Below the pieces are notes generated by a model. It searched no databases, was not told where the DNA came from, and saw only the letters and a list, made by a program, of their open reading frames with translations. This document shows positions 1 to 64,000 of a stretch of DNA of 64,000 bases, in pieces (positions within the stretch are counted from its first letter, which is position 1; each line of letters starts with the position of its first letter). Both the position numbers and the translations under genes were made by a program. Origin of the DNA: Paracoccaceae bacterium (GTDB lineage Bacteria > Pseudomonadota > Alphaproteobacteria > Rhodobacterales > Rhodobacteraceae); assembly GCA_013214575.1 (NCBI GenBank), contig JABSSD010000007.1, positions 1-64,000 on the forward strand, given 5' to 3'.

Positions 1-869
1 TAAGGGCCAGCAGCCATGCGTGCTGCACAAACAGGCCGGACACGTGACTGCACCCGATCATGCTATCTAAAAGTCGAGATATTCGCCCACATAAACCGGG
101 GCATCCACACGTGGGTTGCGACATTTACCCTATCTTGCTGGAAAGCAAGGAGACTGAATATGGTCCATACTGAGTTAGATTTGCGCGAACGGCGTGGAAT
201 TGAAGACATGTTGAACGCGCAAATGCCTGTAAGCAAGATCGCTGCCGAGATCGGCAGGCATCGTTCAACGATCTATCACGATGTCAAACGCAACGGCTTG
301 GTAGATGAAGAACTGCCGCCGCTGAGTGGTTACTATGGAATGGTTGGCCAAAAATCTGCGCGGGATTGTCGAGCATGACGTCGCAAACTGGTGCGGTTGG
401 TTGACCTGCGTAAGGCGATCATCACAGAGCTCAAAGAAGGCCCCCTCTTATCGCTGCAAGCCGCGACTGCCGGGCAAAGGGATCGCCCGAACAGATCTCC
501 GGCCGCCTGCAATTTGAGGGCCAACCTGTGCGTGTAAGTCATGAGGCAATCTATGCCTGCGTTTACGGCTCAGATGGTCAATCCAGGAGCGACCTGACTA
601 CGTCAAAACCGGTGACGTATTTGCTGAGTGGGAAGGCGATCTGATGATCTTTGAACGCGCACAGGGCAAAATGAATGTGGCCTCCTTGGTCGAACGTAAG
701 ACACGCTTTGCGGTCCTGTTTCGCAACAACGAGTGTAGCTCGACGCACCTGATGAACAAACTCATGATGGTGCTTGAACCCCTGTCCCAACCAGCCCGCA
801 AATCCATCACCTTTGATCGCGGGATTGAGGTCCGTGATTGGCGTAAGCTCAAGCCAGGGATTGGAACAG

Positions 870-2220
870 AGGCATGGTTGTCTTCGCGGTCGGCACCTAT
901 GACCGCCGCATTTGGGTCTCCGCAAGTAAGGACGTCCTATGTTCTGCACGCAGTCTCTGAGAGCTGCAGCCAAGTCTTTCGGAATGGCCTGACCTACCTC
1001 CACGACAGGGACGCCTCCTCGCATCAGATTGATGACGCGTTGAGATCGGTGTGCTGGAAGGTGTGCTTAAGCAATGCCTCCAGCAGATGGATTGAAGGTT
1101 TCTCCGGTCTTGAGCAGGGTGTGCATGATGACTGCAAGTTTGCGGGCAAGGGCCACGGCCGCGCGCTTGAAGCCAAGCCGTTCACGCAGTTGCAGGCTCC
1201 AGGTCTTGAGATCGCTTTCGGTTTTGGCGCTGGTTCTCGTTGGCACCGCTGTCGCCGCCGCGTAGAGCAGGCCACGCAGACGGTTGGCCCCTACGTGAAA
1301 TACGGCCGCCAAAGTCCACCTCTCTGGGTTGATAGCGGCGGGTCGTGAGGCCGGGCCAGGCACCGACGGATCGCGAATTTCGGAAGTTTTGCGGTGTTTC
1401 AATCGCCGCGACATAGGAAATCGCCGTGATGGCCCCACTACCCGGTATCGTCATCAGCAGTTTTGCGTCCGAACTCTGCCGTGCTGCTGCAAGCACTTGT
1501 CGCGTAAATGCGGCCACGCGCTCACGCGACAAGTGCCAGACATCGAGCAGCGGTAAGATAATTTGCGCGAGCTGGGTTTGCCCCTCCAGCAGCTCACGGA
1601 GATTAAAATCAAATACGCGACCTATACCTTTAGGTAGGATGAGGCCGAAGGTCTTCAGGACAGTCCGGATCTGATTTGTGAGCTGGGTGGTGATGGTCAG
1701 GAGTTGGGTGCGTGCGCCGACCAGCGTGCGGATCAGCATGGCGTCGAACGACTTGGCCCGCACGGCCTTGTAAAAACCGGTTTCTGCGAGCTGAGCCAGA
1801 CGGTCCGCATCGTTGGCGTCAGTCTTGTTGAGTGTTTCGCCAAGTATTTTCTGTGCATGCCGCGCCTCGATGCAGAGTGCGGGTAAGCCTTCTGCCGTCA
1901 AAGTATGGAAAAACCACGTATCGAGTGGGCCGGTTTCGAATACCACGCGCTGTGGCTCCGGGGCGTGCTTGCGAATTGTTCGCGCGAGCGTTTTGGGGTC
2001 AGACGGGCATTTCCCCCGCCAAATCCGTCTGCCTTCCTGCCGGATCGCAATCGCTGTATCTTTCAAAGAAACATCAAGCCCTATATGCTGACCCATGGTT
2101 CATCTCCATCCAATGGTTAGACCCAACCCTTTCGTGAGTTCGGTTCTCAATCATATCGGTGAGTGCCCCTTTCCCAAACGCTCAAGGCTCGGAGCGAAGC
2201 GCCCCGCGATTACCCCATTT
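870..2220 (-). mobile_element. IS110-family element inserted in the IS30 transposase gene
   Basis: IS30 coding homology breaks off at about 870 (after GTEAW) and resumes at about 2220 (FYDPQAP), which bounds the insert at about 1.35 kb, typical for IS110 elements. No clear terminal inverted repeats are seen, as expected for this family. Noncoding flanks are about 125 bp upstream and 195 bp downstream of the transposase gene, which lies on the minus strand. IS110-type recombinases are guided by a bridge RNA encoded in a noncoding end, so one flank probably encoded it. The junctions are accurate only to a few bases. Confidence 0.65.
1067..2096 (-). pseudogene. IS110-family transposase (DEDD recombinase), frameshifted
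   Basis: The ATG at 2096 opens MGQHIGLDVSLKDTAIAI, the N-terminal DEDD_Tnp_IS110 domain, with the first catalytic Asp in GLDVS and later acidic positions in VFETG and KTDANDADRLA. The C-terminal transposase_20 domain follows (LLMTIPGSGAITAISYVAA, GLTTRRYQ). A one-base frameshift near 1290-1300 moves the rest into another minus frame (NRLRGLLYAAAT to ALARKLAVIMHTLLKTG), which ends at 1067. The position after GLTTRRYQ, where the family has Ser-Gly (the presumed catalytic Ser), here reads Pro-Arg. The frameshift and the missing Ser both argue that the enzyme is dead. Confidence 0.85.
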
Positions 2221-2492
2221 TCTACGATCCGCAGGCGCCCCTCTCGGGACATTGCTGCGCAATGCCCTGCCGGGCAATGCATGGTAAAAGGGTTCGGTCG
2301 AAAATCAAAACAAGCGGGCACGCCGCTATCTGCCAAGGGACACGCCCGTGGCCGCACTCTCAGATCGAGATATAAAGCCGATTTGCGAGTGCTTGAATGG
2401 CACGCCAAGAAAGTGCCTGGGATGGAGAACTCCAACTGAAGCCTTCAGGGACGAGCTTATGAAACGGAGATAGGGATAACTGTCGCAACGAC

Positions 2493-2799
2493 CCTTGAGA
2501 ATCCAGGTCTATCCTTGATCGGGCTCTCTGAGGGCAGATGTGACCCTCAGAAGATCTTCAGTTTTTTCCCGCGCCGGGCCGCAGGCCCGGCGCGGATCGC
2601 TTTGGGCAAAGCCCAAAGGGAAACCGGGAAACACCGGGGCATAAGGCGCACAACCGCGACCAGGAGGCGACGCTGGATTGAAGGCATCCCTCATAAGGTG
2701 AAATCGCCCTGTCAAACGACAATGTGACCCCTCAGGACTTTGCATTTGGCAAAAGACTTCTTAAATGCCAGAGTTAAGCGCAGCATAGGACGTAGAACC
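2493..2799. other. Intergenic region with two strong adjacent hairpins, no gene seen
   Basis: Between the IS30 right end and cysE there is no convincing reading frame. The region holds two back-to-back hairpins: 2570-2594 (an 11-bp GC-only stem with a 3-base loop) and 2600-2618 (CTTTGGGC / GCCCAAAG around AAA). The cysE promoter must lie in the remaining 180 bp, but I see no unambiguous -35/-10 pair. Confidence 0.5.
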
Positions 2800-3621
2800 A
2801 TGGTTGACATACAGCACTCCGTCACTTCTCTGGATCCGGTCTGGGACCAGATCACCACCGAGGCCCAGGAGGCGGTTGCCACGCAGCCTTTGATGGGCGG
2901 GTTGATCCATGCCTGTATTCTGCACCATACCTCGCTTGCCAAGGCGCTGTCGTACCGGATTGCCGCCAAGTTGAGCTCGAATGAGATGTCGATGATGGTG
3001 CTGCGCGAAATCGTTGACGATGCCTTTTCCAAATCCCCGGCGATTGTGGAGGCCGCCCGCGCCGATCTGATGGCGATCTATGATCGCGACGCCGCCTGCC
3101 ACCGGTTGTTGCAGCCGGTCCTGTATTTCAAGGGCTATCAGGCGGTGCAGGCCTACCGGGTCAGCCATTGGCTGTGGATCCAGGGGCAACAGGACCTGGC
3201 CTTCTTCTTTCAGATGCGCACCTCAGAAATTTTTGGCATTGATATTCACCCCGGTGCCAGGCTGGGGCAGGGGCTCATGATCGACCATGCCCATTCCATC
3301 GTGATTGGCGAAACGGCAGTGGTTGGCAACAATGTGTCGATGCTGCATTCGGTCACTCTGGGCGGCACCGGCAAGGAAGAGGAAGACCGCCATCCCAAGA
3401 TCGCTGACGGCGTGCTGATCGGGGCGGGGGCCAAGGTGCTGGGCAATATCAAAGTGGGCCGCTGCAGTCGCATTGCCGCCGGATCGGTGGTGCTGCACGA
3501 CGTGCCCGCCTGCACCACGGTGGCCGGGGTGCCCGCCAAAATCGTCGGCGAGGCGGGCTGTGATCAGCCTGCGGCCAATATGGATCAGCTGGTGCCCTGC
3601 GGTGGCAGTAACTCCGACTAA
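2800..3621 (+). CDS. cysE: Serine O-acetyltransferase
   Basis: Transfers acetyl from acetyl-CoA to L-serine, giving O-acetylserine, the carbon acceptor for sulfide in cysteine synthesis (cytoplasmic). The 273-residue protein from the ATG at 2800 has the helical SAT N-terminal domain (about residues 10-110) and the left-handed beta-helix acyltransferase domain (about 145-250) with hexapeptide repeats. The family active-site stretch is present (GIDIHPGARLGQG, then IDHAHS with the probable catalytic His163, then GETAVVGNNV), and GVPAKIVG ends the helix. A TTG start at 2740 would add 20 residues, but ATG 2800 has an AGGA-type site about 10 bases upstream. A strong hairpin follows. The downstream cysteine synthase on the same strand uses its product. 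Confidence 0.95.
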   Translation: MVDIQHSVTSLDPVWDQITTEAQEAVATQPLMGGLIHACILHHTSLAKALSYRIAAKLSSNEMSMMVLREIVDDAFSKSPAIVEAARADLMAIYDRDAACHRLLQPVLYFKGYQAVQAYRVSHWLWIQGQQDLAFFFQMRTSEIFGIDIHPGARLGQGLMIDHAHSIVIGETAVVGNNVSMLHSVTLGGTGKEEEDRHPKIADGVLIGAGAKVLGNIKVGRCSRIAAGSVVLHDVPACTTVAGVPAKIVGEAGCDQPAANMDQLVPCGGSNSD

Positions 3622-3639
3622 GGCGCTGATTGGACCTCA

Positions 3640-3678
3640 AACAGATAAGGGCGGCGGCTTTCGCCGCCCTTATCTGTT
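3640..3678 (+). terminator. Hairpin terminator after cysE
   Basis: A perfect 17-bp stem (3640-3656 with 3662-3678) and a 5-base loop lie 19 bases after the cysE stop. There is no long T run, so it may act as an attenuating or mRNA-stabilising hairpin instead of a classical rho-independent terminator. The stretch from 3679 to the next start at 3968 contains no supported gene. Confidence 0.65.
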
Positions 3679-3967
3679 GACCACCGCTGCGGCTGTGGCT
3701 GCCGGATGCCACAGCTTGCCGCACAAAAAACACAGTTCGCGCAGCGCGGCCAATGGCAGTGTTGCTGTGCCAATCTCAGACCGGTTTGCGGGTTGGTATT
3801 CGTGTGGGCGCCTCTTTTGGCGCTGATCTGTCGCCGCACTGCCGCCGCTTTGAGCCATGTTTGTGTGCTGAATTGACCGGCCTCCCTTGCAACCTTGGGC
3901 CGGTCAAATGATATTGGCCGGTAAACAAGCGGGCCAATTCTGGACTCGGTGGGATGAGGGATTTTGG

Positions 3968-5032
3968 ATGATCTATACAACGGAAGGCCGGGGGCGGCTG
4001 TTTGATAACGTCTTGCAGACCATTGGCGACACACCGACCATTCGCCTGAATCGGGTGGCGCCGCAGGGCGTTGATATCTATGTGAAATTTGAGGCCTTCA
4101 ACCCCGGTGGATCGGTCAAGGACCGGCTGGCGCTGAACATCGTTGAGGCCGCCGAGCGTGAGGGTCGGTTGCAGCCGGGGCAAACCGTGGTCGAGGCCAC
4201 CAGCGGCAATACCGGCATTGGTCTGGCGATGGTCTGCGCCGCCAAGGGCTATCCGCTGGTGATCACCATGCATGACGGGTTCTCGGTTGAGCGGCGTCAG
4301 GTGATGCGGATGCTGGGGGCCAAGGTGGTGCTGACCCGCAAGGAAGACAAGGGATTGGGCATGGTGCTCAAGGCCAAGGAACTGGCCGAGGCCAATGGCT
4401 GGTTCCTGGCGCATCAGTTTGAAACCAAGGACAACGCCGATATTCACGAGGTCACCACGGCGCGCGAGATTCTGGGGGATTTTGACGGCAAATCACTGGA
4501 TCAGGTGGTGCTGGGCTTTGGCACCGGCGGCACCGCAACCGGATTGGGGCGGGTGCTGAAACAGGCGCGTCCCGGTCTGAAGATCATCCTGAGTGAGCCG
4601 GAAAACGCCGCACTGGTTGGCTCTGGCACCGCGCAGGCGCGCAACGGCGAAGGTGAGCCGAGCGAGAGCCACCCGGCGTTTGCGCCACATCCGGTGCAGG
4701 GCTGGACGCCTGACTTTATCCCGCTGGTGCTGCAAGAGGCGCTGGATAAAAGTTATTTCGACGGTTTGCAGCCAGTGAGCGGTGCCGAGAGCATTGCCAT
4801 GTCGCGCCGTCTGGCCGCCGAGGAAGGCATTCTGGCGGGAATTTCCGGTGGCGCCTCAGTTGCGGCGGCGGTGAAGCTGGCGGAGACCGCACCCAAGGGA
4901 TCGGTCATTCTGGCGATCCTGCCGGATACCGGCGAGCGCTATCTGTCGACGCCGCTGTATGACGGCATCGAGACCGAGATGGACGCGGCTGAACTGGCGC
5001 TGTCGCAGTCAACGCCGGGGTTCAGGTACTGA
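3968..5032 (+). CDS. cysK: Cysteine synthase (O-acetylserine sulfhydrylase), PLP enzyme
   Basis: Makes L-cysteine from O-acetylserine and sulfide using pyridoxal phosphate. The 354-residue protein from ATG 3968 shows the fold-type II PLP Lys in FNPGGSVKDR (Lys51), the phosphate/substrate loop EATSGNTGIG, and the C-terminal ISGGAS loop. It is about 40 residues longer than the E. coli enzyme, with extra C-terminal sequence (GIETEMDAAELALSQ), which is common in roseobacter homologues. The open frame reaches back to 3887, but TIGDTPTIRLNR sits at the usual distance from ATG 3968. It lies downstream of cysE, separated by a hairpin and 346 bp, so it may have its own promoter. Cystathionine beta-synthase is the main alternative, but no CBS regulatory domain is present. 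Confidence 0.88.
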   Translation: MIYTTEGRGRLFDNVLQTIGDTPTIRLNRVAPQGVDIYVKFEAFNPGGSVKDRLALNIVEAAEREGRLQPGQTVVEATSGNTGIGLAMVCAAKGYPLVITMHDGFSVERRQVMRMLGAKVVLTRKEDKGLGMVLKAKELAEANGWFLAHQFETKDNADIHEVTTAREILGDFDGKSLDQVVLGFGTGGTATGLGRVLKQARPGLKIILSEPENAALVGSGTAQARNGEGEPSESHPAFAPHPVQGWTPDFIPLVLQEALDKSYFDGLQPVSGAESIAMSRRLAAEEGILAGISGGASVAAAVKLAETAPKGSVILAILPDTGERYLSTPLYDGIETEMDAAELALSQSTPGFRY

Positions 5033-5042
5033 GATCGAAGAA

Positions 5043-5123
5043 CCGCAGAGACCTGCGGAGGGACGCAACCGCGCCGAGCCGCCCCCATGGGGGCGGCTCG
5101 GCGCGGTCCGGTCGACAGACCGG
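5043..5123. repeat. Cluster of three hairpins including a 40-bp perfect palindrome
   Basis: Three inverted repeats lie side by side just after the cysK stop: 5043-5058 (CCGCAG / CTGCGG), 5068-5107 (a perfect 40-bp palindrome centred on CCATGG, with no spacer), and 5108-5123 (CCGGTC / GACCGG). They sit between the ends of two convergent transcription units and could act as mRNA 3'-end stabilisers or as a repeated genomic element. Confidence 0.8.
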
Positions 5124-5141
5124 ACAAAGTTTTAGAGACAA

Positions 5142-5172
5142 AAAAGCCCCGGTCGCAGTGACCGGGGCTTTT
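5142..5172. terminator. Bidirectional rho-independent terminator between cysK and pdhC
   Basis: A 13-bp stem (5142-5154 / 5160-5172) with a 5-base loop carries an A run on one side and a T run on the other, so it can terminate both cysK and the convergent pdh operon. Confidence 0.85.
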
Positions 5173-5194
5173 GAATTGTATCTTGTGGTCTGGC

Positions 5195-6499
5195 TCAGGC
5201 CAGCATGGCAAGAGGGTTTTCCAGGTTTTCAACGATGGCTTTCAGCAAGTTAGCGCCCACTGCGCCGTCGATGACACGGTGATCCACCGACATGGTGACA
5301 GACATCACGGTGGCGACCTTCAGCTCGCCGTCAGCGCCGACAACCGGCTTTTTGGTGCCAGCCCCCACCGCCAGAATACCGGCGTGAGGTGGGTTGACGA
5401 TGGCGTCAAAATTGTCGACGCCGAACATGCCAAGGTTGGAGATCGCGAAGGAGCCGCCCTGATATTCGCTGGGCGCCAGTTTACGCTCGCGGGCACGCGA
5501 GGCCATGTCCTTCATCTGCGCCGACAGCGCCGACAGTGACTTCATGTGGGCATCCTGCAGCACCGGGGTGAACAAGCCGCCCTCAACGGCGACCGCCACG
5601 GCCACATCCGAGGATTTCATCTGCAACACACGATCGCCAGCCCAGACCGCATTGGCCTCGGGCACCTGTTGCAGGGCGATGGCGACGGCCTTGATGATGA
5701 AATCATTGACCGAGAGCTTTACCCCGCGTGCTGCGAGCTGTTTGTTCAGTTGGGCCCGAAACGAGAGCAGCGCATCCAGCTGGATGTCGCGGCGCAGGTA
5801 GAAATGCGGGATGGTCTGCTTGGCCTCGGTGAGACGGGCGGCGATGATCTTGCGCATGCCGTCGAGGCTGATTTCGTCGTAGTCGCGGTCGGCATAGATC
5901 TTGGCGACCATTTCGGCTGAAGCCCCGGTTGGCATAGCGGTTGCAGCAGCCGGGGCGGCAGCGGCAGCGGTGACAGCCGGAGCAACCTTGGGCGCGGCGG
6001 CGGCGGCTTCGACATCGGCCTTGACGATACGACCACGGGGGCCGGAGCCGGACAGCATGGTCAGATCCAGACCTTTGTCCGCCGCGATGCGACGGGCCAG
6101 AGGCGAGGCAAACAGGCGGCTGCCGTCTGCCGCAGGTGGCGCGGCCGGGGCGGTTGCTGCTGACGCAGGGGCGGCGGCCTCACCCGCTGCAGGAGCGGCC
6201 TCAGCCGCCGCGGTTGCAGCGGCAGCCGGTGCGGCGCTGATGTCATCGGCGCTTTCGCCGTCTTCCAGAAGTACGGCGATGACAGTGTTGACCTTGACCC
6301 CTTCGGAGCCCTCGGGGATCAGGATCTTGCCAATCACCCCTTCATCAACAGCTTCGAATTCCATCGTCGCCTTGTCGGTTTCAATTTCGGCGATCAGGTC
6401 ACCAGACGACACGGTGTCGCCCTCTTTGACCAGCCATTTTGCCAGAGTGCCTTCCTCCATGGTGGGGGACAGCGCGGGCATCAGGATTTCTGTCGGCAT
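5195..6499 (-). CDS. pdhC: Pyruvate dehydrogenase complex E2, dihydrolipoamide acetyltransferase
   Basis: Transfers the acetyl group from E1-bound lipoamide to CoA and forms the core of the pyruvate dehydrogenase complex. The 434-residue protein has one N-terminal lipoyl domain (residues 1-80, lipoyl Lys43 in [10 protein letters not shown]), a long Ala/Pro-rich linker, a peripheral-subunit-binding domain (about 128-165, [15 protein letters not shown]), a second linker, and the catalytic domain with the His/Asp motif [11 protein letters not shown] near the C-terminus. It is the last gene of the pdhA-pdhB-pdhC operon, 12 bases after pdhB. The Ala/Pro linkers account for the long antisense open frames here. 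Confidence 0.96.
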
Positions 6500-6511
6500 A
6501 GCTCTGTCTCC

Positions 6512-7879
6512 TTACCGGTAGGTCACTTGTTTCACAGCGGCAATCACCTCGTCGGTAGTGATCAGCGCCAGTTTTTCGAGGTTGGCAGCATAGGGCATTG
6601 GCACGTCTTTGCCGGTGCAGGTGATGATTGGCGCGTCCAGATAGTCAAACGCCTGCTGCATCACCTCGGAGGCGATGTAGCTGCCGACCGAGCCCTGGGG
6701 CCAGCCTTCCTCAACAGTCACCAGGCGGTTGGTCTTCATCACCGATTTGATCACCGTGGGCAGATCCATCGGTCGCAGGGTGCGCAGGTCGATGACCTCG
6801 GCTGAAATACCATCTTCGGCCAGCTTATCAGCGGCTTCCAGCGCATACTGCATGCCGATGCTGAAGGAGACGATGGTGACGTCGGTGCCGGTGCGGCAGA
6901 TTTTGGCCTTGCCGAAGGGCACGGTGAAATCATCCAGTTTGGGCACGTCAAAGGCGCGACCATAGAGCATTTCATTCTCCAGGAAGATCACCGGGTTTGG
7001 ATCGCGGATTGCCGATTTCAGCAAGCCTTTGGCGTCGGAGGCCGAGTAGGGCGTCACCACCTTGAGACCGGGAATCTGCATGTACCAGGCGGCAAAACAC
7101 TGGCTGTGCTGGGCGCCAACCCGGGAGGCGGCGCCATTGGCACCGCGGAACACCATGGGGGCCCCCATCTGACCACCGGACATATACAATGTCTTGGCCG
7201 CCGAGTTGATGATCTGGTCCATCGCCTGCATGGCGAAGTTGAAGGTCATGAACTCGACAATTGGTTTCAGCCCACCAAAGGCGGCGCCGACGGCGATGCC
7301 GGTGAAGCCGTGCTCGGTGATTGGGGTGTCGATGACGCGCTTGGCGCCAAATTCGTCCAGCAAGCCCTGCGAGATTTTGTAAGCGCCCTCATATTCAGCG
7401 ACTTCTTCGCCCATCAGAAAGACGTTTTCGTCGGCGCGCATCTCTTCGGCCATAGCGTCGCGCAGGGCGACGCGGACCGTGGTTTGCACCAGTTCGGTGC
7501 CCTCGGGCCAATCTGGGGTCTGCTCGGCGGCTGCAGCAACCGGGCTTTCTGGAGAGCTGACGGTGGCCCTTGCCGCAGGAGCGGGGGATGCGGCTACGGA
7601 TGGAGCTGCGGCTACCGGGGTTGCATCCAGCGCTTCGCCGTCCTCAAGCAGAATGGCGATGGCGGTATTGACCTTGACCGCCTCGGTGCCCTCGGCGATC
7701 AGGATCTTGCCGATCACCCCCTCATCAACGGCTTCGAACTCCATCGTTGCCTTGTCGGTTTCGATCTCGGCCATCACATCGCCGGATTTGACCGTATCGC
7801 CCTCTTTGACCAGCCATTTGGCCAGCGTGCCTTCCTCCATGGTGGGGGACAGTGCGGGCATCAGAATTTCAGTTGCCAT
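6512..7879 (-). CDS. pdhB: Pyruvate dehydrogenase E1 component, beta subunit with N-terminal lipoyl domain
   Basis: Beta subunit of the heterotetrameric thiamin-diphosphate E1 that decarboxylates pyruvate. The 455-residue chain has an extra N-terminal lipoyl domain (residues 1-80, Lys43) nearly identical to that of the adjacent E2, a linker, then the transketolase pyrimidine-binding domain (about 130-310, [34 protein letters not shown]) and the transketolase C-terminal domain (about 320-450). A fused lipoyl domain on E1 beta is known from alphaproteobacteria. The gene starts 14 bases after pdhA ends and precedes pdhC by 12 bases, so the three are clearly one operon. Confidence 0.96.
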
Positions 7880-7893
7880 GTTGTATGGTCCCC

Positions 7894-8883
7894 TCAGGCG
7901 TAAATGTCGGTCCAGAGCTCTTCGAGCGCTGGTTCCGGGCTGTTGCGGGCATAGTCGGCGGCCTCATTGACCACCGCTTTGATCTCCTTGTCGATCGCCT
8001 TGAGATCATCCTCGGTGGCGTATTTATGGTCCAGCAGCAGCGTGCGCACCTGTTCGATCGGATCGCGTTCCTCGCGCATTTTCTGCACCTCTTCGCGGGT
8101 CCGGTACTTGGCGGGATCCGACATCGAGTGGCCACGGTAGCGGTAGGTCTTGACCTCGAGAATATAGGGGCCCTTGCCGGAGCGGCAATGGGCCACGGCG
8201 CGGTCGCCGGCCTCTTTCACCGCCAGCACGCTCATCCCGTCGACCGCTTCGCCGGGGATGCCAAAGGCCTCGCCGCGGGTGTAGATGTCCGGGGTGACAG
8301 AGGAGCGCTGTTGCGAGGTGCCCATGGCATATTGGTTGTTCTCGATGACAAAGATCACCGGCAGCTGCCAGAGGGCGGCCATGTTGAATGTCTCGTAGAC
8401 CTGACCCTGGTTGGAGGCGCCATCGCCGAAGTAGGTGAACGAGACCCGGCCGTTGCCGTTGTATTTGTCGGCAAAGGCCAGACCGGCGCCGATGGGCACC
8501 TGGGCGCCGACGATACCGTGGCCGCCATAGAAATTTTTCTCTTTCGAGAACATGTGCATGGAGCCGCCCTTGCCCTTGGACAACCCGCCGGTGCGGCCAG
8601 TCAGCTCGGCCATCACACCGCCTGCATCCATGCCACAGGCCAGCATATGGCCATGATCACGGTAGGAGGTCAGACGCTTATCGCCTTCCTCGGCGGCGGC
8701 CTCGAGACCAACAACAACCGCTTCCTGGCCGATGTAGAGATGGCAGAAACCGCCGATCAGGCCCATGCCATAGAGCTGGCCGGCCTTCTCTTCGAATCGA
8801 CGAATGAGCAACATCGAGCGGTAGTGCTCGGTCAGCTCCTCGGCGGAAACATTTGTTTTCTTAACGCTTTTTCTCGCAGCCAT
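7894..8883 (-). CDS. pdhA: Pyruvate dehydrogenase E1 component, alpha subunit
   Basis: Alpha subunit of the E1 heterotetramer, which binds the diphosphate of thiamin diphosphate. The 329-residue protein starts [11 protein letters not shown] and carries [16 protein letters not shown], the substrate-channel region [13 protein letters not shown], and the ThDP/Mg motif [17 protein letters not shown] followed by [10 protein letters not shown]. The C-terminal [12 protein letters not shown] stretch matches the E1-alpha phosphorylation-loop region. It is the first gene of pdhA-pdhB-pdhC. A 26-bp palindrome lies 24 bases upstream of its start (see the operator entry). Confidence 0.96.
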
Positions 8884-8906
8884 GGTGGCAAACTCCCCCT
8901 GTAGGC

Positions 8907-8932
8907 TAGATAGTTTAGTGTTAAACTATCTA
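8907..8932. promoter_or_regulatory. Palindromic operator upstream of pdhA, shared with lpd
   Basis: A perfect 11-bp inverted repeat, TAGATAGTTTA - GTGT - TAAACTATCTA, lies 24 bases before the pdhA start codon. The same core (TAGTTTA-N4-TRAACTA) occurs before lpd at 23081-23098, so it is probably the binding site of a dimeric regulator of pyruvate dehydrogenase genes. The regulator is not identifiable from this window. A position this close to the gene suggests repression. Confidence 0.7.
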
Positions 8933-9081
8933 ATAAAGGATTTTCAAGCCGGTGGCGAGAGATTTTGTGACGTGGGGTTTTGGGCCGCTAAGCCCGGCTG
9001 GATACCGTTGCAGAGGCTGCCAGAACTGGTGCCCGGTGTAAGGGGGCAGCGCCGGTGGTATTGCTGGTGGTGCAAGGGGGG

Positions 9082-9381
9082 TTAACGGATCACGATCTCG
9101 TCGGCGCGCAATACGCCGAGAACCGAGCGGGCCTGTTCGTCGAGGAGGTCCAGATCAAGGAAGGTGTCGGATAGCCGATGGGTGAGGTTTTCCATCTGCG
9201 CAATGTCATGATTGAGCCGGGTGAGATCGCGGTTCAAAGTCTCTGCCTCTGCCGCGATCTCGACCCTGCGAAACAACCCGAAATCCCCCTGTACCGCCGC
9301 AAATGTAAAATATGCGCTGAGCGCAAATGCGGCGGCAAAGAAGGGCAATGAACCAAGGTTGGGTCGATGGTTTCGGGTCAA
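9082..9381 (-). CDS. FtsB/DivIC-like septum formation initiator protein
   Basis: A 99-residue bitopic membrane protein with a short cytoplasmic N-terminus, one transmembrane helix (about residues 11-30, LPFFAAAFALSAYFTFAAVQ), and a coiled-coil stretch (about 40-75) ending in LDLLDEQARSVLGVLRADEIVIR, the layout of the FtsB/DivIC family. FtsB joins FtsL and FtsQ to activate septal peptidoglycan synthesis. It lies between pgk and pdhA on the same strand, as in other Rhodobacterales. Sequence conservation in this family is low, so the assignment rests on size, topology and context. Confidence 0.8.
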   Translation of the reverse strand: MTRNHRPNLGSLPFFAAAFALSAYFTFAAVQGDFGLFRRVEIAAEAETLNRDLTRLNHDIAQMENLTHRLSDTFLDLDLLDEQARSVLGVLRADEIVIR

Positions 9382-9615
9382 TTTGGAAGTGCCTGTATGG
9401 TCTGCTCAAGTTTTATGTAGCGCCGGTTGATCCCGCGTCTGTCATTGGTATGACACAAGCGAATCAGCTTGTGAATCCCCTTTGGGTCCAATGTTGCAAG
9501 TTTTTTCGTTAAGGATTTGGTAGGGAATTAGGGGGCGGCCTTGACAGCCACGGCCTCCGGCGGGGATATTTAGGGCCAGATGAAGCCGGGGCTGTGGCCA
9601 GTGTTGGGGCCAGGG

Positions 9616-10806
9616 TTAGCAGCTCAGGGCGGCAACGCCGGGCAGTGTTTTGCCCTCCATCCATTCCAGAAAGGCGCCGCCGGCGGTGGAAATATAGCTG
9701 AAATCAGCGGCGACATTGGCCTGGTTGAGGGCGGCAACCGTATCGCCTCCGCCTGCGCCGCTGATCAGGTCGCCGGATTTGGTCAGCGCCGCGGCCTGTT
9801 GGGCGGCGGCTGTGGTGGCGGCGTCAAAAGGCGGTAGCTCAAAGGCGCCCATGGGACCGTTCCAGATCAGGGTTTTGGCGGTGGCCAATATGGCAGCCAT
9901 GGCGGCGACGGTGGCGGGGCCGGCATCCAGGATCATCGCATCTGGCGGGCAGGCATCAGCGGCAACGGTTTCATTGTCGGCACCGGCTTTGAACTCGCGG
10001 GCCACCACGATGTCGCTGGGCAGCAGGATCTTGCAGCCGGTGGTCTTGGCCTTAGCGATTATGGCGAGGGCGGTACCGGTGAGGTCATGTTCGCACAGGG
10101 ATTTGCCAACCGCGTGACCCTGGGCGGCGAGGAAGGTATTGGCCATGCCGCCGCCGATCACCAGGTGATCTACTTTTTCGACCAGATTGCCGAGCAGTTC
10201 CAGCTTGGACGACACTTTGGCACCGCCGACAACGGCCACCAGGGGCCGCTTGGGCTGAGCCAGGGCGCCTTCGAGCGCCGAGAGTTCGGCCTGCATCAGG
10301 CGGCCGGCACAGGCGGGCAGCAAATGGGCCAGGCCTTCAGTTGAGGCATGGGCGCGGTGGGCGGCGGAGAAGGCATCGTTGCAGTAGATATCGCCAAGCT
10401 GCGCCATCTCGGCGGCCAGACCTGGGTCGTTGCTTTCTTCGCCGCGATGGAAACGGGTGTTTTCCAGCAGCAGGATCTGACCGGGTTGCAGGGCTGCAAT
10501 GGCGGCCTGGGCGGCGGGGCCGCGGCAGTCGGCACAAAACACCACCGGCGCGCCAAAGGCAGCCGCCAGCACGGGTTGCAGCGGCAGCAGCGACATCTCG
10601 GGCACCACCTGGCCCTTGGGTCGGCCAAAATGCGCCAATAGGATCGGGGTGCCGCCCCGGGCCAGAATATCGCGGACCGAGGGCACCAGGCGGCGGATGC
10701 GGCTGTCGTCGCTGACCTGGCCGTTTTCCATCGGTACGTTGATATCAACGCGCAGCAACACTTTTTTGCCTGCCAGTTCCATATCGTCCAGCGTGTTCCA
10801 GCCCAT
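9616..10806 (-). CDS. pgk: Phosphoglycerate kinase
   Basis: Glycolytic and gluconeogenic enzyme that interconverts 1,3-bisphosphoglycerate plus ADP and 3-phosphoglycerate plus ATP. The 396-residue protein shows the N-terminal signature [18 protein letters not shown], the substrate basic patch ([10 protein letters not shown]), [13 protein letters not shown], the hinge [17 protein letters not shown], and the C-terminal nucleotide site with [16 protein letters not shown] and [11 protein letters not shown]. Length is normal for the family. The 234 bp between its stop and ftsB contain only a weak 7-bp hairpin (9454-9473). Confidence 0.97.
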
Positions 10807-10938
10807 GTGTGTCTCCTCTGAAAACCTATGTCAGTCTGTGGTTTATGTCAGGGCTTTTGGCTGTGAGGTCAATGCCCCTTGGCAATTGGCGGCGCGCAGA
10901 TTAATTGTCGGCGCAATCAGTTAAGTCAGGAGAGCCAA

Positions 10939-11445
10939 ATGGCCGAGATCAAAGATCCAGAGAACACCATCATCATCGAGCTGACGGGCGGCAATGTCGT
11001 CGTCGCGCTGCTGCCGGATGTTGCGCCGCAGCACTGCGAGCGGATGAAAGAGCTGGCGCGCAGCGGCGCCTATGACAATGTTTGCTTTCACAGGGTGATT
11101 GACGGTTTCATGGCGCAGACCGGCGATGTGGCCAATGGCAACATGGAAGAGGGTTTCAACCTGCGCAGTGCGGGCACCGGGGGCTCTGAGCTGCCGGATC
11201 TGCCGGCCGAGTTTTCCAAGCTGCCGCATGATCGTGGCACCATTGGTGCCGCCCGTTCGGCCAATCCGAACAGCGCCAACTCGCAGTTCTTTTTCAACTT
11301 CAGCGACAACCACTTCCTGAACAACCAGTACACGGTCTATGGCCGGGTTATCGAAGGCATGGACCACGTTGACGCCATTGTGCGCGGCGAACCGCCTACC
11401 GATCCGGATCGGATGATCTCGGTCAAGGTGGCGGCGGATGCTTAA
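10939..11445 (+). CDS. Peptidyl-prolyl cis-trans isomerase (cyclophilin), cytoplasmic
   Basis: Catalyses proline cis-trans isomerisation. The 168-residue protein from ATG 10939 (ribosome site CAGGAGA) is a single cyclophilin domain without a signal peptide; key stretches are CFHRVIDGFMAQTGD, GTIGAARSANPNSANSQFFFN and FLNNQYTVYGRVIEGMD. It overlaps the next gene by 8 bases. That gene is a secreted paralogue, so the pair supplies the cytoplasm and the periplasm. Confidence 0.93.
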   Translation: MAEIKDPENTIIIELTGGNVVVALLPDVAPQHCERMKELARSGAYDNVCFHRVIDGFMAQTGDVANGNMEEGFNLRSAGTGGSELPDLPAEFSKLPHDRGTIGAARSANPNSANSQFFFNFSDNHFLNNQYTVYGRVIEGMDHVDAIVRGEPPTDPDRMISVKVAADA

Positions 11446-12031
11446 GTTAGCAGCGGCGTTCGCCCTGTTGGCCAGCCCTGCGCTGGCCTCGGGCATCGAG
11501 ATCACCATCGAAAGCGAACGTGCCGATGGCATGGAAGTTATCGGTAAGGTTGTGATCGACCTGCTGGAGGATGTCGCCCCCAAGCATGTGGCGCAGATCA
11601 CCGCGCTGGCGGCGGCGGGCAAATATGACGGGGTGGTGTTCCACCGGGTTATTGATGGCTTTATGGCGCAGACCGGTGACGTGCAATATGGTCTGGCGGG
11701 TCAGGACATGAGCCGGGCCGGGTCGGGCAGTTCCGATCTGGGCGATATCGACGCCGAGTTCTCGGATCTGAAGTTTGATGCGGGCGTTGTGGGCATGGCA
11801 CGCAGCCAGAACCCCAATAGCGCCAACTCGCAGTTCTTTATCATGTTTGATGCCGGGCATTTCCTGAACGGGCAATATACCGTTGTGGGTCGGGTCACCG
11901 AAGGCATGGATGTGGTCAATGCGATCAAGCTGGGGCAGGGCCAGAATGGCTCTGTTGTTGGCGCGCCGGATGTGATGAAAACGGTCACCGTAATCGACCA
12001 AACCGTAATCGACCAAACTGTGATCGACTGA
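11438..12031 (+). CDS. Peptidyl-prolyl cis-trans isomerase (cyclophilin), exported
   Basis: A paralogue of the preceding gene with a signal peptide (residues about 1-18, MLKLAAAFALLASPALAS), so it is probably periplasmic. The cyclophilin core has VVFHRVIDGFMAQTGDV, ARSQNPNSANSQFFIMF and GQYTVVGRVTEGMDV. It is translationally coupled to the upstream cyclophilin (8-base overlap). The last codons form a 15-bp near-perfect tandem repeat (three copies ending at 12031, encoding repeated TVIDQ), giving an unusual C-terminal tail probably made by slippage. Confidence 0.92.
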   Translation: MLKLAAAFALLASPALASGIEITIESERADGMEVIGKVVIDLLEDVAPKHVAQITALAAAGKYDGVVFHRVIDGFMAQTGDVQYGLAGQDMSRAGSGSSDLGDIDAEFSDLKFDAGVVGMARSQNPNSANSQFFIMFDAGHFLNGQYTVVGRVTEGMDVVNAIKLGQGQNGSVVGAPDVMKTVTVIDQTVIDQTVID

Positions 12032-12076
12032 ACTTCCAGACCCTCCGGATTGGGGGGGCAGGTTAAGCGCCGAAAT

Positions 12077-12110
12077 AAAACTGCCGCCGGAGTGTTCCGG
12101 CGGCAGTTTT
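12077..12110. terminator. Bidirectional terminator between cyclophilin and bactofilin genes
   Basis: A perfect 15-bp stem (12077-12091 / 12096-12110) with a GTGT loop, flanked by an A run and a T run, lies between convergent genes. Confidence 0.85.
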
Positions 12111-12161
12111 TCTGTGAGGACCAGATCGGCGAGGATCCAATCGTCAGGTCCGGGGGCGCTG

Positions 12162-12683
12162 TCAGCCCTGGGGTTTGGCACCCGGTGCTCCGGCGGCGGC
12201 GGCCGCTGCGGTCTTGGGCGCCGTGCGTCCGGGGTTCAGCGGATCGTCCTGACGCTGTACGGAGCCTTCAAAATGGGCACCGCTTTCGATGGCGATGGTC
12301 TTGTGGATGATGTCACCCTCAACCCGCGCCGAGGCTGTCAGGCGGACCTTAAGTCCGCGCACCCGACCAACAATACGGCCGTTGATGACCACATCATCGG
12401 CGATCACTTCGCCTTTGATGGTGGCGGATTCGCCAATGGTCAGCAGATGAGCGCGAATGTCGCCATCGACGGTGCCTTCGACCTGAATGTCACCGGTGGT
12501 CTTCATGTTGCCAGTCACATGCAGGTCAGAAGACAAAATGGAGACCGGCGGTTTGGCCTTGGGGGCGCTGGCCCGGAAATCGCTTGGTGCCGGCGCGGCA
12601 GGGGTCGAAGACGGAACCGAGGATGTCGGTTTGGCTTCGGGGGTTTTAGCGCTGGGTTCGTTGATTTTGCTTTTAGAAAACAT
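12162..12683 (-). CDS. Bactofilin family cytoskeletal protein
   Basis: Bactofilins polymerise without nucleotide and localise cell-wall enzymes. This 173-residue protein has a disordered Pro/Ser-rich N-terminus (about 1-45), the bactofilin beta-helix core (about 47-145; SILSSDLHVTGNMKTTGDIQVEGTVD is the classic opening, of which the GDIQVEGTVDGDI repeat is most telling), and an Ala/Pro-rich tail. Its start overlaps the end of the upstream M23 peptidase gene by 11 bases. That pairing is conserved and functional in other bacteria, where the bactofilin positions the peptidase. Confidence 0.93.
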   Translation of the reverse strand: MFSKSKINEPSAKTPEAKPTSSVPSSTPAAPAPSDFRASAPKAKPPVSILSSDLHVTGNMKTTGDIQVEGTVDGDIRAHLLTIGESATIKGEVIADDVVINGRIVGRVRGLKVRLTASARVEGDIIHKTIAIESGAHFEGSVQRQDDPLNPGRTAPKTAAAAAAGAPGAKPQG

Positions 12684-14028
12684 TGCGTGCAGCCTTGATA
12701 TAGATCATCGGGTTAACTGGGTTTCCATTGACCCTAACCTCATAGTGGAGGTGGGTCCCGGTGGACCGTCCGGTGTTACCCATATCACTGATGTGATCGC
12801 CGCGCGAGACATTTTGGCCGACGCGGACGCGGATGTTGGAGTTATGGGCATATCGAGTTTCGATGCCAAAGGCATGGCGGATCGTGACCAGCTTGCCGTA
12901 GCCGGATTGCCAGCCTGCTTGAGTGACAACACCGTCGGCGGTGGCGAATATGTCGGTGCCGGTTCGGCCGGCAAAATCTGATCCCTTGTGCAACCGGCGG
13001 CCGCCCGTTTTGGGGTCGCGGCGATAACCATAGCCCGAGGTCTGTCGCACCGCTCCCAGATTGACCGGAGCGGCAAAAGGCGCCTGTTGGGCGGCAATGC
13101 GATAGAGGTTCAGCTGGTCCATCTGATTGAGCAGCAGATTGGCGCGCGCCTCATCCGCGGTGGGTTCTTCACCGCGAGTGGACAGGGAAAAAGGGTCGAG
13201 CGGACCGCCCTGACCGCTATAGCCGCGCCGCACCTGTTCCAGGATGCGATCGGTGGGCATTCCGGCCGAGCGGAACATTTTGTCGAGCGGTTCAACCGAA
13301 ATCACCATCGCCTCTTCGAGTTGGCGGAAAATCTGGTCGTTGCGGTCATCCATCAGCCGGATTTCCAGCTCTAGCGCGTCACGGGCCTCCAGCGCCGCCT
13401 GGGCGTCCGCCAGGATCTGATCGCGCTCACGCGCGGTTTCAGCCAGCACCGTTGCGACAAAATCCATCTGGGTCGGCGCCGAGGAGGCCTGCGCCAGTGC
13501 CTGTGGTCCGGTCTCGCCCTGATCTTGCAGCTGCGACAGCTGCGCCTCGGCGGCCTTGCGGTCCTGCATGGTTTTGCGCAGTGTGGTCTGGATCACTTCG
13601 ATGCCGGTTTCCAGCTCGTGGCGACGGGTTTCCGACGCCAGAATTTCAGACTGCATCACGGAGATCTGGGTCAGTGCCGCATTGAAGCGATCCTGCGCGG
13701 CCAGCGCTTCGACGGCCCGGGAATCGCGTTCTACGGAGAGCGCGTTCAACCGTTCACGGTAGGTCTCCTGGTCACGTTTGGCCTGTTCGCGGAAATTGCC
13801 CGAGCCGATGCTGTCCATCAGCACAATGGCGGTGGCGATGATGCCCCAGGCGACAATGACGCAGGTGCCGGCCACCGCAACCAACTGGGTTTCAGGCCGC
13901 AGCCGGATAAAGCGCGTATCGGTGTCGGATTTCAGGAAAACGCGCCGTTCGGGGAAGCGTCGCTCCAGAAAGCCGTGAATTTTTATAGCCAGACGTGTGC
14001 GCACGCGCTGATCCTTGTTCCATCCCAT
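12673..14028 (-). CDS. M23 family metallopeptidase with N-terminal membrane anchor and coiled coil
   Basis: A probable periplasmic murein endopeptidase or LytM-like regulator. From ATG 14028 (451 residues) it has a cytoplasmic N-terminus, one transmembrane helix (about 45-68, LVAVAGTCVIVAWGIIATAI), a long coiled coil (about 75-240), and a C-terminal M23 domain. The zinc-site motifs are intact: RRLHKGSDFAG (HxxxD), YAHNSNIRV, and TGTHLHYEVR (HxH). A TTG 29 codons upstream (14115) could extend it, but ATG is preferred. It overlaps the bactofilin gene by 11 bases, suggesting coordinated synthesis for cell-shape control. Confidence 0.9.
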   Translation of the reverse strand: MGWNKDQRVRTRLAIKIHGFLERRFPERRVFLKSDTDTRFIRLRPETQLVAVAGTCVIVAWGIIATAIVLMDSIGSGNFREQAKRDQETYRERLNALSVERDSRAVEALAAQDRFNAALTQISVMQSEILASETRRHELETGIEVIQTTLRKTMQDRKAAEAQLSQLQDQGETGPQALAQASSAPTQMDFVATVLAETARERDQILADAQAALEARDALELEIRLMDDRNDQIFRQLEEAMVISVEPLDKMFRSAGMPTDRILEQVRRGYSGQGGPLDPFSLSTRGEEPTADEARANLLLNQMDQLNLYRIAAQQAPFAAPVNLGAVRQTSGYGYRRDPKTGGRRLHKGSDFAGRTGTDIFATADGVVTQAGWQSGYGKLVTIRHAFGIETRYAHNSNIRVRVGQNVSRGDHISDMGNTGRSTGTHLHYEVRVNGNPVNPMIYIKAARNVF

Positions 14029-14195
14029 CACAAAGGGTCCGCTGCCTGTCTGCGGCCGACCCCTCGACGCCAATGAATAGCCAGCCGCAAGAGATTGGGC
14101 AAGTCTATTGACCAATTGCGCCGTTGTCTGGGCGGAGACCGGCAGTCATGGGCAACAACCCGCCGACAGCCCTGGCCAGCACCGTTGGGGGCCGG

Positions 14196-15050
14196 TTAGT
14201 TCTTTGTCTTGTCTGGCGCAGGATCAATCGGATCTTCGGTCAGCGGCCAGTAGAAATCCGGTGGAATTCCGGCTTCGGCGCGCTTTTCCTCGTTGAAGGG
14301 GGGCTTTAGCGTGCTGTGAAAGTAGCGTCGCACCAGGCGGTGAAATGTCTCTTTCGGGTCGCAGTCTTCGCGGCCACAGAGGAAGTGGAACCATTTGCTG
14401 CCATAGGCCACATGGCTGACTTCCTCGGCATAGATGATGTCCAGCGTTTCAGTGACCTGCGGCAGTTTGGCCTTGCGGAAGATCTCGATCATGCCGGGGG
14501 TGACGTCGAGCCCGCGCGCCTCCAGCACCATGGGGACCACCGCTAGCCGGCCCATCAGATCCTCGGCGGTGTCTTCGGCGGCGCGCCACATGCCATGGTG
14601 GGCTGGCAGGGCGCCATAGTGGCTGCCCAGGGTGTGAAGGCAATCGCAGATCAGATTGAAGTGCTTGGATTCCTCGTCGGCGGCCTTGACCCAGTCGTCG
14701 AAGAACCCCATCGGCATCGGCACATGCGAAAAGCGGGCAATGAGATCCCAGTGCAGATCAACGGCGTTGAGCTCGATATGGGCGACGGCATGCAGCAGGG
14801 CGATCCGGCCAGCCGGGGTTCCGGGCTTGCGCTTGGGTACATCCCGGGGCGAGAGCAAGACCGGATGCTCTGGCCGGGCCGGGTGTTGGGGCGGCTCGGC
14901 GGTGCCGATCTCGATTGGCGCATGGGTGCCGGCACGGGAGGCCTGCCAATCGGCGGCATGGCGGCGCGACAGGGCGGTTTTCTCGACCCCGTCTGCGGTG
15001 TTCAGCACCTGTGTTGCGCGGTCGGCAAGAGAGAGGTTTGGCTGGGTCAT
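14196..15050 (-). CDS. DUF455 family ferritin-like protein
   Basis: A 284-residue member of the DUF455 family, which adopts a ferritin-like four-helix fold. Candidate metal ligands are in HAVAHIELNAVDLHWD, AADEESKHF and IIYAEEVSHVAYG (Glu/His pairs spaced as in ferritin-like diiron sites). Function is not established; the fold suggests a diiron oxidase or hydroxylase. It is on the same strand as the downstream M23 gene, but 167 bp separate them. Length is normal for the family. Confidence 0.88.
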   Translation of the reverse strand: MTQPNLSLADRATQVLNTADGVEKTALSRRHAADWQASRAGTHAPIEIGTAEPPQHPARPEHPVLLSPRDVPKRKPGTPAGRIALLHAVAHIELNAVDLHWDLIARFSHVPMPMGFFDDWVKAADEESKHFNLICDCLHTLGSHYGALPAHHGMWRAAEDTAEDLMGRLAVVPMVLEARGLDVTPGMIEIFRKAKLPQVTETLDIIYAEEVSHVAYGSKWFHFLCGREDCDPKETFHRLVRRYFHSTLKPPFNEEKRAEAGIPPDFYWPLTEDPIDPAPDKTKN

Positions 15051-15146
15051 GTCTGATGTCCGGTGGTTGCCACCCCCGCTTGCCCTGATTTAGGGGGCTT
15101 TGTCCAGATCCCCTCCCAGATCACAGCGCCAGAGCTAGCCACGGCA

Positions 15147-15276
15147 GCGCCGCGCGTCAGCGCGGCGCCCGGCCCAACGGGAGCGGGTTTTGCAAAAACC
15201 CGGCAACGGGCGGGAGCTGCCAAGGCCGCAGGATCAGCCGGGCTGACCCTGCGGCCTTGGCGCTGGCGCGCGGCGC
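15147..15276. repeat. Large nested intergenic hairpin element
   Basis: Outer arms 15147-15163 and 15260-15276 pair over 17 bp with one mismatch. Inside, 15219-15239 pairs with 15241-15261 over 21 bp with one mismatch and almost no loop. Between them lies a further short near-palindrome (GGGTTTTGCAAAAACCC). The whole block sits in the 246-bp gap between the DUF455 and peroxiredoxin genes. Confidence 0.8.
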
Positions 15277-15296
15277 GGTGGCGGCAGATTGCAGCG

Positions 15297-15794
15297 TCAG
15301 GTCACAGCATCAGATTGCAGGGCCTGGGCGGCGGCGAGAACCTCCTCCACATGGCCGTCGACTTTGACCTTTCGCCAGATCTGGGCAATGCGTCCCTCGG
15401 CGTCGATCAGAAAGCTGGATCGTTCGATGCCCCAATGGGTCTTGCCGTACAGGGTTTTCTCTTTCCAGGTGCCGTAGTCCTCGCAGGTGGTGCCCTCTGC
15501 GTCCGACAGCAGCGGCGTGGTCAGCTGGTGTTTGGCGATGAAGTTCGCATGTTTTTTGAGACTATCCCTGGAGATCCCGAACACCTGCGCCCCGGCCTCG
15601 GCAAAAGCCTGCAACTGACTGGAAAATCCGATGGATTCCTTGGTGCAGCCCGGCGTATTGTCACGGGGATAGAAAAACAGCACGATGGCTTTGCCCCGCA
15701 GCTCTGTCAGCGAAACCTCGCCGCCATCTGGCGCCTGGGGCAGGGTGAAATCGGGGGCTGGGTCTGAGGTGTTGAGCATTTTTGAGGTCTCCAT
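15297..15794 (-). CDS. bcp: Peroxiredoxin, Bcp/PrxQ type
   Basis: Thiol peroxidase that reduces hydrogen peroxide and organic hydroperoxides. The 165-residue protein has the thioredoxin-like peroxiredoxin fold with the peroxidatic Cys in FYPRDNTPGCTKES. The resolving Cys that many Bcp proteins carry five residues later is absent (GCTKESIGF), so it may work as a 1-Cys enzyme or use Cys in TTCEDYG. Start could be the first Met or Met6 (MLNTSDPAPDF). Divergent from the AsmA-like gene; the start regions nearly abut. Confidence 0.93.
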   Translation of the reverse strand: METSKMLNTSDPAPDFTLPQAPDGGEVSLTELRGKAIVLFFYPRDNTPGCTKESIGFSSQLQAFAEAGAQVFGISRDSLKKHANFIAKHQLTTPLLSDAEGTTCEDYGTWKEKTLYGKTHWGIERSSFLIDAEGRIAQIWRKVKVDGHVEEVLAAAQALQSDAVT

Positions 15795-15802
15795 GGACTA
15801 CG

Positions 15803-18800
15803 ATGGGGGCTGGCTGCCACAGAACGGTGGCCACAGGCAAAGGAAAAACAAAGATTACGCGTGCCGTGAAAATCCCGGGCCCAGAGCCAGACGCCGCAGC
15901 GGCTGCCGCACGCGGTGACGCGATCGCTGCCAAGGCCGGGGCCAAGTCCGGTGCAAAAACTGGTGCCGGACGGGGCAAGCGGCACAGGCGGTTGCTGCGG
16001 CCGTTGGGCTGGGTTTTGGCGCTGCTCTGCGCGCTGCTGGCGGGCACCATTTATTTTGGTCTTGGTCGCCGCTTCGACGCGCCTGACTGGCTGCGCCAGC
16101 GGGTTGAGGCGCGGATTGAGCGCAGCCTGGGCGGGATGCAGATCGAATTTGGCGAGATCTATATGGTGGTCAATCAGGGCTGGCGGCCCAGAGTGGGGCT
16201 GCGGGATGTCAGCCTGCGCCAGGCGGATGGTACCATGATGGCGCAGTTGTCGGATGCACAGGTTTCCTTGGCGATGCGGCCGCTGCTGTCGGGGCAGGTG
16301 CAGCCCAAGCGGATCAGCATCAGCGGCTTGTTTGCCACCCTGCGGCGGGACGCAAGCGGTGAGGTGGCGCTGAGCCTGTCCCGGGGTGAGGCGCCATTGC
16401 GCCAGGCGGCAGGGCTGCCGCAATTGATCGAGCAGTTTGACAGCCTGCTGATGATGCCTGCTTTGGCGGCTTTGGTTGAGATCGAGACCGAAGCCCTGAC
16501 CCTGCAATATGAAGACCTCCGGCAGGGCCGGGCCTGGACCTTGGATGGCGGCCATATGCGGCTCAGCCGCACGGGCCAGGAGCTTGACATTGCAGGTGGG
16601 TTCTCTGTTCTGAGCGGCCGCGATTATGCCGGCACGGTCGAAGCCAGTTACCGCTCGGTGATTGGCGATCCGGCGGCGGAGTTTGGTATTTTGATCCGTG
16701 AAATCGCCAGCGAGGATATCGCCTTGCAGAGCCCAGCACTGGGCTGGTTGCAGGTGCTGCGGGCGCCGATCTCGGGATCATTGCGCGGCGGCATCGGCAG
16801 TGACGAGGCGTTTTTAACGTTTTCCTCCAGCCTGGTGATCGGCACCGGCGTTTTGCAACCGACCGACCAGACCCTGCCGATCCCGTTCCAGGGCGCCAGT
16901 CTCTACCTCACCTATGCGCCGGAAACTCAGACCCTTAGTTTTGATGAATTGACGGTGAACAGCGGCTGGGGCGCGGGAACCATGGTGGGGCAGGCGCATC
17001 TCAGCGGCGTCGAGACGGGCCAGCTGACTGATCTGGTTGGGCAGCTGAAATTTTCCGACCTGCGGCTGAATCCCAAAAACATGTATGACGCGCCGCTGGA
17101 GCTGACCGGAGTGAGTGCCGATCTCAAGGTGGGGTATAACCCGTTTCGACTGCGTCTGGGAGAGATGCTGATCGAGGATGGTGACAGCACAATTTTGCTC
17201 AGCGGTGAATTGCGTGCCGGGGCTGAGGGCTGGGACTATGATTTGACCGGCCATGTGGACCAGGTGGATGTGGAGCGGATCAAGCAGTTGTGGCCGCAAG
17301 CGGCGCCACCAAAACCGCGCAAATGGGTGCGCGACAACCTGTGGCAGGGCACTGCGCGGGATGTCAATCTGGCGCTGCGCGGGCGCGGTGGCAAAAAACC
17401 ATTTGTGTCTCTTAACCTCGGGTTCGAAGACGGCGTGGTGCAGTTTCAAAAGAACCTGCCGCCGCTGCGCAATGCCTCGGGGCAGTTCAGCATCTATGGC
17501 AAGCGTCTGGTGGTGATGGCGACCGCAGGCACGGTGACGGCGGATCAGGGCGGCGAGATCGATGTTGCCGGCACCTCGTTCATCATCCCCGATATGTCGG
17601 TCAAGAAGGGCGGACCGGGGATTGCCCGGGTGGTGGCCTCGGGGCCGGTCACGGCGGTGTTATCCCTGTTGAACCGGCCACCATTGTCGGTGCTGAAGAA
17701 CAGCAATTTGCCGGTGGATCTGGCCTCGGGGCTGGTGCGGGTGGCCGGAACCCTGTCGCTGCCGCTGAAAGAGAAAGTTCTGGTTGAAGAAATCTTTTAT
17801 CATTACCGGGGCCAGATTGAGCAGCTGCGCAGTACCGTGCTGGTGCCGGGGCATCAGCTGACCGCGCGGCGGCTGCAGCTGAGCGGCGATCAACATGGCG
17901 TTGAAATCCAGGGCGATGGCTTGTTGTCCGGGGTGCCGCTCAGTGCCACCTGGCGGATGGCGCTTGGCAAAGGGGTCTCCAAATCCAGCCGGGTCGAGGG
18001 CGTGGTGGAGCTGTCACAGGCGACGGTCGATGCGTTCAACCTGGGGCTTCCGGCGGGCACTATCCGCGGTCAGGCAAAGGCGGTGTTTTCGGTCGATCTT
18101 ACGCCTGCGCAACCGCCCATACTGTCGCTGCTCTCAGATCTGGCTGGCGCCGGGCTGAGCATCCCATCGCTGGGCTGGTCGATGGGCGCTGCGGCCACGG
18201 GTGAGTTAAAGCTGACGGCGCATTTGGGCAAGGTCGCTCAGGTGGACCAGCTGTCGCTGAGCGCACCGGGGCTGTCGGTGACGGGCACGATCAGCACCAG
18301 AGACGGCGGAGGGCTGGATCGCGCCCAGTTTAGCAAGGTGACAGTGGGCAACTGGCTGCGCGGATCGGCGGAGTTGGTGGGACGGGGAGGCGCCGGGCCT
18401 GCGGTCAATGTGACCAGCGGTGTGCTGGACATGCGCCATATGCCGTTTTCCGGCGCCAGTGGGGTAACGGGCGGCGGCGGCGGCAGTGGCCCGATCAGCC
18501 TGAAGCTGGACCGGCTGCAGGTGACCGATAGCTTTGCGCTGCATGGGTTTCGCGGCGATTTCTCAACCCAGGGCGGTTTCAGCGGCCAATTCAGCGGCGC
18601 CTTGAATGGGCAGACGGTGATCCAGGGGCAGGTGGCGCCACAAAAGGGCGGTGTGGCCACCCGGATCCGCTCGGCAAATGCGGGCGGCGTGTTCCGCTCG
18701 GCGGGGGTTCTGCATAATGGCCGGGGCGGTGATTTTGACATGACCCTGACCCCGTCAAACAGGCCGGGGGAATATGATGGCCGTCTTAAGGTGCAGAATA

Positions 18801-19294
18801 TCCGCGTCAAAGATGCGCCGGCCATTGCCGCGCTGATCAATTCCATAAGCTTGGTGGGCCTGTTCGATGAGTTGACCGGGCAGGGCATCCTGTTCACCGA
18901 GGTCGATGCACGGTTCCGCCTTGGGGCCTCGCATCTGGTGGTGCATGAAAGCAGCGCGGTGGGGCCCTCGATGGGGCTGTCGATGGATGGCAATTATGAT
19001 CTGCTGACCGGGGTGCTGAACATGCGCGGGGTGCTGTCGCCGATCTACATGCTGAATGCCATTGGCCGGGTTTTCACCCGCAAGGGCGAAGGACTGTTCG
19101 GCTTTGCCTTTACCCTGCGCGGCACCGCAGCGTCGCCTCAGGTCAAGGTGAACCCGTTGTCAGGGCTGGCACCGGGGATGCTGCGTGAGATTTTTCGCGG
19201 CCAGGCGCCAACCATACCGGGGCAGGTTGATCCCAAGCGGCAGGAGCCCGGTGACGGCTTGACGCCCGCCCAGCGGTCCAGCGAAGAGCGTTAG
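15803..19294 (+). CDS. Large AsmA-like / YhdP-type envelope protein
   Basis: A 1163-residue protein from ATG 15803 (an upstream TTG at 15782 would add seven residues). It has a basic, Ala-rich cytoplasmic N-terminus, one transmembrane helix (about residues 62-82, [20 protein letters not shown]), and a very long periplasmic beta-rich region of the DUF3971/AsmA type, ending with an AsmA-like C-terminal domain ([38 protein letters not shown]). Relatives such as YhdP and TamB form bridge-like grooves between the membranes and are implicated in lipid transport. A Gly-rich loop (TGGGGGSGP) interrupts the middle. It is followed 73 bp later by queA. Confidence 0.85.
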
Positions 19295-19367
19295 AGCGAA
19301 GCGCGTTGGCTGGCCTTGGGGCAATCAAAGCATGGCCAAGCGGCTGAGAACCTCCTATAGCGCGGGC

Positions 19368-20417
19368 ATGAAACTGAGTGATTTTGATTTTGAGCTCCCC
19401 GAGGAGCTGATTGCCACCCGGCCTGCCAGCCCCCGCAGTTCGGCGCGGCTGCTGGTGGCCGATGGCGATGTGATCCATGATGGCACGGTCACCGAACTGG
19501 TGCACTGGCTACAGCCCGGCGACCGGCTGGTGCTGAACGACACCAAGGTGATCCCGGCGCGCCTCAGCGGACGGCGCCATCGCAACAGCGCCCAGGGGGC
19601 CGTTGCCGCCAAGATCGAGGTGACCTTGCTGGAGCCGCGGGCCGATGGCTGCTGGAGCGCCCTGCTGAAGCCGCTGAAAAAGATCAAGATCGGCGAAGAC
19701 ATTGTGTTTACCGACGGGTTCAGCGCCACACTAGAGGCAATCTCTGATGGTCAGGGAAGGTTGCGGTTCAATGTGGCGGGCGATGATTTTGATGCCGCAT
19801 TGGCTCAGGCCGGGGCGATGCCGCTGCCGCCCTATATCGCGGCCAAACGGCCGGCGGATGCGCAGGACAAACAGGACTATCAAACGGTCTGGGCGCGCCA
19901 TTCCGGGGCGGTGGCGGCGCCCACCGCCAGCCTGCATTTTGATGAGGCCCTGCTGGCGGCACTGGCGGCCAGGGGGGTGAGCTTCACCCATGTTACCCTG
20001 CATGTGGGGGCGGGCACCTTTCTGCCGGTCAAGGTCGAAGAAGTGACCAGCCATAAAATGCACGCAGAATGGGGTCGGGTCAGCGCCGAGGCGGCGGCGG
20101 AGATCGCCGCAACCAAGGCGGCGGGCGGTCGGGTGATCCCGGTGGGCACCACCGCATTGCGTTTGATCGAAAGCGCGGCGCGCGGCGGCGAGATTGCACC
20201 CTGGGAAGGCGACACCGATATCTTTATCTACCCCGGCTTCACCTTTCACGTGGCTGACGCGCTGATGACCAACTTTCACCTGCCCAAATCAACCCTGATG
20301 ATGCTGGTCTCGGCACTGGTCGGCCAGCAGCGGGTGCGGGAGATCTATGATCATGCTATCACGGCTGAGTATCGGTTCTTTTCCTATGGCGATGCGTCGC
20401 TTTTGATCCCCAGATGA
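19368..20417 (+). CDS. queA: S-adenosylmethionine:tRNA ribosyltransferase-isomerase
   Basis: Transfers and isomerises the ribose of SAM onto 7-aminomethyl-7-deazaguanine in tRNA, giving epoxyqueuosine at the wobble position. The 349-residue protein from ATG 19368 begins [20 protein letters not shown], the family signature, and carries [51 protein letters not shown] and [17 protein letters not shown]. The ATG at 19332 would add 12 residues not typical of the family. Confidence 0.96.
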
Positions 20418-20531
20418 CGGAAATCACGCAGACCGAGACATAATTCTCGGGGACAAGCGCGCAACTGAGAGGTCATGTCCCATTAGGGCAGGCCGCATGG
20501 TACTGTCCCTAAATGAGAAGGAATGTCGAAG

Positions 20532-21800
20532 ATGTTTCAGGTTCTGTCGAGCGCGTGGGCGTTGTTGCTGGGAATGGGTTTGCTGATGGTCGGGAACGGC
20601 CTGCAGGGAACCTTGCTGGGGGTGCGGGGGGAGATCGAGGGCTTCTCGACGCTGCAGATGTCCTTTGTGATGTCGGCCTATTTTGTCGGCTTTCTGGGCG
20701 GCTCACGCATGACCCCAGAACTGATCCGGCGGGTTGGCCATGTGCGGGTGTTTGCGGCGCTGGCCTCGTTCATCTCAGCCGTAATGATCCTGTACCCGGC
20801 GTTCACCAATCCGGTGGCCTGGAGCCTGGGACGGGCGCTGATTGGCTTTTGCTTTTCCGGCGTCTATGTCACCGCTGAAAGCTGGCTCAACAACGCTGCC
20901 GACAATCAAAACCGGGGCAAGGCGCTGTCGCTGTATATGATCGTGCAGATGTTTGGCATCGTATCAGCCCAGGCCCTGGTGCTGATTGGCGATCCGGCGG
21001 GCTATGAAATCTTCGTGCTGGCCTCAGTTTTGATTTCGATTTCATTTGCGCCTATTTTACTGTCGATTTCACCAACGCCGGCCTTTGATACCGCCAAACC
21101 GATGAGCCTGCGCCGCTTGATGGAGGCGTCGCCGCTGGGCTGCGTTGGCATGTTCCTGTTGGGTGGGGTGTTTTCGGCCCAGTTTGGCATGAGCGCGGTC
21201 TATGCCGTCAAGGTTGGGCTGAGCCTGACCGAGATTTCGACCTTTGTGGCAACATTCTACGTTGGCGCGCTGTTTCTGCAATACCCGATAGGCTGGATGT
21301 CGGACCGCATGGACCGCCGTATCCTGGTGTTGTTTGTTGCGGCCTTTGCCGCGGCTGGATCGGTCCTGGCTATCATCTTTGGCGGCCATTTCTGGATGCT
21401 GCTGGCGGCGGCCTTTCTGGTTGGCGGCTTGGCAAACCCGCTGTACTCGCTGCTGATTGCCCATACCAACGACTATTTGGACCATGATGATATGGCGGCG
21501 GCCTCGGGGGGGTTGGTGTTTATCAACGGTCTGGGGGCGATCGCCGGGCCGTTGATTATTGGCGGGTTGATGAGCGACACCGTGTTCGGGCCTGCGGGAT
21601 TTTTCATCTTCATGGCGGTGCTGTTGGCGGCTCTGGCGATCTATGCCGGCTATCGCATCACCCAGCGTCCGGCGATTCCGGTGGAAGACACCGGCACCAT
21701 GGCTCCGATGTGGCCGAGCGGTTCGCCGGTCATGGTTGAGCTGGCCCAGGAACACGCAATCGAAACCGAGCTGGAAGAGCAGGAGGCAGCCCAGGATTAA
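20532..21800 (+). CDS. MFS transporter (YcaD-like)
   Basis: A 422-residue polytopic inner-membrane protein with about 12 predicted helices and the MFS loop motif WMSDRMDRRILVLF between helices 8 and 9 region. It resembles the YcaD/uncharacterised MFS group; substrate unknown. A ribosome site AGAAGGA lies 9 bases before ATG 20532 but directly abuts ATG 20523, so 20532 is chosen. The C-terminus is an acidic cytoplasmic tail (ETELEEQEAAQD). Confidence 0.88.
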   Translation: MFQVLSSAWALLLGMGLLMVGNGLQGTLLGVRGEIEGFSTLQMSFVMSAYFVGFLGGSRMTPELIRRVGHVRVFAALASFISAVMILYPAFTNPVAWSLGRALIGFCFSGVYVTAESWLNNAADNQNRGKALSLYMIVQMFGIVSAQALVLIGDPAGYEIFVLASVLISISFAPILLSISPTPAFDTAKPMSLRRLMEASPLGCVGMFLLGGVFSAQFGMSAVYAVKVGLSLTEISTFVATFYVGALFLQYPIGWMSDRMDRRILVLFVAAFAAAGSVLAIIFGGHFWMLLAAAFLVGGLANPLYSLLIAHTNDYLDHDDMAAASGGLVFINGLGAIAGPLIIGGLMSDTVFGPAGFFIFMAVLLAALAIYAGYRITQRPAIPVEDTGTMAPMWPSGSPVMVELAQEHAIETELEEQEAAQD

Positions 21801-21944
21801 GGATAATTGCGCAAATGCGCCGGATCTTTGCTTAGACTTTCACAAAATGGACACACATGTTGCAAAATGTTACCGCAACAGGCTTGTAAGTTGGGTGCAA
21901 AATCGACTGTTAATAAAGGGCAGGCAAAAACTGGAGTATGACCC

Positions 21945-22523
21945 ATGGTTGGTCCCGATGACGTTCTGGAGTTCTGGCTCGATGAAGCTGGACCGAAGAG
22001 CTGGTATTTACAGGACGCGGCGTTTGACGCCGAGATAAGAAGCCGGTTTGAAAAGGCTTGGGAGGGGCTGTGCGAGGGGAAATTCTCCATGTGGCTGACC
22101 TATCCCACCGGGGCGCTGGCCTATCTCATCTTGTCAGATCAGTTCCCGCGCAACATGTTCCGTGGCTCTGGCACCGCCTTTGCCAGCGACAGACGGGCGC
22201 TGGCCGCCGCCAAGGCGGCCATCAGCAAGAAATGGGACATGCGGATCGACGAGCCGGCCCGGCAGTTCTTTTATCTGCCGCTGATGCATTCCGAAAACCT
22301 CTGTGATCAGGATCGCTGTGTGCGTCTGATGAAGGATCGGATGCCGGTTGAAGGCCCCTCAAACATGTTGCACGCCCGCGCCCACCGCGAAGTGATCCGG
22401 TTGTTCGGGCGGTTCCCTTACCGCAACGAAGCACTGGAGCGCAGCAGCACTCAGCCGGAAATGAACTATGTCATCGCGGGCGGTTACGGTGAAACCGTGC
22501 GCCTGTTGCAGGCCGCAGGCTAA
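21945..22523 (+). CDS. DUF924 family protein
   Basis: A 192-residue all-helical protein of the DUF924 family (TPR-like fold), recognised from DDVLEFWLDEAGPKSWY, FPRNMFRGSGTAFASD, FFYLPLMHSENLCDQ and the C-terminal FPYRNEALERSSTQPE. Function is not known. It is a single gene with a 144-bp leader and is followed by a convergent small membrane protein gene only 5 bases away. Confidence 0.9.
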   Translation: MVGPDDVLEFWLDEAGPKSWYLQDAAFDAEIRSRFEKAWEGLCEGKFSMWLTYPTGALAYLILSDQFPRNMFRGSGTAFASDRRALAAAKAAISKKWDMRIDEPARQFFYLPLMHSENLCDQDRCVRLMKDRMPVEGPSNMLHARAHREVIRLFGRFPYRNEALERSSTQPEMNYVIAGGYGETVRLLQAAG

Positions 22524-22528
22524 GGCTT

Positions 22529-22927
22529 TCAGGACGGCGGCGGCAAGCAGCTGGTCAGTTGGCCCAAGTGCCCGACCAGTTCGCTGGCTGCCGTCTGCGC
22601 CGCGATCGCAATAATGTCACTGGGCAATTGACGCAGCTCTGACATCTCGTGCTGAAGCGCTGTCAGGCGCTGGTCCAGCGCAGTCAACTGGCCTGACAGC
22701 GCCAGCTCCGGGCGGCGGCTGATATCGGTGCGCAGCCCGGCGACTTCAAGCCGCAGACCCTCGATGCGGTGTTGAACCGGGGCAACCTGAGTGATGGCCT
22801 CAGTGACCTTGGCGGTCACGCCCTGGACCGAGGACATCAGCATCCAGCCCAAAAACAGACAGAGCGCCAGCAGCAATAGCGTGGCATTGATCATGGCCTT
22901 GAGCAGGTCCAGAATGATTTTTGTCAT
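22529..22927 (-). CDS. Small membrane protein with coiled coil, unknown function
   Basis: A 132-residue protein if started at ATG 22927 (an upstream Met at 22987 is less likely). One hydrophobic helix (about residues 11-33, MINATLLLLALCLFLGWML) is followed by a long amphipathic or coiled-coil stretch (about 40-110) with many Leu/Arg heptads. I do not recognise a family. It could be a scaffold or a regulator anchored in the inner membrane. Confidence 0.65.
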   Translation of the reverse strand: MTKIILDLLKAMINATLLLLALCLFLGWMLMSSVQGVTAKVTEAITQVAPVQHRIEGLRLEVAGLRTDISRRPELALSGQLTALDQRLTALQHEMSELRQLPSDIIAIAAQTAASELVGHLGQLTSCLPPPS

Positions 22928-23080
22928 GGCGGTGGCCTTTGCTTTGAATATGTGCTGCGGGAAATGGACAGGGTGTTTATGACACATGGTTTCAGACCCG
23001 GGGGAGAAATGCTATTGAGAACCGCGAAAAACAGTGGCCGGGCGCAGCGCGGCACGGAATGATTGCAGTCAGAAAGATAA

Positions 23081-23098
23081 TAGTTTAATGGTGAACTA
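23081..23098. promoter_or_regulatory. Palindromic operator upstream of lpd, matching the pdhA site
   Basis: TAGTTTA - ATGG - TGAACTA lies 31 bases before the lpd start. With one more base on each side, 16 of 20 positions match the palindrome before pdhA (8910-8929). Spacer length and position relative to the start codon are also conserved. Confidence 0.7.
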
Positions 23099-23129
23099 GT
23101 TTTTTAACCGCAGTGCTGAGGGAATTACA

Positions 23130-24524
23130 ATGGCTACCAAATCCTTTGATCTGATCGTTATCGGGGCCGGACCGGGGGGCTATGTTGCGGCCATCCGCGG
23201 CGCCCAGCTGGGGCTGAAGGTTGCCGTCGTCGAGCGGGAACACCTGGGCGGCATCTGCCTGAACTGGGGCTGTATCCCAACCAAGGCCCTGTTGCGCAGC
23301 TCGGAAGTGTTCCATCTGATGCACCGGGCCAAAGAGTTTGGCCTGAAAGTGGACAACATCGGCTATGACATTGATGCGGTTGTCAAACGCTCGCGCGGGA
23401 TCGCCAAACAGCTGTCCGGCGGTGTTGGCCACCTGCTGAAGAAGAACAAAGTTACCGTCATTATGGGCGCTGCGACGATCCCGGCCAAGGGTAAGGTCAG
23501 CGTTAAAACCGACAAGGGTGGCGAAGAGCTGAGCGCCAAGAATATCATTATTGCCACTGGCGCGCGGGCACGTGAATTGCCGGGGCTGGAGGCCGATGGT
23601 GATCTGGTCTGGACCTATAAGCACGCGCTGAACCCACCGCATATGCCGAAGAAACTGCTGGTCATCGGCTCGGGCGCGATTGGCATCGAATTCGCCAGTT
23701 TCTATAATACACTGGGCGCTGACACCACCGTGGTTGAGGTGATGGACCGGGTGCTGCCGGTTGAGGACGTCGAGATTTCAGCCTTTGCCAAGAAGGCCTT
23801 TGTAAAACAGGGCATGAAGATCATGGAGAAAGCCATGGTCAAGCAGCTGGATCGTGGCAAGGGCACCGTCACCGCGCATATCGAAGTGGGCGGCAAGATC
23901 TTGAAACAGGATTTTGACACGGTGATCTCGGCTGTGGGCATCGTCGGCAATGTTGAGGGGCTTGGGCTGGAGGCTTTGGGCGTCAAGATTGACCGCACCC
24001 ACGTTGTGACCGATCAATTCTGTCGCACCGGCATCGACGGGCTCTATGCCATTGGCGACATCGCCGGTGCCCCCTGGCTGGCGCATAAGGCCTCGCACGA
24101 GGGCGTCATGGTTGCTGATCTGATCGCCGGGAAACACGCGCATCCGGTGAAACCCGAAAGCATCGCAGGCTGCACCTATTGTCATCCGCAGGTGGCCAGC
24201 GTCGGCTATACCGAGGCCAAGGCCAAGGAATTGGGCTATGACATCAAGATCGGCCGCTTTCCGTTCATGGCCAATGGCAAGGCGATCGCATTGGGAGAGC
24301 CGGAGGGGCTGGTGAAAACCATATTTGACGCCAAAACCGGCGAATTGCTGGGCGCGCATATGGTTGGGGCCGAGGTGACCGAGATGATCCAGGGCTATGT
24401 GATCGGCCGTCAGCTGGAAACCACCGAGGAAGACCTGATGAACACGGTGTTCCCGCATCCGACGCTGAGCGAGATGATGCACGAAAGCGTGCTGGATGCC
24501 TTTGACCGGGTGATCCACATGTAA
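23130..24524 (+). CDS. lpd: Dihydrolipoyl dehydrogenase (E3)
   Basis: FAD enzyme that reoxidises dihydrolipoamide of 2-oxoacid dehydrogenase complexes using NAD+. The 464-residue protein has the FAD-binding GxGxxG (VIGAGPGGYVAA), the redox disulfide in GGICLNWGCIPTKALL (Cys43, Cys48), the NAD GxGxxG (VIGSGAIGIEFASF), the second FAD motif GLYAIGDIAGAPWLA, and the catalytic His-Glu in FPHPTLSEMMHE. It stands alone 14 kb from pdhABC but shares an operator with it, so this is likely the E3 of the pyruvate complex. Confidence 0.97.
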   Translation: MATKSFDLIVIGAGPGGYVAAIRGAQLGLKVAVVEREHLGGICLNWGCIPTKALLRSSEVFHLMHRAKEFGLKVDNIGYDIDAVVKRSRGIAKQLSGGVGHLLKKNKVTVIMGAATIPAKGKVSVKTDKGGEELSAKNIIIATGARARELPGLEADGDLVWTYKHALNPPHMPKKLLVIGSGAIGIEFASFYNTLGADTTVVEVMDRVLPVEDVEISAFAKKAFVKQGMKIMEKAMVKQLDRGKGTVTAHIEVGGKILKQDFDTVISAVGIVGNVEGLGLEALGVKIDRTHVVTDQFCRTGIDGLYAIGDIAGAPWLAHKASHEGVMVADLIAGKHAHPVKPESIAGCTYCHPQVASVGYTEAKAKELGYDIKIGRFPFMANGKAIALGEPEGLVKTIFDAKTGELLGAHMVGAEVTEMIQGYVIGRQLETTEEDLMNTVFPHPTLSEMMHESVLDAFDRVIHM

Positions 24525-24547
24525 TCTTGGGTCCATTGTGACTTTGA

Positions 24548-24578
24548 ATGCCCTCGGCCTGGCCGGGGGTATTTTTTT
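24548..24578 (+). terminator. Rho-independent terminator of lpd
   Basis: A 12-bp stem with G-T pairs (24548-24559 / 24561-24572) is followed by a run of seven T, 24 bases after the lpd stop. Confidence 0.8.
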
Positions 24579-24653
24579 GACCTAGCCCCATAGGCAGTCT
24601 CTATACTCTGGGTTGCGATTGTGGTCCTGTGGGGGCAACAACCGGAGGGAACA

Positions 24654-25214
24654 ATGCCCAGTCTCAATCGAATTGCCATGGGCAAGTCCAGTCGCGGCAT
24701 GATCCGTCAGCTGGGGCCCAATAAGCTGCGGGTGGCCGAGATCTCGGGCAAATGGGGGCAGATGTTTGATTTCGCCTCGTATCAGCAGTTTCGCTATCCC
24801 GAATATGACATCTGTCAGGGCCCGGTTTGCGGCGAAGACGGCAGGCCTCAGAAGTTTGATCTGGTGCTGGCCAATCAGGTTTGGGAACATCTGGACCGGC
24901 CTTATGCGGCGACCAAAAACATACGCAAGATGTTGCGGCGGGGCGGGCATTTCTGGCTGGCAGTGCCGTTTCACATCCCCTTCCATGCCGCCCCCAATGA
25001 TTGCTCGCGCTGGTCGGCGCGGGGGCTGACCAACCTGCTGATTGAATGCGGATTTGAGCCGGAGGCGATCCGCGCCGAGCAATGGGGCAACCGCAACGCG
25101 GCACTGCGCAATCTGGAGGCTAAATGGCCGCCAGAATACGATGAAGCGACTGACCCGATGGACAATGATCCTGACATGCCGGTCTGCGCCTGGGCCATTG
25201 CCCAGAAAACCTGA
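24654..25214 (+). CDS. SAM-dependent methyltransferase-like protein (class I, degenerate)
   Basis: A 186-residue protein from ATG 24654, which follows a good GGAGGG ribosome site. The second half looks like a Methyltransf_11/23-type domain: FDLVLANQVWEHLDRPY, KMLRRGGHFWLAVPFHIPFH and ARGLTNLLIECGFEPE. The glycine-rich SAM-binding motif I normally near the N-terminus is not visible; the corresponding region reads LRVAEISGKWGQMFDF. It may bind SAM atypically or have lost activity. Substrate unknown. Confidence 0.75.
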   Translation: MPSLNRIAMGKSSRGMIRQLGPNKLRVAEISGKWGQMFDFASYQQFRYPEYDICQGPVCGEDGRPQKFDLVLANQVWEHLDRPYAATKNIRKMLRRGGHFWLAVPFHIPFHAAPNDCSRWSARGLTNLLIECGFEPEAIRAEQWGNRNAALRNLEAKWPPEYDEATDPMDNDPDMPVCAWAIAQKT

Positions 25215-25354
25215 AAACGCGCGACCAACCTGTGCAAATTCCCACAGCTAAGGCACTGGAGGGTGGCGGCGCTGTCGGTTACTGCTGGCGACAGCAAAAC
25301 TTGCGACTGAGTCTTGCGAAGGGATCGGTCCGGTCCAAGAGCAAAGGCAGATCA

Positions 25355-26518
25355 ATGACAGCTTCTGACGACACCCGCTGGGGGCTGATCCTGGTGATCT
25401 GGGCGGCGGGCCTGGGGGCGGCGGCGCAATATGGCAAGATCTCTGTGGTGTTTGACCGGATGGCCGAGCTGTACCCGCTGGCTGGCGGATCGATCGGCTT
25501 TACGGTGTCTCTGGTGGGGCTGTTGGGGATCCTGTTCGGCGTGGTGGCCGGCATGTTTGTCGCGGGGTTTGGCTATCGCCGCACCCTGGTCTGGGCCCTG
25601 TGGATCGGCGCCCTGATGTCGGCGCTGCAGGCGTTGCACCTGCCATTTCCTGCCTTTCTGGCCACCCGCGTTGTCGAGGGCCTGTCGCATCTGGGGCTGG
25701 TGGTGGCCGGGCCGACGCTGATTGCACAGGTCGCCAGCGACAAATCCCGAGGTCTGGCGATGACATTGTGGAGCACGTTTTTTGGAGTGGCCTTTACCCT
25801 TTTGGCCTGGCTGGGGCTGCCATTGGTAGACCGGTTTGGGGTTTTGTCGCTGTTTGGCGCCCATGCTGCTATTATGGCTGGGTTGGCGATCTTGCTGGGC
25901 GTGGCACTGCGCAATGTGCCGGTGCCGGAGCGACAGCCGGTGCCGCAACTGGCAAAGCTGCCGGCGTTGCACTGGCAGATCTATCGCTCATCTCACAGGG
26001 TTGCACCGGCGGCGGGCTGGCTATTCTACACCGCCTGTTTTGTGGCAATCCTGACAGTGATACCGCCGTTTATTGAACAAAACCTGCGCGGATTTGTGCT
26101 GGGGGCAATGCCGCTGGCCAGTATTGCGGTGTCGATGACCCTGGGTGTCTTTCTGCTGCGTTATATGGCGGCGGTGCGTCTGGTACTGATCGGCTTTGCT
26201 CTCTGCGCGCTGATCGGGGTCTGGTTGCTGCTGGTGCCGGGGTCGCCGATGGCCTGCATTGCGCTGGCGGGCGCGATGGGGCTGGTGCAGGGCGGCAGCT
26301 TTTCGATGGTGCCGCAGCTGAACGAAACCGCGGCGGACCGGGCGCAAGCCAGCGGCGCAATGGCGCAGGCGGGCAATCTGGGCAATACCATCGGCACTCC
26401 GCTGATGGTCACGGCATTGTCCTTGGCCGGTTACGCCGGCATGCTGGCCACTGTTGTGGCACTGTTTGTTGGTGGCTTTGTGGTGCATGGCCTATTGGCA
26501 ATGCGCCGCCGATATTAA
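25355..26518 (+). CDS. MFS transporter
   Basis: A 387-residue 12-helix transporter, start ATG 25355 after AAAGGCAG. It shows the MFS pattern of two six-helix halves with the conserved short loop AGFGYRRTLV between helices 2 and 3. Substrate cannot be inferred. It resembles the CynX/NimT-like or YfcJ-like groups by length only. It is followed closely by uvrA but separated by an SOS box. Confidence 0.85.
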   Translation: MTASDDTRWGLILVIWAAGLGAAAQYGKISVVFDRMAELYPLAGGSIGFTVSLVGLLGILFGVVAGMFVAGFGYRRTLVWALWIGALMSALQALHLPFPAFLATRVVEGLSHLGLVVAGPTLIAQVASDKSRGLAMTLWSTFFGVAFTLLAWLGLPLVDRFGVLSLFGAHAAIMAGLAILLGVALRNVPVPERQPVPQLAKLPALHWQIYRSSHRVAPAAGWLFYTACFVAILTVIPPFIEQNLRGFVLGAMPLASIAVSMTLGVFLLRYMAAVRLVLIGFALCALIGVWLLLVPGSPMACIALAGAMGLVQGGSFSMVPQLNETAADRAQASGAMAQAGNLGNTIGTPLMVTALSLAGYAGMLATVVALFVGGFVVHGLLAMRRRY

Positions 26519-26521
26519 AAT

Positions 26522-26536
26522 GTTCGCTGAACGTTC
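26522..26536 (+). promoter_or_regulatory. LexA SOS box upstream of uvrA
   Basis: The sequence GTTC-GCTGAAC-GTTC is an exact match to the alphaproteobacterial LexA consensus GTTC-N7-GTTC and lies 64 bases before the uvrA start, as expected for a DNA-damage-inducible promoter. Confidence 0.85.
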
Positions 26537-26599
26537 CTATTTTCCGGTTGGAAAGCGGACCGGTTTTGCCTATGTCTAAGAGGTCTTCTGGGGGGCATT

Positions 26600-29452
<2,853 letters not shown>

Positions 29453-29473
29453 GCTGCGTCCACTGGTTAAGGT

Positions 29474-29570
29474 GGATCACCTTGTGAGAGAGGTGATCCC
29501 AAATGCCGAAACGAAAGACCCATTCGTGCCGCTGCCCTCCCGGTGTTTGTGACCAAACACCGGGAGGGCA
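29474..29570. terminator. Two hairpins between convergent uvrA and dmdD
   Basis: The first (GGATCACCT 29474-29482 with AGGTGATCC 29491-29499) lies 21 bases after the uvrA stop. The second has a perfect 17-bp stem (29533-29549 / 29554-29570) and a TGAC loop. Neither has a clear T run, but together they separate the two convergent transcripts. Confidence 0.6.
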
Positions 29571-29632
29571 CGCAGATTGGGGCTGTAACCAGCTGCGGGC
29601 CTTTGAAACAGAGGCCCGCTTGCCGATCGCAG

Positions 29633-30439
29633 TTAACTGTTGCGCCGCACACGGGCGGCGCTTTTGTCGGCAAAGGCCGCCAGACGGGCGCGCGCCTCGG
29701 GCTGGGTGTTCACCACACCGGCCACCACCGCCTCGGCATAGGCGGCATCCATCGCCGACATGTTTTGCATATGGCTGACCGCCGAGCAGATTGCGAAATT
29801 TGACAGCGGCAGGTTCAAAGCCGCCTGGCGCGCCAGTTCCATCGCCCGATCAAGGCTGGAGCCCTCGACAATGTATTGCGCCAGTCCAAGGTCAACCGCT
29901 TCTTGTCCCTGATACACCCGGCCGGTCAGCATCATGTCGATCATCCGCGACTTGCCCACCAGATCAGTGACCCGGATGGTGGCACCACCACCGGTGAACA
30001 ATCCGCGCTGACCCTCGGGGAGGGCAAAATAGGCGGTTTGATCCATCACCCGGATATGGGCTGAGCTGGCCAGTTCCAGACCGCCGCCAACAACCGCGCC
30101 CTGTAGGGCGGCAATGATCGGCACACCGCCGTATTCCATCTTGTTGAAGGCTTCGTGCCAGCGCAGGCAGACATGCATGAAATCAGCCGGGCTGCGATCG
30201 GCGTTGTGATGTTCGATCAGGTCAAGCCCGGCGCAAAAGTGATCGCCCGCACCTGCCAGAACCACCGCCCGCACCCCGGCACGCGGCGCTGCCGAGAAGA
30301 AATCAACCAGCTCTTCGATGGTGTCGGCATCCAGCGCGTTGCGTTTCTTGGGGCGGTTCAGCGTCACCACCCAGACCCCATCGTCATGTGCCTCAATGGC
30401 AAGGTTTTCAAAGCGGGAGAGGTCAATCTTCAGGGTCAT
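29633..30439 (-). CDS. dmdD: Enoyl-CoA hydratase/isomerase family, probable methylthioacryloyl-CoA hydratase
   Basis: A 268-residue crotonase. The oxyanion-hole motif [10 protein letters not shown] and the two general acid/base glutamates are visible: Glu122 in [13 protein letters not shown] and Glu142 in [16 protein letters not shown]. From memory of the Ruegeria pomeroyi DmdD literature, the catalytic residues are Glu121 and Glu141 in a 267-residue enzyme, matching within one residue. DmdD hydrates methylthioacryloyl-CoA, releasing methanethiol, CO2, CoA and acetaldehyde. The gene follows the probable dmdC by 53 bases on the same strand, the order expected for the DMSP demethylation pathway. 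A general enoyl-CoA hydratase is the alternative. Confidence 0.75.
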
Positions 30440-30492
30440 ATTGGGATCCTATTCAGCAGGTTAGAAGGGGAGGGGCGGCAGCAAGCAAGCGG

Positions 30493-32262
30493 TTAAAACT
30501 TCAGCTCGAGCAGGCTTTCGGCGCCCTCAATGATCCGGTCGCGCTGCGCCTCGGTATCGGGCAGCAGGTGATCGGCATAGAACCGGGCAGTGGCAATTTT
30601 GGCGGTCATAAAGGCGGGGTCACGGTCGGCCGATAGCGCTTTTTCTGCCACCAGGACTGAGCGGGCCAGCTGCCAGCCCGCAATCAGGTTGCCAGCCAGC
30701 ATCAGATAAGGAACGCCGCCAGCAAAACCTGCGTTTGGGTCCTGTTTGCCGGTAACAAGCAGATGATCCACAACATTCAAGAACGCAATGCGCGCGCGGG
30801 ACAGTCGTGTCGCGATGGTCTGGGCAGTGGCGGAGCCCTGGCGCAGATCCTGCTCGGTCAGCTCGATCATGGCCGCAAGGCGCCGCGCCGTGGCGCCGCC
30901 GTCGCGCAGGGTTTTGCGGCCGATCAGATCGTTGGCCTGAATGGCGGTGGTGCCCTCATAGATTGGCAGAATACGGGCATCGCGGTAATGCTGCGCGGCG
31001 CCGGTTTCCTCGATAAAGCCCATGCCGCCGTGAACCTGCACCCCGGCCGAGGCGACCTCGACGCTCATCTCGGTGCAGTAGCCTTTGACCAGCGGCACCA
31101 GGAACTCGTGCAGGGCGACGGCCTCAGCTCTGAGCTCGGGGGTGGCGCCGTGTTGCGCCAGATCTTGCCAGCCTGCGGTAAACGCCGCCATGGCGCGGCC
31201 GCCCTCGGTCACCGCCCGCATTCGCGCCAACAGGCGGCGCACGTCGGGGTGGTTGACGATGGTGACAGCCTCGCGAGAGGAGCCATCAACCGGGCGACCC
31301 TGAATACGCTCTTTGGCATAGGCCAGCGCCGCTTGCGTGGCGCGTTCGGCAATCGCCACCCCCTGCAATCCGACAGCATAACGTGCCGCATTCATCATCT
31401 TGAACATATAGCCCAGACCGGCGTTTTCCTCGCCGATCAAAATGCCTGTCGCGCCTTCAAATTCCAGCACCGCGGTGGGGCTGGCCTTGATGCCCAGCTT
31501 GTGTTCGATGCTTTGGCAGCGCACCGCGTTGCGGGCGCCCAGTGTGCCATCCGCGTTCACCAAAAATTTGGGCACCAGAAACAGGCTGATGCCCTTGACC
31601 CCCGCAGGCGCATCCGCAGTGCGGGCCAACACCAGATGAATGGTGTTCTGCGACATGTCATGTTCGCCGTAGGTGATGAAAATCTTGGTGCCGGTGATCC
31701 GGTATGAGCCGTCATCCTGCCGGTCTGCGCGGCTGCGCAGCAGCGCCAGATCGCTGCCGGCCTGCGGTTCGGTCAGGTTCATGGTGCCGGACCATTCCCC
31801 GGAAATCAGCTTGGCCAGATAGGTGTCTTTTGTTTCAGTCGAGCCGACCGTCAGAAGCGCCTCGATGGCGCCGTCGGTCAGCAGCGGGCACAGCGCAAAG
31901 CTCATGTTGGCGGCGTTCAGAATCTCGGTGGCGGCGGCGCCGACAACCCGTGGCAGGCCTTGTCCGCCATATTCTTCCGGGTGCGGCAGGCTTTGCCAGC
32001 CCATGTCGACAAACTGCCCATAGGCGGCGTCAAACCCCGGCGGCATGGTGACCTTGCCATCCTCAAACTGCGATCCAACCGCATCGCCCGGCGCATTCAG
32101 CGGCGCGATTTCTTCGGCGCAGAACCGTCCCAGTTCCGACAGGACGGCCGCGACATCGTCCAGATCCAGTGTCCCAAAAGCGGGCAGGGCATTCACCTCG
32201 GACCACCCCGAGAGGTGCTCGATATTGAAAAGCATGTCTTTGATAGGGGCCTCAAAAGTCAT
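30493..32262 (-). CDS. dmdC: Acyl-CoA dehydrogenase, probable 3-methylmercaptopropionyl-CoA dehydrogenase
   Basis: A 589-residue FAD acyl-CoA dehydrogenase, starting at ATG 32262 (MTFEAPIKDMLFNIEHL) after a GGAGG site; the open frame extends upstream without meaning. It has the N-terminal acyl-CoA dehydrogenase extension, the FAD/substrate motif MNLTEPQAGSDLALLRSRA, the central domain (ITGTKIFITYGEHDM), GVQVHGGMGFIEETGAAQHYRD, and the extended C-terminal domain found in DmdC-like enzymes. With the adjacent DmdD-like hydratase this suggests the third step of DMSP demethylation. DmdC homologues act on other acyl-CoAs too, so substrate is inferred from context. Confidence 0.75.
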   Translation of the reverse strand: MTFEAPIKDMLFNIEHLSGWSEVNALPAFGTLDLDDVAAVLSELGRFCAEEIAPLNAPGDAVGSQFEDGKVTMPPGFDAAYGQFVDMGWQSLPHPEEYGGQGLPRVVGAAATEILNAANMSFALCPLLTDGAIEALLTVGSTETKDTYLAKLISGEWSGTMNLTEPQAGSDLALLRSRADRQDDGSYRITGTKIFITYGEHDMSQNTIHLVLARTADAPAGVKGISLFLVPKFLVNADGTLGARNAVRCQSIEHKLGIKASPTAVLEFEGATGILIGEENAGLGYMFKMMNAARYAVGLQGVAIAERATQAALAYAKERIQGRPVDGSSREAVTIVNHPDVRRLLARMRAVTEGGRAMAAFTAGWQDLAQHGATPELRAEAVALHEFLVPLVKGYCTEMSVEVASAGVQVHGGMGFIEETGAAQHYRDARILPIYEGTTAIQANDLIGRKTLRDGGATARRLAAMIELTEQDLRQGSATAQTIATRLSRARIAFLNVVDHLLVTGKQDPNAGFAGGVPYLMLAGNLIAGWQLARSVLVAEKALSADRDPAFMTAKIATARFYADHLLPDTEAQRDRIIEGAESLLELKF

Positions 32263-32346
32263 TGGCTGACCTCCTTCACTGAATTTGCTATTTGAGCCAA
32301 GTATACCAAGGTCTACCGGCTCGCTATCTCTCTTACAGACGTAAAA

Positions 32347-32372
32347 CTTGCAAAAAGTGACAAATCTTGCAA
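32347..32372. promoter_or_regulatory. Direct repeat CTTGCAA x2, possible AraC-type operator
   Basis: CTTGCAA occurs at 32347-32353 and 32366-32372, 19 bp apart start to start, in the 123-bp divergent region between dmdC and the AraC-family gene. AraC-type regulators commonly bind direct repeats about two helical turns apart. Confidence 0.45.
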
Positions 32373-32385
32373 CATAGCAGCTGAT

Positions 32386-33411
32386 ATGATTTCTCAAAAT
32401 TCGATCCCGATCCTGCCCACTGTGTCGCGCGCTTTTCTTGAGGACTGGCTGGCGGCGCTGCGTCTTTACTGCCCGCCGCCGCAACTGGCAGATTTTCTGA
32501 ATCAGATCGGGCTGTCCAGCACCGTGCAGCCGCAGGCCCGGGTGACCCATGACCAGATCGTGCGACTGTATCAGCTGGTCGCGGTTGAAACCGGGGACGA
32601 GATGATGGGCCTGTGGAGCCGCACGGTGCGCACCGGCGCGCTCAAGCATCTTTGTGCATCGGTGCGCGGCGCCTCATCGCTGTCGGCGGCGCTGTTCCGG
32701 TTTTCGTCGTTCTGGAATCTGTTGCTGGATGACTACGCCATTGTGCTCGAGACTGAGGCGGATGCGCTGCGGCTGCTGCTGGTGCCGCGCGGGTGCCAGG
32801 ATGTTCAACGGTTTGGTCACATGCTGCTGTTGAAGCTGGCACATGGAATTGCCTGCTGGCTCACCGGGCGCGAACTGCCGCTGCGCGATGTCAGCTTTGT
32901 TTTTGAGCGCCCCGATTTTGCCGGGGACTATCCCATTCTCTTTCCGGCGCCGATCCGCTTTGGCCAGGCACAATCTTCGATCACCTTTGACGGCGTGTTG
33001 GGCAGCCTGCCGGTGTCCCGCGATGAGAGTGAGATGCAGGATTTCCTGATCCGGGCACCGCGGGATTGGATTTTTACCAGCTCGCGCGAACACGCCTTGC
33101 CGCTGCGGGTGCGTGAATTGCTACTGCTGTCCGACCGGCTGGAGTATCATCTTGGCGATGCGGCGAGGGCGTTGAATTTGACCCCCCGCACCTTGATCCG
33201 GCGGCTGGATGTGGACAACACATCGTTTCAGGGCATCAAGGATGGGTTGCGCCGGGACATCGCGCTGCGCGATTTATCCTATGGCAACAAGAGCATCGAG
33301 GCGATTTCGCAAGATATCGGTTTTGCCTCGGCGGCAAATTTCCACCGCGCCTTTAAGCGGTGGACGCGCACCACCCCGGGCGCCTATCGGCGACGCAACA
33401 GCCAAAAATGA
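32386..33411 (+). CDS. AraC family transcriptional regulator
   Basis: A 341-residue regulator with an N-terminal Arabinose_bd-like sensor domain (about 20-200) and a C-terminal double helix-turn-helix (about 245-335; LGDAARALNLTPRTLIRRL, then SIEAISQDIGFASAANFHRAF and WTRTTPGAYRRR). It is divergent from dmdC with 123 bp between the starts, so it is the likely regulator of dmdC-dmdD. This type usually activates in response to an acyl or organic acid ligand. Confidence 0.9.
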   Translation: MISQNSIPILPTVSRAFLEDWLAALRLYCPPPQLADFLNQIGLSSTVQPQARVTHDQIVRLYQLVAVETGDEMMGLWSRTVRTGALKHLCASVRGASSLSAALFRFSSFWNLLLDDYAIVLETEADALRLLLVPRGCQDVQRFGHMLLLKLAHGIACWLTGRELPLRDVSFVFERPDFAGDYPILFPAPIRFGQAQSSITFDGVLGSLPVSRDESEMQDFLIRAPRDWIFTSSREHALPLRVRELLLLSDRLEYHLGDAARALNLTPRTLIRRLDVDNTSFQGIKDGLRRDIALRDLSYGNKSIEAISQDIGFASAANFHRAFKRWTRTTPGAYRRRNSQK

Positions 33412-33424
33412 ACCGGCGCACCGG

Positions 33425-33883
33425 TCACGCGACCACCGGAAACACATTGGTCTTTTTGACCACGCCGTAAACAAAACTGGTATCAATTGAGGCAATGCCA
33501 CCAATGGGATGCAGGCGCTTGCGGACAAAATTCTCGTAATCGGCAAGATCCGCCACGACCACCCGCAGCAGGTAATCCGACATGCCGGTCATCACGAAAC
33601 ACTCCAGAACTTCGTCAACCTGCCGGATACTTTGCTCAAACTGTTGCACACAACTCTCGGTGTGGTGTTCCAGGGTGACCCGAACAAAAACCGTCACCGG
33701 CAACCCATAGGCTGCCGCATCAACATCGACGCTGAAGCCTTTGATCGCGCCGCTTTTTTCCAATAACTTCAACCGGCGCAGGCAGGGCGATGGAGACAGG
33801 TTGACCTCCGCCGAGAGGTCTTGATTCGTCATTCGGCCATTGCGTTGCAATGCCCGGATTATCTGGCGGTCTTTATGGTCCAT
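33425..33883 (-). CDS. mdeR: Lrp/AsnC family regulator of methionine catabolism (MdeR-like)
   Basis: A 152-residue Lrp/AsnC protein from ATG 33883 (MDHKDRQIIRALQRNGRMTN): N-terminal helix-turn-helix (NQDLSAEVNLSPSPCLRRLKLLEKSG) of which the recognition helix is SPSPCLRRLK, then the ligand-binding RAM domain (FVMTGMSDYLLRVVVADLADY). Divergent from the methionine gamma-lyase gene, with a 7-bp palindrome between. In Pseudomonas putida an Lrp-like MdeR is divergently encoded from mdeAB and activates it; the name here is by that analogy. Confidence 0.8.
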   Translation of the reverse strand: MDHKDRQIIRALQRNGRMTNQDLSAEVNLSPSPCLRRLKLLEKSGAIKGFSVDVDAAAYGLPVTVFVRVTLEHHTESCVQQFEQSIRQVDEVLECFVMTGMSDYLLRVVVADLADYENFVRKRLHPIGGIASIDTSFVYGVVKKTNVFPVVA

Positions 33884-33894
33884 TCGGCGCTCCA

Positions 33895-33911
33895 TTGGCA
33901 GGATCTGCCAA
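33895..33911. promoter_or_regulatory. Palindrome between mdeR and mdeA
   Basis: TTGGCAG - GAT - CTGCCAA is a perfect 7-bp inverted repeat with a 3-bp spacer, 12 bases upstream of the mdeR start and 84 bases upstream of mdeA. It fits an Lrp-type operator for autoregulation and divergent activation. Confidence 0.5.
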
Positions 33912-33994
33912 AGTATGGATCATTTCTGGCAGTAATCGCAATATCTGCGGCGGTGGATCGATCTAATCTTCTGTAAAGAATTCAGGAGAACCCC

Positions 33995-35200
33995 ATGCGC
34001 AACCAATCCGACAGCTTTGCCACCCGTGCCATTCACCATGGCTATGATCCGATGGAAAACGAAGGGTCGCTGACGCCGCCGCTGCATCTGACATCGACAT
34101 TTGCATTTGAGACGGCCGAGGCTGGTGGTGAGATGTTCGGAGGGGAACGTGCAGGCCACATCTATTCGCGCATCTCCAACCCCACATGTGATCTGCTGGA
34201 GCGGCGCATTGCGGTGCTGGAAGGTGCCGAGGCGGGATTGGCGCTGGCCTCGGGGATGGGGGCGATCACCTCGACGATCTGGACATTGGTGGCCCCCGGA
34301 GACGAGGTGATCCTGGACAAGACGCTCTATGGCTGCACCTTTTCCTTTATGCAGCACGGGCTGGCCAAATTCGGCGTCACCGTCACCCATGTTGACCTGA
34401 CCAATCCCGAGAACCTGCGCGCCGCCATCAGTGCCAAGACCAAAGTTGTCTATTTTGAGACCCCGGCAAACCCGAATATGCGGCTGGTGGACATCCGGGC
34501 GATCTCGGATATTGCTCACGAAGGCGATGCTTATGTGGTTGTCGATAACACCTATGCGACCCCCTATCTGACCCGGCCAATCGAACTTGGCGCCGATCTG
34601 GCGCTGCATTCCGCCACCAAATATCTTGGCGGTCACGGTGATGTTATTGCGGGCCTGCTGGTTGGCAGCGCTGAGCTGATCCAGCAAATCCGGCTCTATG
34701 GCATGAAGGACATGACGGGGGCTGTGATGGCGCCGTTTAATGCAATGCTGGTGCTGCGCGGCTTGAAGACACTGGAACTGCGCATGGACCGTCACTGTTC
34801 CAGCGCCCAGACCATTGCCGAAATGCTAGAGGCCGCGCCGGCGGTGGTAAAAGTCTGGTATCCCGGCCTGGCCAGTTTTGAACAGTACGATCTGGCACAG
34901 CGCCAGATGGCCCAGTCCGGCGGCATGATTGCCTTTGAGCTTGAGGGTGGCTTGGAGGCCGGCCGGGCGATGATGAACAAGCTGCAACTGATCACCCGGG
35001 CCGTGTCGCTGGGCGATGCGGAAACATTGATCCAGCACCCGGCCAGCATGACGCATTCCACCTATACCCCCGAAGAACGCGCGGTGCATGGTATCAGCGA
35101 AGGGCTGGTGCGGCTGTCTGTTGGCCTGGAAGGTGTCGATGATATTCTGGCCGACCTGCGCCAAGCATTGCCGCAATCGTCAATGATCAAAGCAGCCTGA
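33995..35200 (+). CDS. mdeA: L-methionine gamma-lyase
   Basis: PLP enzyme cleaving L-methionine to methanethiol, ammonia and 2-oxobutyrate. The 401-residue protein has the PLP Lys209 in HSATKYLGGHGDVIAG, the active-site Tyr-Gly-Cys in DKTLYGCTFSFMQHGL (Cys114, equal to the specificity Cys116 of the Pseudomonas putida enzyme), Tyr/Arg phosphate contacts in HIYSRISNPT, and NPNMRLVDI. The Cys distinguishes methionine gamma-lyase from cystathionine lyases. The ribosome site is CAGGAGA. It is followed 15 bases later by an E1 that can use the 2-oxobutyrate product. Confidence 0.92.
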   Translation: MRNQSDSFATRAIHHGYDPMENEGSLTPPLHLTSTFAFETAEAGGEMFGGERAGHIYSRISNPTCDLLERRIAVLEGAEAGLALASGMGAITSTIWTLVAPGDEVILDKTLYGCTFSFMQHGLAKFGVTVTHVDLTNPENLRAAISAKTKVVYFETPANPNMRLVDIRAISDIAHEGDAYVVVDNTYATPYLTRPIELGADLALHSATKYLGGHGDVIAGLLVGSAELIQQIRLYGMKDMTGAVMAPFNAMLVLRGLKTLELRMDRHCSSAQTIAEMLEAAPAVVKVWYPGLASFEQYDLAQRQMAQSGGMIAFELEGGLEAGRAMMNKLQLITRAVSLGDAETLIQHPASMTHSTYTPEERAVHGISEGLVRLSVGLEGVDDILADLRQALPQSSMIKAA

Positions 35201-35214
35201 CGGGGGATCTGTTT

Positions 35215-37599
35215 ATGCCTGACCACAAGACCCATCTGAAGATCATTGAACAACGGCTGCTTTGGCTGTCGCATTGGATGATCCACAACGCCAATCACAT
35301 CCGGCCCAAGAGTGGCGAGATCAAGATCGGTGGCCATCAGGCCTCGTCGGCCTCGATGGTGTCGATCATGACGGCGCTCTATTTCTCGGCGCTCCGGCCT
35401 GAGGACCGGGTGGCGGTAAAGCCGCATGCCTCGCCCATCTTCCATGCCATTCAATATCTGATGGGCAACCTGTCGCGCGAGAAAATGGAGAACTTTCGCG
35501 GCTTTGGCGGGGTGCAAAGCTATCCGTCGCGGACCAAGGATATTGACGATGTGGATTTCTCCACTGGCTCTGTCGGGCTGGGCGTTGCGATCACCTCTTT
35601 TGCCTCGATTGTGCAGGATTACATTCAGGCCAAATCCTGGGGGCAGGATCAGACACTTGGCCGGATGATTGCCCTGGTGGGCGACGCTGAGCTTGACGAG
35701 GGCAATATCTACGAAGCCTTGCAGGAAGGCTGGAAAAACGATCTGCGCAATTGCTGGTGGATCATCGACTACAACCGCCAGTCGCTGGACGGGGTGGTGC
35801 GCGAAGGCTTGTTCCAGCGGGTCGAGCAGATCTTTGACGCCTTTGGCTGGGATGTTGTGCGGGTCAAATACGGTCTTTTGCAACGCGCCGCATTTGAGGA
35901 GCCGGGGGGCGAGAAATTGCGGCAATGGATCGATGATTGCCCCAATCAGCTCTACTCGGCGCTGACCTACATGGGCGGCGCTGTCTGGCGGGACCGGTTG
36001 CTGGACAGTCTGGGCGATCAGGGCGATGTCACCGCGCTGATTGCGCGTCGCAGCGATGATGAGCTGGCGGCGTTGATGGAAAACCTTGGCGGCAACTGTG
36101 TGCAGACCATGGCCGAGACGTTTGCCGCCATTGATCATGATCGCCCGGTTTGTTTTCTGGCCTATACGGTCAAAGGCTGGGGCACGCCGATTGCCGGCCA
36201 CAAGGACAACCATGGCGGCTTGATGAACAAGAGCCAGATGGCAGATTGGCAAACCCGCATGGGTGTTGCGCCGGGGCAGGAGTGGGAGAAGTTCGCCACC
36301 GTTGCCGACCCTGCGGCGTTGCAGGATTTTTGTGATCAGACCGCGTTCTTTGCCAAGGGTGCGCGTCGCTACCACGATGATATCATTGAGGTGCCGAGTA
36401 TTGAGCTGACCCCCGGCAGGGATATCTCGACCCAGATGGCCTTTGGCAAAATTCTGGATGATCTGTCAAAGGGCGACAGCCTGCTGGCTGAGCGGATTGT
36501 AACCACATCGCCCGATGTCACCGGCACCACCAATCTGGGCCCCTGGGTGAACCGGCGCAAACTGTTCGCCCGCACCCATCAGGCCGATACCTTCAGGGCC
36601 GAGAATATCCCGTCTACTGCAAAATGGGAGTTTGCGCCCGAGGGCCAGCATATCGAGCTGGGCATCGCCGAGATGAACCTGTTCCTGCTGCTGGCGGCGG
36701 CTGGCCTGTCCCATTCGGTGTTTGGCAAACGGCTGATCCCAATTGGCACCGTCTATGACCCGTTTATCGCCCGTGGTCTCGATGCGCTGAACTACGCCTG
36801 TTATCAGGATGCGCGGTTTATGATCGTTGGCACCCCGTCCGGTGTGACGCTGGCCCCCGAAGGCGGCGCCCACCAATCCATTGGCACGCCGCTGATTGGC
36901 ATGTCGCAGGATGGCTTGGCGGCGTTTGAGCCTGCCTTTGCAGACGAGCTGGCCGTGATCATGCAATGGGCCTTTGGCTATTTGCAAAAAGACGGTGAAA
37001 GCGACCCGGATGAGCGCACTTGGCTGCGCGATGAAACCGGCGGCTCTGTCTATCTTCGCCTGACCACCAACCCGATTGAGCAACCCGGGAAACGGGTTGA
37101 TGAGGCTTTTCGGCAGGGGGCAATTGACGGCGCATATTGGCTGCGCAAACCTGGCGCCAATTGCGAGATTGTGATTGCCTATCAAGGTGCCGTCGCCCCC
37201 GAAGCGATCAAGGCGGCGGGCATCATCGGCGAGGGGCGTCGTGATGTGGGGGTTTTGGCGGTGACATCCGCCGACCGGCTGAACGCGGGCTGGACGGCGG
37301 CACAACGGGCGCGCTCAAACGGCAATGCCTCTGCTTGCTCTCATATTGAGACACTGCTGCAAGAGCTGCCGCGTCATTGCAAGCTGATCACGGTGATTGA
37401 CGGCCATCCGGCAACGCTGTCCTGGCTGGGCTCGGTGCAGGGTCATCAGACGGTGCCGCATGGGGTTGAACACTTTGGCCAAACCGGCACGGTGGCCGAA
37501 CTCTACGCGCATTTCCGCATTGATGCGCAGGCGCTGGTTCGCTCGGTTGCTGGATTGACCAAGGGGCGGAGTATTGCCTCTCTCTCCGTAGCGTCATGA
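35215..37599 (+). CDS. mdeB: AceE-type 2-oxoacid dehydrogenase E1, probably for 2-oxobutyrate (MdeB-like)
   Basis: A 794-residue homodimeric-type E1 resembling AceE, with the ThDP/Mg motif ALVGDAELDEGNIYEALQEG followed by WWIIDYNRQSLDG, the transketolase-like middle domain (HIELGIAEMNLFLLLAAAGL) and a C-terminal domain. In Pseudomonas putida MdeB is encoded right after mdeA and decarboxylates the 2-oxobutyrate formed by methionine gamma-lyase; here it starts 15 bases after mdeA. Database entries often call such proteins transketolase. No dedicated E2 or E3 lies beside it, so it must share the E2/E3 of another complex. Substrate is inferred from the operon. Confidence 0.83.
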   Translation: MPDHKTHLKIIEQRLLWLSHWMIHNANHIRPKSGEIKIGGHQASSASMVSIMTALYFSALRPEDRVAVKPHASPIFHAIQYLMGNLSREKMENFRGFGGVQSYPSRTKDIDDVDFSTGSVGLGVAITSFASIVQDYIQAKSWGQDQTLGRMIALVGDAELDEGNIYEALQEGWKNDLRNCWWIIDYNRQSLDGVVREGLFQRVEQIFDAFGWDVVRVKYGLLQRAAFEEPGGEKLRQWIDDCPNQLYSALTYMGGAVWRDRLLDSLGDQGDVTALIARRSDDELAALMENLGGNCVQTMAETFAAIDHDRPVCFLAYTVKGWGTPIAGHKDNHGGLMNKSQMADWQTRMGVAPGQEWEKFATVADPAALQDFCDQTAFFAKGARRYHDDIIEVPSIELTPGRDISTQMAFGKILDDLSKGDSLLAERIVTTSPDVTGTTNLGPWVNRRKLFARTHQADTFRAENIPSTAKWEFAPEGQHIELGIAEMNLFLLLAAAGLSHSVFGKRLIPIGTVYDPFIARGLDALNYACYQDARFMIVGTPSGVTLAPEGGAHQSIGTPLIGMSQDGLAAFEPAFADELAVIMQWAFGYLQKDGESDPDERTWLRDETGGSVYLRLTTNPIEQPGKRVDEAFRQGAIDGAYWLRKPGANCEIVIAYQGAVAPEAIKAAGIIGEGRRDVGVLAVTSADRLNAGWTAAQRARSNGNASACSHIETLLQELPRHCKLITVIDGHPATLSWLGSVQGHQTVPHGVEHFGQTGTVAELYAHFRIDAQALVRSVAGLTKGRSIASLSVAS

Positions 37600-37625
37600 A
37601 TAATGCCAGTTTTCCGGCAGGTTGG

Positions 37626-38648
37626 TCAGGCGCTGCTGCGTATGATCAGCTCGCCGGAAAACTGGCAAAGCGCTTCGGCGTTGTGATTGCCCTTTAGCAC
37701 CTGAACAAGAGCCTCGGCCATTGCGGTGATGGGTTGGCGGTAGGTGGTCAGCCGATAGTGCGGGCTGCTGGCCTGCGGAACATCGTCAAAACCGATGACG
37801 GCAATGTCCTCGGGCACCCGCAACCCGCATCTGTGTTTGATCGCGTCAACCGCGCCCATGGCCAGAGCATCGTTCTCGCAGACGATGATATCCGGCAGAT
37901 CTGCGACCTGCAGTGTGCTCAGGTGCTCTGCGAGCTGATCATAGGCGAGCCGCTGATCATAGGCTGGCACCGCAATAAAATCCGGTTTGACCCCGTATTC
38001 CTGATGCCAGCGGCTGAAAAATGTCTCTTTGCGCATCAAATGTGCCGTCGAGGTCTGCGGGCCGGCCAGGAAGAACGGGCGGCGGTAGCCTTTTTGAATC
38101 ACATAATCGGCGACTGTCGACATCGCACTCTGGTCATCGCAGCAGATTGAAATCGTGTCTGGGTTCTCAGAAAACCGTGCAAATACAATCAGTTTCCGCA
38201 CCCGACGCGCCCCCAGTGCTGTCGCCAAACCCTTGTCATCATACCGGCTGCCGATCAAAATGGCAGCATCGACACGACGTTGACTGGCGTTCAGCAATGC
38301 CGACGAGGGGTCACTTTCGTTCAAGGTGTTGACGAGCAGAGTATCCCAACCGCCTTGGCGCAGAATACGGGTGAGCCGTTCCAGCATCACCAGTTTATGC
38401 GGATTGGAAAAATCGTCGATCAGCAGCGCCACCAGATTGCTTTTGTCCGATGACAGGCTGGCGGCAAGAAGGTCGGGCACATAGCCCAGCTGCTCGGCGG
38501 CCAACATGACCTTCTCGCGGCTTTTGGCGGAAATTGAGGCTTTCTGCTTATAGGCGCGGTTGACCGTCCAGCGTGAAACACCGGCCAGCGCGGCAACATC
38601 GTCAGCGGTTACGGTTTCAGGCATCTGTTCATCGGGCGTGTCGGTCAT
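37626..38648 (-). CDS. LacI family transcriptional regulator of inositol genes
   Basis: A 340-residue repressor from ATG 38648 (ribosome site GGAGAAATT). N-terminal helix-turn-helix and hinge (TADDVAALAGVSRWTVNRAY) are followed by a periplasmic-binding-protein-like sensor domain (about 70-335; LVALLIDDFSNPHKL, PDIIVCENDALAMGAVDAIK, IAVIGFDDVPQASSPHYRLT). It is divergent from iolG; two strong palindromes lie in the shared 138-bp promoter region. It is probably the repressor of the iol cluster, although the roseobacter iol regulator is not proven from this sequence. Confidence 0.88.
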   Translation of the reverse strand: MTDTPDEQMPETVTADDVAALAGVSRWTVNRAYKQKASISAKSREKVMLAAEQLGYVPDLLAASLSSDKSNLVALLIDDFSNPHKLVMLERLTRILRQGGWDTLLVNTLNESDPSSALLNASQRRVDAAILIGSRYDDKGLATALGARRVRKLIVFARFSENPDTISICCDDQSAMSTVADYVIQKGYRRPFFLAGPQTSTAHLMRKETFFSRWHQEYGVKPDFIAVPAYDQRLAYDQLAEHLSTLQVADLPDIIVCENDALAMGAVDAIKHRCGLRVPEDIAVIGFDDVPQASSPHYRLTTYRQPITAMAEALVQVLKGNHNAEALCQFSGELIIRSSA

Positions 38649-38700
38649 CAATTTCTCCTGAGGCGACGTTAATGGCAAAGCGCGCGGCTCACCAGTCGGT

Positions 38701-38720
38701 TTTTGCACCCGGGTGCAAAA
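38701..38720. promoter_or_regulatory. LacI-type operator 1 of the iol promoter region
   Basis: A perfect 20-bp palindrome, TTTTGCACCCGGGTGCAAAA, lies in the LacI-iolG divergent region. The CG-centred palindrome is typical of LacI-family operators. Confidence 0.75.
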
Positions 38721-38725
38721 TTGTA

Positions 38726-38741
38726 TTGCACGCGCGTGCAA
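38726..38741. promoter_or_regulatory. LacI-type operator 2 of the iol promoter region
   Basis: A perfect 16-bp palindrome, TTGCACGCGCGTGCAA, shares the TTGCAC/GTGCAA arms of operator 1. Centres are 23 bp apart, about two helical turns. Confidence 0.75.
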
Positions 38742-38786
38742 GAGTGGATTATCTGGTTTCAAACACAGAATCAGGAGGCGCAAATC

Positions 38787-39785
38787 GTGCTTAAAGTTGG
38801 ACTTCTTGGGGCCGGTCGCATTGCCGGAGTGCATGCCACGGCCATTACCTCTCATCCCGATAGTCAATTGATTGCGGTCTCGGATGTGTTCGCCGAAAAC
38901 GCCGAAAAACTGGCGGCTCAATATGGCGTCGAGGTGCGCAGCACTGAAGAGATCATTGCCGATCCTTCGATTGATGCGGTTTTGATTGCCACCTCGACCG
39001 ATACCCATTCGGGACTGATCGAAGCCGCCACCGCAGCAGGCAAGGCTGTATTGTGCGAAAAACCGGTTGATCTGAGCCTGCAGCGGGCGCAGGCCTGTCA
39101 GCAAGCGGCAGCCGCTACTGGCCAGCCGGTGATGATCGGATTTAACCGTCGCTTTGATCCGAATTTTGAGGCCTTGAAAGCCGCTGTGGATGCCGGTGAA
39201 ATTGGCAAGCCCGAGCTGCTGTCGATCACCTCGTTTGACCCGGCGCCGCCGCCGGTTAGCTATATCAAAGTGTCCGGCGGTCTGTTCCGCGACATGATGG
39301 TGCATGATTTCGACATGGCGAATTTCATCATGGGTGATGCGCCGGTGACCGTGACCGCCGTTGGCAGCGCCATTGTTGATCCGGCGATCGGCGAAGCTGG
39401 CGATGTGGACACGGCAGTGGTGACACTGACATATGCCGATGGTCGGATTGCCGTCATCAAGAATTCGCGTCGCGCTGTCTTTGGCTACGACCAGCGGGTT
39501 GAACTGCTGGGCTCTGAAGGGCTGCTTCAGGTGCAGAATGTGCTGGAAAACACCATTGTCAAATCGACGGCGGCGGGGGTGACCAGTGCCAAGCCGACAT
39601 ATTTCTTTCTGGAACGCTACATGGCGGCCTACCAGGCGGAATGGGCGGCATTTGTTGCCGCGATCACATCAGGGTCGCCGATGCCGGTGACCCTGGAGGA
39701 CGGCGTTGCAGCGCTGGCCATGGCCGAGGCGGCGACCAAATCCGCGCAGACGGGCCAGCCGGTCAGACTTGCCGAGGTTCTGTAA
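38787..39785 (+). CDS. iolG: Inositol 2-dehydrogenase
   Basis: Oxidises myo-inositol to 2-keto-myo-inositol (scyllo-inosose) with NAD+, the first step of inositol catabolism. The 332-residue protein starts at GTG 38787, 7 bases after a CAGGAGGCG ribosome site; VLKVGLLGAGRIAGVHA gives the NAD fold, VLCEKPVDLSLQ the catalytic Lys and GGLFRDMMVHDFDMANF the Asp/His of the GFO/IDH/MocA active site. A longer frame upstream overlaps the operators and is not used. A hairpin separates it from iolC. Confidence 0.92.
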   Translation: MLKVGLLGAGRIAGVHATAITSHPDSQLIAVSDVFAENAEKLAAQYGVEVRSTEEIIADPSIDAVLIATSTDTHSGLIEAATAAGKAVLCEKPVDLSLQRAQACQQAAAATGQPVMIGFNRRFDPNFEALKAAVDAGEIGKPELLSITSFDPAPPPVSYIKVSGGLFRDMMVHDFDMANFIMGDAPVTVTAVGSAIVDPAIGEAGDVDTAVVTLTYADGRIAVIKNSRRAVFGYDQRVELLGSEGLLQVQNVLENTIVKSTAAGVTSAKPTYFFLERYMAAYQAEWAAFVAAITSGSPMPVTLEDGVAALAMAEAATKSAQTGQPVRLAEVL

Positions 39786-39789
39786 TTAT

Positions 39790-39819
39790 TGAGGCTGGGC
39801 GCATACATGCCCAGCCTCA
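39790..39819 (+). terminator. Hairpin after iolG
   Basis: A perfect 11-bp stem (TGAGGCTGGGC / GCCCAGCCTCA) with an 8-base loop, 4 bases after the iolG stop, lies in the 184-bp gap before iolC. There is no strong T run; it may only partly terminate. Confidence 0.6.
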
Positions 39820-39978
39820 GTTAATTTTGCCGGGCCACTTTGCTCGGGCAGCACAAAAATCGACTTGAGCCGGATGGCTTGGGCCAGTGTGGTCTCGCGA
39901 GCCTGTTCGCAGCAGCTCCGCCTAATAGATGCCAAAAGCTATTAGTTCCCTATAAGAAGCCCATGAGAGATGAATGTT

Positions 39979-41931
39979 ATGACAAAACCACTTGACCTAA
40001 TCACCATCGGGCGCTCCGGCGTTGACCTATATGGTTCACAAATTGGTGGCCGCCTGGAGGATATGGGGTCCTTTGACAAATATATCGGTGGCTCGCCAAC
40101 AAATATTGCCTGCGGCACCGCCCGGCTGGGACTGAAGTCGGCGCTGATTTCGCGGGTGGGTGACGAGCATATGGGCCGGTTCATTCTGGAACAACTGACC
40201 CGCGAGGGGGTCTGTACCGACGGTGTTGTGACCGATCCTGACCGGCTGACCGCGCTGGTGATCCTTGGCATTCGCGACGAAGACCAATTCCCGCTGATTT
40301 TCTATCGCGAGAACTGCGCAGATATGGCGCTCTGCGAAGACGACATCGACGAAGATTTCATCAAGACCGCGCGGGCACTGGTTGTCACCGGCACCCATCT
40401 GTCCAATCCTCGCACCGAGGCCGCGGTGCTGAAGGCGTTGACGCTGGCGCGCAAACATGGGCTGCGCACGGCACTGGATATCGACTATCGGCCGAACCTC
40501 TGGGGTGTTGCGGGCCACGGCGACGGCGAAAGCCGCTTTGTCGCCAGTGATACCGTGACCGAGAAGCTGTTGTCGACACTGCATTTCTTTGACCTGATCG
40601 TGGGCACCGAAGAGGAATTCCACATTGCCGGCGGCACCACCGACACGCTGGCCGCATTGGGCCGGGTGCGCCAGCAATCAGGTGCGACCCTTGTTTGCAA
40701 ACGCGGCGCGCTGGGCGCTGTGGCGTTTCAGGGTGAGATCCCCGGCAGTCTGGATGACGGCCAGACCGGACCGGGATTTCCGATCGAAGTGTTCAATGTT
40801 CTGGGCGCAGGCGACGGGTTCTTTTCCGGGTTGATGAAAGGCTGGATGGAGGCCGATGATCCAGCAAAGGCCCATTGGCCCACCGCGCTGAAATACGCCA
40901 ATGCCTGCGGCGCCTTTGCGGTCAGCCGTCATGGTTGCACCCCGGCGTACCCCTCGGCGACAGAGCTTGATTTCTTTCTGGAACGTGGGGTCGTGCAGGC
41001 GGATCTGCGCAATGATGCCGCGTTGGAGCAGCTGCATTGGGCGACCACCCGTCACACCCGCAACGCCGGTGACTGGTCCACCATGCGGGTCTTTGCCTTT
41101 GATCATCGCCTGCAGCTAGAGGAAATGGACGGCTATACGCTGGAAAAAGGCGGCGCGTTCAAATTGCTTTGCCTCAGCGCCGCAACACAGGTGCAGGCCG
41201 GGCAGGGCGGCTATGGCATCCTGTGTGACAACCGCATTGGCAAGGCGGCGCTGCATGCGGCCAGTGGCTCTGGCCTGTGGATTGGCCGGCCAACCGAATG
41301 GCCGGGCTCTCGGCCGCTGACACTGGAACCCGAATTGGGCACTGATTTCGGGGGCTTGCGCGAATGGGCGCGCGAGAATGTCGTCAAGGTGCTGTGCTTC
41401 TGCCACCCGGATGATGACGCTCAAACCTGGGCCAAACAGGATGAGGTGGTGCTGCGATTGTTTGAAGCCGCCCGGCGCAACGGGTTGGAGTTCCTGCTGG
41501 AGCTGATCCCGTCCAAGGTGCAGCCCACCGATGACGACACGACAGCAACGCTGATCCAGCATTTCTATGATCTGGGCGTCTACCCTGACTGGTGGAAGCT
41601 GGAGCCGCTGAAGTCGGATATTGCCTGGGGTCACGCGGTTGACGCGATTGAGCGCAACGATCCCCATACCCGTGGCATTGTGGTGCTGGGGCTTGATGCG
41701 CCCGAGGCCGAACTTGCAGCAAGCTTCAAACTGGCCGCCAAGCGCAATCTGGTCAAAGGTTTTGCGGTGGGCCGGACCATCTTTGGCGATGCGGCCCGGG
41801 CCTGGATGACCGGGGCGATCACCGATCAGGAGGCCATCGAAGAGATGGCCAGCCGCTACGAAAACCTGTGCAACATCTGGGACTTGTCCCGCAAAGAGGC
41901 GCGGCTGAACGCTTTGGAGGCCACCAAATGA
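39979..41931 (+). CDS. iolC: 5-dehydro-2-deoxygluconokinase fused to a DUF2090 aldolase-like domain
   Basis: Phosphorylates 2-deoxy-5-keto-gluconic acid. The protein (650 residues from ATG 39979, 653 from ATG 39970) has an N-terminal PfkB/ribokinase kinase (about 1-330; IGGSPTNIACGTARLGL, anion-hole/catalytic NVLGAGDGFFSGLMKGW) and a C-terminal DUF2090 domain (about 340-640; MRVFAFDHRLQLEEM, KLLCLSA, GFAVGRTIFGDAARAW), which is related to class I aldolases and could do the IolJ cleavage. Such fusions are usual in Rhodobacteraceae. The stop overlaps the iolD start by 4 bases. Confidence 0.92.
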   Translation: MTKPLDLITIGRSGVDLYGSQIGGRLEDMGSFDKYIGGSPTNIACGTARLGLKSALISRVGDEHMGRFILEQLTREGVCTDGVVTDPDRLTALVILGIRDEDQFPLIFYRENCADMALCEDDIDEDFIKTARALVVTGTHLSNPRTEAAVLKALTLARKHGLRTALDIDYRPNLWGVAGHGDGESRFVASDTVTEKLLSTLHFFDLIVGTEEEFHIAGGTTDTLAALGRVRQQSGATLVCKRGALGAVAFQGEIPGSLDDGQTGPGFPIEVFNVLGAGDGFFSGLMKGWMEADDPAKAHWPTALKYANACGAFAVSRHGCTPAYPSATELDFFLERGVVQADLRNDAALEQLHWATTRHTRNAGDWSTMRVFAFDHRLQLEEMDGYTLEKGGAFKLLCLSAATQVQAGQGGYGILCDNRIGKAALHAASGSGLWIGRPTEWPGSRPLTLEPELGTDFGGLREWARENVVKVLCFCHPDDDAQTWAKQDEVVLRLFEAARRNGLEFLLELIPSKVQPTDDDTTATLIQHFYDLGVYPDWWKLEPLKSDIAWGHAVDAIERNDPHTRGIVVLGLDAPEAELAASFKLAAKRNLVKGFAVGRTIFGDAARAWMTGAITDQEAIEEMASRYENLCNIWDLSRKEARLNALEATK

Positions 41932-43772
41932 GCAAGACAATCCGCCTGACCGCTGCCCAGGCCATGGTCAAATGGCTGTCGGTGCAAATGACCGCAGACG
42001 GCGAGCGTTTCATCGACGGTATCTGGGGAATATTTGGCCACGGCAATGTCGCCGGTCTGGGCGAGGCCCTGCACGGCGCTAAGGATGACTTTCCCACCTG
42101 GCGTGGGCAGAATGAGCAGACCATGGCACATACCGCCATCGCCTATGCCAAGGCAAAAAAGCGCACTCGGGCGCAGGCGGTGACCTCGTCGATCGGGCCC
42201 GGCGCCACCAATATGGTAACGGCGGCGGCGCTGGCACATGTGAACCGGCTGCCGGTGTTGTTCATTCCGGGCGATGTGTTTGCCAACCGGCGCCCGGATC
42301 CGGTGTTGCAGCAGGTCGAAGATTTTGACGATGGGGCGATGTCGGTCAACGATTGCCTGCGCCCGGTGTCGCGTTATTTTGACCGGATCACCCGGCCGGA
42401 ACAGCTGTTGACCTGCCTGCCTCGCGCCTTGGCAACGATGACGGATCCGGCCAGTTGTGGCCCGGTCACGCTGTCTTTCTGCCAGGATGTGCAGGCCGAG
42501 GCCTATGACTACCCGCAAGCCTTTTTTGCGCCCAAGGTCTGGCGCATTCGGCGCCCGGAACCGGACGCCTATGAACTGGCCGAGGTGATCAGCCTGATCC
42601 GCAGCGCGCAAAACCCGGTCATCGTTGCCGGTGGCGGCGCGATCTATTCACAGGCGGAACAGACCCTTGGGGATTTTGCCCAGAAACACCGCATTCCAGT
42701 GGTGGAAACCCAGGCCGGCAAGTCCTGTCTGGCGCAGAGCCATGCGCTGAACTTTGGCGCGGCGGGGGTGGACGGGTCAGCGGCTGCAAATGCGCTGTCG
42801 GAAAAGGCCGATCTGGTCATCGGAGTTGGCACCCGGTTTCAGGATTTCACCACTGGATCCTGGTCGCTGTTCAGCAACCCCGACCGCAAGCTTGTCTCGA
42901 TCAATGTCGCTGCCTATGACGCGGTGAAACACGGCGCTGTTCCGCTGATGGCGGATGCCAAGGTGGCGCTGGAGAAAATCTCGGCTGCACTTGGCGATCA
43001 CCAGGCTGCATCCCCTGATACCGCTGCCCGCGCCGATTGGCTGGATGCGGTGACGGCGCACTGTGCGCCGCGCGGTAATACGCCCGAAGGATACCTGCCA
43101 ATGGACTGCGAAGTGATCGGGGCGGTGCAGCGGGCAACCGGTGAAAATGCCGTTGCGATGTGTGCAGCTGGAACCATGCCGGGGGCGCTGAAACTGCTGT
43201 GGCAGCCCTCGCAGGGGGGCTATCACATGGAATACGGCTATTCCTGCATGGGCTATGAGATTGCCGGTGCCATGGGGCTGAAACTGGCCAGCCCTGAGCG
43301 CGAGGTTATCTGTTTTGTCGGCGACGGCTCTTACATGATGGCGAACTCGGAACTGGCCACCGCCGTTATGCGCCGGGTGCCTTTTACCGTGGTGCTGACC
43401 GACAACCGTGGTTTCGGCTGTATCAACCGGCTGCAACAGGGCTGCGGCGGTGAAGAATTCAACAACCTTTACAAGGACTGCACCATCGAGCAGCAACCCG
43501 AGATCGACTATGTCGCCCATGCTGGATCAATGGGGGCACATGCGGTCAAGGCCCGGGATATCGCGGATCTCGAAACCCAGATTGCCGCAGCCCGAGGTCG
43601 GAACATCCCCACTGTCATCGTCATCGATACCGACCCGACCAACGGTCCGGGCTTTGGCGAGGCCGGTTGCTGGTGGGATGTGGCGGTGCCCGAGCAGAGC
43701 ACCAGCGACAAGAAACAACAGGCCTTTGCGGCATATCTTGAAAACAAACAAGGTCAGCGCTTGGTGAACTAA
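41928..43772 (+). CDS. iolD: 3D-(3,5/4)-trihydroxycyclohexane-1,2-dione hydrolase
   Basis: Thiamin-diphosphate enzyme that opens the inositol-derived ring to 5-deoxy-glucuronate. The 614-residue protein begins MSKTIRLTAAQAMVKWLSVQ and has GIFGHGNVAGLGEALH, the ThDP pyrimidine region ATNMVTAAALAHVNRLP, and the ThDP diphosphate motif CFVGDGSYMMANSELATAV. It overlaps iolC by ATGA, so the two are coupled. Confidence 0.95.
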   Translation: MSKTIRLTAAQAMVKWLSVQMTADGERFIDGIWGIFGHGNVAGLGEALHGAKDDFPTWRGQNEQTMAHTAIAYAKAKKRTRAQAVTSSIGPGATNMVTAAALAHVNRLPVLFIPGDVFANRRPDPVLQQVEDFDDGAMSVNDCLRPVSRYFDRITRPEQLLTCLPRALATMTDPASCGPVTLSFCQDVQAEAYDYPQAFFAPKVWRIRRPEPDAYELAEVISLIRSAQNPVIVAGGGAIYSQAEQTLGDFAQKHRIPVVETQAGKSCLAQSHALNFGAAGVDGSAAANALSEKADLVIGVGTRFQDFTTGSWSLFSNPDRKLVSINVAAYDAVKHGAVPLMADAKVALEKISAALGDHQAASPDTAARADWLDAVTAHCAPRGNTPEGYLPMDCEVIGAVQRATGENAVAMCAAGTMPGALKLLWQPSQGGYHMEYGYSCMGYEIAGAMGLKLASPEREVICFVGDGSYMMANSELATAVMRRVPFTVVLTDNRGFGCINRLQQGCGGEEFNNLYKDCTIEQQPEIDYVAHAGSMGAHAVKARDIADLETQIAAARGRNIPTVIVIDTDPTNGPGFGEAGCWWDVAVPEQSTSDKKQQAFAAYLENKQGQRLVN

Positions 43773-43824
43773 ACGCTGAACGACCAATATTGCGGGCGAT
43801 ATGGCCCGTTTCGGAGAGACGACT

Positions 43825-44727
43825 ATGATCCAATTTGGCACCAATCCAATTGCCTGGGCGAATGATGACGACCAGAGCCTGGGTGCGGATATTCCGACCA
43901 AGCGCATTCTGCACGAGGCCGGCGAGGTGATTGGCTTTGAGGGTATTGAGAACGGCCACCGCTGGCCGCAGCACGATCCCGAGGCGCTGAAACAGCTGCT
44001 GGGCGGTTTCGGGCTGAAATTCATCTCGGGCTGGCACTCGCTGAACCTGTTGGCGCATAGCGTCGAGGACGAGAAAGCAGCCATTCAGCCGCATCTCGAT
44101 AAGCTGAAGCACAATGGCTGCAAGGTGGCGATTGTCTGCGAGACCTCGAACTCGGTGCAGGGCCTGGCAGATCCGGTCAATGACGCACCGGTGTTGTCTG
44201 CCGCCGAGATGGTGGCCTTTGCCGGCAAGGTCGAAGAGATCGCGCAATATTGTGCCGATCAGGGCATCGCGCTGGTCTATCACCACCACATGGGCACGGT
44301 GGTTGAAACCCCGGCTGAGATTGACGCCTTTATGGCGGCAACCGGCCCGGCGACCAAACTGCTGTTTGATGCCGGCCATGCCTATTTTGGCGCTCACGGC
44401 CAGGACCCGGCGCCGATTTTGAGGAAATACATCGATCGTGTCGGCCACTTTCATGCCAAAAACGTGCGCCCTGCGATGATGGCAGAGGTGCGCGACAACG
44501 GACTGTCCTTTATGGATGGCGTGCGCGGTGGTGTCTTTACGGTGCCGGGTGATGACGAGGGCGGCATTGATTTCACACCTCTTCTCGGTATCCTTGCGGA
44601 TCAGGGTTATGACGGCTGGATCGTGATCGAGGCCGAACAGGACCCCGCTGTCCACGACCCGCTGACATATCAATCTCTGGGGCTTAAAACCCTGAAATCT
44701 ATTGCAAACGAAGTGGGGCTGACATGA
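43825..44727 (+). CDS. iolE: Myo-inosose-2 dehydratase
   Basis: Dehydrates 2-keto-myo-inositol to the trihydroxycyclohexane-dione. The 300-residue TIM-barrel protein (AP-endonuclease 2 superfamily) from ATG 43825 (ribosome site GGAGAG) has FGTNPIAWANDDDQSLG, VYHHHMGTVVETPAE, LLFDAGHAYFGAHGQD, VGHFHAKNVRP and GWIVIEAEQDPA, giving the metal-binding Glu/His/Asp set. Start could be mistaken for 43801, but that ATG lacks a ribosome site. It overlaps iolB by 4 bases. Confidence 0.94.
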   Translation: MIQFGTNPIAWANDDDQSLGADIPTKRILHEAGEVIGFEGIENGHRWPQHDPEALKQLLGGFGLKFISGWHSLNLLAHSVEDEKAAIQPHLDKLKHNGCKVAIVCETSNSVQGLADPVNDAPVLSAAEMVAFAGKVEEIAQYCADQGIALVYHHHMGTVVETPAEIDAFMAATGPATKLLFDAGHAYFGAHGQDPAPILRKYIDRVGHFHAKNVRPAMMAEVRDNGLSFMDGVRGGVFTVPGDDEGGIDFTPLLGILADQGYDGWIVIEAEQDPAVHDPLTYQSLGLKTLKSIANEVGLT

Positions 44728-45530
44728 GAGATCTTCTGCACAAACCTTTTGGCAACCACGGCAAGGTGCATGACATCACGCCGCAATCGGCTGGCTGGCG
44801 CTACGTTGGCTTTGGTCTGTACAAGCTGCGCCCGGGCGAGACCGCCGAGGAGTTGACCGGCGATAGAGAGGTCATTCTGGTGATGATCGAAGGCAAGGCA
44901 GCGATCACTGGCGCCGGTCAGGACTGGGGGGTGCTGGGCGACCGGATGAATGTCTTTGAAAAGACCGCTCCGCATTGCCTGTACCTGCCCAACGGCACCG
45001 AGTGGAAAGCCACTGCCAAAACCGATTGCACCATCGCCGTGTGCACCGCGCCTGGCAAATCCGGCCATGAGGCGCGGCGGATTGGCCCGGATGGGATCAA
45101 ACTGACCACCCGCGGCAAGGGCTCCAACACCCGCCACATCAACAATATCGCCATGGAAAACGAAGACTATTGCGACAGCCTGCTGGTGACCGAGGTCTTT
45201 ACCCCGTCGGGGAATTGGTCCTCCTACCCGTCGCACCGCCATGATGAGGATGATTACCCCAATATTACCTATCTCGAAGAGACCTATTATCACCGATTGA
45301 ATCCAGCCAATGGCTTTGGAATCCAGCGTGTCTATACCGATGATCTGCAACTGGATGAAACCATGGCGGTGCAGGACGGCGACGTGGTTTGCGTGCCGCG
45401 TGGTCACCATCCCTGCGGAGCACCTTATGGCTTTGAGATGTATTATCTGAACGTGATGGCAGGACCGCTGCGCAAGTGGCGTTTTGTTGCGGCGCCAGAG
45501 GTCGAATGGATTCTGGAACGCGACGCTTAA
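44724..45530 (+). CDS. iolB: 5-deoxy-glucuronate isomerase
   Basis: Isomerises 5-deoxy-glucuronate to 2-deoxy-5-keto-gluconate. The 268-residue cupin-type protein contains SYPSHRHDEDDYPNITYLEE and VCVPRGHHPCGAPYGFEMYYLN, giving the metal ligands (His/His/Glu/His). It overlaps iolE by ATGA and is the last gene of the block. The methylmalonate-semialdehyde dehydrogenase iolA and an inositol transporter are not in this window. Confidence 0.95.
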   Translation: MRDLLHKPFGNHGKVHDITPQSAGWRYVGFGLYKLRPGETAEELTGDREVILVMIEGKAAITGAGQDWGVLGDRMNVFEKTAPHCLYLPNGTEWKATAKTDCTIAVCTAPGKSGHEARRIGPDGIKLTTRGKGSNTRHINNIAMENEDYCDSLLVTEVFTPSGNWSSYPSHRHDEDDYPNITYLEETYYHRLNPANGFGIQRVYTDDLQLDETMAVQDGDVVCVPRGHHPCGAPYGFEMYYLNVMAGPLRKWRFVAAPEVEWILERDA

Positions 45531-45829
45531 GGCGCCGCTTGATCGGAGAACGCGGCGTTTCTAAGGCTTTTCAACGGGCTGCGGCGCGGAAATACTGTGG
45601 TCAGGCAGGCCTGTCACATTTCCGCAGACCCGCAGACCCGCAGACCAGCAGGTTGCGGCTGCCACTGCAGTCGGCGCGGCTCTTACAGGGCGTCAGAACT
45701 TTGGGTTCCAGGTCAACCCGCCTGCCCAAACCGAAGCCGCGACCATGAGACCCAAATCCGCACGTCCCTTGTTCTCAAGAGAGAGGACCGGGGGCGGGCG
45801 TATTTGCTGTCCAAATTTCGAAACTATGG
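45531..45829. other. Intergenic region with 8-bp triple tandem repeat
   Basis: No gene is supported. Three perfect copies of CGCAGACC occur at 45623-45646. The region separates the convergent iolB and the PAS-domain gene. Confidence 0.5.
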
Positions 45830-47050
45830 CTAGAAATCGACTGCTTGGATTTCTGTGCTGAGCGTGACGATCCGGTCTAGCTGCGCCGAGATCCTGCCCT
45901 GAAAGACACCAAGTTGATCGATGATGGCGGTGAGTGCCTCGCCTTCGGTGGGCAGGCGGGCGCTTTCGATTTTGCACAAAACACGCGTCGAGCTGAGCCC
46001 GAGGAAGTGGCGATGCATGACTTTGCAGGCATTCAAGATACGGTCAGCTTCGGAATTGACATTGACCATGCCAACGCGGGCGCGATCACGTTGTTCAGAG
46101 ACAAGTTTTGCAAGGATTTTGCGCTCGTCCTCCATAACAATTCCAGTGGTGGCCCGCTGTTCACTTTTTAGTTGAACGTCACATTCGACCAAAATTCGGG
46201 CCACGCATTCAACAAACATACTGTCGTTTACGGCGCTTTTGATCGAGGCAAAGTTGCTTTCTTCACCCAAGACATGGGTGGCAAACCAGTCTGACATGGT
46301 GCGTGACATGGTGCCGTAGTTTTGCGAGAGAACCGTCACCGGTCCACCGGCAGGTTCGATCCGAGATGCGATGACACGCAAATTATGTGGGATGGTTCGC
46401 ATCGCCTCAAATTCCTGAACCAGGGCCGCTGTTTCCTTGGTCAGATCATCAGAGTTTTGCAGCATGGATCTGAAGTCTTTTATTTTCCGGTCTTCTTCAT
46501 TTTTCAGCCCAGTATCCCGGGCCATCAATTCTTCGGTCAGCGCATGGCCGGCAAAGCTGTGATAATCGTCAAAGCCGAGTGTCTTTAACCGGTCTAACAG
46601 ACGTTGGGCGCTGTCTTCGGGGCTTAAACCCTCGGTCTGTTCTGCCGCCAAAAGGGCTTCGTATTCCGCGACGATTGTGGTGAATAGGGGGCTGGTGGGT
46701 TTGATGCGGGCGGACAAATAGCCATCGCCACAGGGGACAACAACTGCAAACACCCAGTAATGCAGCCCATCCTCTGCTTTGTTCTTGACGTAAGCCCCCA
46801 TGGAGCCTCCGGCCTTCAGAGTGTCCCAAAAAATTTGGAATACGCCGCGAGGCATGTCCGGGTGACGGATGATATTATGCGGTTTGCCCAACAGATCTTC
46901 AGATTGATAGTCGGACACGCGTTGGAAAACGTAATTGAAGGCCCGAAGGATACCGCGATCGTCCGTGCGGGAGAAGAACACCTCTCCCAAACCAAATGGG
47001 GCTTCGCCAGATGTTGGACGGCTTTCTTTACGACGATCATGAAAAGACAC
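45830..47050 (-). CDS. Aer-type PAS domain protein without a methyl-accepting domain
   Basis: A 406-residue soluble protein with a GTG start at 47050 after a GGGA site. Residues about 22-125 form a PAS domain of the aerotaxis-receptor type, with FFSRTDDRGILRAFNYVF and the hallmark IIRHPDMPRGVFQIFWDTL and MGAYVKNKAEDGLHYWV. Aer PAS domains bind FAD and sense redox. The rest (about 140-400) is helical, with no HAMP, MCP, GGDEF or kinase motif visible. Output partner unknown. Confidence 0.8.
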   Translation of the reverse strand: MSFHDRRKESRPTSGEAPFGLGEVFFSRTDDRGILRAFNYVFQRVSDYQSEDLLGKPHNIIRHPDMPRGVFQIFWDTLKAGGSMGAYVKNKAEDGLHYWVFAVVVPCGDGYLSARIKPTSPLFTTIVAEYEALLAAEQTEGLSPEDSAQRLLDRLKTLGFDDYHSFAGHALTEELMARDTGLKNEEDRKIKDFRSMLQNSDDLTKETAALVQEFEAMRTIPHNLRVIASRIEPAGGPVTVLSQNYGTMSRTMSDWFATHVLGEESNFASIKSAVNDSMFVECVARILVECDVQLKSEQRATTGIVMEDERKILAKLVSEQRDRARVGMVNVNSEADRILNACKVMHRHFLGLSSTRVLCKIESARLPTEGEALTAIIDQLGVFQGRISAQLDRIVTLSTEIQAVDF

Positions 47051-47126
47051 TTGTTCGATCCCATTCAGGTTATGTTGCTCGCCAAAACTCTTATAGGTAA
47101 CTCCTTCCGAAACGGTTAATCCCCGC

Positions 47127-47582
47127 CTATGTCGGCAGCGGAGCGTCGCGTTTTAATTGGTCCATAACGATCTGGCTGTGCACCCGGGCCACGGCGGGAT
47201 GGGGCAGCAGTACCTCATGCAGCAGAGTGTTCAATCCAGGTAGGTCAGCGCAATAAACCCGCAGCAAGTAATCCGCGTCTCCGGTCATCGTCCAGGCCGA
47301 GGTGATTTCAGGGCGGGTGCTGATCAGACTTGCAAAACTGGCGGATTGTTCGGGGCCATGACTGTGCAAGTAGACTTGCACAAACCCTTGGATCAGAAGG
47401 CCTATTTTTGTGGCGTCAAGGCGCGCAAAATAGCCCTGAATATAGCCCTCGCTTTCCAGTCTTTGGCGCCGTCGCCCAGCCTGACTGGGCGAGAGATTAA
47501 GCAAGTCTCCCAGTTGCTGCGCGGTCAAATGGGCGTTGCTCTGTAGGGCGGCGAGGAGTGTGGTGTCTATTGTATCCAGCAT
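47127..47582 (-). CDS. Lrp/AsnC family transcriptional regulator
   Basis: A 151-residue Lrp/AsnC protein from ATG 47582 (MLDTIDTTLLAALQSNAHLT): helix-turn-helix (LGDLLNLSPSQAGRRRQRLE) and RAM domain (TMTGDADYLLRVYCADLPGL). The frame extends 28 codons upstream, but MLDTID is the usual Lrp start. No divergent partner gene sits close, so its target is not evident. It is distinct from the mdeR-like regulator. Confidence 0.9.
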   Translation of the reverse strand: MLDTIDTTLLAALQSNAHLTAQQLGDLLNLSPSQAGRRRQRLESEGYIQGYFARLDATKIGLLIQGFVQVYLHSHGPEQSASFASLISTRPEITSAWTMTGDADYLLRVYCADLPGLNTLLHEVLLPHPAVARVHSQIVMDQLKRDAPLPT

Positions 47583-47711
47583 TTGCTTACCTGTGTCATA
47601 ATTCCACATGAAATCGGAGGATTTACGCGTTTTTGGTGAATATATGGCCGCAGACGCGCAATTCAAGCCTGCATTTTGCGGCCCCGGACGCGTCAGTATT
47701 GGACAATTGGC

Positions 47712-50279
47712 CTAGCCGTTTGGCATTTTTAAGGTCAGGCTGCGACTGCCCTTTTGGTAGCGTAATTCGGTGTCGCCGATGGCCACCACCTGACCGCCGT
47801 CAATCTTGTCGCCAACCATGACCTTTTTATATCGCCCTGAGGCCAGGCGAACCAGCGCGCGGCGGTTCGAGGGGGTTCCATAAACGCCGATCAGGTTGAC
47901 CTTTCGCAGGTTTATCGCGTTCTCCATCGTCGCCTGCCGGGCGACCGAAGCTGAGGTTGGGATCGAGGGGGTCACAGTGCTGGGAGCAATGGTCACGGGC
48001 TGATTCAGAATGCCGGCAATGGAGGCCGAGGCCGAGGCTGGCGCCGTATTATTGGTGTTTCGCTGGGCCCGGTCGACAAGATTGGCAAAATTGACCGGTC
48101 GCGATCTGGGCACCGTTGAGGTGGCAATGGCCTGCTCGGTCGCGGGCAGGCCGTCCTCATTTTCCGGGCGCGAACTGGCGGGGCGAGAGCGCGGGCGTTG
48201 TTGGCCCAGTTCAGCCAGGCTGAGGCCGCCAAGATGCGCCCGTTCGGCCTGTTCCAGCAAATCATCCGGCCGCGTCCGCGGTCGCAGTCGCGCCAGCACC
48301 GACCGCTGTTCATTGATCTGTGCCTCAGCCTGCGGATCGGGGCGGTTGGGCGTTGGCGGAGGAACCGGGCTGGGTCGGCCCAGGAAAATCATCACCCCGT
48401 CGGGATTTATCGTTCCGTCCGGGGTGGCGCGTACCAAACCGCGTTCATCCAGATCAAATGCACTACCAGCTATGGCCGGGGAGGTGACAAAATCCAATGG
48501 GTCGTCGGTGGCCAAGCCGCTTGCAAGGGGCAGGGCCACGGCATCCTGCGACAGGTCTGTATTGTCGATGGAGGCGACATAGAGATCATCAAGGCCGATC
48601 ACCGCCGGTAGCTCGGGCACCTCTGGAACGCTTTGCCAAATACCAACCGCGGCATATTGGGCGGCCTGAGACAGCTCGGCAGCGGGCGCAACCTGGAGGC
48701 CCTCAACCCCATCATAGATGGCTTCGGCTTCCAGATCTGTAGACTCTGGTTGCCGCAGGGCCTCCAAAACGGCGATATCGGTGCCTGTCAGGCCAGCCGG
48801 TTGGGGCGCGCTTTCAACAGGGGCAATCATCCGGTCTATCAGGTCGTCCGGTCGGGCACTGACCTGAGGATGAAGAATTTCAGGCGCTTGTTCTTGACCA
48901 GTCTCGACTGTCGGGGCCGGCAAAACAAGGGGTGGGTCGGGCGATTTTGGCGCCACAGGGGCGTCGATTGGCACGGGGGGTGAAACCGTCTCTTCGGCGA
49001 CAGGTTCCTGGCCTGAAGAAAACCATGTGGTTTTGGAAGAGAAAGCCCAGGCCGCGACCGCAGCCATGAACAGCAACAGGGCGGCAACCAACACCGGCCC
49101 CAGGAATGGTGGTTTGCCGCCAACGTCCTGGGGTTGCCTGAGGCCGAAGGGGCTATTTCCGGGCTTGGCTGTTGCCGTTGATTTAGCGCCTGTTGCGGCC
49201 TGGCTTGTTGCCTGGCGGGATTGAGGAGGCGGGTCTTGGGCCGCCGTCATCTGTTGGCGAATTGACAGCCCAGTGTCGTTGGCAGCTGTTGCCGGGGTTG
49301 GATCCTGCTCGAGGCCAGGGACCGATGGCGCCGATACCTGCGCGGCAGTGGCGGCGCCGAGAGATTGTGATGGCCCCTCTAGCGGTACCGCCACCGCTTC
49401 GGGGGCCGCCACCGGTATGGGTGTCTCGTCTGGCCGGGAATGATCGGAACGCGCCGGCTGCAAAAGGCCTGGTACAGAGATGGAATCGTGGCTGTCGGTC
49501 GCCGAAGACGCCCGGTTCGCCCCGTCAAGAACCGGCGCTCTGTTTGAGGGCTTGCGGCGGCTGCTGAACCCCGGGATCGGGGTAGGGCGCGTGTCGCTGA
49601 GCGCCGATTGATCCATCTGGTCAAACTCGACCGGATGGCCCGAAGCCTCAGGAACGGGCGGTTGGGGGTCGCCGTGGACCTTGTCCGGTTGCGCCTCTCC
49701 CGCTGGGGCCGCTGCGGCTGGGTCCGAAGGCGGACGGGGGATATCAGCCGGGCCAATGTTGACCACGGCGATGCCGTCCGGCTCGACCACGGTGCCGCGG
49801 ATGGCGCGTGTGGTGCCAAAGAAGGGCTCGCCCAGAAAGGCTTCCTCACCAGGCGCCGCAACAAAACTGGTGGGTCCAAAGCCATGACTGCTGGCAAAGG
49901 ATTCCGCCTCGTCCAGGGTTTCGATGGCCACCGCCGCCACATGGGTCAAAACCCCGTCCTGTGATAGGTCAAAGGCCAACTCACTCACCGGATAAGGCGT
50001 GGCCCCATCCAGTGCAGCACGCGCCATGTCCATCCGAGTGTCGTTGTCGACAAGCCCTGTTTCCAGTGTCAGATAGCGGATTTGGCTATTGGGGATGATC
50101 AGTTTGCAGAACATCACTCCGGCGGCCAGCTGTTGCGCCTCTGCCCGCAGGTTCTCGAACGCCGTGTCCAGATCGGACGAGTCCAATGCGACGTGGCCAA
50201 CCAGCCGCCATCCTCCGGCGGCCCGGTGCAGGAGGGAAATGCCATCCGGAGACAGCGATAGCGCAAAGCCCGGTTTCAT
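47712..50279 (-). CDS. Large bitopic membrane protein with Pro-rich linkers, secretion-like ends
   Basis: An 855-residue protein from ATG 50279. The N-terminal 160 residues (FALSLSPDGISLLHRAAGGW, then a fold with ETLDEAESFASSHGFGP) resemble the actin-like domain of PilM/GspL pilus or secretion proteins, in my reading. A disordered Pro/Ala region follows, one transmembrane helix (about residues 393-413, LGPVLVAALLLFMAAVAAW), another long disordered region with RPRTRPDDL-like repeats, and a C-terminal domain (about 790-855, VNLIGVYGTPSNRRALVRL, KVMVGDKIDGGQVVAIG) resembling the GspC/PilP homology region. No secretion operon flanks it. Function unknown. Confidence 0.7.
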   Translation of the reverse strand: MKPGFALSLSPDGISLLHRAAGGWRLVGHVALDSSDLDTAFENLRAEAQQLAAGVMFCKLIIPNSQIRYLTLETGLVDNDTRMDMARAALDGATPYPVSELAFDLSQDGVLTHVAAVAIETLDEAESFASSHGFGPTSFVAAPGEEAFLGEPFFGTTRAIRGTVVEPDGIAVVNIGPADIPRPPSDPAAAAPAGEAQPDKVHGDPQPPVPEASGHPVEFDQMDQSALSDTRPTPIPGFSSRRKPSNRAPVLDGANRASSATDSHDSISVPGLLQPARSDHSRPDETPIPVAAPEAVAVPLEGPSQSLGAATAAQVSAPSVPGLEQDPTPATAANDTGLSIRQQMTAAQDPPPQSRQATSQAATGAKSTATAKPGNSPFGLRQPQDVGGKPPFLGPVLVAALLLFMAAVAAWAFSSKTTWFSSGQEPVAEETVSPPVPIDAPVAPKSPDPPLVLPAPTVETGQEQAPEILHPQVSARPDDLIDRMIAPVESAPQPAGLTGTDIAVLEALRQPESTDLEAEAIYDGVEGLQVAPAAELSQAAQYAAVGIWQSVPEVPELPAVIGLDDLYVASIDNTDLSQDAVALPLASGLATDDPLDFVTSPAIAGSAFDLDERGLVRATPDGTINPDGVMIFLGRPSPVPPPTPNRPDPQAEAQINEQRSVLARLRPRTRPDDLLEQAERAHLGGLSLAELGQQRPRSRPASSRPENEDGLPATEQAIATSTVPRSRPVNFANLVDRAQRNTNNTAPASASASIAGILNQPVTIAPSTVTPSIPTSASVARQATMENAINLRKVNLIGVYGTPSNRRALVRLASGRYKKVMVGDKIDGGQVVAIGDTELRYQKGSRSLTLKMPNG

Positions 50280-50450
50280 GATGTGGTTTGACCATCCAAA
50301 TCGTTTGTGCCCACGACGGTGTTGCAACCATATGGACATGCCCGCTAACTCTAAAGCAGGAGGTCGCCGAGGAAAAGTAAAACACACATGATCCGTCTTG
50401 CAAGTGTCCATCATGGCCACTATTTTTCCCTTTTCAGAGAGGATTTTCAC

Positions 50451-51173
50451 ATGAAGAGTAATCGATTTCTTGTTTCTGCACTTGTATTTGCGCTATCTGC
50501 CGGTCCGGGCTGGGCGGCGGATGTGTCACCGCAGCGGCAAATTGCCGTCACTGGAGAGGCCCATATTCAGGTTGCCCCATCGCTGGCTTTGATTTCCCTG
50601 GGTGTGACCGATGAGGCGGCGCAGGCGGTTGACGCGATGCGGACCGTGTCAACATCCATGGTGGCGGTGATCGACAGGCTGCACCGGGCCGGGCTTGAGC
50701 CAGACGATATGCAGACCCAGCAGATATCAATCTCCCCCAATCGCGGGAAATCGGGATCTCTGAACGGCAGCCATGATCGTAACATCACCAGCTTCACCGC
50801 CAGCAATACCTTGCAGATACGGGTTCGGGATCTGGATCAGTTGGGGGATATTCTGGATCAGGTGCTGCAAGCCGGAGCAAATGAATTTCGGGGGTTGATA
50901 TTTGGCGTCGCGGATCCGGCCGCGGTCCAGGATCAGATCCGCGGCAGCGCGGTCAAAGACGCCCTCCGCAAGGCCGAGCAATTGGCCGCCGCGGCCGGAG
51001 TGGCCCTGGGTCCGGTGATGTCGATAACCGACCACGGTGGTGGTGGTGGCGGCCGTCCCATGGCGATGGAAATGGCACGCAGTACCGCGATGCCGGTTGA
51101 GGCCGGACAGTTGCGCTTTTCCCATAATGTGTCGGTGGTGTTTGCTATCTCATCACCTGAGGGCACTGAATAA
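50451..51173 (+). CDS. SIMPL domain (DUF541) exported protein
   Basis: A 240-residue protein from ATG 50451 with a signal peptide (about residues 1-22, FLVSALVFALSAGPGWA), so it is probably periplasmic. The mature part is a SIMPL/DUF541 domain (RQIAVTGEAHIQVAPSLALI, DALRKAEQLAAAAGVALG), which forms oligomeric channels or chaperone-like barrels in relatives such as BP26. Role unknown. The start lies 171 bp from that of the divergent large membrane-protein gene. A Gly-rich loop (HGGGGGGRP) is present. Confidence 0.9.
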   Translation: MKSNRFLVSALVFALSAGPGWAADVSPQRQIAVTGEAHIQVAPSLALISLGVTDEAAQAVDAMRTVSTSMVAVIDRLHRAGLEPDDMQTQQISISPNRGKSGSLNGSHDRNITSFTASNTLQIRVRDLDQLGDILDQVLQAGANEFRGLIFGVADPAAVQDQIRGSAVKDALRKAEQLAAAAGVALGPVMSITDHGGGGGGRPMAMEMARSTAMPVEAGQLRFSHNVSVVFAISSPEGTE

Positions 51174-51178
51174 AATAA

Positions 51179-51199
51179 GGCCGGGCGTATTGCCCGGCC
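51179..51199. terminator. Terminator between SIMPL gene and metY
   Basis: An 8-bp GC stem (GGCCGGGC / GCCCGGCC) with a GTATT loop lies between convergent genes, 5 bases after the SIMPL stop. Confidence 0.7.
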
Positions 51200-51223
51200 A
51201 TATCACTTTGGTTTCGGCCTGAA

Positions 51224-52516
51224 TTAGCTGCAGGCTTTGGCCAGAGCCTGATCCAGATCCGCGATCAGGTCTTTGCTGTCTTCGGTGCCGATGGACAGGC
51301 GCACCACATTGGGGCCAGCCCCGGCGGCCTCTTGCTGTTCCAGCGACAATTGCCGGTGGGTGGTCGAGGCCGAGTGGATGATCAGCGACCGGGTATCGCC
51401 GAGATTGGCCACGTGGCTGAACAGTTCCAGCCTGCTCACCAGTTCAACACAGGCGTCATAGCCGCCCTTGACGGCAAAGGTGAACAGCCCGCCGGCGCCT
51501 TTGGGATAGCAGGCCTTGGCACGCTCGTAATAGGGCGACGATGGCAGCCCGGCGTAGGTGACATAGTCCACCCGGTCGTCTTTCTCGAGCCAGGCGGCAA
51601 TTGTTTCGGCGTTCTCCACATGGCGTTGCATCCGCAGCGATAGTGTCTCGATGCCCATCAGTGTATAATGCGCCGCCTGTGGGTTCAGGGTCATGCCCAG
51701 ATCCCGCAACCCGATCGCGATGCCGTGGAAGGTAAAGGCCAGGCCGCCAAAGGTCTCGTGGAATTTCAGCCCGTGATAGGCGGGCTCCGGGGCGCTGAGC
51801 GAGGGGAACTTGTCATTGGCAGACCAGTCGAAATTCCCTGAATCGACCACACATCCGCCGGTGACGGTGCCGTTGCCGGTCAGGTATTTGGTGGTCGAAT
51901 GCACCACCAGGGTCGCGCCCTGCTTGATAGGGTTACATAAATACGGCGTCGCCGAGGTGTTATCGACAATCAAAGGAATGCCGGCGGCGTCCGATATATC
52001 AGCCAGGGCGCGGATATCGGTGACATAACCGCCGGGATTGGCGATGGATTCACAAAATATAGCCCGGGTGTTTTCATCAATCGCAGCTGCCACTGCGTCC
52101 AGATCGTCGGTGTCGACAAAGGTGGCGCTCCAGCCAAAGCGTTTGATGGTCTGGCTCAACTGGGTAATAGAGCCCCCATAGAGCCGGGTTGAGGCCACAA
52201 CATTGCAACCCGGCTGCATCAGTGGAAACAGCGCCATGATCTGCGCCGCATGCCCCGAGGAACAACAAACCGCGCCGACGCCGCCCTCCAATGTGGCGAT
52301 ACGCTCTTGCAGAACCGCTACCGTGGGATTGGTCAGGCGCGAGTAGATGAACCCCACCTCTTGCAGGTTGAACAGCGCGGCGGCGTGATCCGCATCGCGA
52401 AACACATAGGCGGTGGTCTGGTAGATCGGGGTCTGGCGGGCGCCGGTGGCCGGGTCAGGTCTGGCCCCGGCGTGAATCTGCAAGGTGTCAAATCCATAGG
52501 TGGGCTCGTCTGTCAT
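51224..52516 (-). CDS. metY: O-acetylhomoserine aminocarboxypropyltransferase (sulfhydrylase)
   Basis: PLP enzyme that adds sulfide (or methanethiol) to O-acetylhomoserine, giving homocysteine (or methionine). The 430-residue protein has the PLP Lys in VVHSTTKYLTGNGTVTGG, RLTNPTVAVLQERIATLEGG, and a long insert NDKFPSLSAPEPAYHGLKF typical of MetY, longer than cystathionine gamma-synthases. Because methanethiol is made by mdeA and dmdD nearby, this enzyme could also recycle it. I could not recognise a SAM riboswitch in its 160-bp leader. Confidence 0.92.
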   Translation of the reverse strand: MTDEPTYGFDTLQIHAGARPDPATGARQTPIYQTTAYVFRDADHAAALFNLQEVGFIYSRLTNPTVAVLQERIATLEGGVGAVCCSSGHAAQIMALFPLMQPGCNVVASTRLYGGSITQLSQTIKRFGWSATFVDTDDLDAVAAAIDENTRAIFCESIANPGGYVTDIRALADISDAAGIPLIVDNTSATPYLCNPIKQGATLVVHSTTKYLTGNGTVTGGCVVDSGNFDWSANDKFPSLSAPEPAYHGLKFHETFGGLAFTFHGIAIGLRDLGMTLNPQAAHYTLMGIETLSLRMQRHVENAETIAAWLEKDDRVDYVTYAGLPSSPYYERAKACYPKGAGGLFTFAVKGGYDACVELVSRLELFSHVANLGDTRSLIIHSASTTHRQLSLEQQEAAGAGPNVVRLSIGTEDSKDLIADLDQALAKACS

Positions 52517-52684
52517 CGTGCTGTCTCCCTGAGTACATATTAACTGGTTTTGCCTTAAAACACCCGATTACCCCGCCCAACGCAAGCGCGATGATACCGG
52601 GAGGTCGGTCCAATTCAATCTGATCCCATGCTTCATCTGGCCAAAAATATCCCGGGGTTTGGGGCAGCGCCCCAATCCATCCTC

Positions 52685-53674
52685 TCACCGCATCCAGAAT
52701 CCGGCCTTTTTGATCTGGTTGCGAATGGCCTGTTCACGTTTGGGCAGGTTATCGCGATCAAACATCGCCCGTACTTTATCGCCACGCTTTTGATACACCA
52801 TGCGCTTCATTGACTCTGATCCCTTCAAAACCTTCTTGATCTTATTGGGGGCGCTAATCTCGGTCAAAACCTCAACCACCCGGTCGCTTTCACGGGCGTA
52901 AAGCAGCGGTAAAAACCGGTAATGACAGCTGACATCCCCGTCCAGATACCCCGCAGGCAGGCTGTCGCGGCCACCGCCAAAGGAATGTATCACCAGCGGC
53001 AACACCACCTGATCCAGCCAGGGATCCAGCGACTGGCCAATCAACTCGGGCGGCAGTTCATCGCGCACCGACTGCGCGTAGACCAAAAAGCGTTTGCCAA
53101 AGGCACGCGGACAGGCGCCGTAGAAAAATCCGGCATTGAAATAGAGATAGCGCCGCCAGTATTCATCCGGCTGGCTCAGATCCATGCTGCTGTCAAAGTC
53201 GAGCCCAAACCGGGTGTACAGAGAGCGCCAGATCTCCGTATAGCCGGGACCATAGAGCGTTGGTTTTGGCCAGGTTCCCTCGCGGCGCAACGAGGCCGAG
53301 GGCCGGGCAAAATCAAACGGCACCGACATCAGATCCCCGGTGATCAATGTATCGGTGTCAAAGAACACAAAGGGTTCGCCCGCTGGCATCTCCCGAAGCG
53401 CCTCGATTTTATTGCCGTAGGGGTAGTCCTGTCCGAACACGGTGTTCTCAAACGGCAGGATTTCAGCGCCCAGCTGCTGCAGCGCCTGTAGGACATCCTC
53501 ATCGCGAATGCTGGGATCTCCTTGCCAGTTTGCTCCGGGTTGCGGCACCGCGACAAACAACCGACCGTCAAAATCGGGCGCGCAATGGCGCAGCGAGGCG
53601 GCAAACAGCAGCGCCTCATATTGCAGGCGCCCGGATTGGCCAACAATCATTACGTTAAAGGAAGTTCTGCCCAT
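52685..53674 (-). CDS. Glycosyltransferase-like protein of unknown function
   Basis: A 329-residue protein (start ATG 53674; an upstream Met at 53692 is possible). A DxD-type motif is seen in FVFFDTDTLITGD, with NVMIVGQSGRLQYEALLFAAS at the N-terminus, as in nucleotide-sugar-dependent GT-A folds. The C-terminus is basic (KGSESMKRMVYQKRGDKVR). I do not recognise a specific family. It is followed by no obvious polysaccharide genes. Its role may be in cell-surface glycan modification, but this is a guess. Confidence 0.6.
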   Translation of the reverse strand: MGRTSFNVMIVGQSGRLQYEALLFAASLRHCAPDFDGRLFVAVPQPGANWQGDPSIRDEDVLQALQQLGAEILPFENTVFGQDYPYGNKIEALREMPAGEPFVFFDTDTLITGDLMSVPFDFARPSASLRREGTWPKPTLYGPGYTEIWRSLYTRFGLDFDSSMDLSQPDEYWRRYLYFNAGFFYGACPRAFGKRFLVYAQSVRDELPPELIGQSLDPWLDQVVLPLVIHSFGGGRDSLPAGYLDGDVSCHYRFLPLLYARESDRVVEVLTEISAPNKIKKVLKGSESMKRMVYQKRGDKVRAMFDRDNLPKREQAIRNQIKKAGFWMR

Positions 53675-53816
53675 GCCAGCCTCGTTTGCCACCCTTGTTA
53701 GGGGCTATTGTTACCTGTTGGCACAACTATAGATGTGGCAACGGCGGTCCAAAAGTCTACAATCGTCTCACCAAGTGATTTTGTTTGTTATAGTTGCAGA
53801 TTTTGGAGTTTGGACA

Positions 53817-54299
53817 ATGTTTGATGTTATTTTGGCTGTATTGGCAGCAACGGTTCAGTCGGCTGGGGGTGGTGTATCTACAGGCTCTGTCACTGTCGCC
53901 GCTATGCCCGAGACCACCCTGATCGCCGAGCCACAGCTGCCGTCGGGCCAGTTCACCACCGCAGTTGAAGTGAAACCCATTCTGGCAATGACCCGGGGCA
54001 ATTGGATTTCGGTGCGTGAATTTAATGGCGAGGATCTGCTCTATGTCACCCATTTATGGGCCTGGCGCTGTGGCCTGGTCGAATTGAAGCTGGGCATTAA
54101 CGGGAGCGTGCCCGAGGTTTGGCCGTTGCCAGAGTGTCATCTGGACCAAGGCGCGCCCAATGGGATCACCGAGGCGGATGGGCTGCCATATCGCAGTTTT
54201 GACCTTGGGTCGATCGCCTCGGTCGAGGTGCAGATCACCTATGACGACCTGACCACAGAGCAGGTGATGTTCAACCGCATGGGTCAGCCGCAAAACTAG
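53817..54299 (+). CDS. Conserved-looking hypothetical exported protein
   Basis: A 160-residue protein from ATG 53817; the frame upstream reads an unlikely N-terminus. The first 18 residues (MFDVILAVLAATVQSAGG) resemble a short signal peptide. Two Cys (AWRCGLVELKLG, LPECHLDQG) could form a disulfide. No family recognised. It is a single gene between divergent and convergent neighbours. Confidence 0.65.
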   Translation: MFDVILAVLAATVQSAGGGVSTGSVTVAAMPETTLIAEPQLPSGQFTTAVEVKPILAMTRGNWISVREFNGEDLLYVTHLWAWRCGLVELKLGINGSVPEVWPLPECHLDQGAPNGITEADGLPYRSFDLGSIASVEVQITYDDLTTEQVMFNRMGQPQN

Positions 54300-54361
54300 G
54301 GCAGAATTAGGTAGGCGCAGAAAACGGCTAGATCCGCGTAGCCCGCTGGGTCCGAAGGGGC

Positions 54362-55450
54362 TCAGGTGTGACCAACGTCGTGACGGGCCACCGACACTGA
54401 TTTAAGGATGGCATGGCAGCGCAACCCGGGGGCAAGTTGCAGCGCATTTGCCGATCTCAAAGTGATCCGCGCCAGCAGCAAATCGCTGCCGCAGCGCATT
54501 TGGACAACAACACCCGGACCACCCCCGGCGCGAATTTCGGTCACGGTCCCCGACAGGATATTCAATGCCGAAAGCCCCTTTGGTGCATCGCGGGACAGGA
54601 TCACGTCCTGTGCCAGGATACGCACCCGGGTTTTGGCGCTGGGCTGCAGGTTGATTTGGGGCAGGAGCAGGCGGCCCCCGGACACGGTCAGTTCCGTCAG
54701 CCCATCAGAATGGTGTGTTTTGACCACTGCCGGCAGCACCGAGCCGGCCTCGCGCAGGCCCAGGTGACGCACCATCGCAGGGTCGGAAAATACCTGCTCT
54801 GTTGGCCCCGCCTGCGCCACTTGCCCCTGTTCCAGCACCACCACGGTTGTCGCCAGCCTGGCCACTTCGGCGACCGAGTGGCTGACATATAAGATCGGCA
54901 GTCCGGTTGAATCGCGAAGCTGTTCCAGAAACGGCAGGATTTCGTCCTTGCGGGCACTGTCGAGCGCCGCAAGGGGTTCGTCCATCAGCAGCATCTGTGG
55001 CTGCGACAGCAAGGCGCGACCGATCGCGACCCGTTGCTTTTCGCCGCCTGACAAGGTCCCGGGGCGGCGGTGCAGCAGGGATGAGATGCCGAGCAAGGCG
55101 GTGACCTCCTCCAGATCGGGGCCGCTGCTTCCGCTGGGCGCAAAGCGTTTGCCGTAGTTGAGGTTTCCCAGCACCGACAGATGCGGAAACAGACGGGAGT
55201 CCTGAAAGACATAGCCCAGACGGCGGCGGTGCGCGGGCAGATTTATCCCGGCCTTGCTGTCGAACAGAACCTCGGACTGGGTGGCTATGCGACCTGCATC
55301 GGGGGTCAGCAGGCCAGCGACCGCATTGATGACGGTGGTCTTGCCGGATCCGGACTTGCCAAAAAGGGCGGTGATGCCGCTGGGCGCCTGAAACGCCACC
55401 TGAACGGTTAGATCCCCCAGCTTGTGGCTGATATCGACAGACAGGCTCAT
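54362..55450 (-). CDS. modC: Molybdate ABC transporter ATP-binding protein
   Basis: ATPase of the molybdate importer. The 362-residue protein has Walker A (ALFGKSGSGKTTVINAVAG), signature LSGGEKQRVAIGRALLSQP, Walker B LLMDEPLAALD, and a C-terminal TOBE/MOP domain (about 290-355) for oxyanion sensing. It overlaps modB by 4 bases. Last gene of modA-modB-modC. Confidence 0.94.
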   Translation of the reverse strand: MSLSVDISHKLGDLTVQVAFQAPSGITALFGKSGSGKTTVINAVAGLLTPDAGRIATQSEVLFDSKAGINLPAHRRRLGYVFQDSRLFPHLSVLGNLNYGKRFAPSGSSGPDLEEVTALLGISSLLHRRPGTLSGGEKQRVAIGRALLSQPQMLLMDEPLAALDSARKDEILPFLEQLRDSTGLPILYVSHSVAEVARLATTVVVLEQGQVAQAGPTEQVFSDPAMVRHLGLREAGSVLPAVVKTHHSDGLTELTVSGGRLLLPQINLQPSAKTRVRILAQDVILSRDAPKGLSALNILSGTVTEIRAGGGPGVVVQMRCGSDLLLARITLRSANALQLAPGLRCHAILKSVSVARHDVGHT

Positions 55451-56145
55451 CGACCGTTGATCCGTTTTGCTGCACTGCGGGCCAGCATTTCCGAGGCAAG
55501 CAGCGCCGCCATAGCGACCGCGACGGAAACCGCGACCAACTTTAGCGCATCACTTTCGCCGTCCGGCACCTGCAGGAATCCATAGATCGCCGAAGGCAGC
55601 GTTTGGGTTCGTCCGGGAATATTGGCAACAAAGGTAATGGTGGCGCCAAATTCTCCCATGGCTTTGGCAAAGCCCAGCACCGCACCGGTGATCAGCCCCG
55701 GCAGAATGAGGGGCAGGGTGATGGTGGCAAAAACCGATAACCGCGAGGCCCCCAATGTGGCGGCGGCTTGCTCCAGATCGGGATCTACCGCCTCAATCGC
55801 CAGTCGGATCGCGCGCACCATCAACGGAAACCCCATGATGGCAGCCGCCAGCACCGCGCCTGTCCAGCGAAAGGCCAGCACCAGACCAAAGCTCTGCTCC
55901 AGCCAGGCGCCCAGCGGTGCCCGGCGGCCAAAGGTGATCAGCAAAAGATATCCGGTCACCACCGGAGGCAGGAACAGCGGCAAATGCACCAGTGCATTCA
56001 GCATTTGCTTGCCGGGGAACTGCCAGCGCGCCAGCGCATGCGAGACCAGCAGCGCCAGGGGCAGGTTTATCAGCGTCGCCCAAAACCCCACCTTTAGCGA
56101 CAGTCCCAGCGCCGCCCATTCTTCAGGGCCCAGCCAAGTGCTCAT
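55447..56145 (-). CDS. modB: Molybdate ABC transporter permease
   Basis: A 232-residue inner-membrane permease with about five helices and the ABC-permease loop with EAA motif (EAVDPDLEQAAATLGASRLSVF). It overlaps both modA and modC by 4 bases, so all three are coupled. Supplies molybdate for molybdenum cofactor enzymes. Confidence 0.94.
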   Translation of the reverse strand: MSTWLGPEEWAALGLSLKVGFWATLINLPLALLVSHALARWQFPGKQMLNALVHLPLFLPPVVTGYLLLITFGRRAPLGAWLEQSFGLVLAFRWTGAVLAAAIMGFPLMVRAIRLAIEAVDPDLEQAAATLGASRLSVFATITLPLILPGLITGAVLGFAKAMGEFGATITFVANIPGRTQTLPSAIYGFLQVPDGESDALKLVAVSVAVAMAALLASEMLARSAAKRINGR

Positions 56146-56918
56146 GGCTGCACCTGCGGGCGAATAAAGCCATGTTTGGCAAAGACCGCCCAGGCCGTCT
56201 CGCTGCTGAGAAAATCATAGACAGCGCGCGCCTCGGGGGTGACCGGATCAATCAGCGCCATCGGATAGCGAATTGGCCTATGGCTGTCGGCCGGAAACAG
56301 GCCAAGCAACCGGACATCGGGTGCGGCCCCCAGGTCACTGGCATAGACGATCCCCAGCGGCGCCTCGCCGGTTGCTACCAGTCTGAGCGCGGCGCGGACA
56401 GTGTCTGCCTGTGCGATCTTGCCCTGAACATCGTCCCAAACGCCCAATGCCTGCAGCGCTTCGCGGCCATAGATCCCCGCCGGAACCGCCTTGACCAGCG
56501 CCATGGCCAGAACCCCGCCGCCAACGGCAGCAGCCAGATCAAAGCCGCGGGCAGGGGTCAGTTGCACTGTGCTGCCCGGCGCCGCAATCAACACCAGACG
56601 ATTGCTCAGCAGATCAATGCGACGGTCTTGGGCCAGTACTCCGTCCCGCTCCAGCCGGTCCATCCAGGCTTGATTTGCCGAAATGAACAGCTGCGCAGGT
56701 GCGCCCTGAAGGATCTGCCGCGTCAGTGAAGAGCTGCCACCATAGGCGATCCGTAAGCTGTCGCCCGGATATACATCCGACAATTCGTCCAGCGCGCTTT
56801 TCAGGCTGGCGGCGGCAAACAGGGTGACCTGTTCAGCGGCCAGCGCGGCAGGAAACAGTGCCGCACAGACAGCCAGGGCTGAGGTCAGTCGGCGGAGAGG
56901 GCAGGGCATCGTCATCAT
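56142..56918 (-). CDS. modA: Molybdate ABC transporter substrate-binding protein
   Basis: A 258-residue periplasmic binding protein with a signal peptide (residues about 1-28, LTSALAVCAALFPAALAAEQ). The oxyanion-binding stretches LFAAASLKSALDEL, YGGSSSLTRQILQGAPAQLFIS are present. The start has three in-frame ATGs (56918, 56915, 56909). First of modABC; the preceding hypothetical gene ends 5 bases upstream. Confidence 0.93.
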   Translation of the reverse strand: MMTMPCPLRRLTSALAVCAALFPAALAAEQVTLFAAASLKSALDELSDVYPGDSLRIAYGGSSSLTRQILQGAPAQLFISANQAWMDRLERDGVLAQDRRIDLLSNRLVLIAAPGSTVQLTPARGFDLAAAVGGGVLAMALVKAVPAGIYGREALQALGVWDDVQGKIAQADTVRAALRLVATGEAPLGIVYASDLGAAPDVRLLGLFPADSHRPIRYPMALIDPVTPEARAVYDFLSSETAWAVFAKHGFIRPQVQP

Positions 56919-56923
56919 TCTGG

Positions 56924-57799
56924 TCAGGGCGCAATCAGCGTGACGCCTGGGATGCGCTGGAGATGATAGATATCCTCGTCGTAGATCTCGGTTAGGTCTG
57001 CCACCAGTTCGTCGGTCCAGCCGTCCAGATCCAATTCCTCCTCCAGCGCGTCCTCCAGGGCGAATTTGTCCAAAAAGGCCGCATAAACACGGCGCTTTTG
57101 CATTTCACTCATCTCGCCATGCGTCCCCATATAGCTGCGCAGACGTGTCATGCCTTCGGCGGATAAAATAGTGGCCAGCAGGTCGAGATCCCCCAGCAAG
57201 GCCTGGTTTGGTTCCAGACCGGCCATGTCGCGCAAGATCTGCCCCCAGGTCAGCGGCATATCCTCATAACACCAGACGGTGATTGCAATATCTGGCACAG
57301 CCTGCCGCAACCGTTGCATCATTTCCGACCAGCGCAGTTGCCGTGGATCTGTTTGTTTTCTGACATCTCGCAATCTCTGAGGCGAGGCCTTTTCCAGCAG
57401 CGCCGGCAAAAAACCAGCCGGATTGCGCAGCCCCATGAAGATCTCAATCTGATCATAGGGGAACAATTGTTGCAGGTATTGCATCCGCTGCACGGCTTCT
57501 GGATACAGCAAGTTATCCTGCAGGGCGCTGCGCTGCGACCCAAAGAAATGCGGATTTGACAGCACCACTCGGTCAGCGTCTTCTTCGTCAAGGATGGCAT
57601 CCCACAACACATCTCGCGAATCCGCGGCGGCGGTGCCAGCCTTGAGGGCAGAGAAGCAATCTTTCAGCAGGCTGCGATACTTGCCCGGTCCCGGCACTGC
57701 GACGCCGCGTTTGGAAAAGTCTTGCTTGTTGCGCAGCAGGCTTTTCAGCAGGCGGTCTTCTTCGGTGGCATGAGCGCCGGTGTGCACAATAACCTGCAT
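56924..57799 (-). CDS. Hypothetical protein upstream of modA, sulfotransferase-like N-terminus
   Basis: A 291-residue protein starting MQVIVHTGAHATEEDRLLKS. That opening resembles the phosphate-binding loop of sulfotransferase-like P-loop proteins (HxGxxxT type), but the rest gives no firm match. It ends 5 bases before modA, so it may share a transcript. An acidic C-terminus (ALEEELDLDGWTDELVADL) is notable. Confidence 0.6.
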   Translation of the reverse strand: MQVIVHTGAHATEEDRLLKSLLRNKQDFSKRGVAVPGPGKYRSLLKDCFSALKAGTAAADSRDVLWDAILDEEDADRVVLSNPHFFGSQRSALQDNLLYPEAVQRMQYLQQLFPYDQIEIFMGLRNPAGFLPALLEKASPQRLRDVRKQTDPRQLRWSEMMQRLRQAVPDIAITVWCYEDMPLTWGQILRDMAGLEPNQALLGDLDLLATILSAEGMTRLRSYMGTHGEMSEMQKRRVYAAFLDKFALEDALEEELDLDGWTDELVADLTEIYDEDIYHLQRIPGVTLIAP

Positions 57800-57976
57800 C
57801 TTATTGTTTGGTCCTTGGTGATTTTATACAATCTGTATTGAGTACGGCGCGCGGCCGGTCAGGTCAAATTTCTCGACTGGGTCCGAGCGTTTTCCGAAAA
57901 AACGTATCTGCAGCGCCACGACAGAGCTTTTGCCGCTTGCACCCCCCCCAAAGAGCCGCTAATCCCTGCCTCAAGT

Positions 57977-58052
57977 GCCCCTATAGCTCAGCTGGTAGAG
58001 CAACTGATTTGTAATCAGTAGGTCCGCGGTTCGAGTCCGTGTGGGGGCACCA
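57977..58052 (+). tRNA. tRNA-Thr (anticodon TGT)
   Basis: A 76-nt cloverleaf including encoded CCA: acceptor GCCCCTA pairs with TGGGGGC, D-arm GCTCAGCTGGTAGAGC, anticodon arm ACTGA-TTTGTAA-TCAGT (anticodon TGT, reading ACA), and T-loop TTCGAGT. The 3' end lies within a 39-bp direct repeat that marks an integration site. Confidence 0.95.
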
Positions 58053-58069
58053 TATAATCAATGACTTAG
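58031..58069. repeat. Attachment-site-like direct repeat, copy 1 (in tRNA-Thr)
   Basis: The first copy of a 39-bp perfect direct repeat; it covers the T-loop, acceptor arm and CCA of tRNA-Thr and 17 further bases. The second copy is 58359-58397. This is the pattern left by tyrosine-integrase elements that insert at tRNA 3' ends. Confidence 0.8.
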
Positions 58070-58305
58070 TTGATTAGTTCCAAAGTCTCTTTCGAGTGGC
58101 TTCCACATAGCTACCACTGGACAAGATTTCGTGCGCTCTTCGAGATGACCACCTCAGCGTCGGCATCGATCCGACAAGATCAATGAGAATCATTTCCTGA
58201 ATCAATGTGAAAGTTTAGCGGCCCACCCAGACAGGCCTGCATACTTTATTAGACCGATTGTAAGTCAAAATGACAAACTCCTTACATGTGTTATCCCACC
58301 ACAAA

Positions 58306-58380
58306 GGCGAGTTGGCAGAGTGGTGACACAGCGGATTGAAAGTCCTCGTGTCGGTGGCTCGAGTCCGTGTGGGGGCACCA
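58306..58380 (+). pseudogene. tRNA-like remnant, chimeric
   Basis: The 5' half (GGCGAGTTGGCAGAGTGGT, then GCGGATTGAAAGTCC) resembles a tRNA, nearest to tRNA-Cys in my memory. The 3' end is identical to tRNA-Thr, including GGGGGCACCA. The acceptor arms do not pair and the anticodon and T stems have mismatches, so it is probably not functional. It looks like a recombination product of insertion into tRNA genes. Confidence 0.45.
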
Positions 58381-58397
58381 TATAATCAATGACTTAG
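58359..58397. repeat. Attachment-site-like direct repeat, copy 2
   Basis: Identical over 39 bp to 58031-58069, with weaker similarity continuing some 13 bases beyond. The 328-bp spacing suggests either a small stacked insertion or a recombination scar next to the larger restriction island. Confidence 0.8.
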
Positions 58398-58647
58398 GTG
58401 AACTAGTTGCACCCTGCGTTATCCGCGGATTCCAAGCGGGTTCCAAGCGGGTTCCAAAATCTTATAGCTGTTTGATCTGGTCCCCAATTTGGATTGAGGC
58501 GCTTTAATTGACGTCGACGGGCACCGCGCCATCGTCTGTCGTGCATACCTATGACCTAAATGTATCTTTGAATAGCAATCGACTCTGCCAAAATTGGTTA
58601 GTAGAATGATCAAAAATATTATCAACTATAGCGGCAGTGCAATCCAA

Positions 58648-60201
58648 ATGACGAACAACACACGGAAATCCGACCTCGATTTCGCCGCCGACCTTTTCAA
58701 AGCCGCCGACAAAATGCGTGGCTCTCTGGAGCCCTCTGAATATAAACACGTCGCTCTGGGCCTGATTTTCCTCAAGTATATCTCCGAAGCCTTCCAGGCT
58801 ATGCACGATCAACTGAGCGAGAATGAATACGCAGATCCGGAAGAGCCGGAAGAATACCTGGCCGAAAATGTCTTTTGGGTGCCCGTAGCAGCCCGTTGGG
58901 ATTTCATTCAACAAAGTGCCCGCTCTGAAAATATCGGCAAGATCATCGATGACGCCATGGAGGCAATCGAGGCCGTTCCCACCAATGAAAGCCTCAAAGG
59001 CGTTCTACCCAAAACTTACGCTCGTCCCACGCTGGATAAGACCATGCTGGGTGAGCTGGTCGATCTATTCTCTAACATCAAGCTGCATGACAGCACCGAC
59101 CGTGCCCGCGACCTCCTGGGACGTGTCTATGAGTACTTTATCTCCGGTTTTGCCAGCGCGGAGGGCAAACGTGGTGGCGAATTCTTTACCCCTCGTTCTG
59201 TCGTGCGCACTCTTGTTGAGATGCTGGAACCCTATCAGGGCCGCGTCTATGATCCATGCTGTGGCTCTGGCGGCATGTTCATCCAGTCAGAGAAATTCAT
59301 CGATGAACACGGTGGGCGACCCGATGACATCGCCGTCTATGGTCAAGAGATCAACCACACCACATGGCGTCTGGCGAAAATGAACCTTGCGGTGCATGGC
59401 ATTGATGCGGACATCGGCTGGGACAGCGCCGGTAGCTTTCACAAAGACAGCCACCCAAACCTCAAGGCCGACTATATCCTCGCCAACCCGCCGTTTAATA
59501 TCTCGGACTGGGGCGGTGATCGCCTGACCGAGGATGTGCGTTGGCAATATGGCACCCCGCCCAAGGGCAACGCCAACTTTGCTTGGATCCAACATATCAT
59601 CCATCACCTCGCCCCGCGCGGCCATGCGGGGGTGGTGCTGGCCAATGGTTCGATGTCCAGCCAAACCAGTGGCGAGGGTGACATCCGTAAAAAGCTGATC
59701 GAGGAAGGCCGTGTCGATTGTATGGTCGCCCTGCCGGGGCAGCTGTTCTATTCCACCCAAATTCCCGTCTGCCTGTGGATCCTGTCGCGGGACAAGTCGG
59801 CAAATGGCCATCGTGACCGCAAAGGCGAGATCCTGTTCATCGATGCCCGCAACATGGGCCATATGGTCGACCGCGTGCGCCGCGAATTTTCTGACAACGA
59901 TATTGAGAAGATTGCAGGCACCTACCGCCGCTGGCGCGCCAAGCCCGAAACCATCGAGGACAAAGGCTGGGACGCCTACGCGGATGAAGCAGGATTCTGC
60001 AAGTCAGAGGGGCTAGAAGTCATCCGCAAACACGACCACGTGCTGACTCCGGGGCGCTATGTTGGAGCAGCCGAGGTCGAGGATGACGGGGTGCCGTTTG
60101 AGGAGAAAATTGCAACTTTTAAAACTACTCTAAAAGAGCAGTTTTCTTTGGGTGAGAAGTTGCAAACCAGAATTTCCGTGTCACTGGAGCTCCTAAAGTG
60201 A
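58648..60201 (+). CDS. hsdM: Type I restriction-modification system, DNA methyltransferase subunit M
   Basis: N6-adenine methyltransferase subunit. The 517-residue protein from ATG 58648 (frame open from 58594) has the HsdM N-terminal helical domain ([20 protein letters not shown]), the SAM motif [13 protein letters not shown], catalytic motif [14 protein letters not shown], and the HsdM C-terminal features ([15 protein letters not shown]). Its TGA overlaps the GTG start of hsdS (GTGA). It methylates host DNA together with HsdS. Confidence 0.94.
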
Positions 60202-61436
60202 GTGACCAACAAGAAAATTCACTTGAAGAGATGTGTGAACTGATTGTTGACTGCCCCCATTCGACGCCAAAATGGACGGACAGCGGTCACCTAGTAATCA
60301 GAAACCAAAACATACGTAATGGTCGTCTCGACCTCGCTAAAAAAAGCTATACAAATCACAAAGACTATCTTGTGCGAGTGCGGCGAGCAGTTCCGCAATC
60401 GGGGGATCTAATATTCACCCGTGAAGCCCCCATGGGGGAAATATGCCAAGTTCCTGAGGGTCTCGATTGCTGCATTGGACAGAGACAGGTTTTATTGCGT
60501 CCCGCAATAAACGTTTCGTCGGATTACTTATTGTATGCAATGCAATCGCCTTACGTGAGGGATCAAATTCTCTGGAATGAAGGCACGGGGTCGACAGTTA
60601 GCAATGTCAGAATTCCTGTTTTGAAAAAGCTGAAAATTCCACGTCGAGGCAACAATGAAACCCAGATTGCGTTAATCTTAAAGCAGCTAGACGACAAAAT
60701 CGATTTGAACCGGCGGATGAATGAGACGTTGGAAGAGATGGCGCGGGCACTGTTTCGGGATTGGTTCGTCGATTTCGGCCCCACCCGCCGCCAAATCGCC
60801 GGAGAAACCGACCCCGCCGCTATCATGGGCCACGCCTTCCTCGTAGACAAAGCCCTCCCCCTGGCCCCCCAATTCCCCGCCAACCTCGGCAAAAATGGAC
60901 TGCCTGAGGGGTGGGCGTCGCGCGAACTTAGAACAGCGTTGACGTTAAATTATGGAAAATCCCTGCCCAAAAAGTCCAGAATAGAGGGAGGCTATAAGGT
61001 CTATGGCTCTGGCGGCGTTACGGGCACACACAAAGAATCGCTGGCTAAAGGCCCGTCAACCATTGTTGGCCGCAAGGGTACTGTAGGTAGTCTATACTGG
61101 TCCCGCGATGACTTTTTTGCCATCGATACGGTATTCTATGTCACATCTGATTACCCCATGGTCTTTTGTCACCGGCTTCTAGAAACGCTCGGCCTTGAAA
61201 CAATGAACACCGATGCGGCGGTCCCAGGATTGAACCGAGACAACGCTTACAGGCAAGAATTTGCGTTTGGTGGGGAAGACTTAATTCATGCCTACGCCGA
61301 ATTTTGCGATGCGTTGACTGAGAAATCAGATGCAAACAATTTGGAAAACCAAACCCTCGCCGCCCTGCGCGATCTGCTTTTGCCCAAACTCATGTCCGGC
61401 GAAATCCGCTTGAAAGATATGGAGGGGATGGAGTGA
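60198..61436 (+). CDS. hsdS: Type I restriction-modification system, specificity subunit S
   Basis: DNA-recognition subunit. The 412-residue protein (GTG start at 60198 overlapping hsdM) has two target-recognition domains (about 1-150 and 210-360), a central conserved spacer helix ([19 protein letters not shown] then [16 protein letters not shown]) and a C-terminal conserved region ([19 protein letters not shown]). Recognition sequence cannot be read from the protein. Base composition is lower in GC in the recognition domains than in the spacer, as usual for exchanged domains. It overlaps the next gene by 4 bases. Confidence 0.93.
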
Positions 61437-62179
61437 AAGAACTCTGCCCCAATATTTATGACTTTACCCGCCATTGGTCCTCGGCTCCGAATGTTGCACA
61501 AGCTTTTGAAGCGCTTGTACTGGTTGACAAGGCAGACAATGACGGAGTGATTTGTGCGTCAAAGGCGATGGTTGAATGTGCATGTAAGACCATCGTTGAG
61601 GAGCTGGACGATCCGTCCAATCCGATAAAAGGTTGGCCGAACTCCCCTATCAAATCCGCTGACCCCACTATGGGGAACTGGATGGCCGCTGCTACCAACC
61701 TCCTGAATTTGGTGAGTGACAAAACAGACGCATTCAACAGTGTCATTGGCCAGTATAATGAGTTGGCGACAAAGCTGGGACGCTTTAGGAATAAAGCAGG
61801 GACCATCGCTCATGGCCGGATGGGGTTTGAACAAAAATTGTCAGCTCACCATAGGCGAACCGCCTTAATAACCGCTGATACAGTTATCGGTTTTTTACAT
61901 GATGCCTATCTGTCAATACAAACAGATCCCACCAGTTCCTTTGAGCCCTACGATCGGTTTCCAGAAGCAAACAAAGCAATCGACACGAGCAGTGCATTCT
62001 TAAAGGTTCAAATTGAAGAAGACGGCACGCTGTACGGAAAAATTTCACTTGGTTCGAATTCAGAAGAGCATCAATTTTCGGTGTCGGTTTCAGAATTTTT
62101 ATTTGGAACTGATCGATTTGCCTATCGTGAAGCGTTTTTGCAGGCGGGTGGTGTCCATAGTAAGGAGAAGCAGTCATGA
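61433..62179 (+). CDS. Abi_C-like hypothetical protein in the restriction operon
   Basis: A 248-residue protein (GTG start at 61433, overlapping hsdS by 4 bases). The middle region has RFRNKAGTIAHGRMG, which resembles the conserved motif of the abortive-infection C-terminal (Abi_C) family; ICASKAMVECACKTIVEELDD upstream also fits that group. Family assignment is from motif memory only. It overlaps the DUF4268 gene by ATGA, so it is synthesised with the R-M subunits. A defence-related or regulatory role is inferred. Confidence 0.65.
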   Translation: MKELCPNIYDFTRHWSSAPNVAQAFEALVLVDKADNDGVICASKAMVECACKTIVEELDDPSNPIKGWPNSPIKSADPTMGNWMAAATNLLNLVSDKTDAFNSVIGQYNELATKLGRFRNKAGTIAHGRMGFEQKLSAHHRRTALITADTVIGFLHDAYLSIQTDPTSSFEPYDRFPEANKAIDTSSAFLKVQIEEDGTLYGKISLGSNSEEHQFSVSVSEFLFGTDRFAYREAFLQAGGVHSKEKQS

Positions 62180-63147
62180 CCCAACTTGGCCGCCTAGAGC
62201 GCGTTGATCTGCGCGCAGAATGGTCCAAGGAGGACCGTGATTTCACTCCGTGGTTGGCGCAGGAGGAGAATATCGCCCTGTTGGGTGAGACGCTCAAGAT
62301 GTCCCTTGAAGTCGAGGAAGAGGAGCGCCGTGTTGGACGGTTTAGTGCTGACATTTTATGCCGGGATACCGCCACTGCCGAGGGCGACTGGGTCGTCATT
62401 GAAAACCAGCTGGAGACCACGGATCATTCCCATTTAGGGCAGATCATTACCTATGCCGCGGGACTCGAGGCCAAGACCTGCATCTGGGTCGCTGCAAAGT
62501 TCCATGAAGAGCACCGTGCTGCCATTGATTGGCTGAACGAGATTACCGGTGAGGGCCATCAGTTTTTTGCCTTGGAGATCGAGCTTTGGCGGATTGGCGA
62601 GAGCCTGTCAGCCCCCAAATTCAACATCGTTGCCCAGCCTAACGATTGGAAACGGGATATCGGGCGGGCGGCCAAATTGGTGCAGCCTGCACATCTCAGC
62701 CAAACCAAACAGCTGCAACTGGCTTTCTGGACAGCTCTGCAAGAGCGATTGAACGGTCACGTGATGCTCAGGTCGCGCAAACCGCTCCCCCAACACTGGA
62801 CTACATTTTCAATTGGGCGGTCAGGCATGCACTTGGCTGGACTGATCAACACGCGAGAAAACCGCGTGGCAGTTGAACTGCTGCTAGCTGACAAAAATGC
62901 CCAATCCTTCTTTGAACAGTTGCGCCAGGATGAAGAACAAATTGCAGAGGAAACTGGTCTGAATCTGGAATGGTGGCCTATCCCCGACAGCCGCAACAGT
63001 AAAGTGATTACGTTCCATTCTATGCCTGATTTGGGCAACCGGTCCAGCTGGCCAGAGTTGCATAACTGGATGATTGAAACGTTGGAAATAATGCACACGT
63101 GCTTTGCGCCGCGCGTGAAAGCGCTGGTGAGTGGAGAGCAGCATTGA
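62176..63147 (+). CDS. DUF4268 domain protein, restriction-endonuclease-like fold likely
   Basis: A 323-residue protein. The N-terminal half has RFSADILCRDTATAEGDWVV-IENQLETTDHSHLGQ, where Asp and Glu-x-Gln positions match a PD-(D/E)xK-type nuclease core (D...ExQ), then ITYAAGLEAKTCIWVA. The C-terminal half is the DUF4268 domain (LQLAFWTALQERL, ELLLADKNAQSFFEQL). It starts within the previous gene's stop (ATGA), and its stop overlaps the TTG start of hsdR. DUF4268 proteins are often found near R-M or defence genes; function unproven. Confidence 0.75.
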   Translation: MTQLGRLERVDLRAEWSKEDRDFTPWLAQEENIALLGETLKMSLEVEEEERRVGRFSADILCRDTATAEGDWVVIENQLETTDHSHLGQIITYAAGLEAKTCIWVAAKFHEEHRAAIDWLNEITGEGHQFFALEIELWRIGESLSAPKFNIVAQPNDWKRDIGRAAKLVQPAHLSQTKQLQLAFWTALQERLNGHVMLRSRKPLPQHWTTFSIGRSGMHLAGLINTRENRVAVELLLADKNAQSFFEQLRQDEEQIAEETGLNLEWWPIPDSRNSKVITFHSMPDLGNRSSWPELHNWMIETLEIMHTCFAPRVKALVSGEQH

Positions 63148-64000
63148 GTTTTACCGAAGACCTTGTCGAGCAGGCTGCACTGGAAATGTTCCAAGAGTTG
63201 GGCTGGACCTATGCTGAGCCGCAGATGATTGCCCCTGACGGTCCAGAAAAGGCACGTGGATCCTACGGAGAGGTGGTTCTTCGCGATGTGTTGTCTGACG
63301 CGGCGCATAGGCTAAACCCAGATATTCCGGCAGAGGCGATCCATGCGGCAGTCAGACAGGTCCAGATTTCTGAAACGCCCTCACTCATAGAGGAAAATCG
63401 CCGTATTCACCGCCTGTTGGTAGACGGGGTCGACGTTGAGTATCGGCGTGCAGATGGCACTATTAAAGGTGACAAAGTACGGCTGATCGATTTCTCAAAT
63501 CCAACCAACAATGATCTGACCGTCACCAATCAGTTCACGGTGGTTGAGAGTGGACACAACCGCCGCCCGGACATCGTTGCTTTTATCAATGGACTGCCTG
63601 TAGCGGTGATCGAGCTCAAGAATGCCGCCAATGAAAACGCGACCATAACTGACGCCTTCAACCAGCTGCAAACCTATAAGAAACAGATCCCCTCTCTGTT
63701 TCGCACAAATGCTGTTCTGATCACCTCTGACGGCCTTCTGGCGCGCATAGGCTCGCTGAGTGCCGAGGAGGACCGGTTTATGCCTTGGCGCACTGTGACG
63801 GGTGCTCAGGGGGACTTCACGCCCGCAGGCCCAAAAGAAATGGAAACGCTGATCAAGGGGGTGTTTCAACCGGAATATCTGCTTCAGCTGATCCGAGACT
63901 TCACAGTTTTTGGCGACAAAGGCGATGGACCGTTCAAGATTGTAGGCGGCTATCATCAGTTCCACGGTGCGCGCAAAGCACTAAGCAGCGCCATTGATGC
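63144..64000 (+). CDS. hsdR: Type I restriction-modification system, restriction subunit R (partial)
   Basis: The ATP-dependent translocase and nuclease subunit; only the first about 285 codons are in the window and the frame is open at the end. Start is TTG 63144 (LSFTEDLVEQAALEMFQELG), overlapping the DUF4268 stop by TTGA. The N-terminal nuclease domain shows RRPDIVAFINGLPVAVIELK followed by NAFNQLQTYK-like sequence (ITDAFNQLQTYKKQIP), the D...ExK and QxxxY motifs of HsdR nucleases. The helicase domain lies outside the window. Confidence 0.92.
   Translation, partial: MSFTEDLVEQAALEMFQELGWTYAEPQMIAPDGPEKARGSYGEVVLRDVLSDAAHRLNPDIPAEAIHAAVRQVQISETPSLIEENRRIHRLLVDGVDVEYRRADGTIKGDKVRLIDFSNPTNNDLTVTNQFTVVESGHNRRPDIVAFINGLPVAVIELKNAANENATITDAFNQLQTYKKQIPSLFRTNAVLITSDGLLARIGSLSAEEDRFMPWRTVTGAQGDFTPAGPKEMETLIKGVFQPEYLLQLIRDFTVFGDKGDGPFKIVGGYHQFHGARKALSSAID

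Follow-up and report, generated by a model that had tools for sequence, protein, structure and literature searches.

The operon described here lies near the end of the window, by which is meant the whole stretch of DNA that was analysed, which takes in bases 1 to 64000 of a contig 68640 bases long. Five genes on the + strand follow each other in the order hsdM, hsdS, an Abi_C-family gene, a DUF4268 gene and hsdR, and each start overlaps the preceding stop by 4 bases (GTGA at 60198, GTGA at 61433, ATGA at 62176 and TTGA at 63144, all on the + strand); the five reading frames and four overlaps claimed in the first-pass annotation are all present. The five products score above the curated Pfam cut-offs for N6_Mtase together with HsdM_N, Methylase_S, Abi_C, DUF4268 and HSDR_N, respectively. 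The hsdM gene (58648..60201, +) encodes a type I DNA methyltransferase which is matched by N6_Mtase (E 1.9e-107), HsdM_N (2e-21) and PADLOC MTase_I (3.9e-214) and carries an NPPF motif; its start is ambiguous between TTG at 58594 and ATG at 58648, and comparison with relatives does not decide. The hsdS gene (60198..61436, +) begins within the first GTGA overlap and encodes the specificity subunit (Methylase_S in Pfam, 3.8e-11; Specificity_I in PADLOC, 1.6e-85). The first 285 codons of hsdR lie within the window (63144..64000, +; Pfam HSDR_N, 6e-52), and past the window edge the gene continues to contig position 66281, giving a full-length protein of 1045 aa counted from the TTG start. This start is supported by 39 of 49 relatives which start at most 2 residues away, the remaining 10 starting further upstream. 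The NCBIfam models for hsdM and hsdR score below their own cut-offs, with hsdR there truncated by the window edge. HsdR contains DEAH and PD...ExK motifs, and with hsdM, hsdS, a full-length hsdR and the methylase, nuclease and helicase motifs all present, the operon qualifies as a complete type I restriction-modification (R-M) system. All four junctions of the operon are coupled compared with three of 21 elsewhere in the window (co-directional pairs within 200 nt where such a start is available), which is above chance and indicates an operon. Stoichiometric production, which had earlier been read from the overlaps, does not follow from them. Scans for promoters (10 against 6.6 expected) and terminators (12 against 9.9 expected) gave numbers near chance.

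Upstream of the operon ARAGORN predicts a tRNA-Thr gene (TGT; 57977..58052, +), a possible island integration site. Its 3' end is covered by the first copy of a 52-nt direct repeat (58022..58073, +), and the second, attachment-site-like copy is located in the interval between the tRNA gene and hsdM (58350..58401, +); the repeat search found the two copies to be 92% identical and 328 nt apart. Since the operon is located downstream of a tRNA gene whose 3' end is repeated, it may reside on an integrated island. The strong Abi_C subfamily was found in none of seven congeners searched, one of which has a weak match containing a stop.

The Abi_C gene (61433..62179, +) encodes a protein of 248 aa which matches Pfam Abi_C (PF14355) with an E-value of 1.3e-11 and 44.9 bits against a cut-off of 24. 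An alignment of four members was used as query in a pattern scan of one genome per species across 84,980 species, which returned 65 loci, and a scan of viral contigs returned a further 8. Together with the window and the 8 viral loci, the 59 strong members of the scan (L017-L075) form a family set of 68 loci, and an hsd gene is found nearby in every one of them. In 65 cases hsdR lies downstream, in 62 hsdS lies upstream, and in 60 both are present. The eight loci that miss hsdS, hsdR or both are on contigs that are short or break off close to the gene in all cases except L070, which is a true exception where Abi_C occurs with HsdM and neither hsdS nor hsdR was found; two of the three loci lacking hsdR stop at a contig edge. 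Where neighbouring genes overlap or are less than 60 nt apart, overlaps of -1 or -4 are present at 36 of 47 Abi_C/hsdR junctions and at 27 of 34 hsdS/Abi_C junctions. More distant loci (L076-L081) likewise have an Abi_C gene beside hsd genes, in L080 recognised by profile only and in L079 with no hsdR found. The wider Abi_C family served as a control and occurs at nine places in 115 genomes of the class (the genome under study excluded), with no match in class-sample flanks of up to 1.5 kb to the hsd profiles, which derive from the R-M lineage studied here and may overlook distant type I families. The same is true of two weak class relatives (L015, L016). This split is blurred by G541, in which an Abi_C protein with the Rx6H spacing discussed below is encoded about 1.7 kb before an hsdR. 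No Abi_C match was found in the plasmids searched. The rows noticed outside Pseudomonadota (L027, L028, L030, L058 and L059) are all metagenome-assembled genomes, so the spread beyond the phylum is uncertain. The Abi_C subfamily is a dedicated companion of one type I HsdR lineage.

The association is also visible in the pairwise distances between proteins. Across 50 of the 68 loci, Abi_C distances correlate with those of HsdM (r 0.83), HsdR (0.79) and HsdS (0.39), and HsdM-HsdR distances correlate at 0.91, above either value with Abi_C, all with the shared descent of the hosts uncontrolled. In an HsdR tree of 96 rows, obtained by a quick search and excluding HsdR proteins shorter than 1000 aa or containing a stop (including G369/L062), weaker matches, duplicates and L129, all 57 Abi_C-bearing rows fall into one branch of 68 rows and none of the 28 rows outside this branch has the gene. 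L129 has a weak Abi_C-like gene before its hsdR. The tree rows taken from the Abi_C-pattern set are enriched for Abi_C by design, and genomes picked through HsdR are the less biased sample; among 57 of these, drawn mainly as the better matches from 96 other HsdR-matching genomes, the strong subfamily is present in three and weak matches occur in three more. The enzyme therefore does not need Abi_C, and the gene is optional yet travels with the operon. An essential-subunit role for Abi_C was considered and judged unlikely, given that related HsdR genes mostly lack it. The first-pass annotation had allowed that its two accessory genes would be incidental if related hsdMSR operons lacked them and the genes were scattered elsewhere. 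For Abi_C the first half of this holds and the second does not. Within the 68-row branch, 11 HsdR-picked rows lack Abi_C, and where the slot before hsdR is readable it holds other cargo. By Pfam this cargo is Fic in L115 and Schlafen AlbA_2 in L112; by likeness, assigned without a family search, it is DUF1828-like with DUF6978-like genes in L085 and ImmA/IrrE-like genes in L089 and L091. The slot gene of L113 has no Pfam match. In L114 and L116 the slots contain genes of no assigned family.

The DUF4268 gene (62176..63147, +) is a PADLOC candidate, PDC-S11, with a PD-(D/E)xK-like product (Pfam DUF4268, 5.5e-26; PADLOC PDC-S11, 4e-119). The PDC-S11 match is full-length, covering residues 1-316 of 323, and in this operon the gene is located behind Abi_C. 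PDC names mark candidates that entered PADLOC-DB with its guilt-by-embedding release (PMC10855318), the DUF4268 domain is described as most often associated with GmrSD domains (PMC4619093), and the available parts of the literature on PDC-S11 and DUF4268 report presence or association only and describe no function established by experiment. The structural model (pLDDT 89.5, pTM 0.56) matches the NucS endonuclease 2vld in Foldseek at E 7.9e-5 with a TM score below 0.4, and D59, E76 and Q78 do not vary across the 31 DUF4268 rows of an alignment that includes 30 of 66 viral loci; Q occupies the position where the K of ExK is expected. The protein thus combines the core fold, the acidic residues and an ExK-like motif of PD-(D/E)xK nucleases. 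Its relatives are distributed quite differently from those of Abi_C. A single DUF4268 sequence retrieved nothing from the viral contigs and the alignment query retrieved 66 loci, of which 10 have an hsd profile match within 4 kb flanks. In the class sample an hsd match lies near four of 22 loci, the window counted (L139, L142, L151 and L157), the one in L151 being weak and on the opposite strand. Single DUF4268 genes occur between hsdS and hsdR in L128, L157 and L236, so the slot accepts DUF4268 repeatedly.

The first-pass annotation had proposed that both extra genes are functional members of the R-M system. The idea survives for Abi_C, whose subfamily turns up repeatedly between hsdS and hsdR across many hosts; it is not supported for DUF4268, as most of the relatives examined are located outside R-M operons, the outcome that the annotation itself had named as a refutation. 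In its stronger form, in which the two genes and the R-M system make up a single unit, the proposal can draw on the four coupled junctions and on the three loci with DUF4268 in the same slot, and is nevertheless very improbable, as the pair was not seen together between one hsdS and hsdR at any other locus examined, and most DUF4268 genes lie elsewhere; the joint unit was rejected on these grounds. The nearest approach is L191, where an Abi_C-like gene and DUF4268 follow hsdS, but 500 nt apart, among phage-like genes and with no hsdR found. The same five-gene order is absent from every other Abi_C, HsdR-picked, class-sample or viral DUF4268 locus examined. The first-pass annotation knew of no described system with the order hsdM-hsdS-Abi_C-DUF4268-hsdR; a layout of this kind has been described, genes embedded in type I R-M being known from PrrC, TgvAB and DarTG2. 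The distribution of DUF4268 points to a passenger, a nuclease-like defence gene that was inserted behind the Abi_C gene, ahead of hsdR. A dedicated partner and a passenger can in this way be told apart inside one operon, a distinction that embedding by itself does not provide.

The contrast with DUF4268 bears on whether Abi_C is itself an independent abortive-infection gene which is carried in the operon for shared transfer and expression and does not interact with the R-M enzyme. Abi_C is missing from most genomes with a related HsdR and the slots of its Abi_C-less lineage mates hold other cargo, as this explanation would predict, and there is a precedent in the embedded TgvAB, which is described as protecting without HsdMSR, though the complete cluster protects more strongly against several phages (PMC11411939). 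An independent gene should, however, also occur elsewhere, as DUF4268 does with hsd genes near only 10 of 66 loci, yet Abi_C has them at 68 of 68, and Abi_C distances follow those of HsdM and HsdR. Independence is considered somewhat unlikely.

The AlphaFold2 model of the Abi_C protein (pLDDT 84.2, pTM 0.73) shows a helical core with a small beta portion after it. Its conserved motifs map to E48x3K52 in the helix 38-58, R119-N120 ending the helix 100-122 and H127 in the loop leading to the helix 130-160, this loop being the least certain region of the model with pLDDT below 50 at residues 125-127. The model alignment draws on 48 of the 65 pattern-scan loci. PF14355 matches all 49 aligned members, H127, G123 and G128 are invariant in all 49 rows, and R119 is present in 48, with C replacing it in L026. 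Ex3[KR] is present in 40 of the 49 rows, the others having Q for K/R (7), E for K/R (1) or D for E (1). The protein in the window deviates at some conserved positions, for instance position 41, where it has C and 48 of 49 rows have D. HEPN RNases are described with the same arrangement of residues and helices and a spacer of 4 to 6 (PMC3710099). The window protein has this arrangement, with helix 3 ending in R and a polar residue, H in the loop between helices 3 and 4 and Ex3[KR] in helix 2; it departs from Rx4-6H, as the spacer is x7 in 49 of 49 R-M-embedded rows. The wider PF14355 family differs here, with Rx6H, inside the published HEPN range, in all 15 distinct Abi_C loci that have no hsd gene found nearby (the nine wider-family class places plus L015, L016, L173, L253, L254 and L255, with L241 and L252 counted as one place). 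The x7 spacer is also seen in two further Abi_C-like genes next to hsdS, those of L174 and L191.

A fold search of the PDB and BFVD gave no match below E 0.001 for the Abi_C model, small helical bundles being weak queries, and a sequence search of the PDB gave chance-level matches only. Pfam searched at E-values up to 10 lists no HEPN family among the families reported for the 49 members, and the two members tested against PADLOC-DB 2.0.0, the window copy (best 0.021) and L021, have no match. With the x7 spacer, the weakly modelled loop and no fold match, Abi_C is not filed as HEPN; judged by its motifs and predicted helices it probably works like a HEPN-type RNase. The invariant R-N...H-G residues, which resemble an active site, also weigh against Abi_C being an accessory, non-toxic subunit that adjusts the R-M enzyme, for instance through control of HsdR assembly or of restriction alleviation. 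Such a subunit would fit a gene that often adjoins hsdR, is coupled to it at 36 of the 47 adjacent junctions and is co-inherited with HsdM and HsdR, but near HsdR relatives do without Abi_C and the role is improbable.

The PrrC gene is placed between hsdS and hsdR, and the Abi_C gene is likewise an extra gene inside a type I R-M operon, as in EcoprrI. PrrC is described as an RNase embedded in a type I R-M locus which the R-M enzyme keeps inactive until Stp of phage T4 blocks that enzyme and so releases the RNase (PMC3710099, PMC12707154). The two proteins differ in architecture: PrrC is a fusion of an ABC-ATPase to HEPN that cuts tRNA-Lys, whereas in the 248 aa Abi_C protein Pfam finds the Abi_C domain only and no ATPase domain, and PADLOC gives no PrrC match. 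Defence genes are also located within type I R-M clusters in the case of TgvAB (PMC11411939) and of DarTG2, which lies between hsdS and hsdR (PMC12255303); these belong to other protein families and each forms a two-gene system of its own.

Embedding in type I R-M and the release precedent of PrrC together suggest a guard model for Abi_C. By analogy with PrrC, the Abi_C protein would be kept inactive by the assembled HsdM/S/R enzyme, a phage anti-restriction protein that disables the R-M enzyme would release it, and freed Abi_C would cut host RNA so that the infected cell stops. Translational coupling may also prevent synthesis of the toxin without its silencer. The locus is tentatively read as a complete type I R-M system with a stand-by Abi_C toxin silenced by the R-M enzyme and an unrelated DUF4268 defence gene, an interpretation that is quite possible while falling somewhat short of probable. 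It is conceivable, and more doubtful, that the subfamily is an ATPase-free HEPN-type RNase family with a lengthened Rx7H loop, acting as the near-exclusive guard of one type I lineage and representing a second independent evolution of the PrrC principle. The available parts of the literature searched, which included PMC10121019 and excluded bioRxiv preprints, contain no account of an association of Abi_C, PF14355 or HEPN with type I R-M. That defence genes can be embedded in type I operons is already described; what is new here is an Abi_C subfamily dedicated to R-M, together with its likely guard role.

If the guard model is correct, Abi_C would be a recurrent and compact candidate guard of type I restriction beside the well-studied PrrC, and a census of the hsdS-hsdR slot would be a practical route to further guards. 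Neighbours in Abi_C-bearing operons were typed for 20 representatives in Pfam and 9 in PADLOC. Flanking cargo matched by PADLOC consists of an AAA_13 ATPase (PDC-S06), DUF6978 with DUF1828/1829 (PDC-M24) and SIR2 (PDC-S65), and further cargo comprises ImmA/IrrE-like (Peptidase_M78) genes with DUF4411, GmrSD, RhuM-Fic, LA2681-type HEPN, KwaB-like and DUF3644 genes. The cargo in the slots of Abi_C operons is a rotating defence-like set, and it includes an NTase_sub_bind gene located between hsdM and hsdS.

Eight of the operons that carry the R-M-dedicated Abi_C subfamily (PF14355; loci L057, L059, L063, L064, L065, L068, L069 and L072) encode an ATPase of 763-765 aa, all members of a single cluster, directly 3' of the Abi_C gene, and in seven of these eight Abi_C-ATPase operons the ATPase gene overlaps hsdR by 1 base. 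The L072 member matches AAA_13 and the PADLOC candidate defence model PDC-S06 and, more weakly, PrrC. The Abi_C protein and the ATPase are candidates for two adjoining guard-like proteins in these eight loci.

A further embedded gene occupies a slot unlike that of Abi_C, as in six Abi_C-bearing operons (L017, L018, L019, L025, L048 and L056) the gap between hsdM and hsdS holds a gene of one cluster, whose L017 member (7065-7469) matches the Pfam family NTase_sub_bind. At L070 the Abi_C relative (8983-9738) is preceded by a 742-aa ORF matching HsdM, and neither hsdS nor hsdR was found near it; this pair is possibly a relic or a rearranged system.

In the Paracoccaceae contig, the ORF 3' of hsdR lies in the part outside the window (9814-10779 in the coordinates of L005, which includes the complete hsdR). 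A Pfam search with this ORF returned no matches, and its tail gives the impression of similarity to a damaged tyrosine recombinase. Across tRNA-Thr from the operon, three reverse-strand genes (54362-56918) appear, from the look of their sequences, to encode the ATPase, permease and binding protein of a molybdate-type ABC transporter. A repeat search of the window returned a 52-nt direct repeat with copies at 58022-58073, covering the tRNA-Thr 3' end, and at 58350-58401, separated by less than 300 nt. The repeat is attachment-site-like, and the pair may be a scar left by an element that was small or has decayed.
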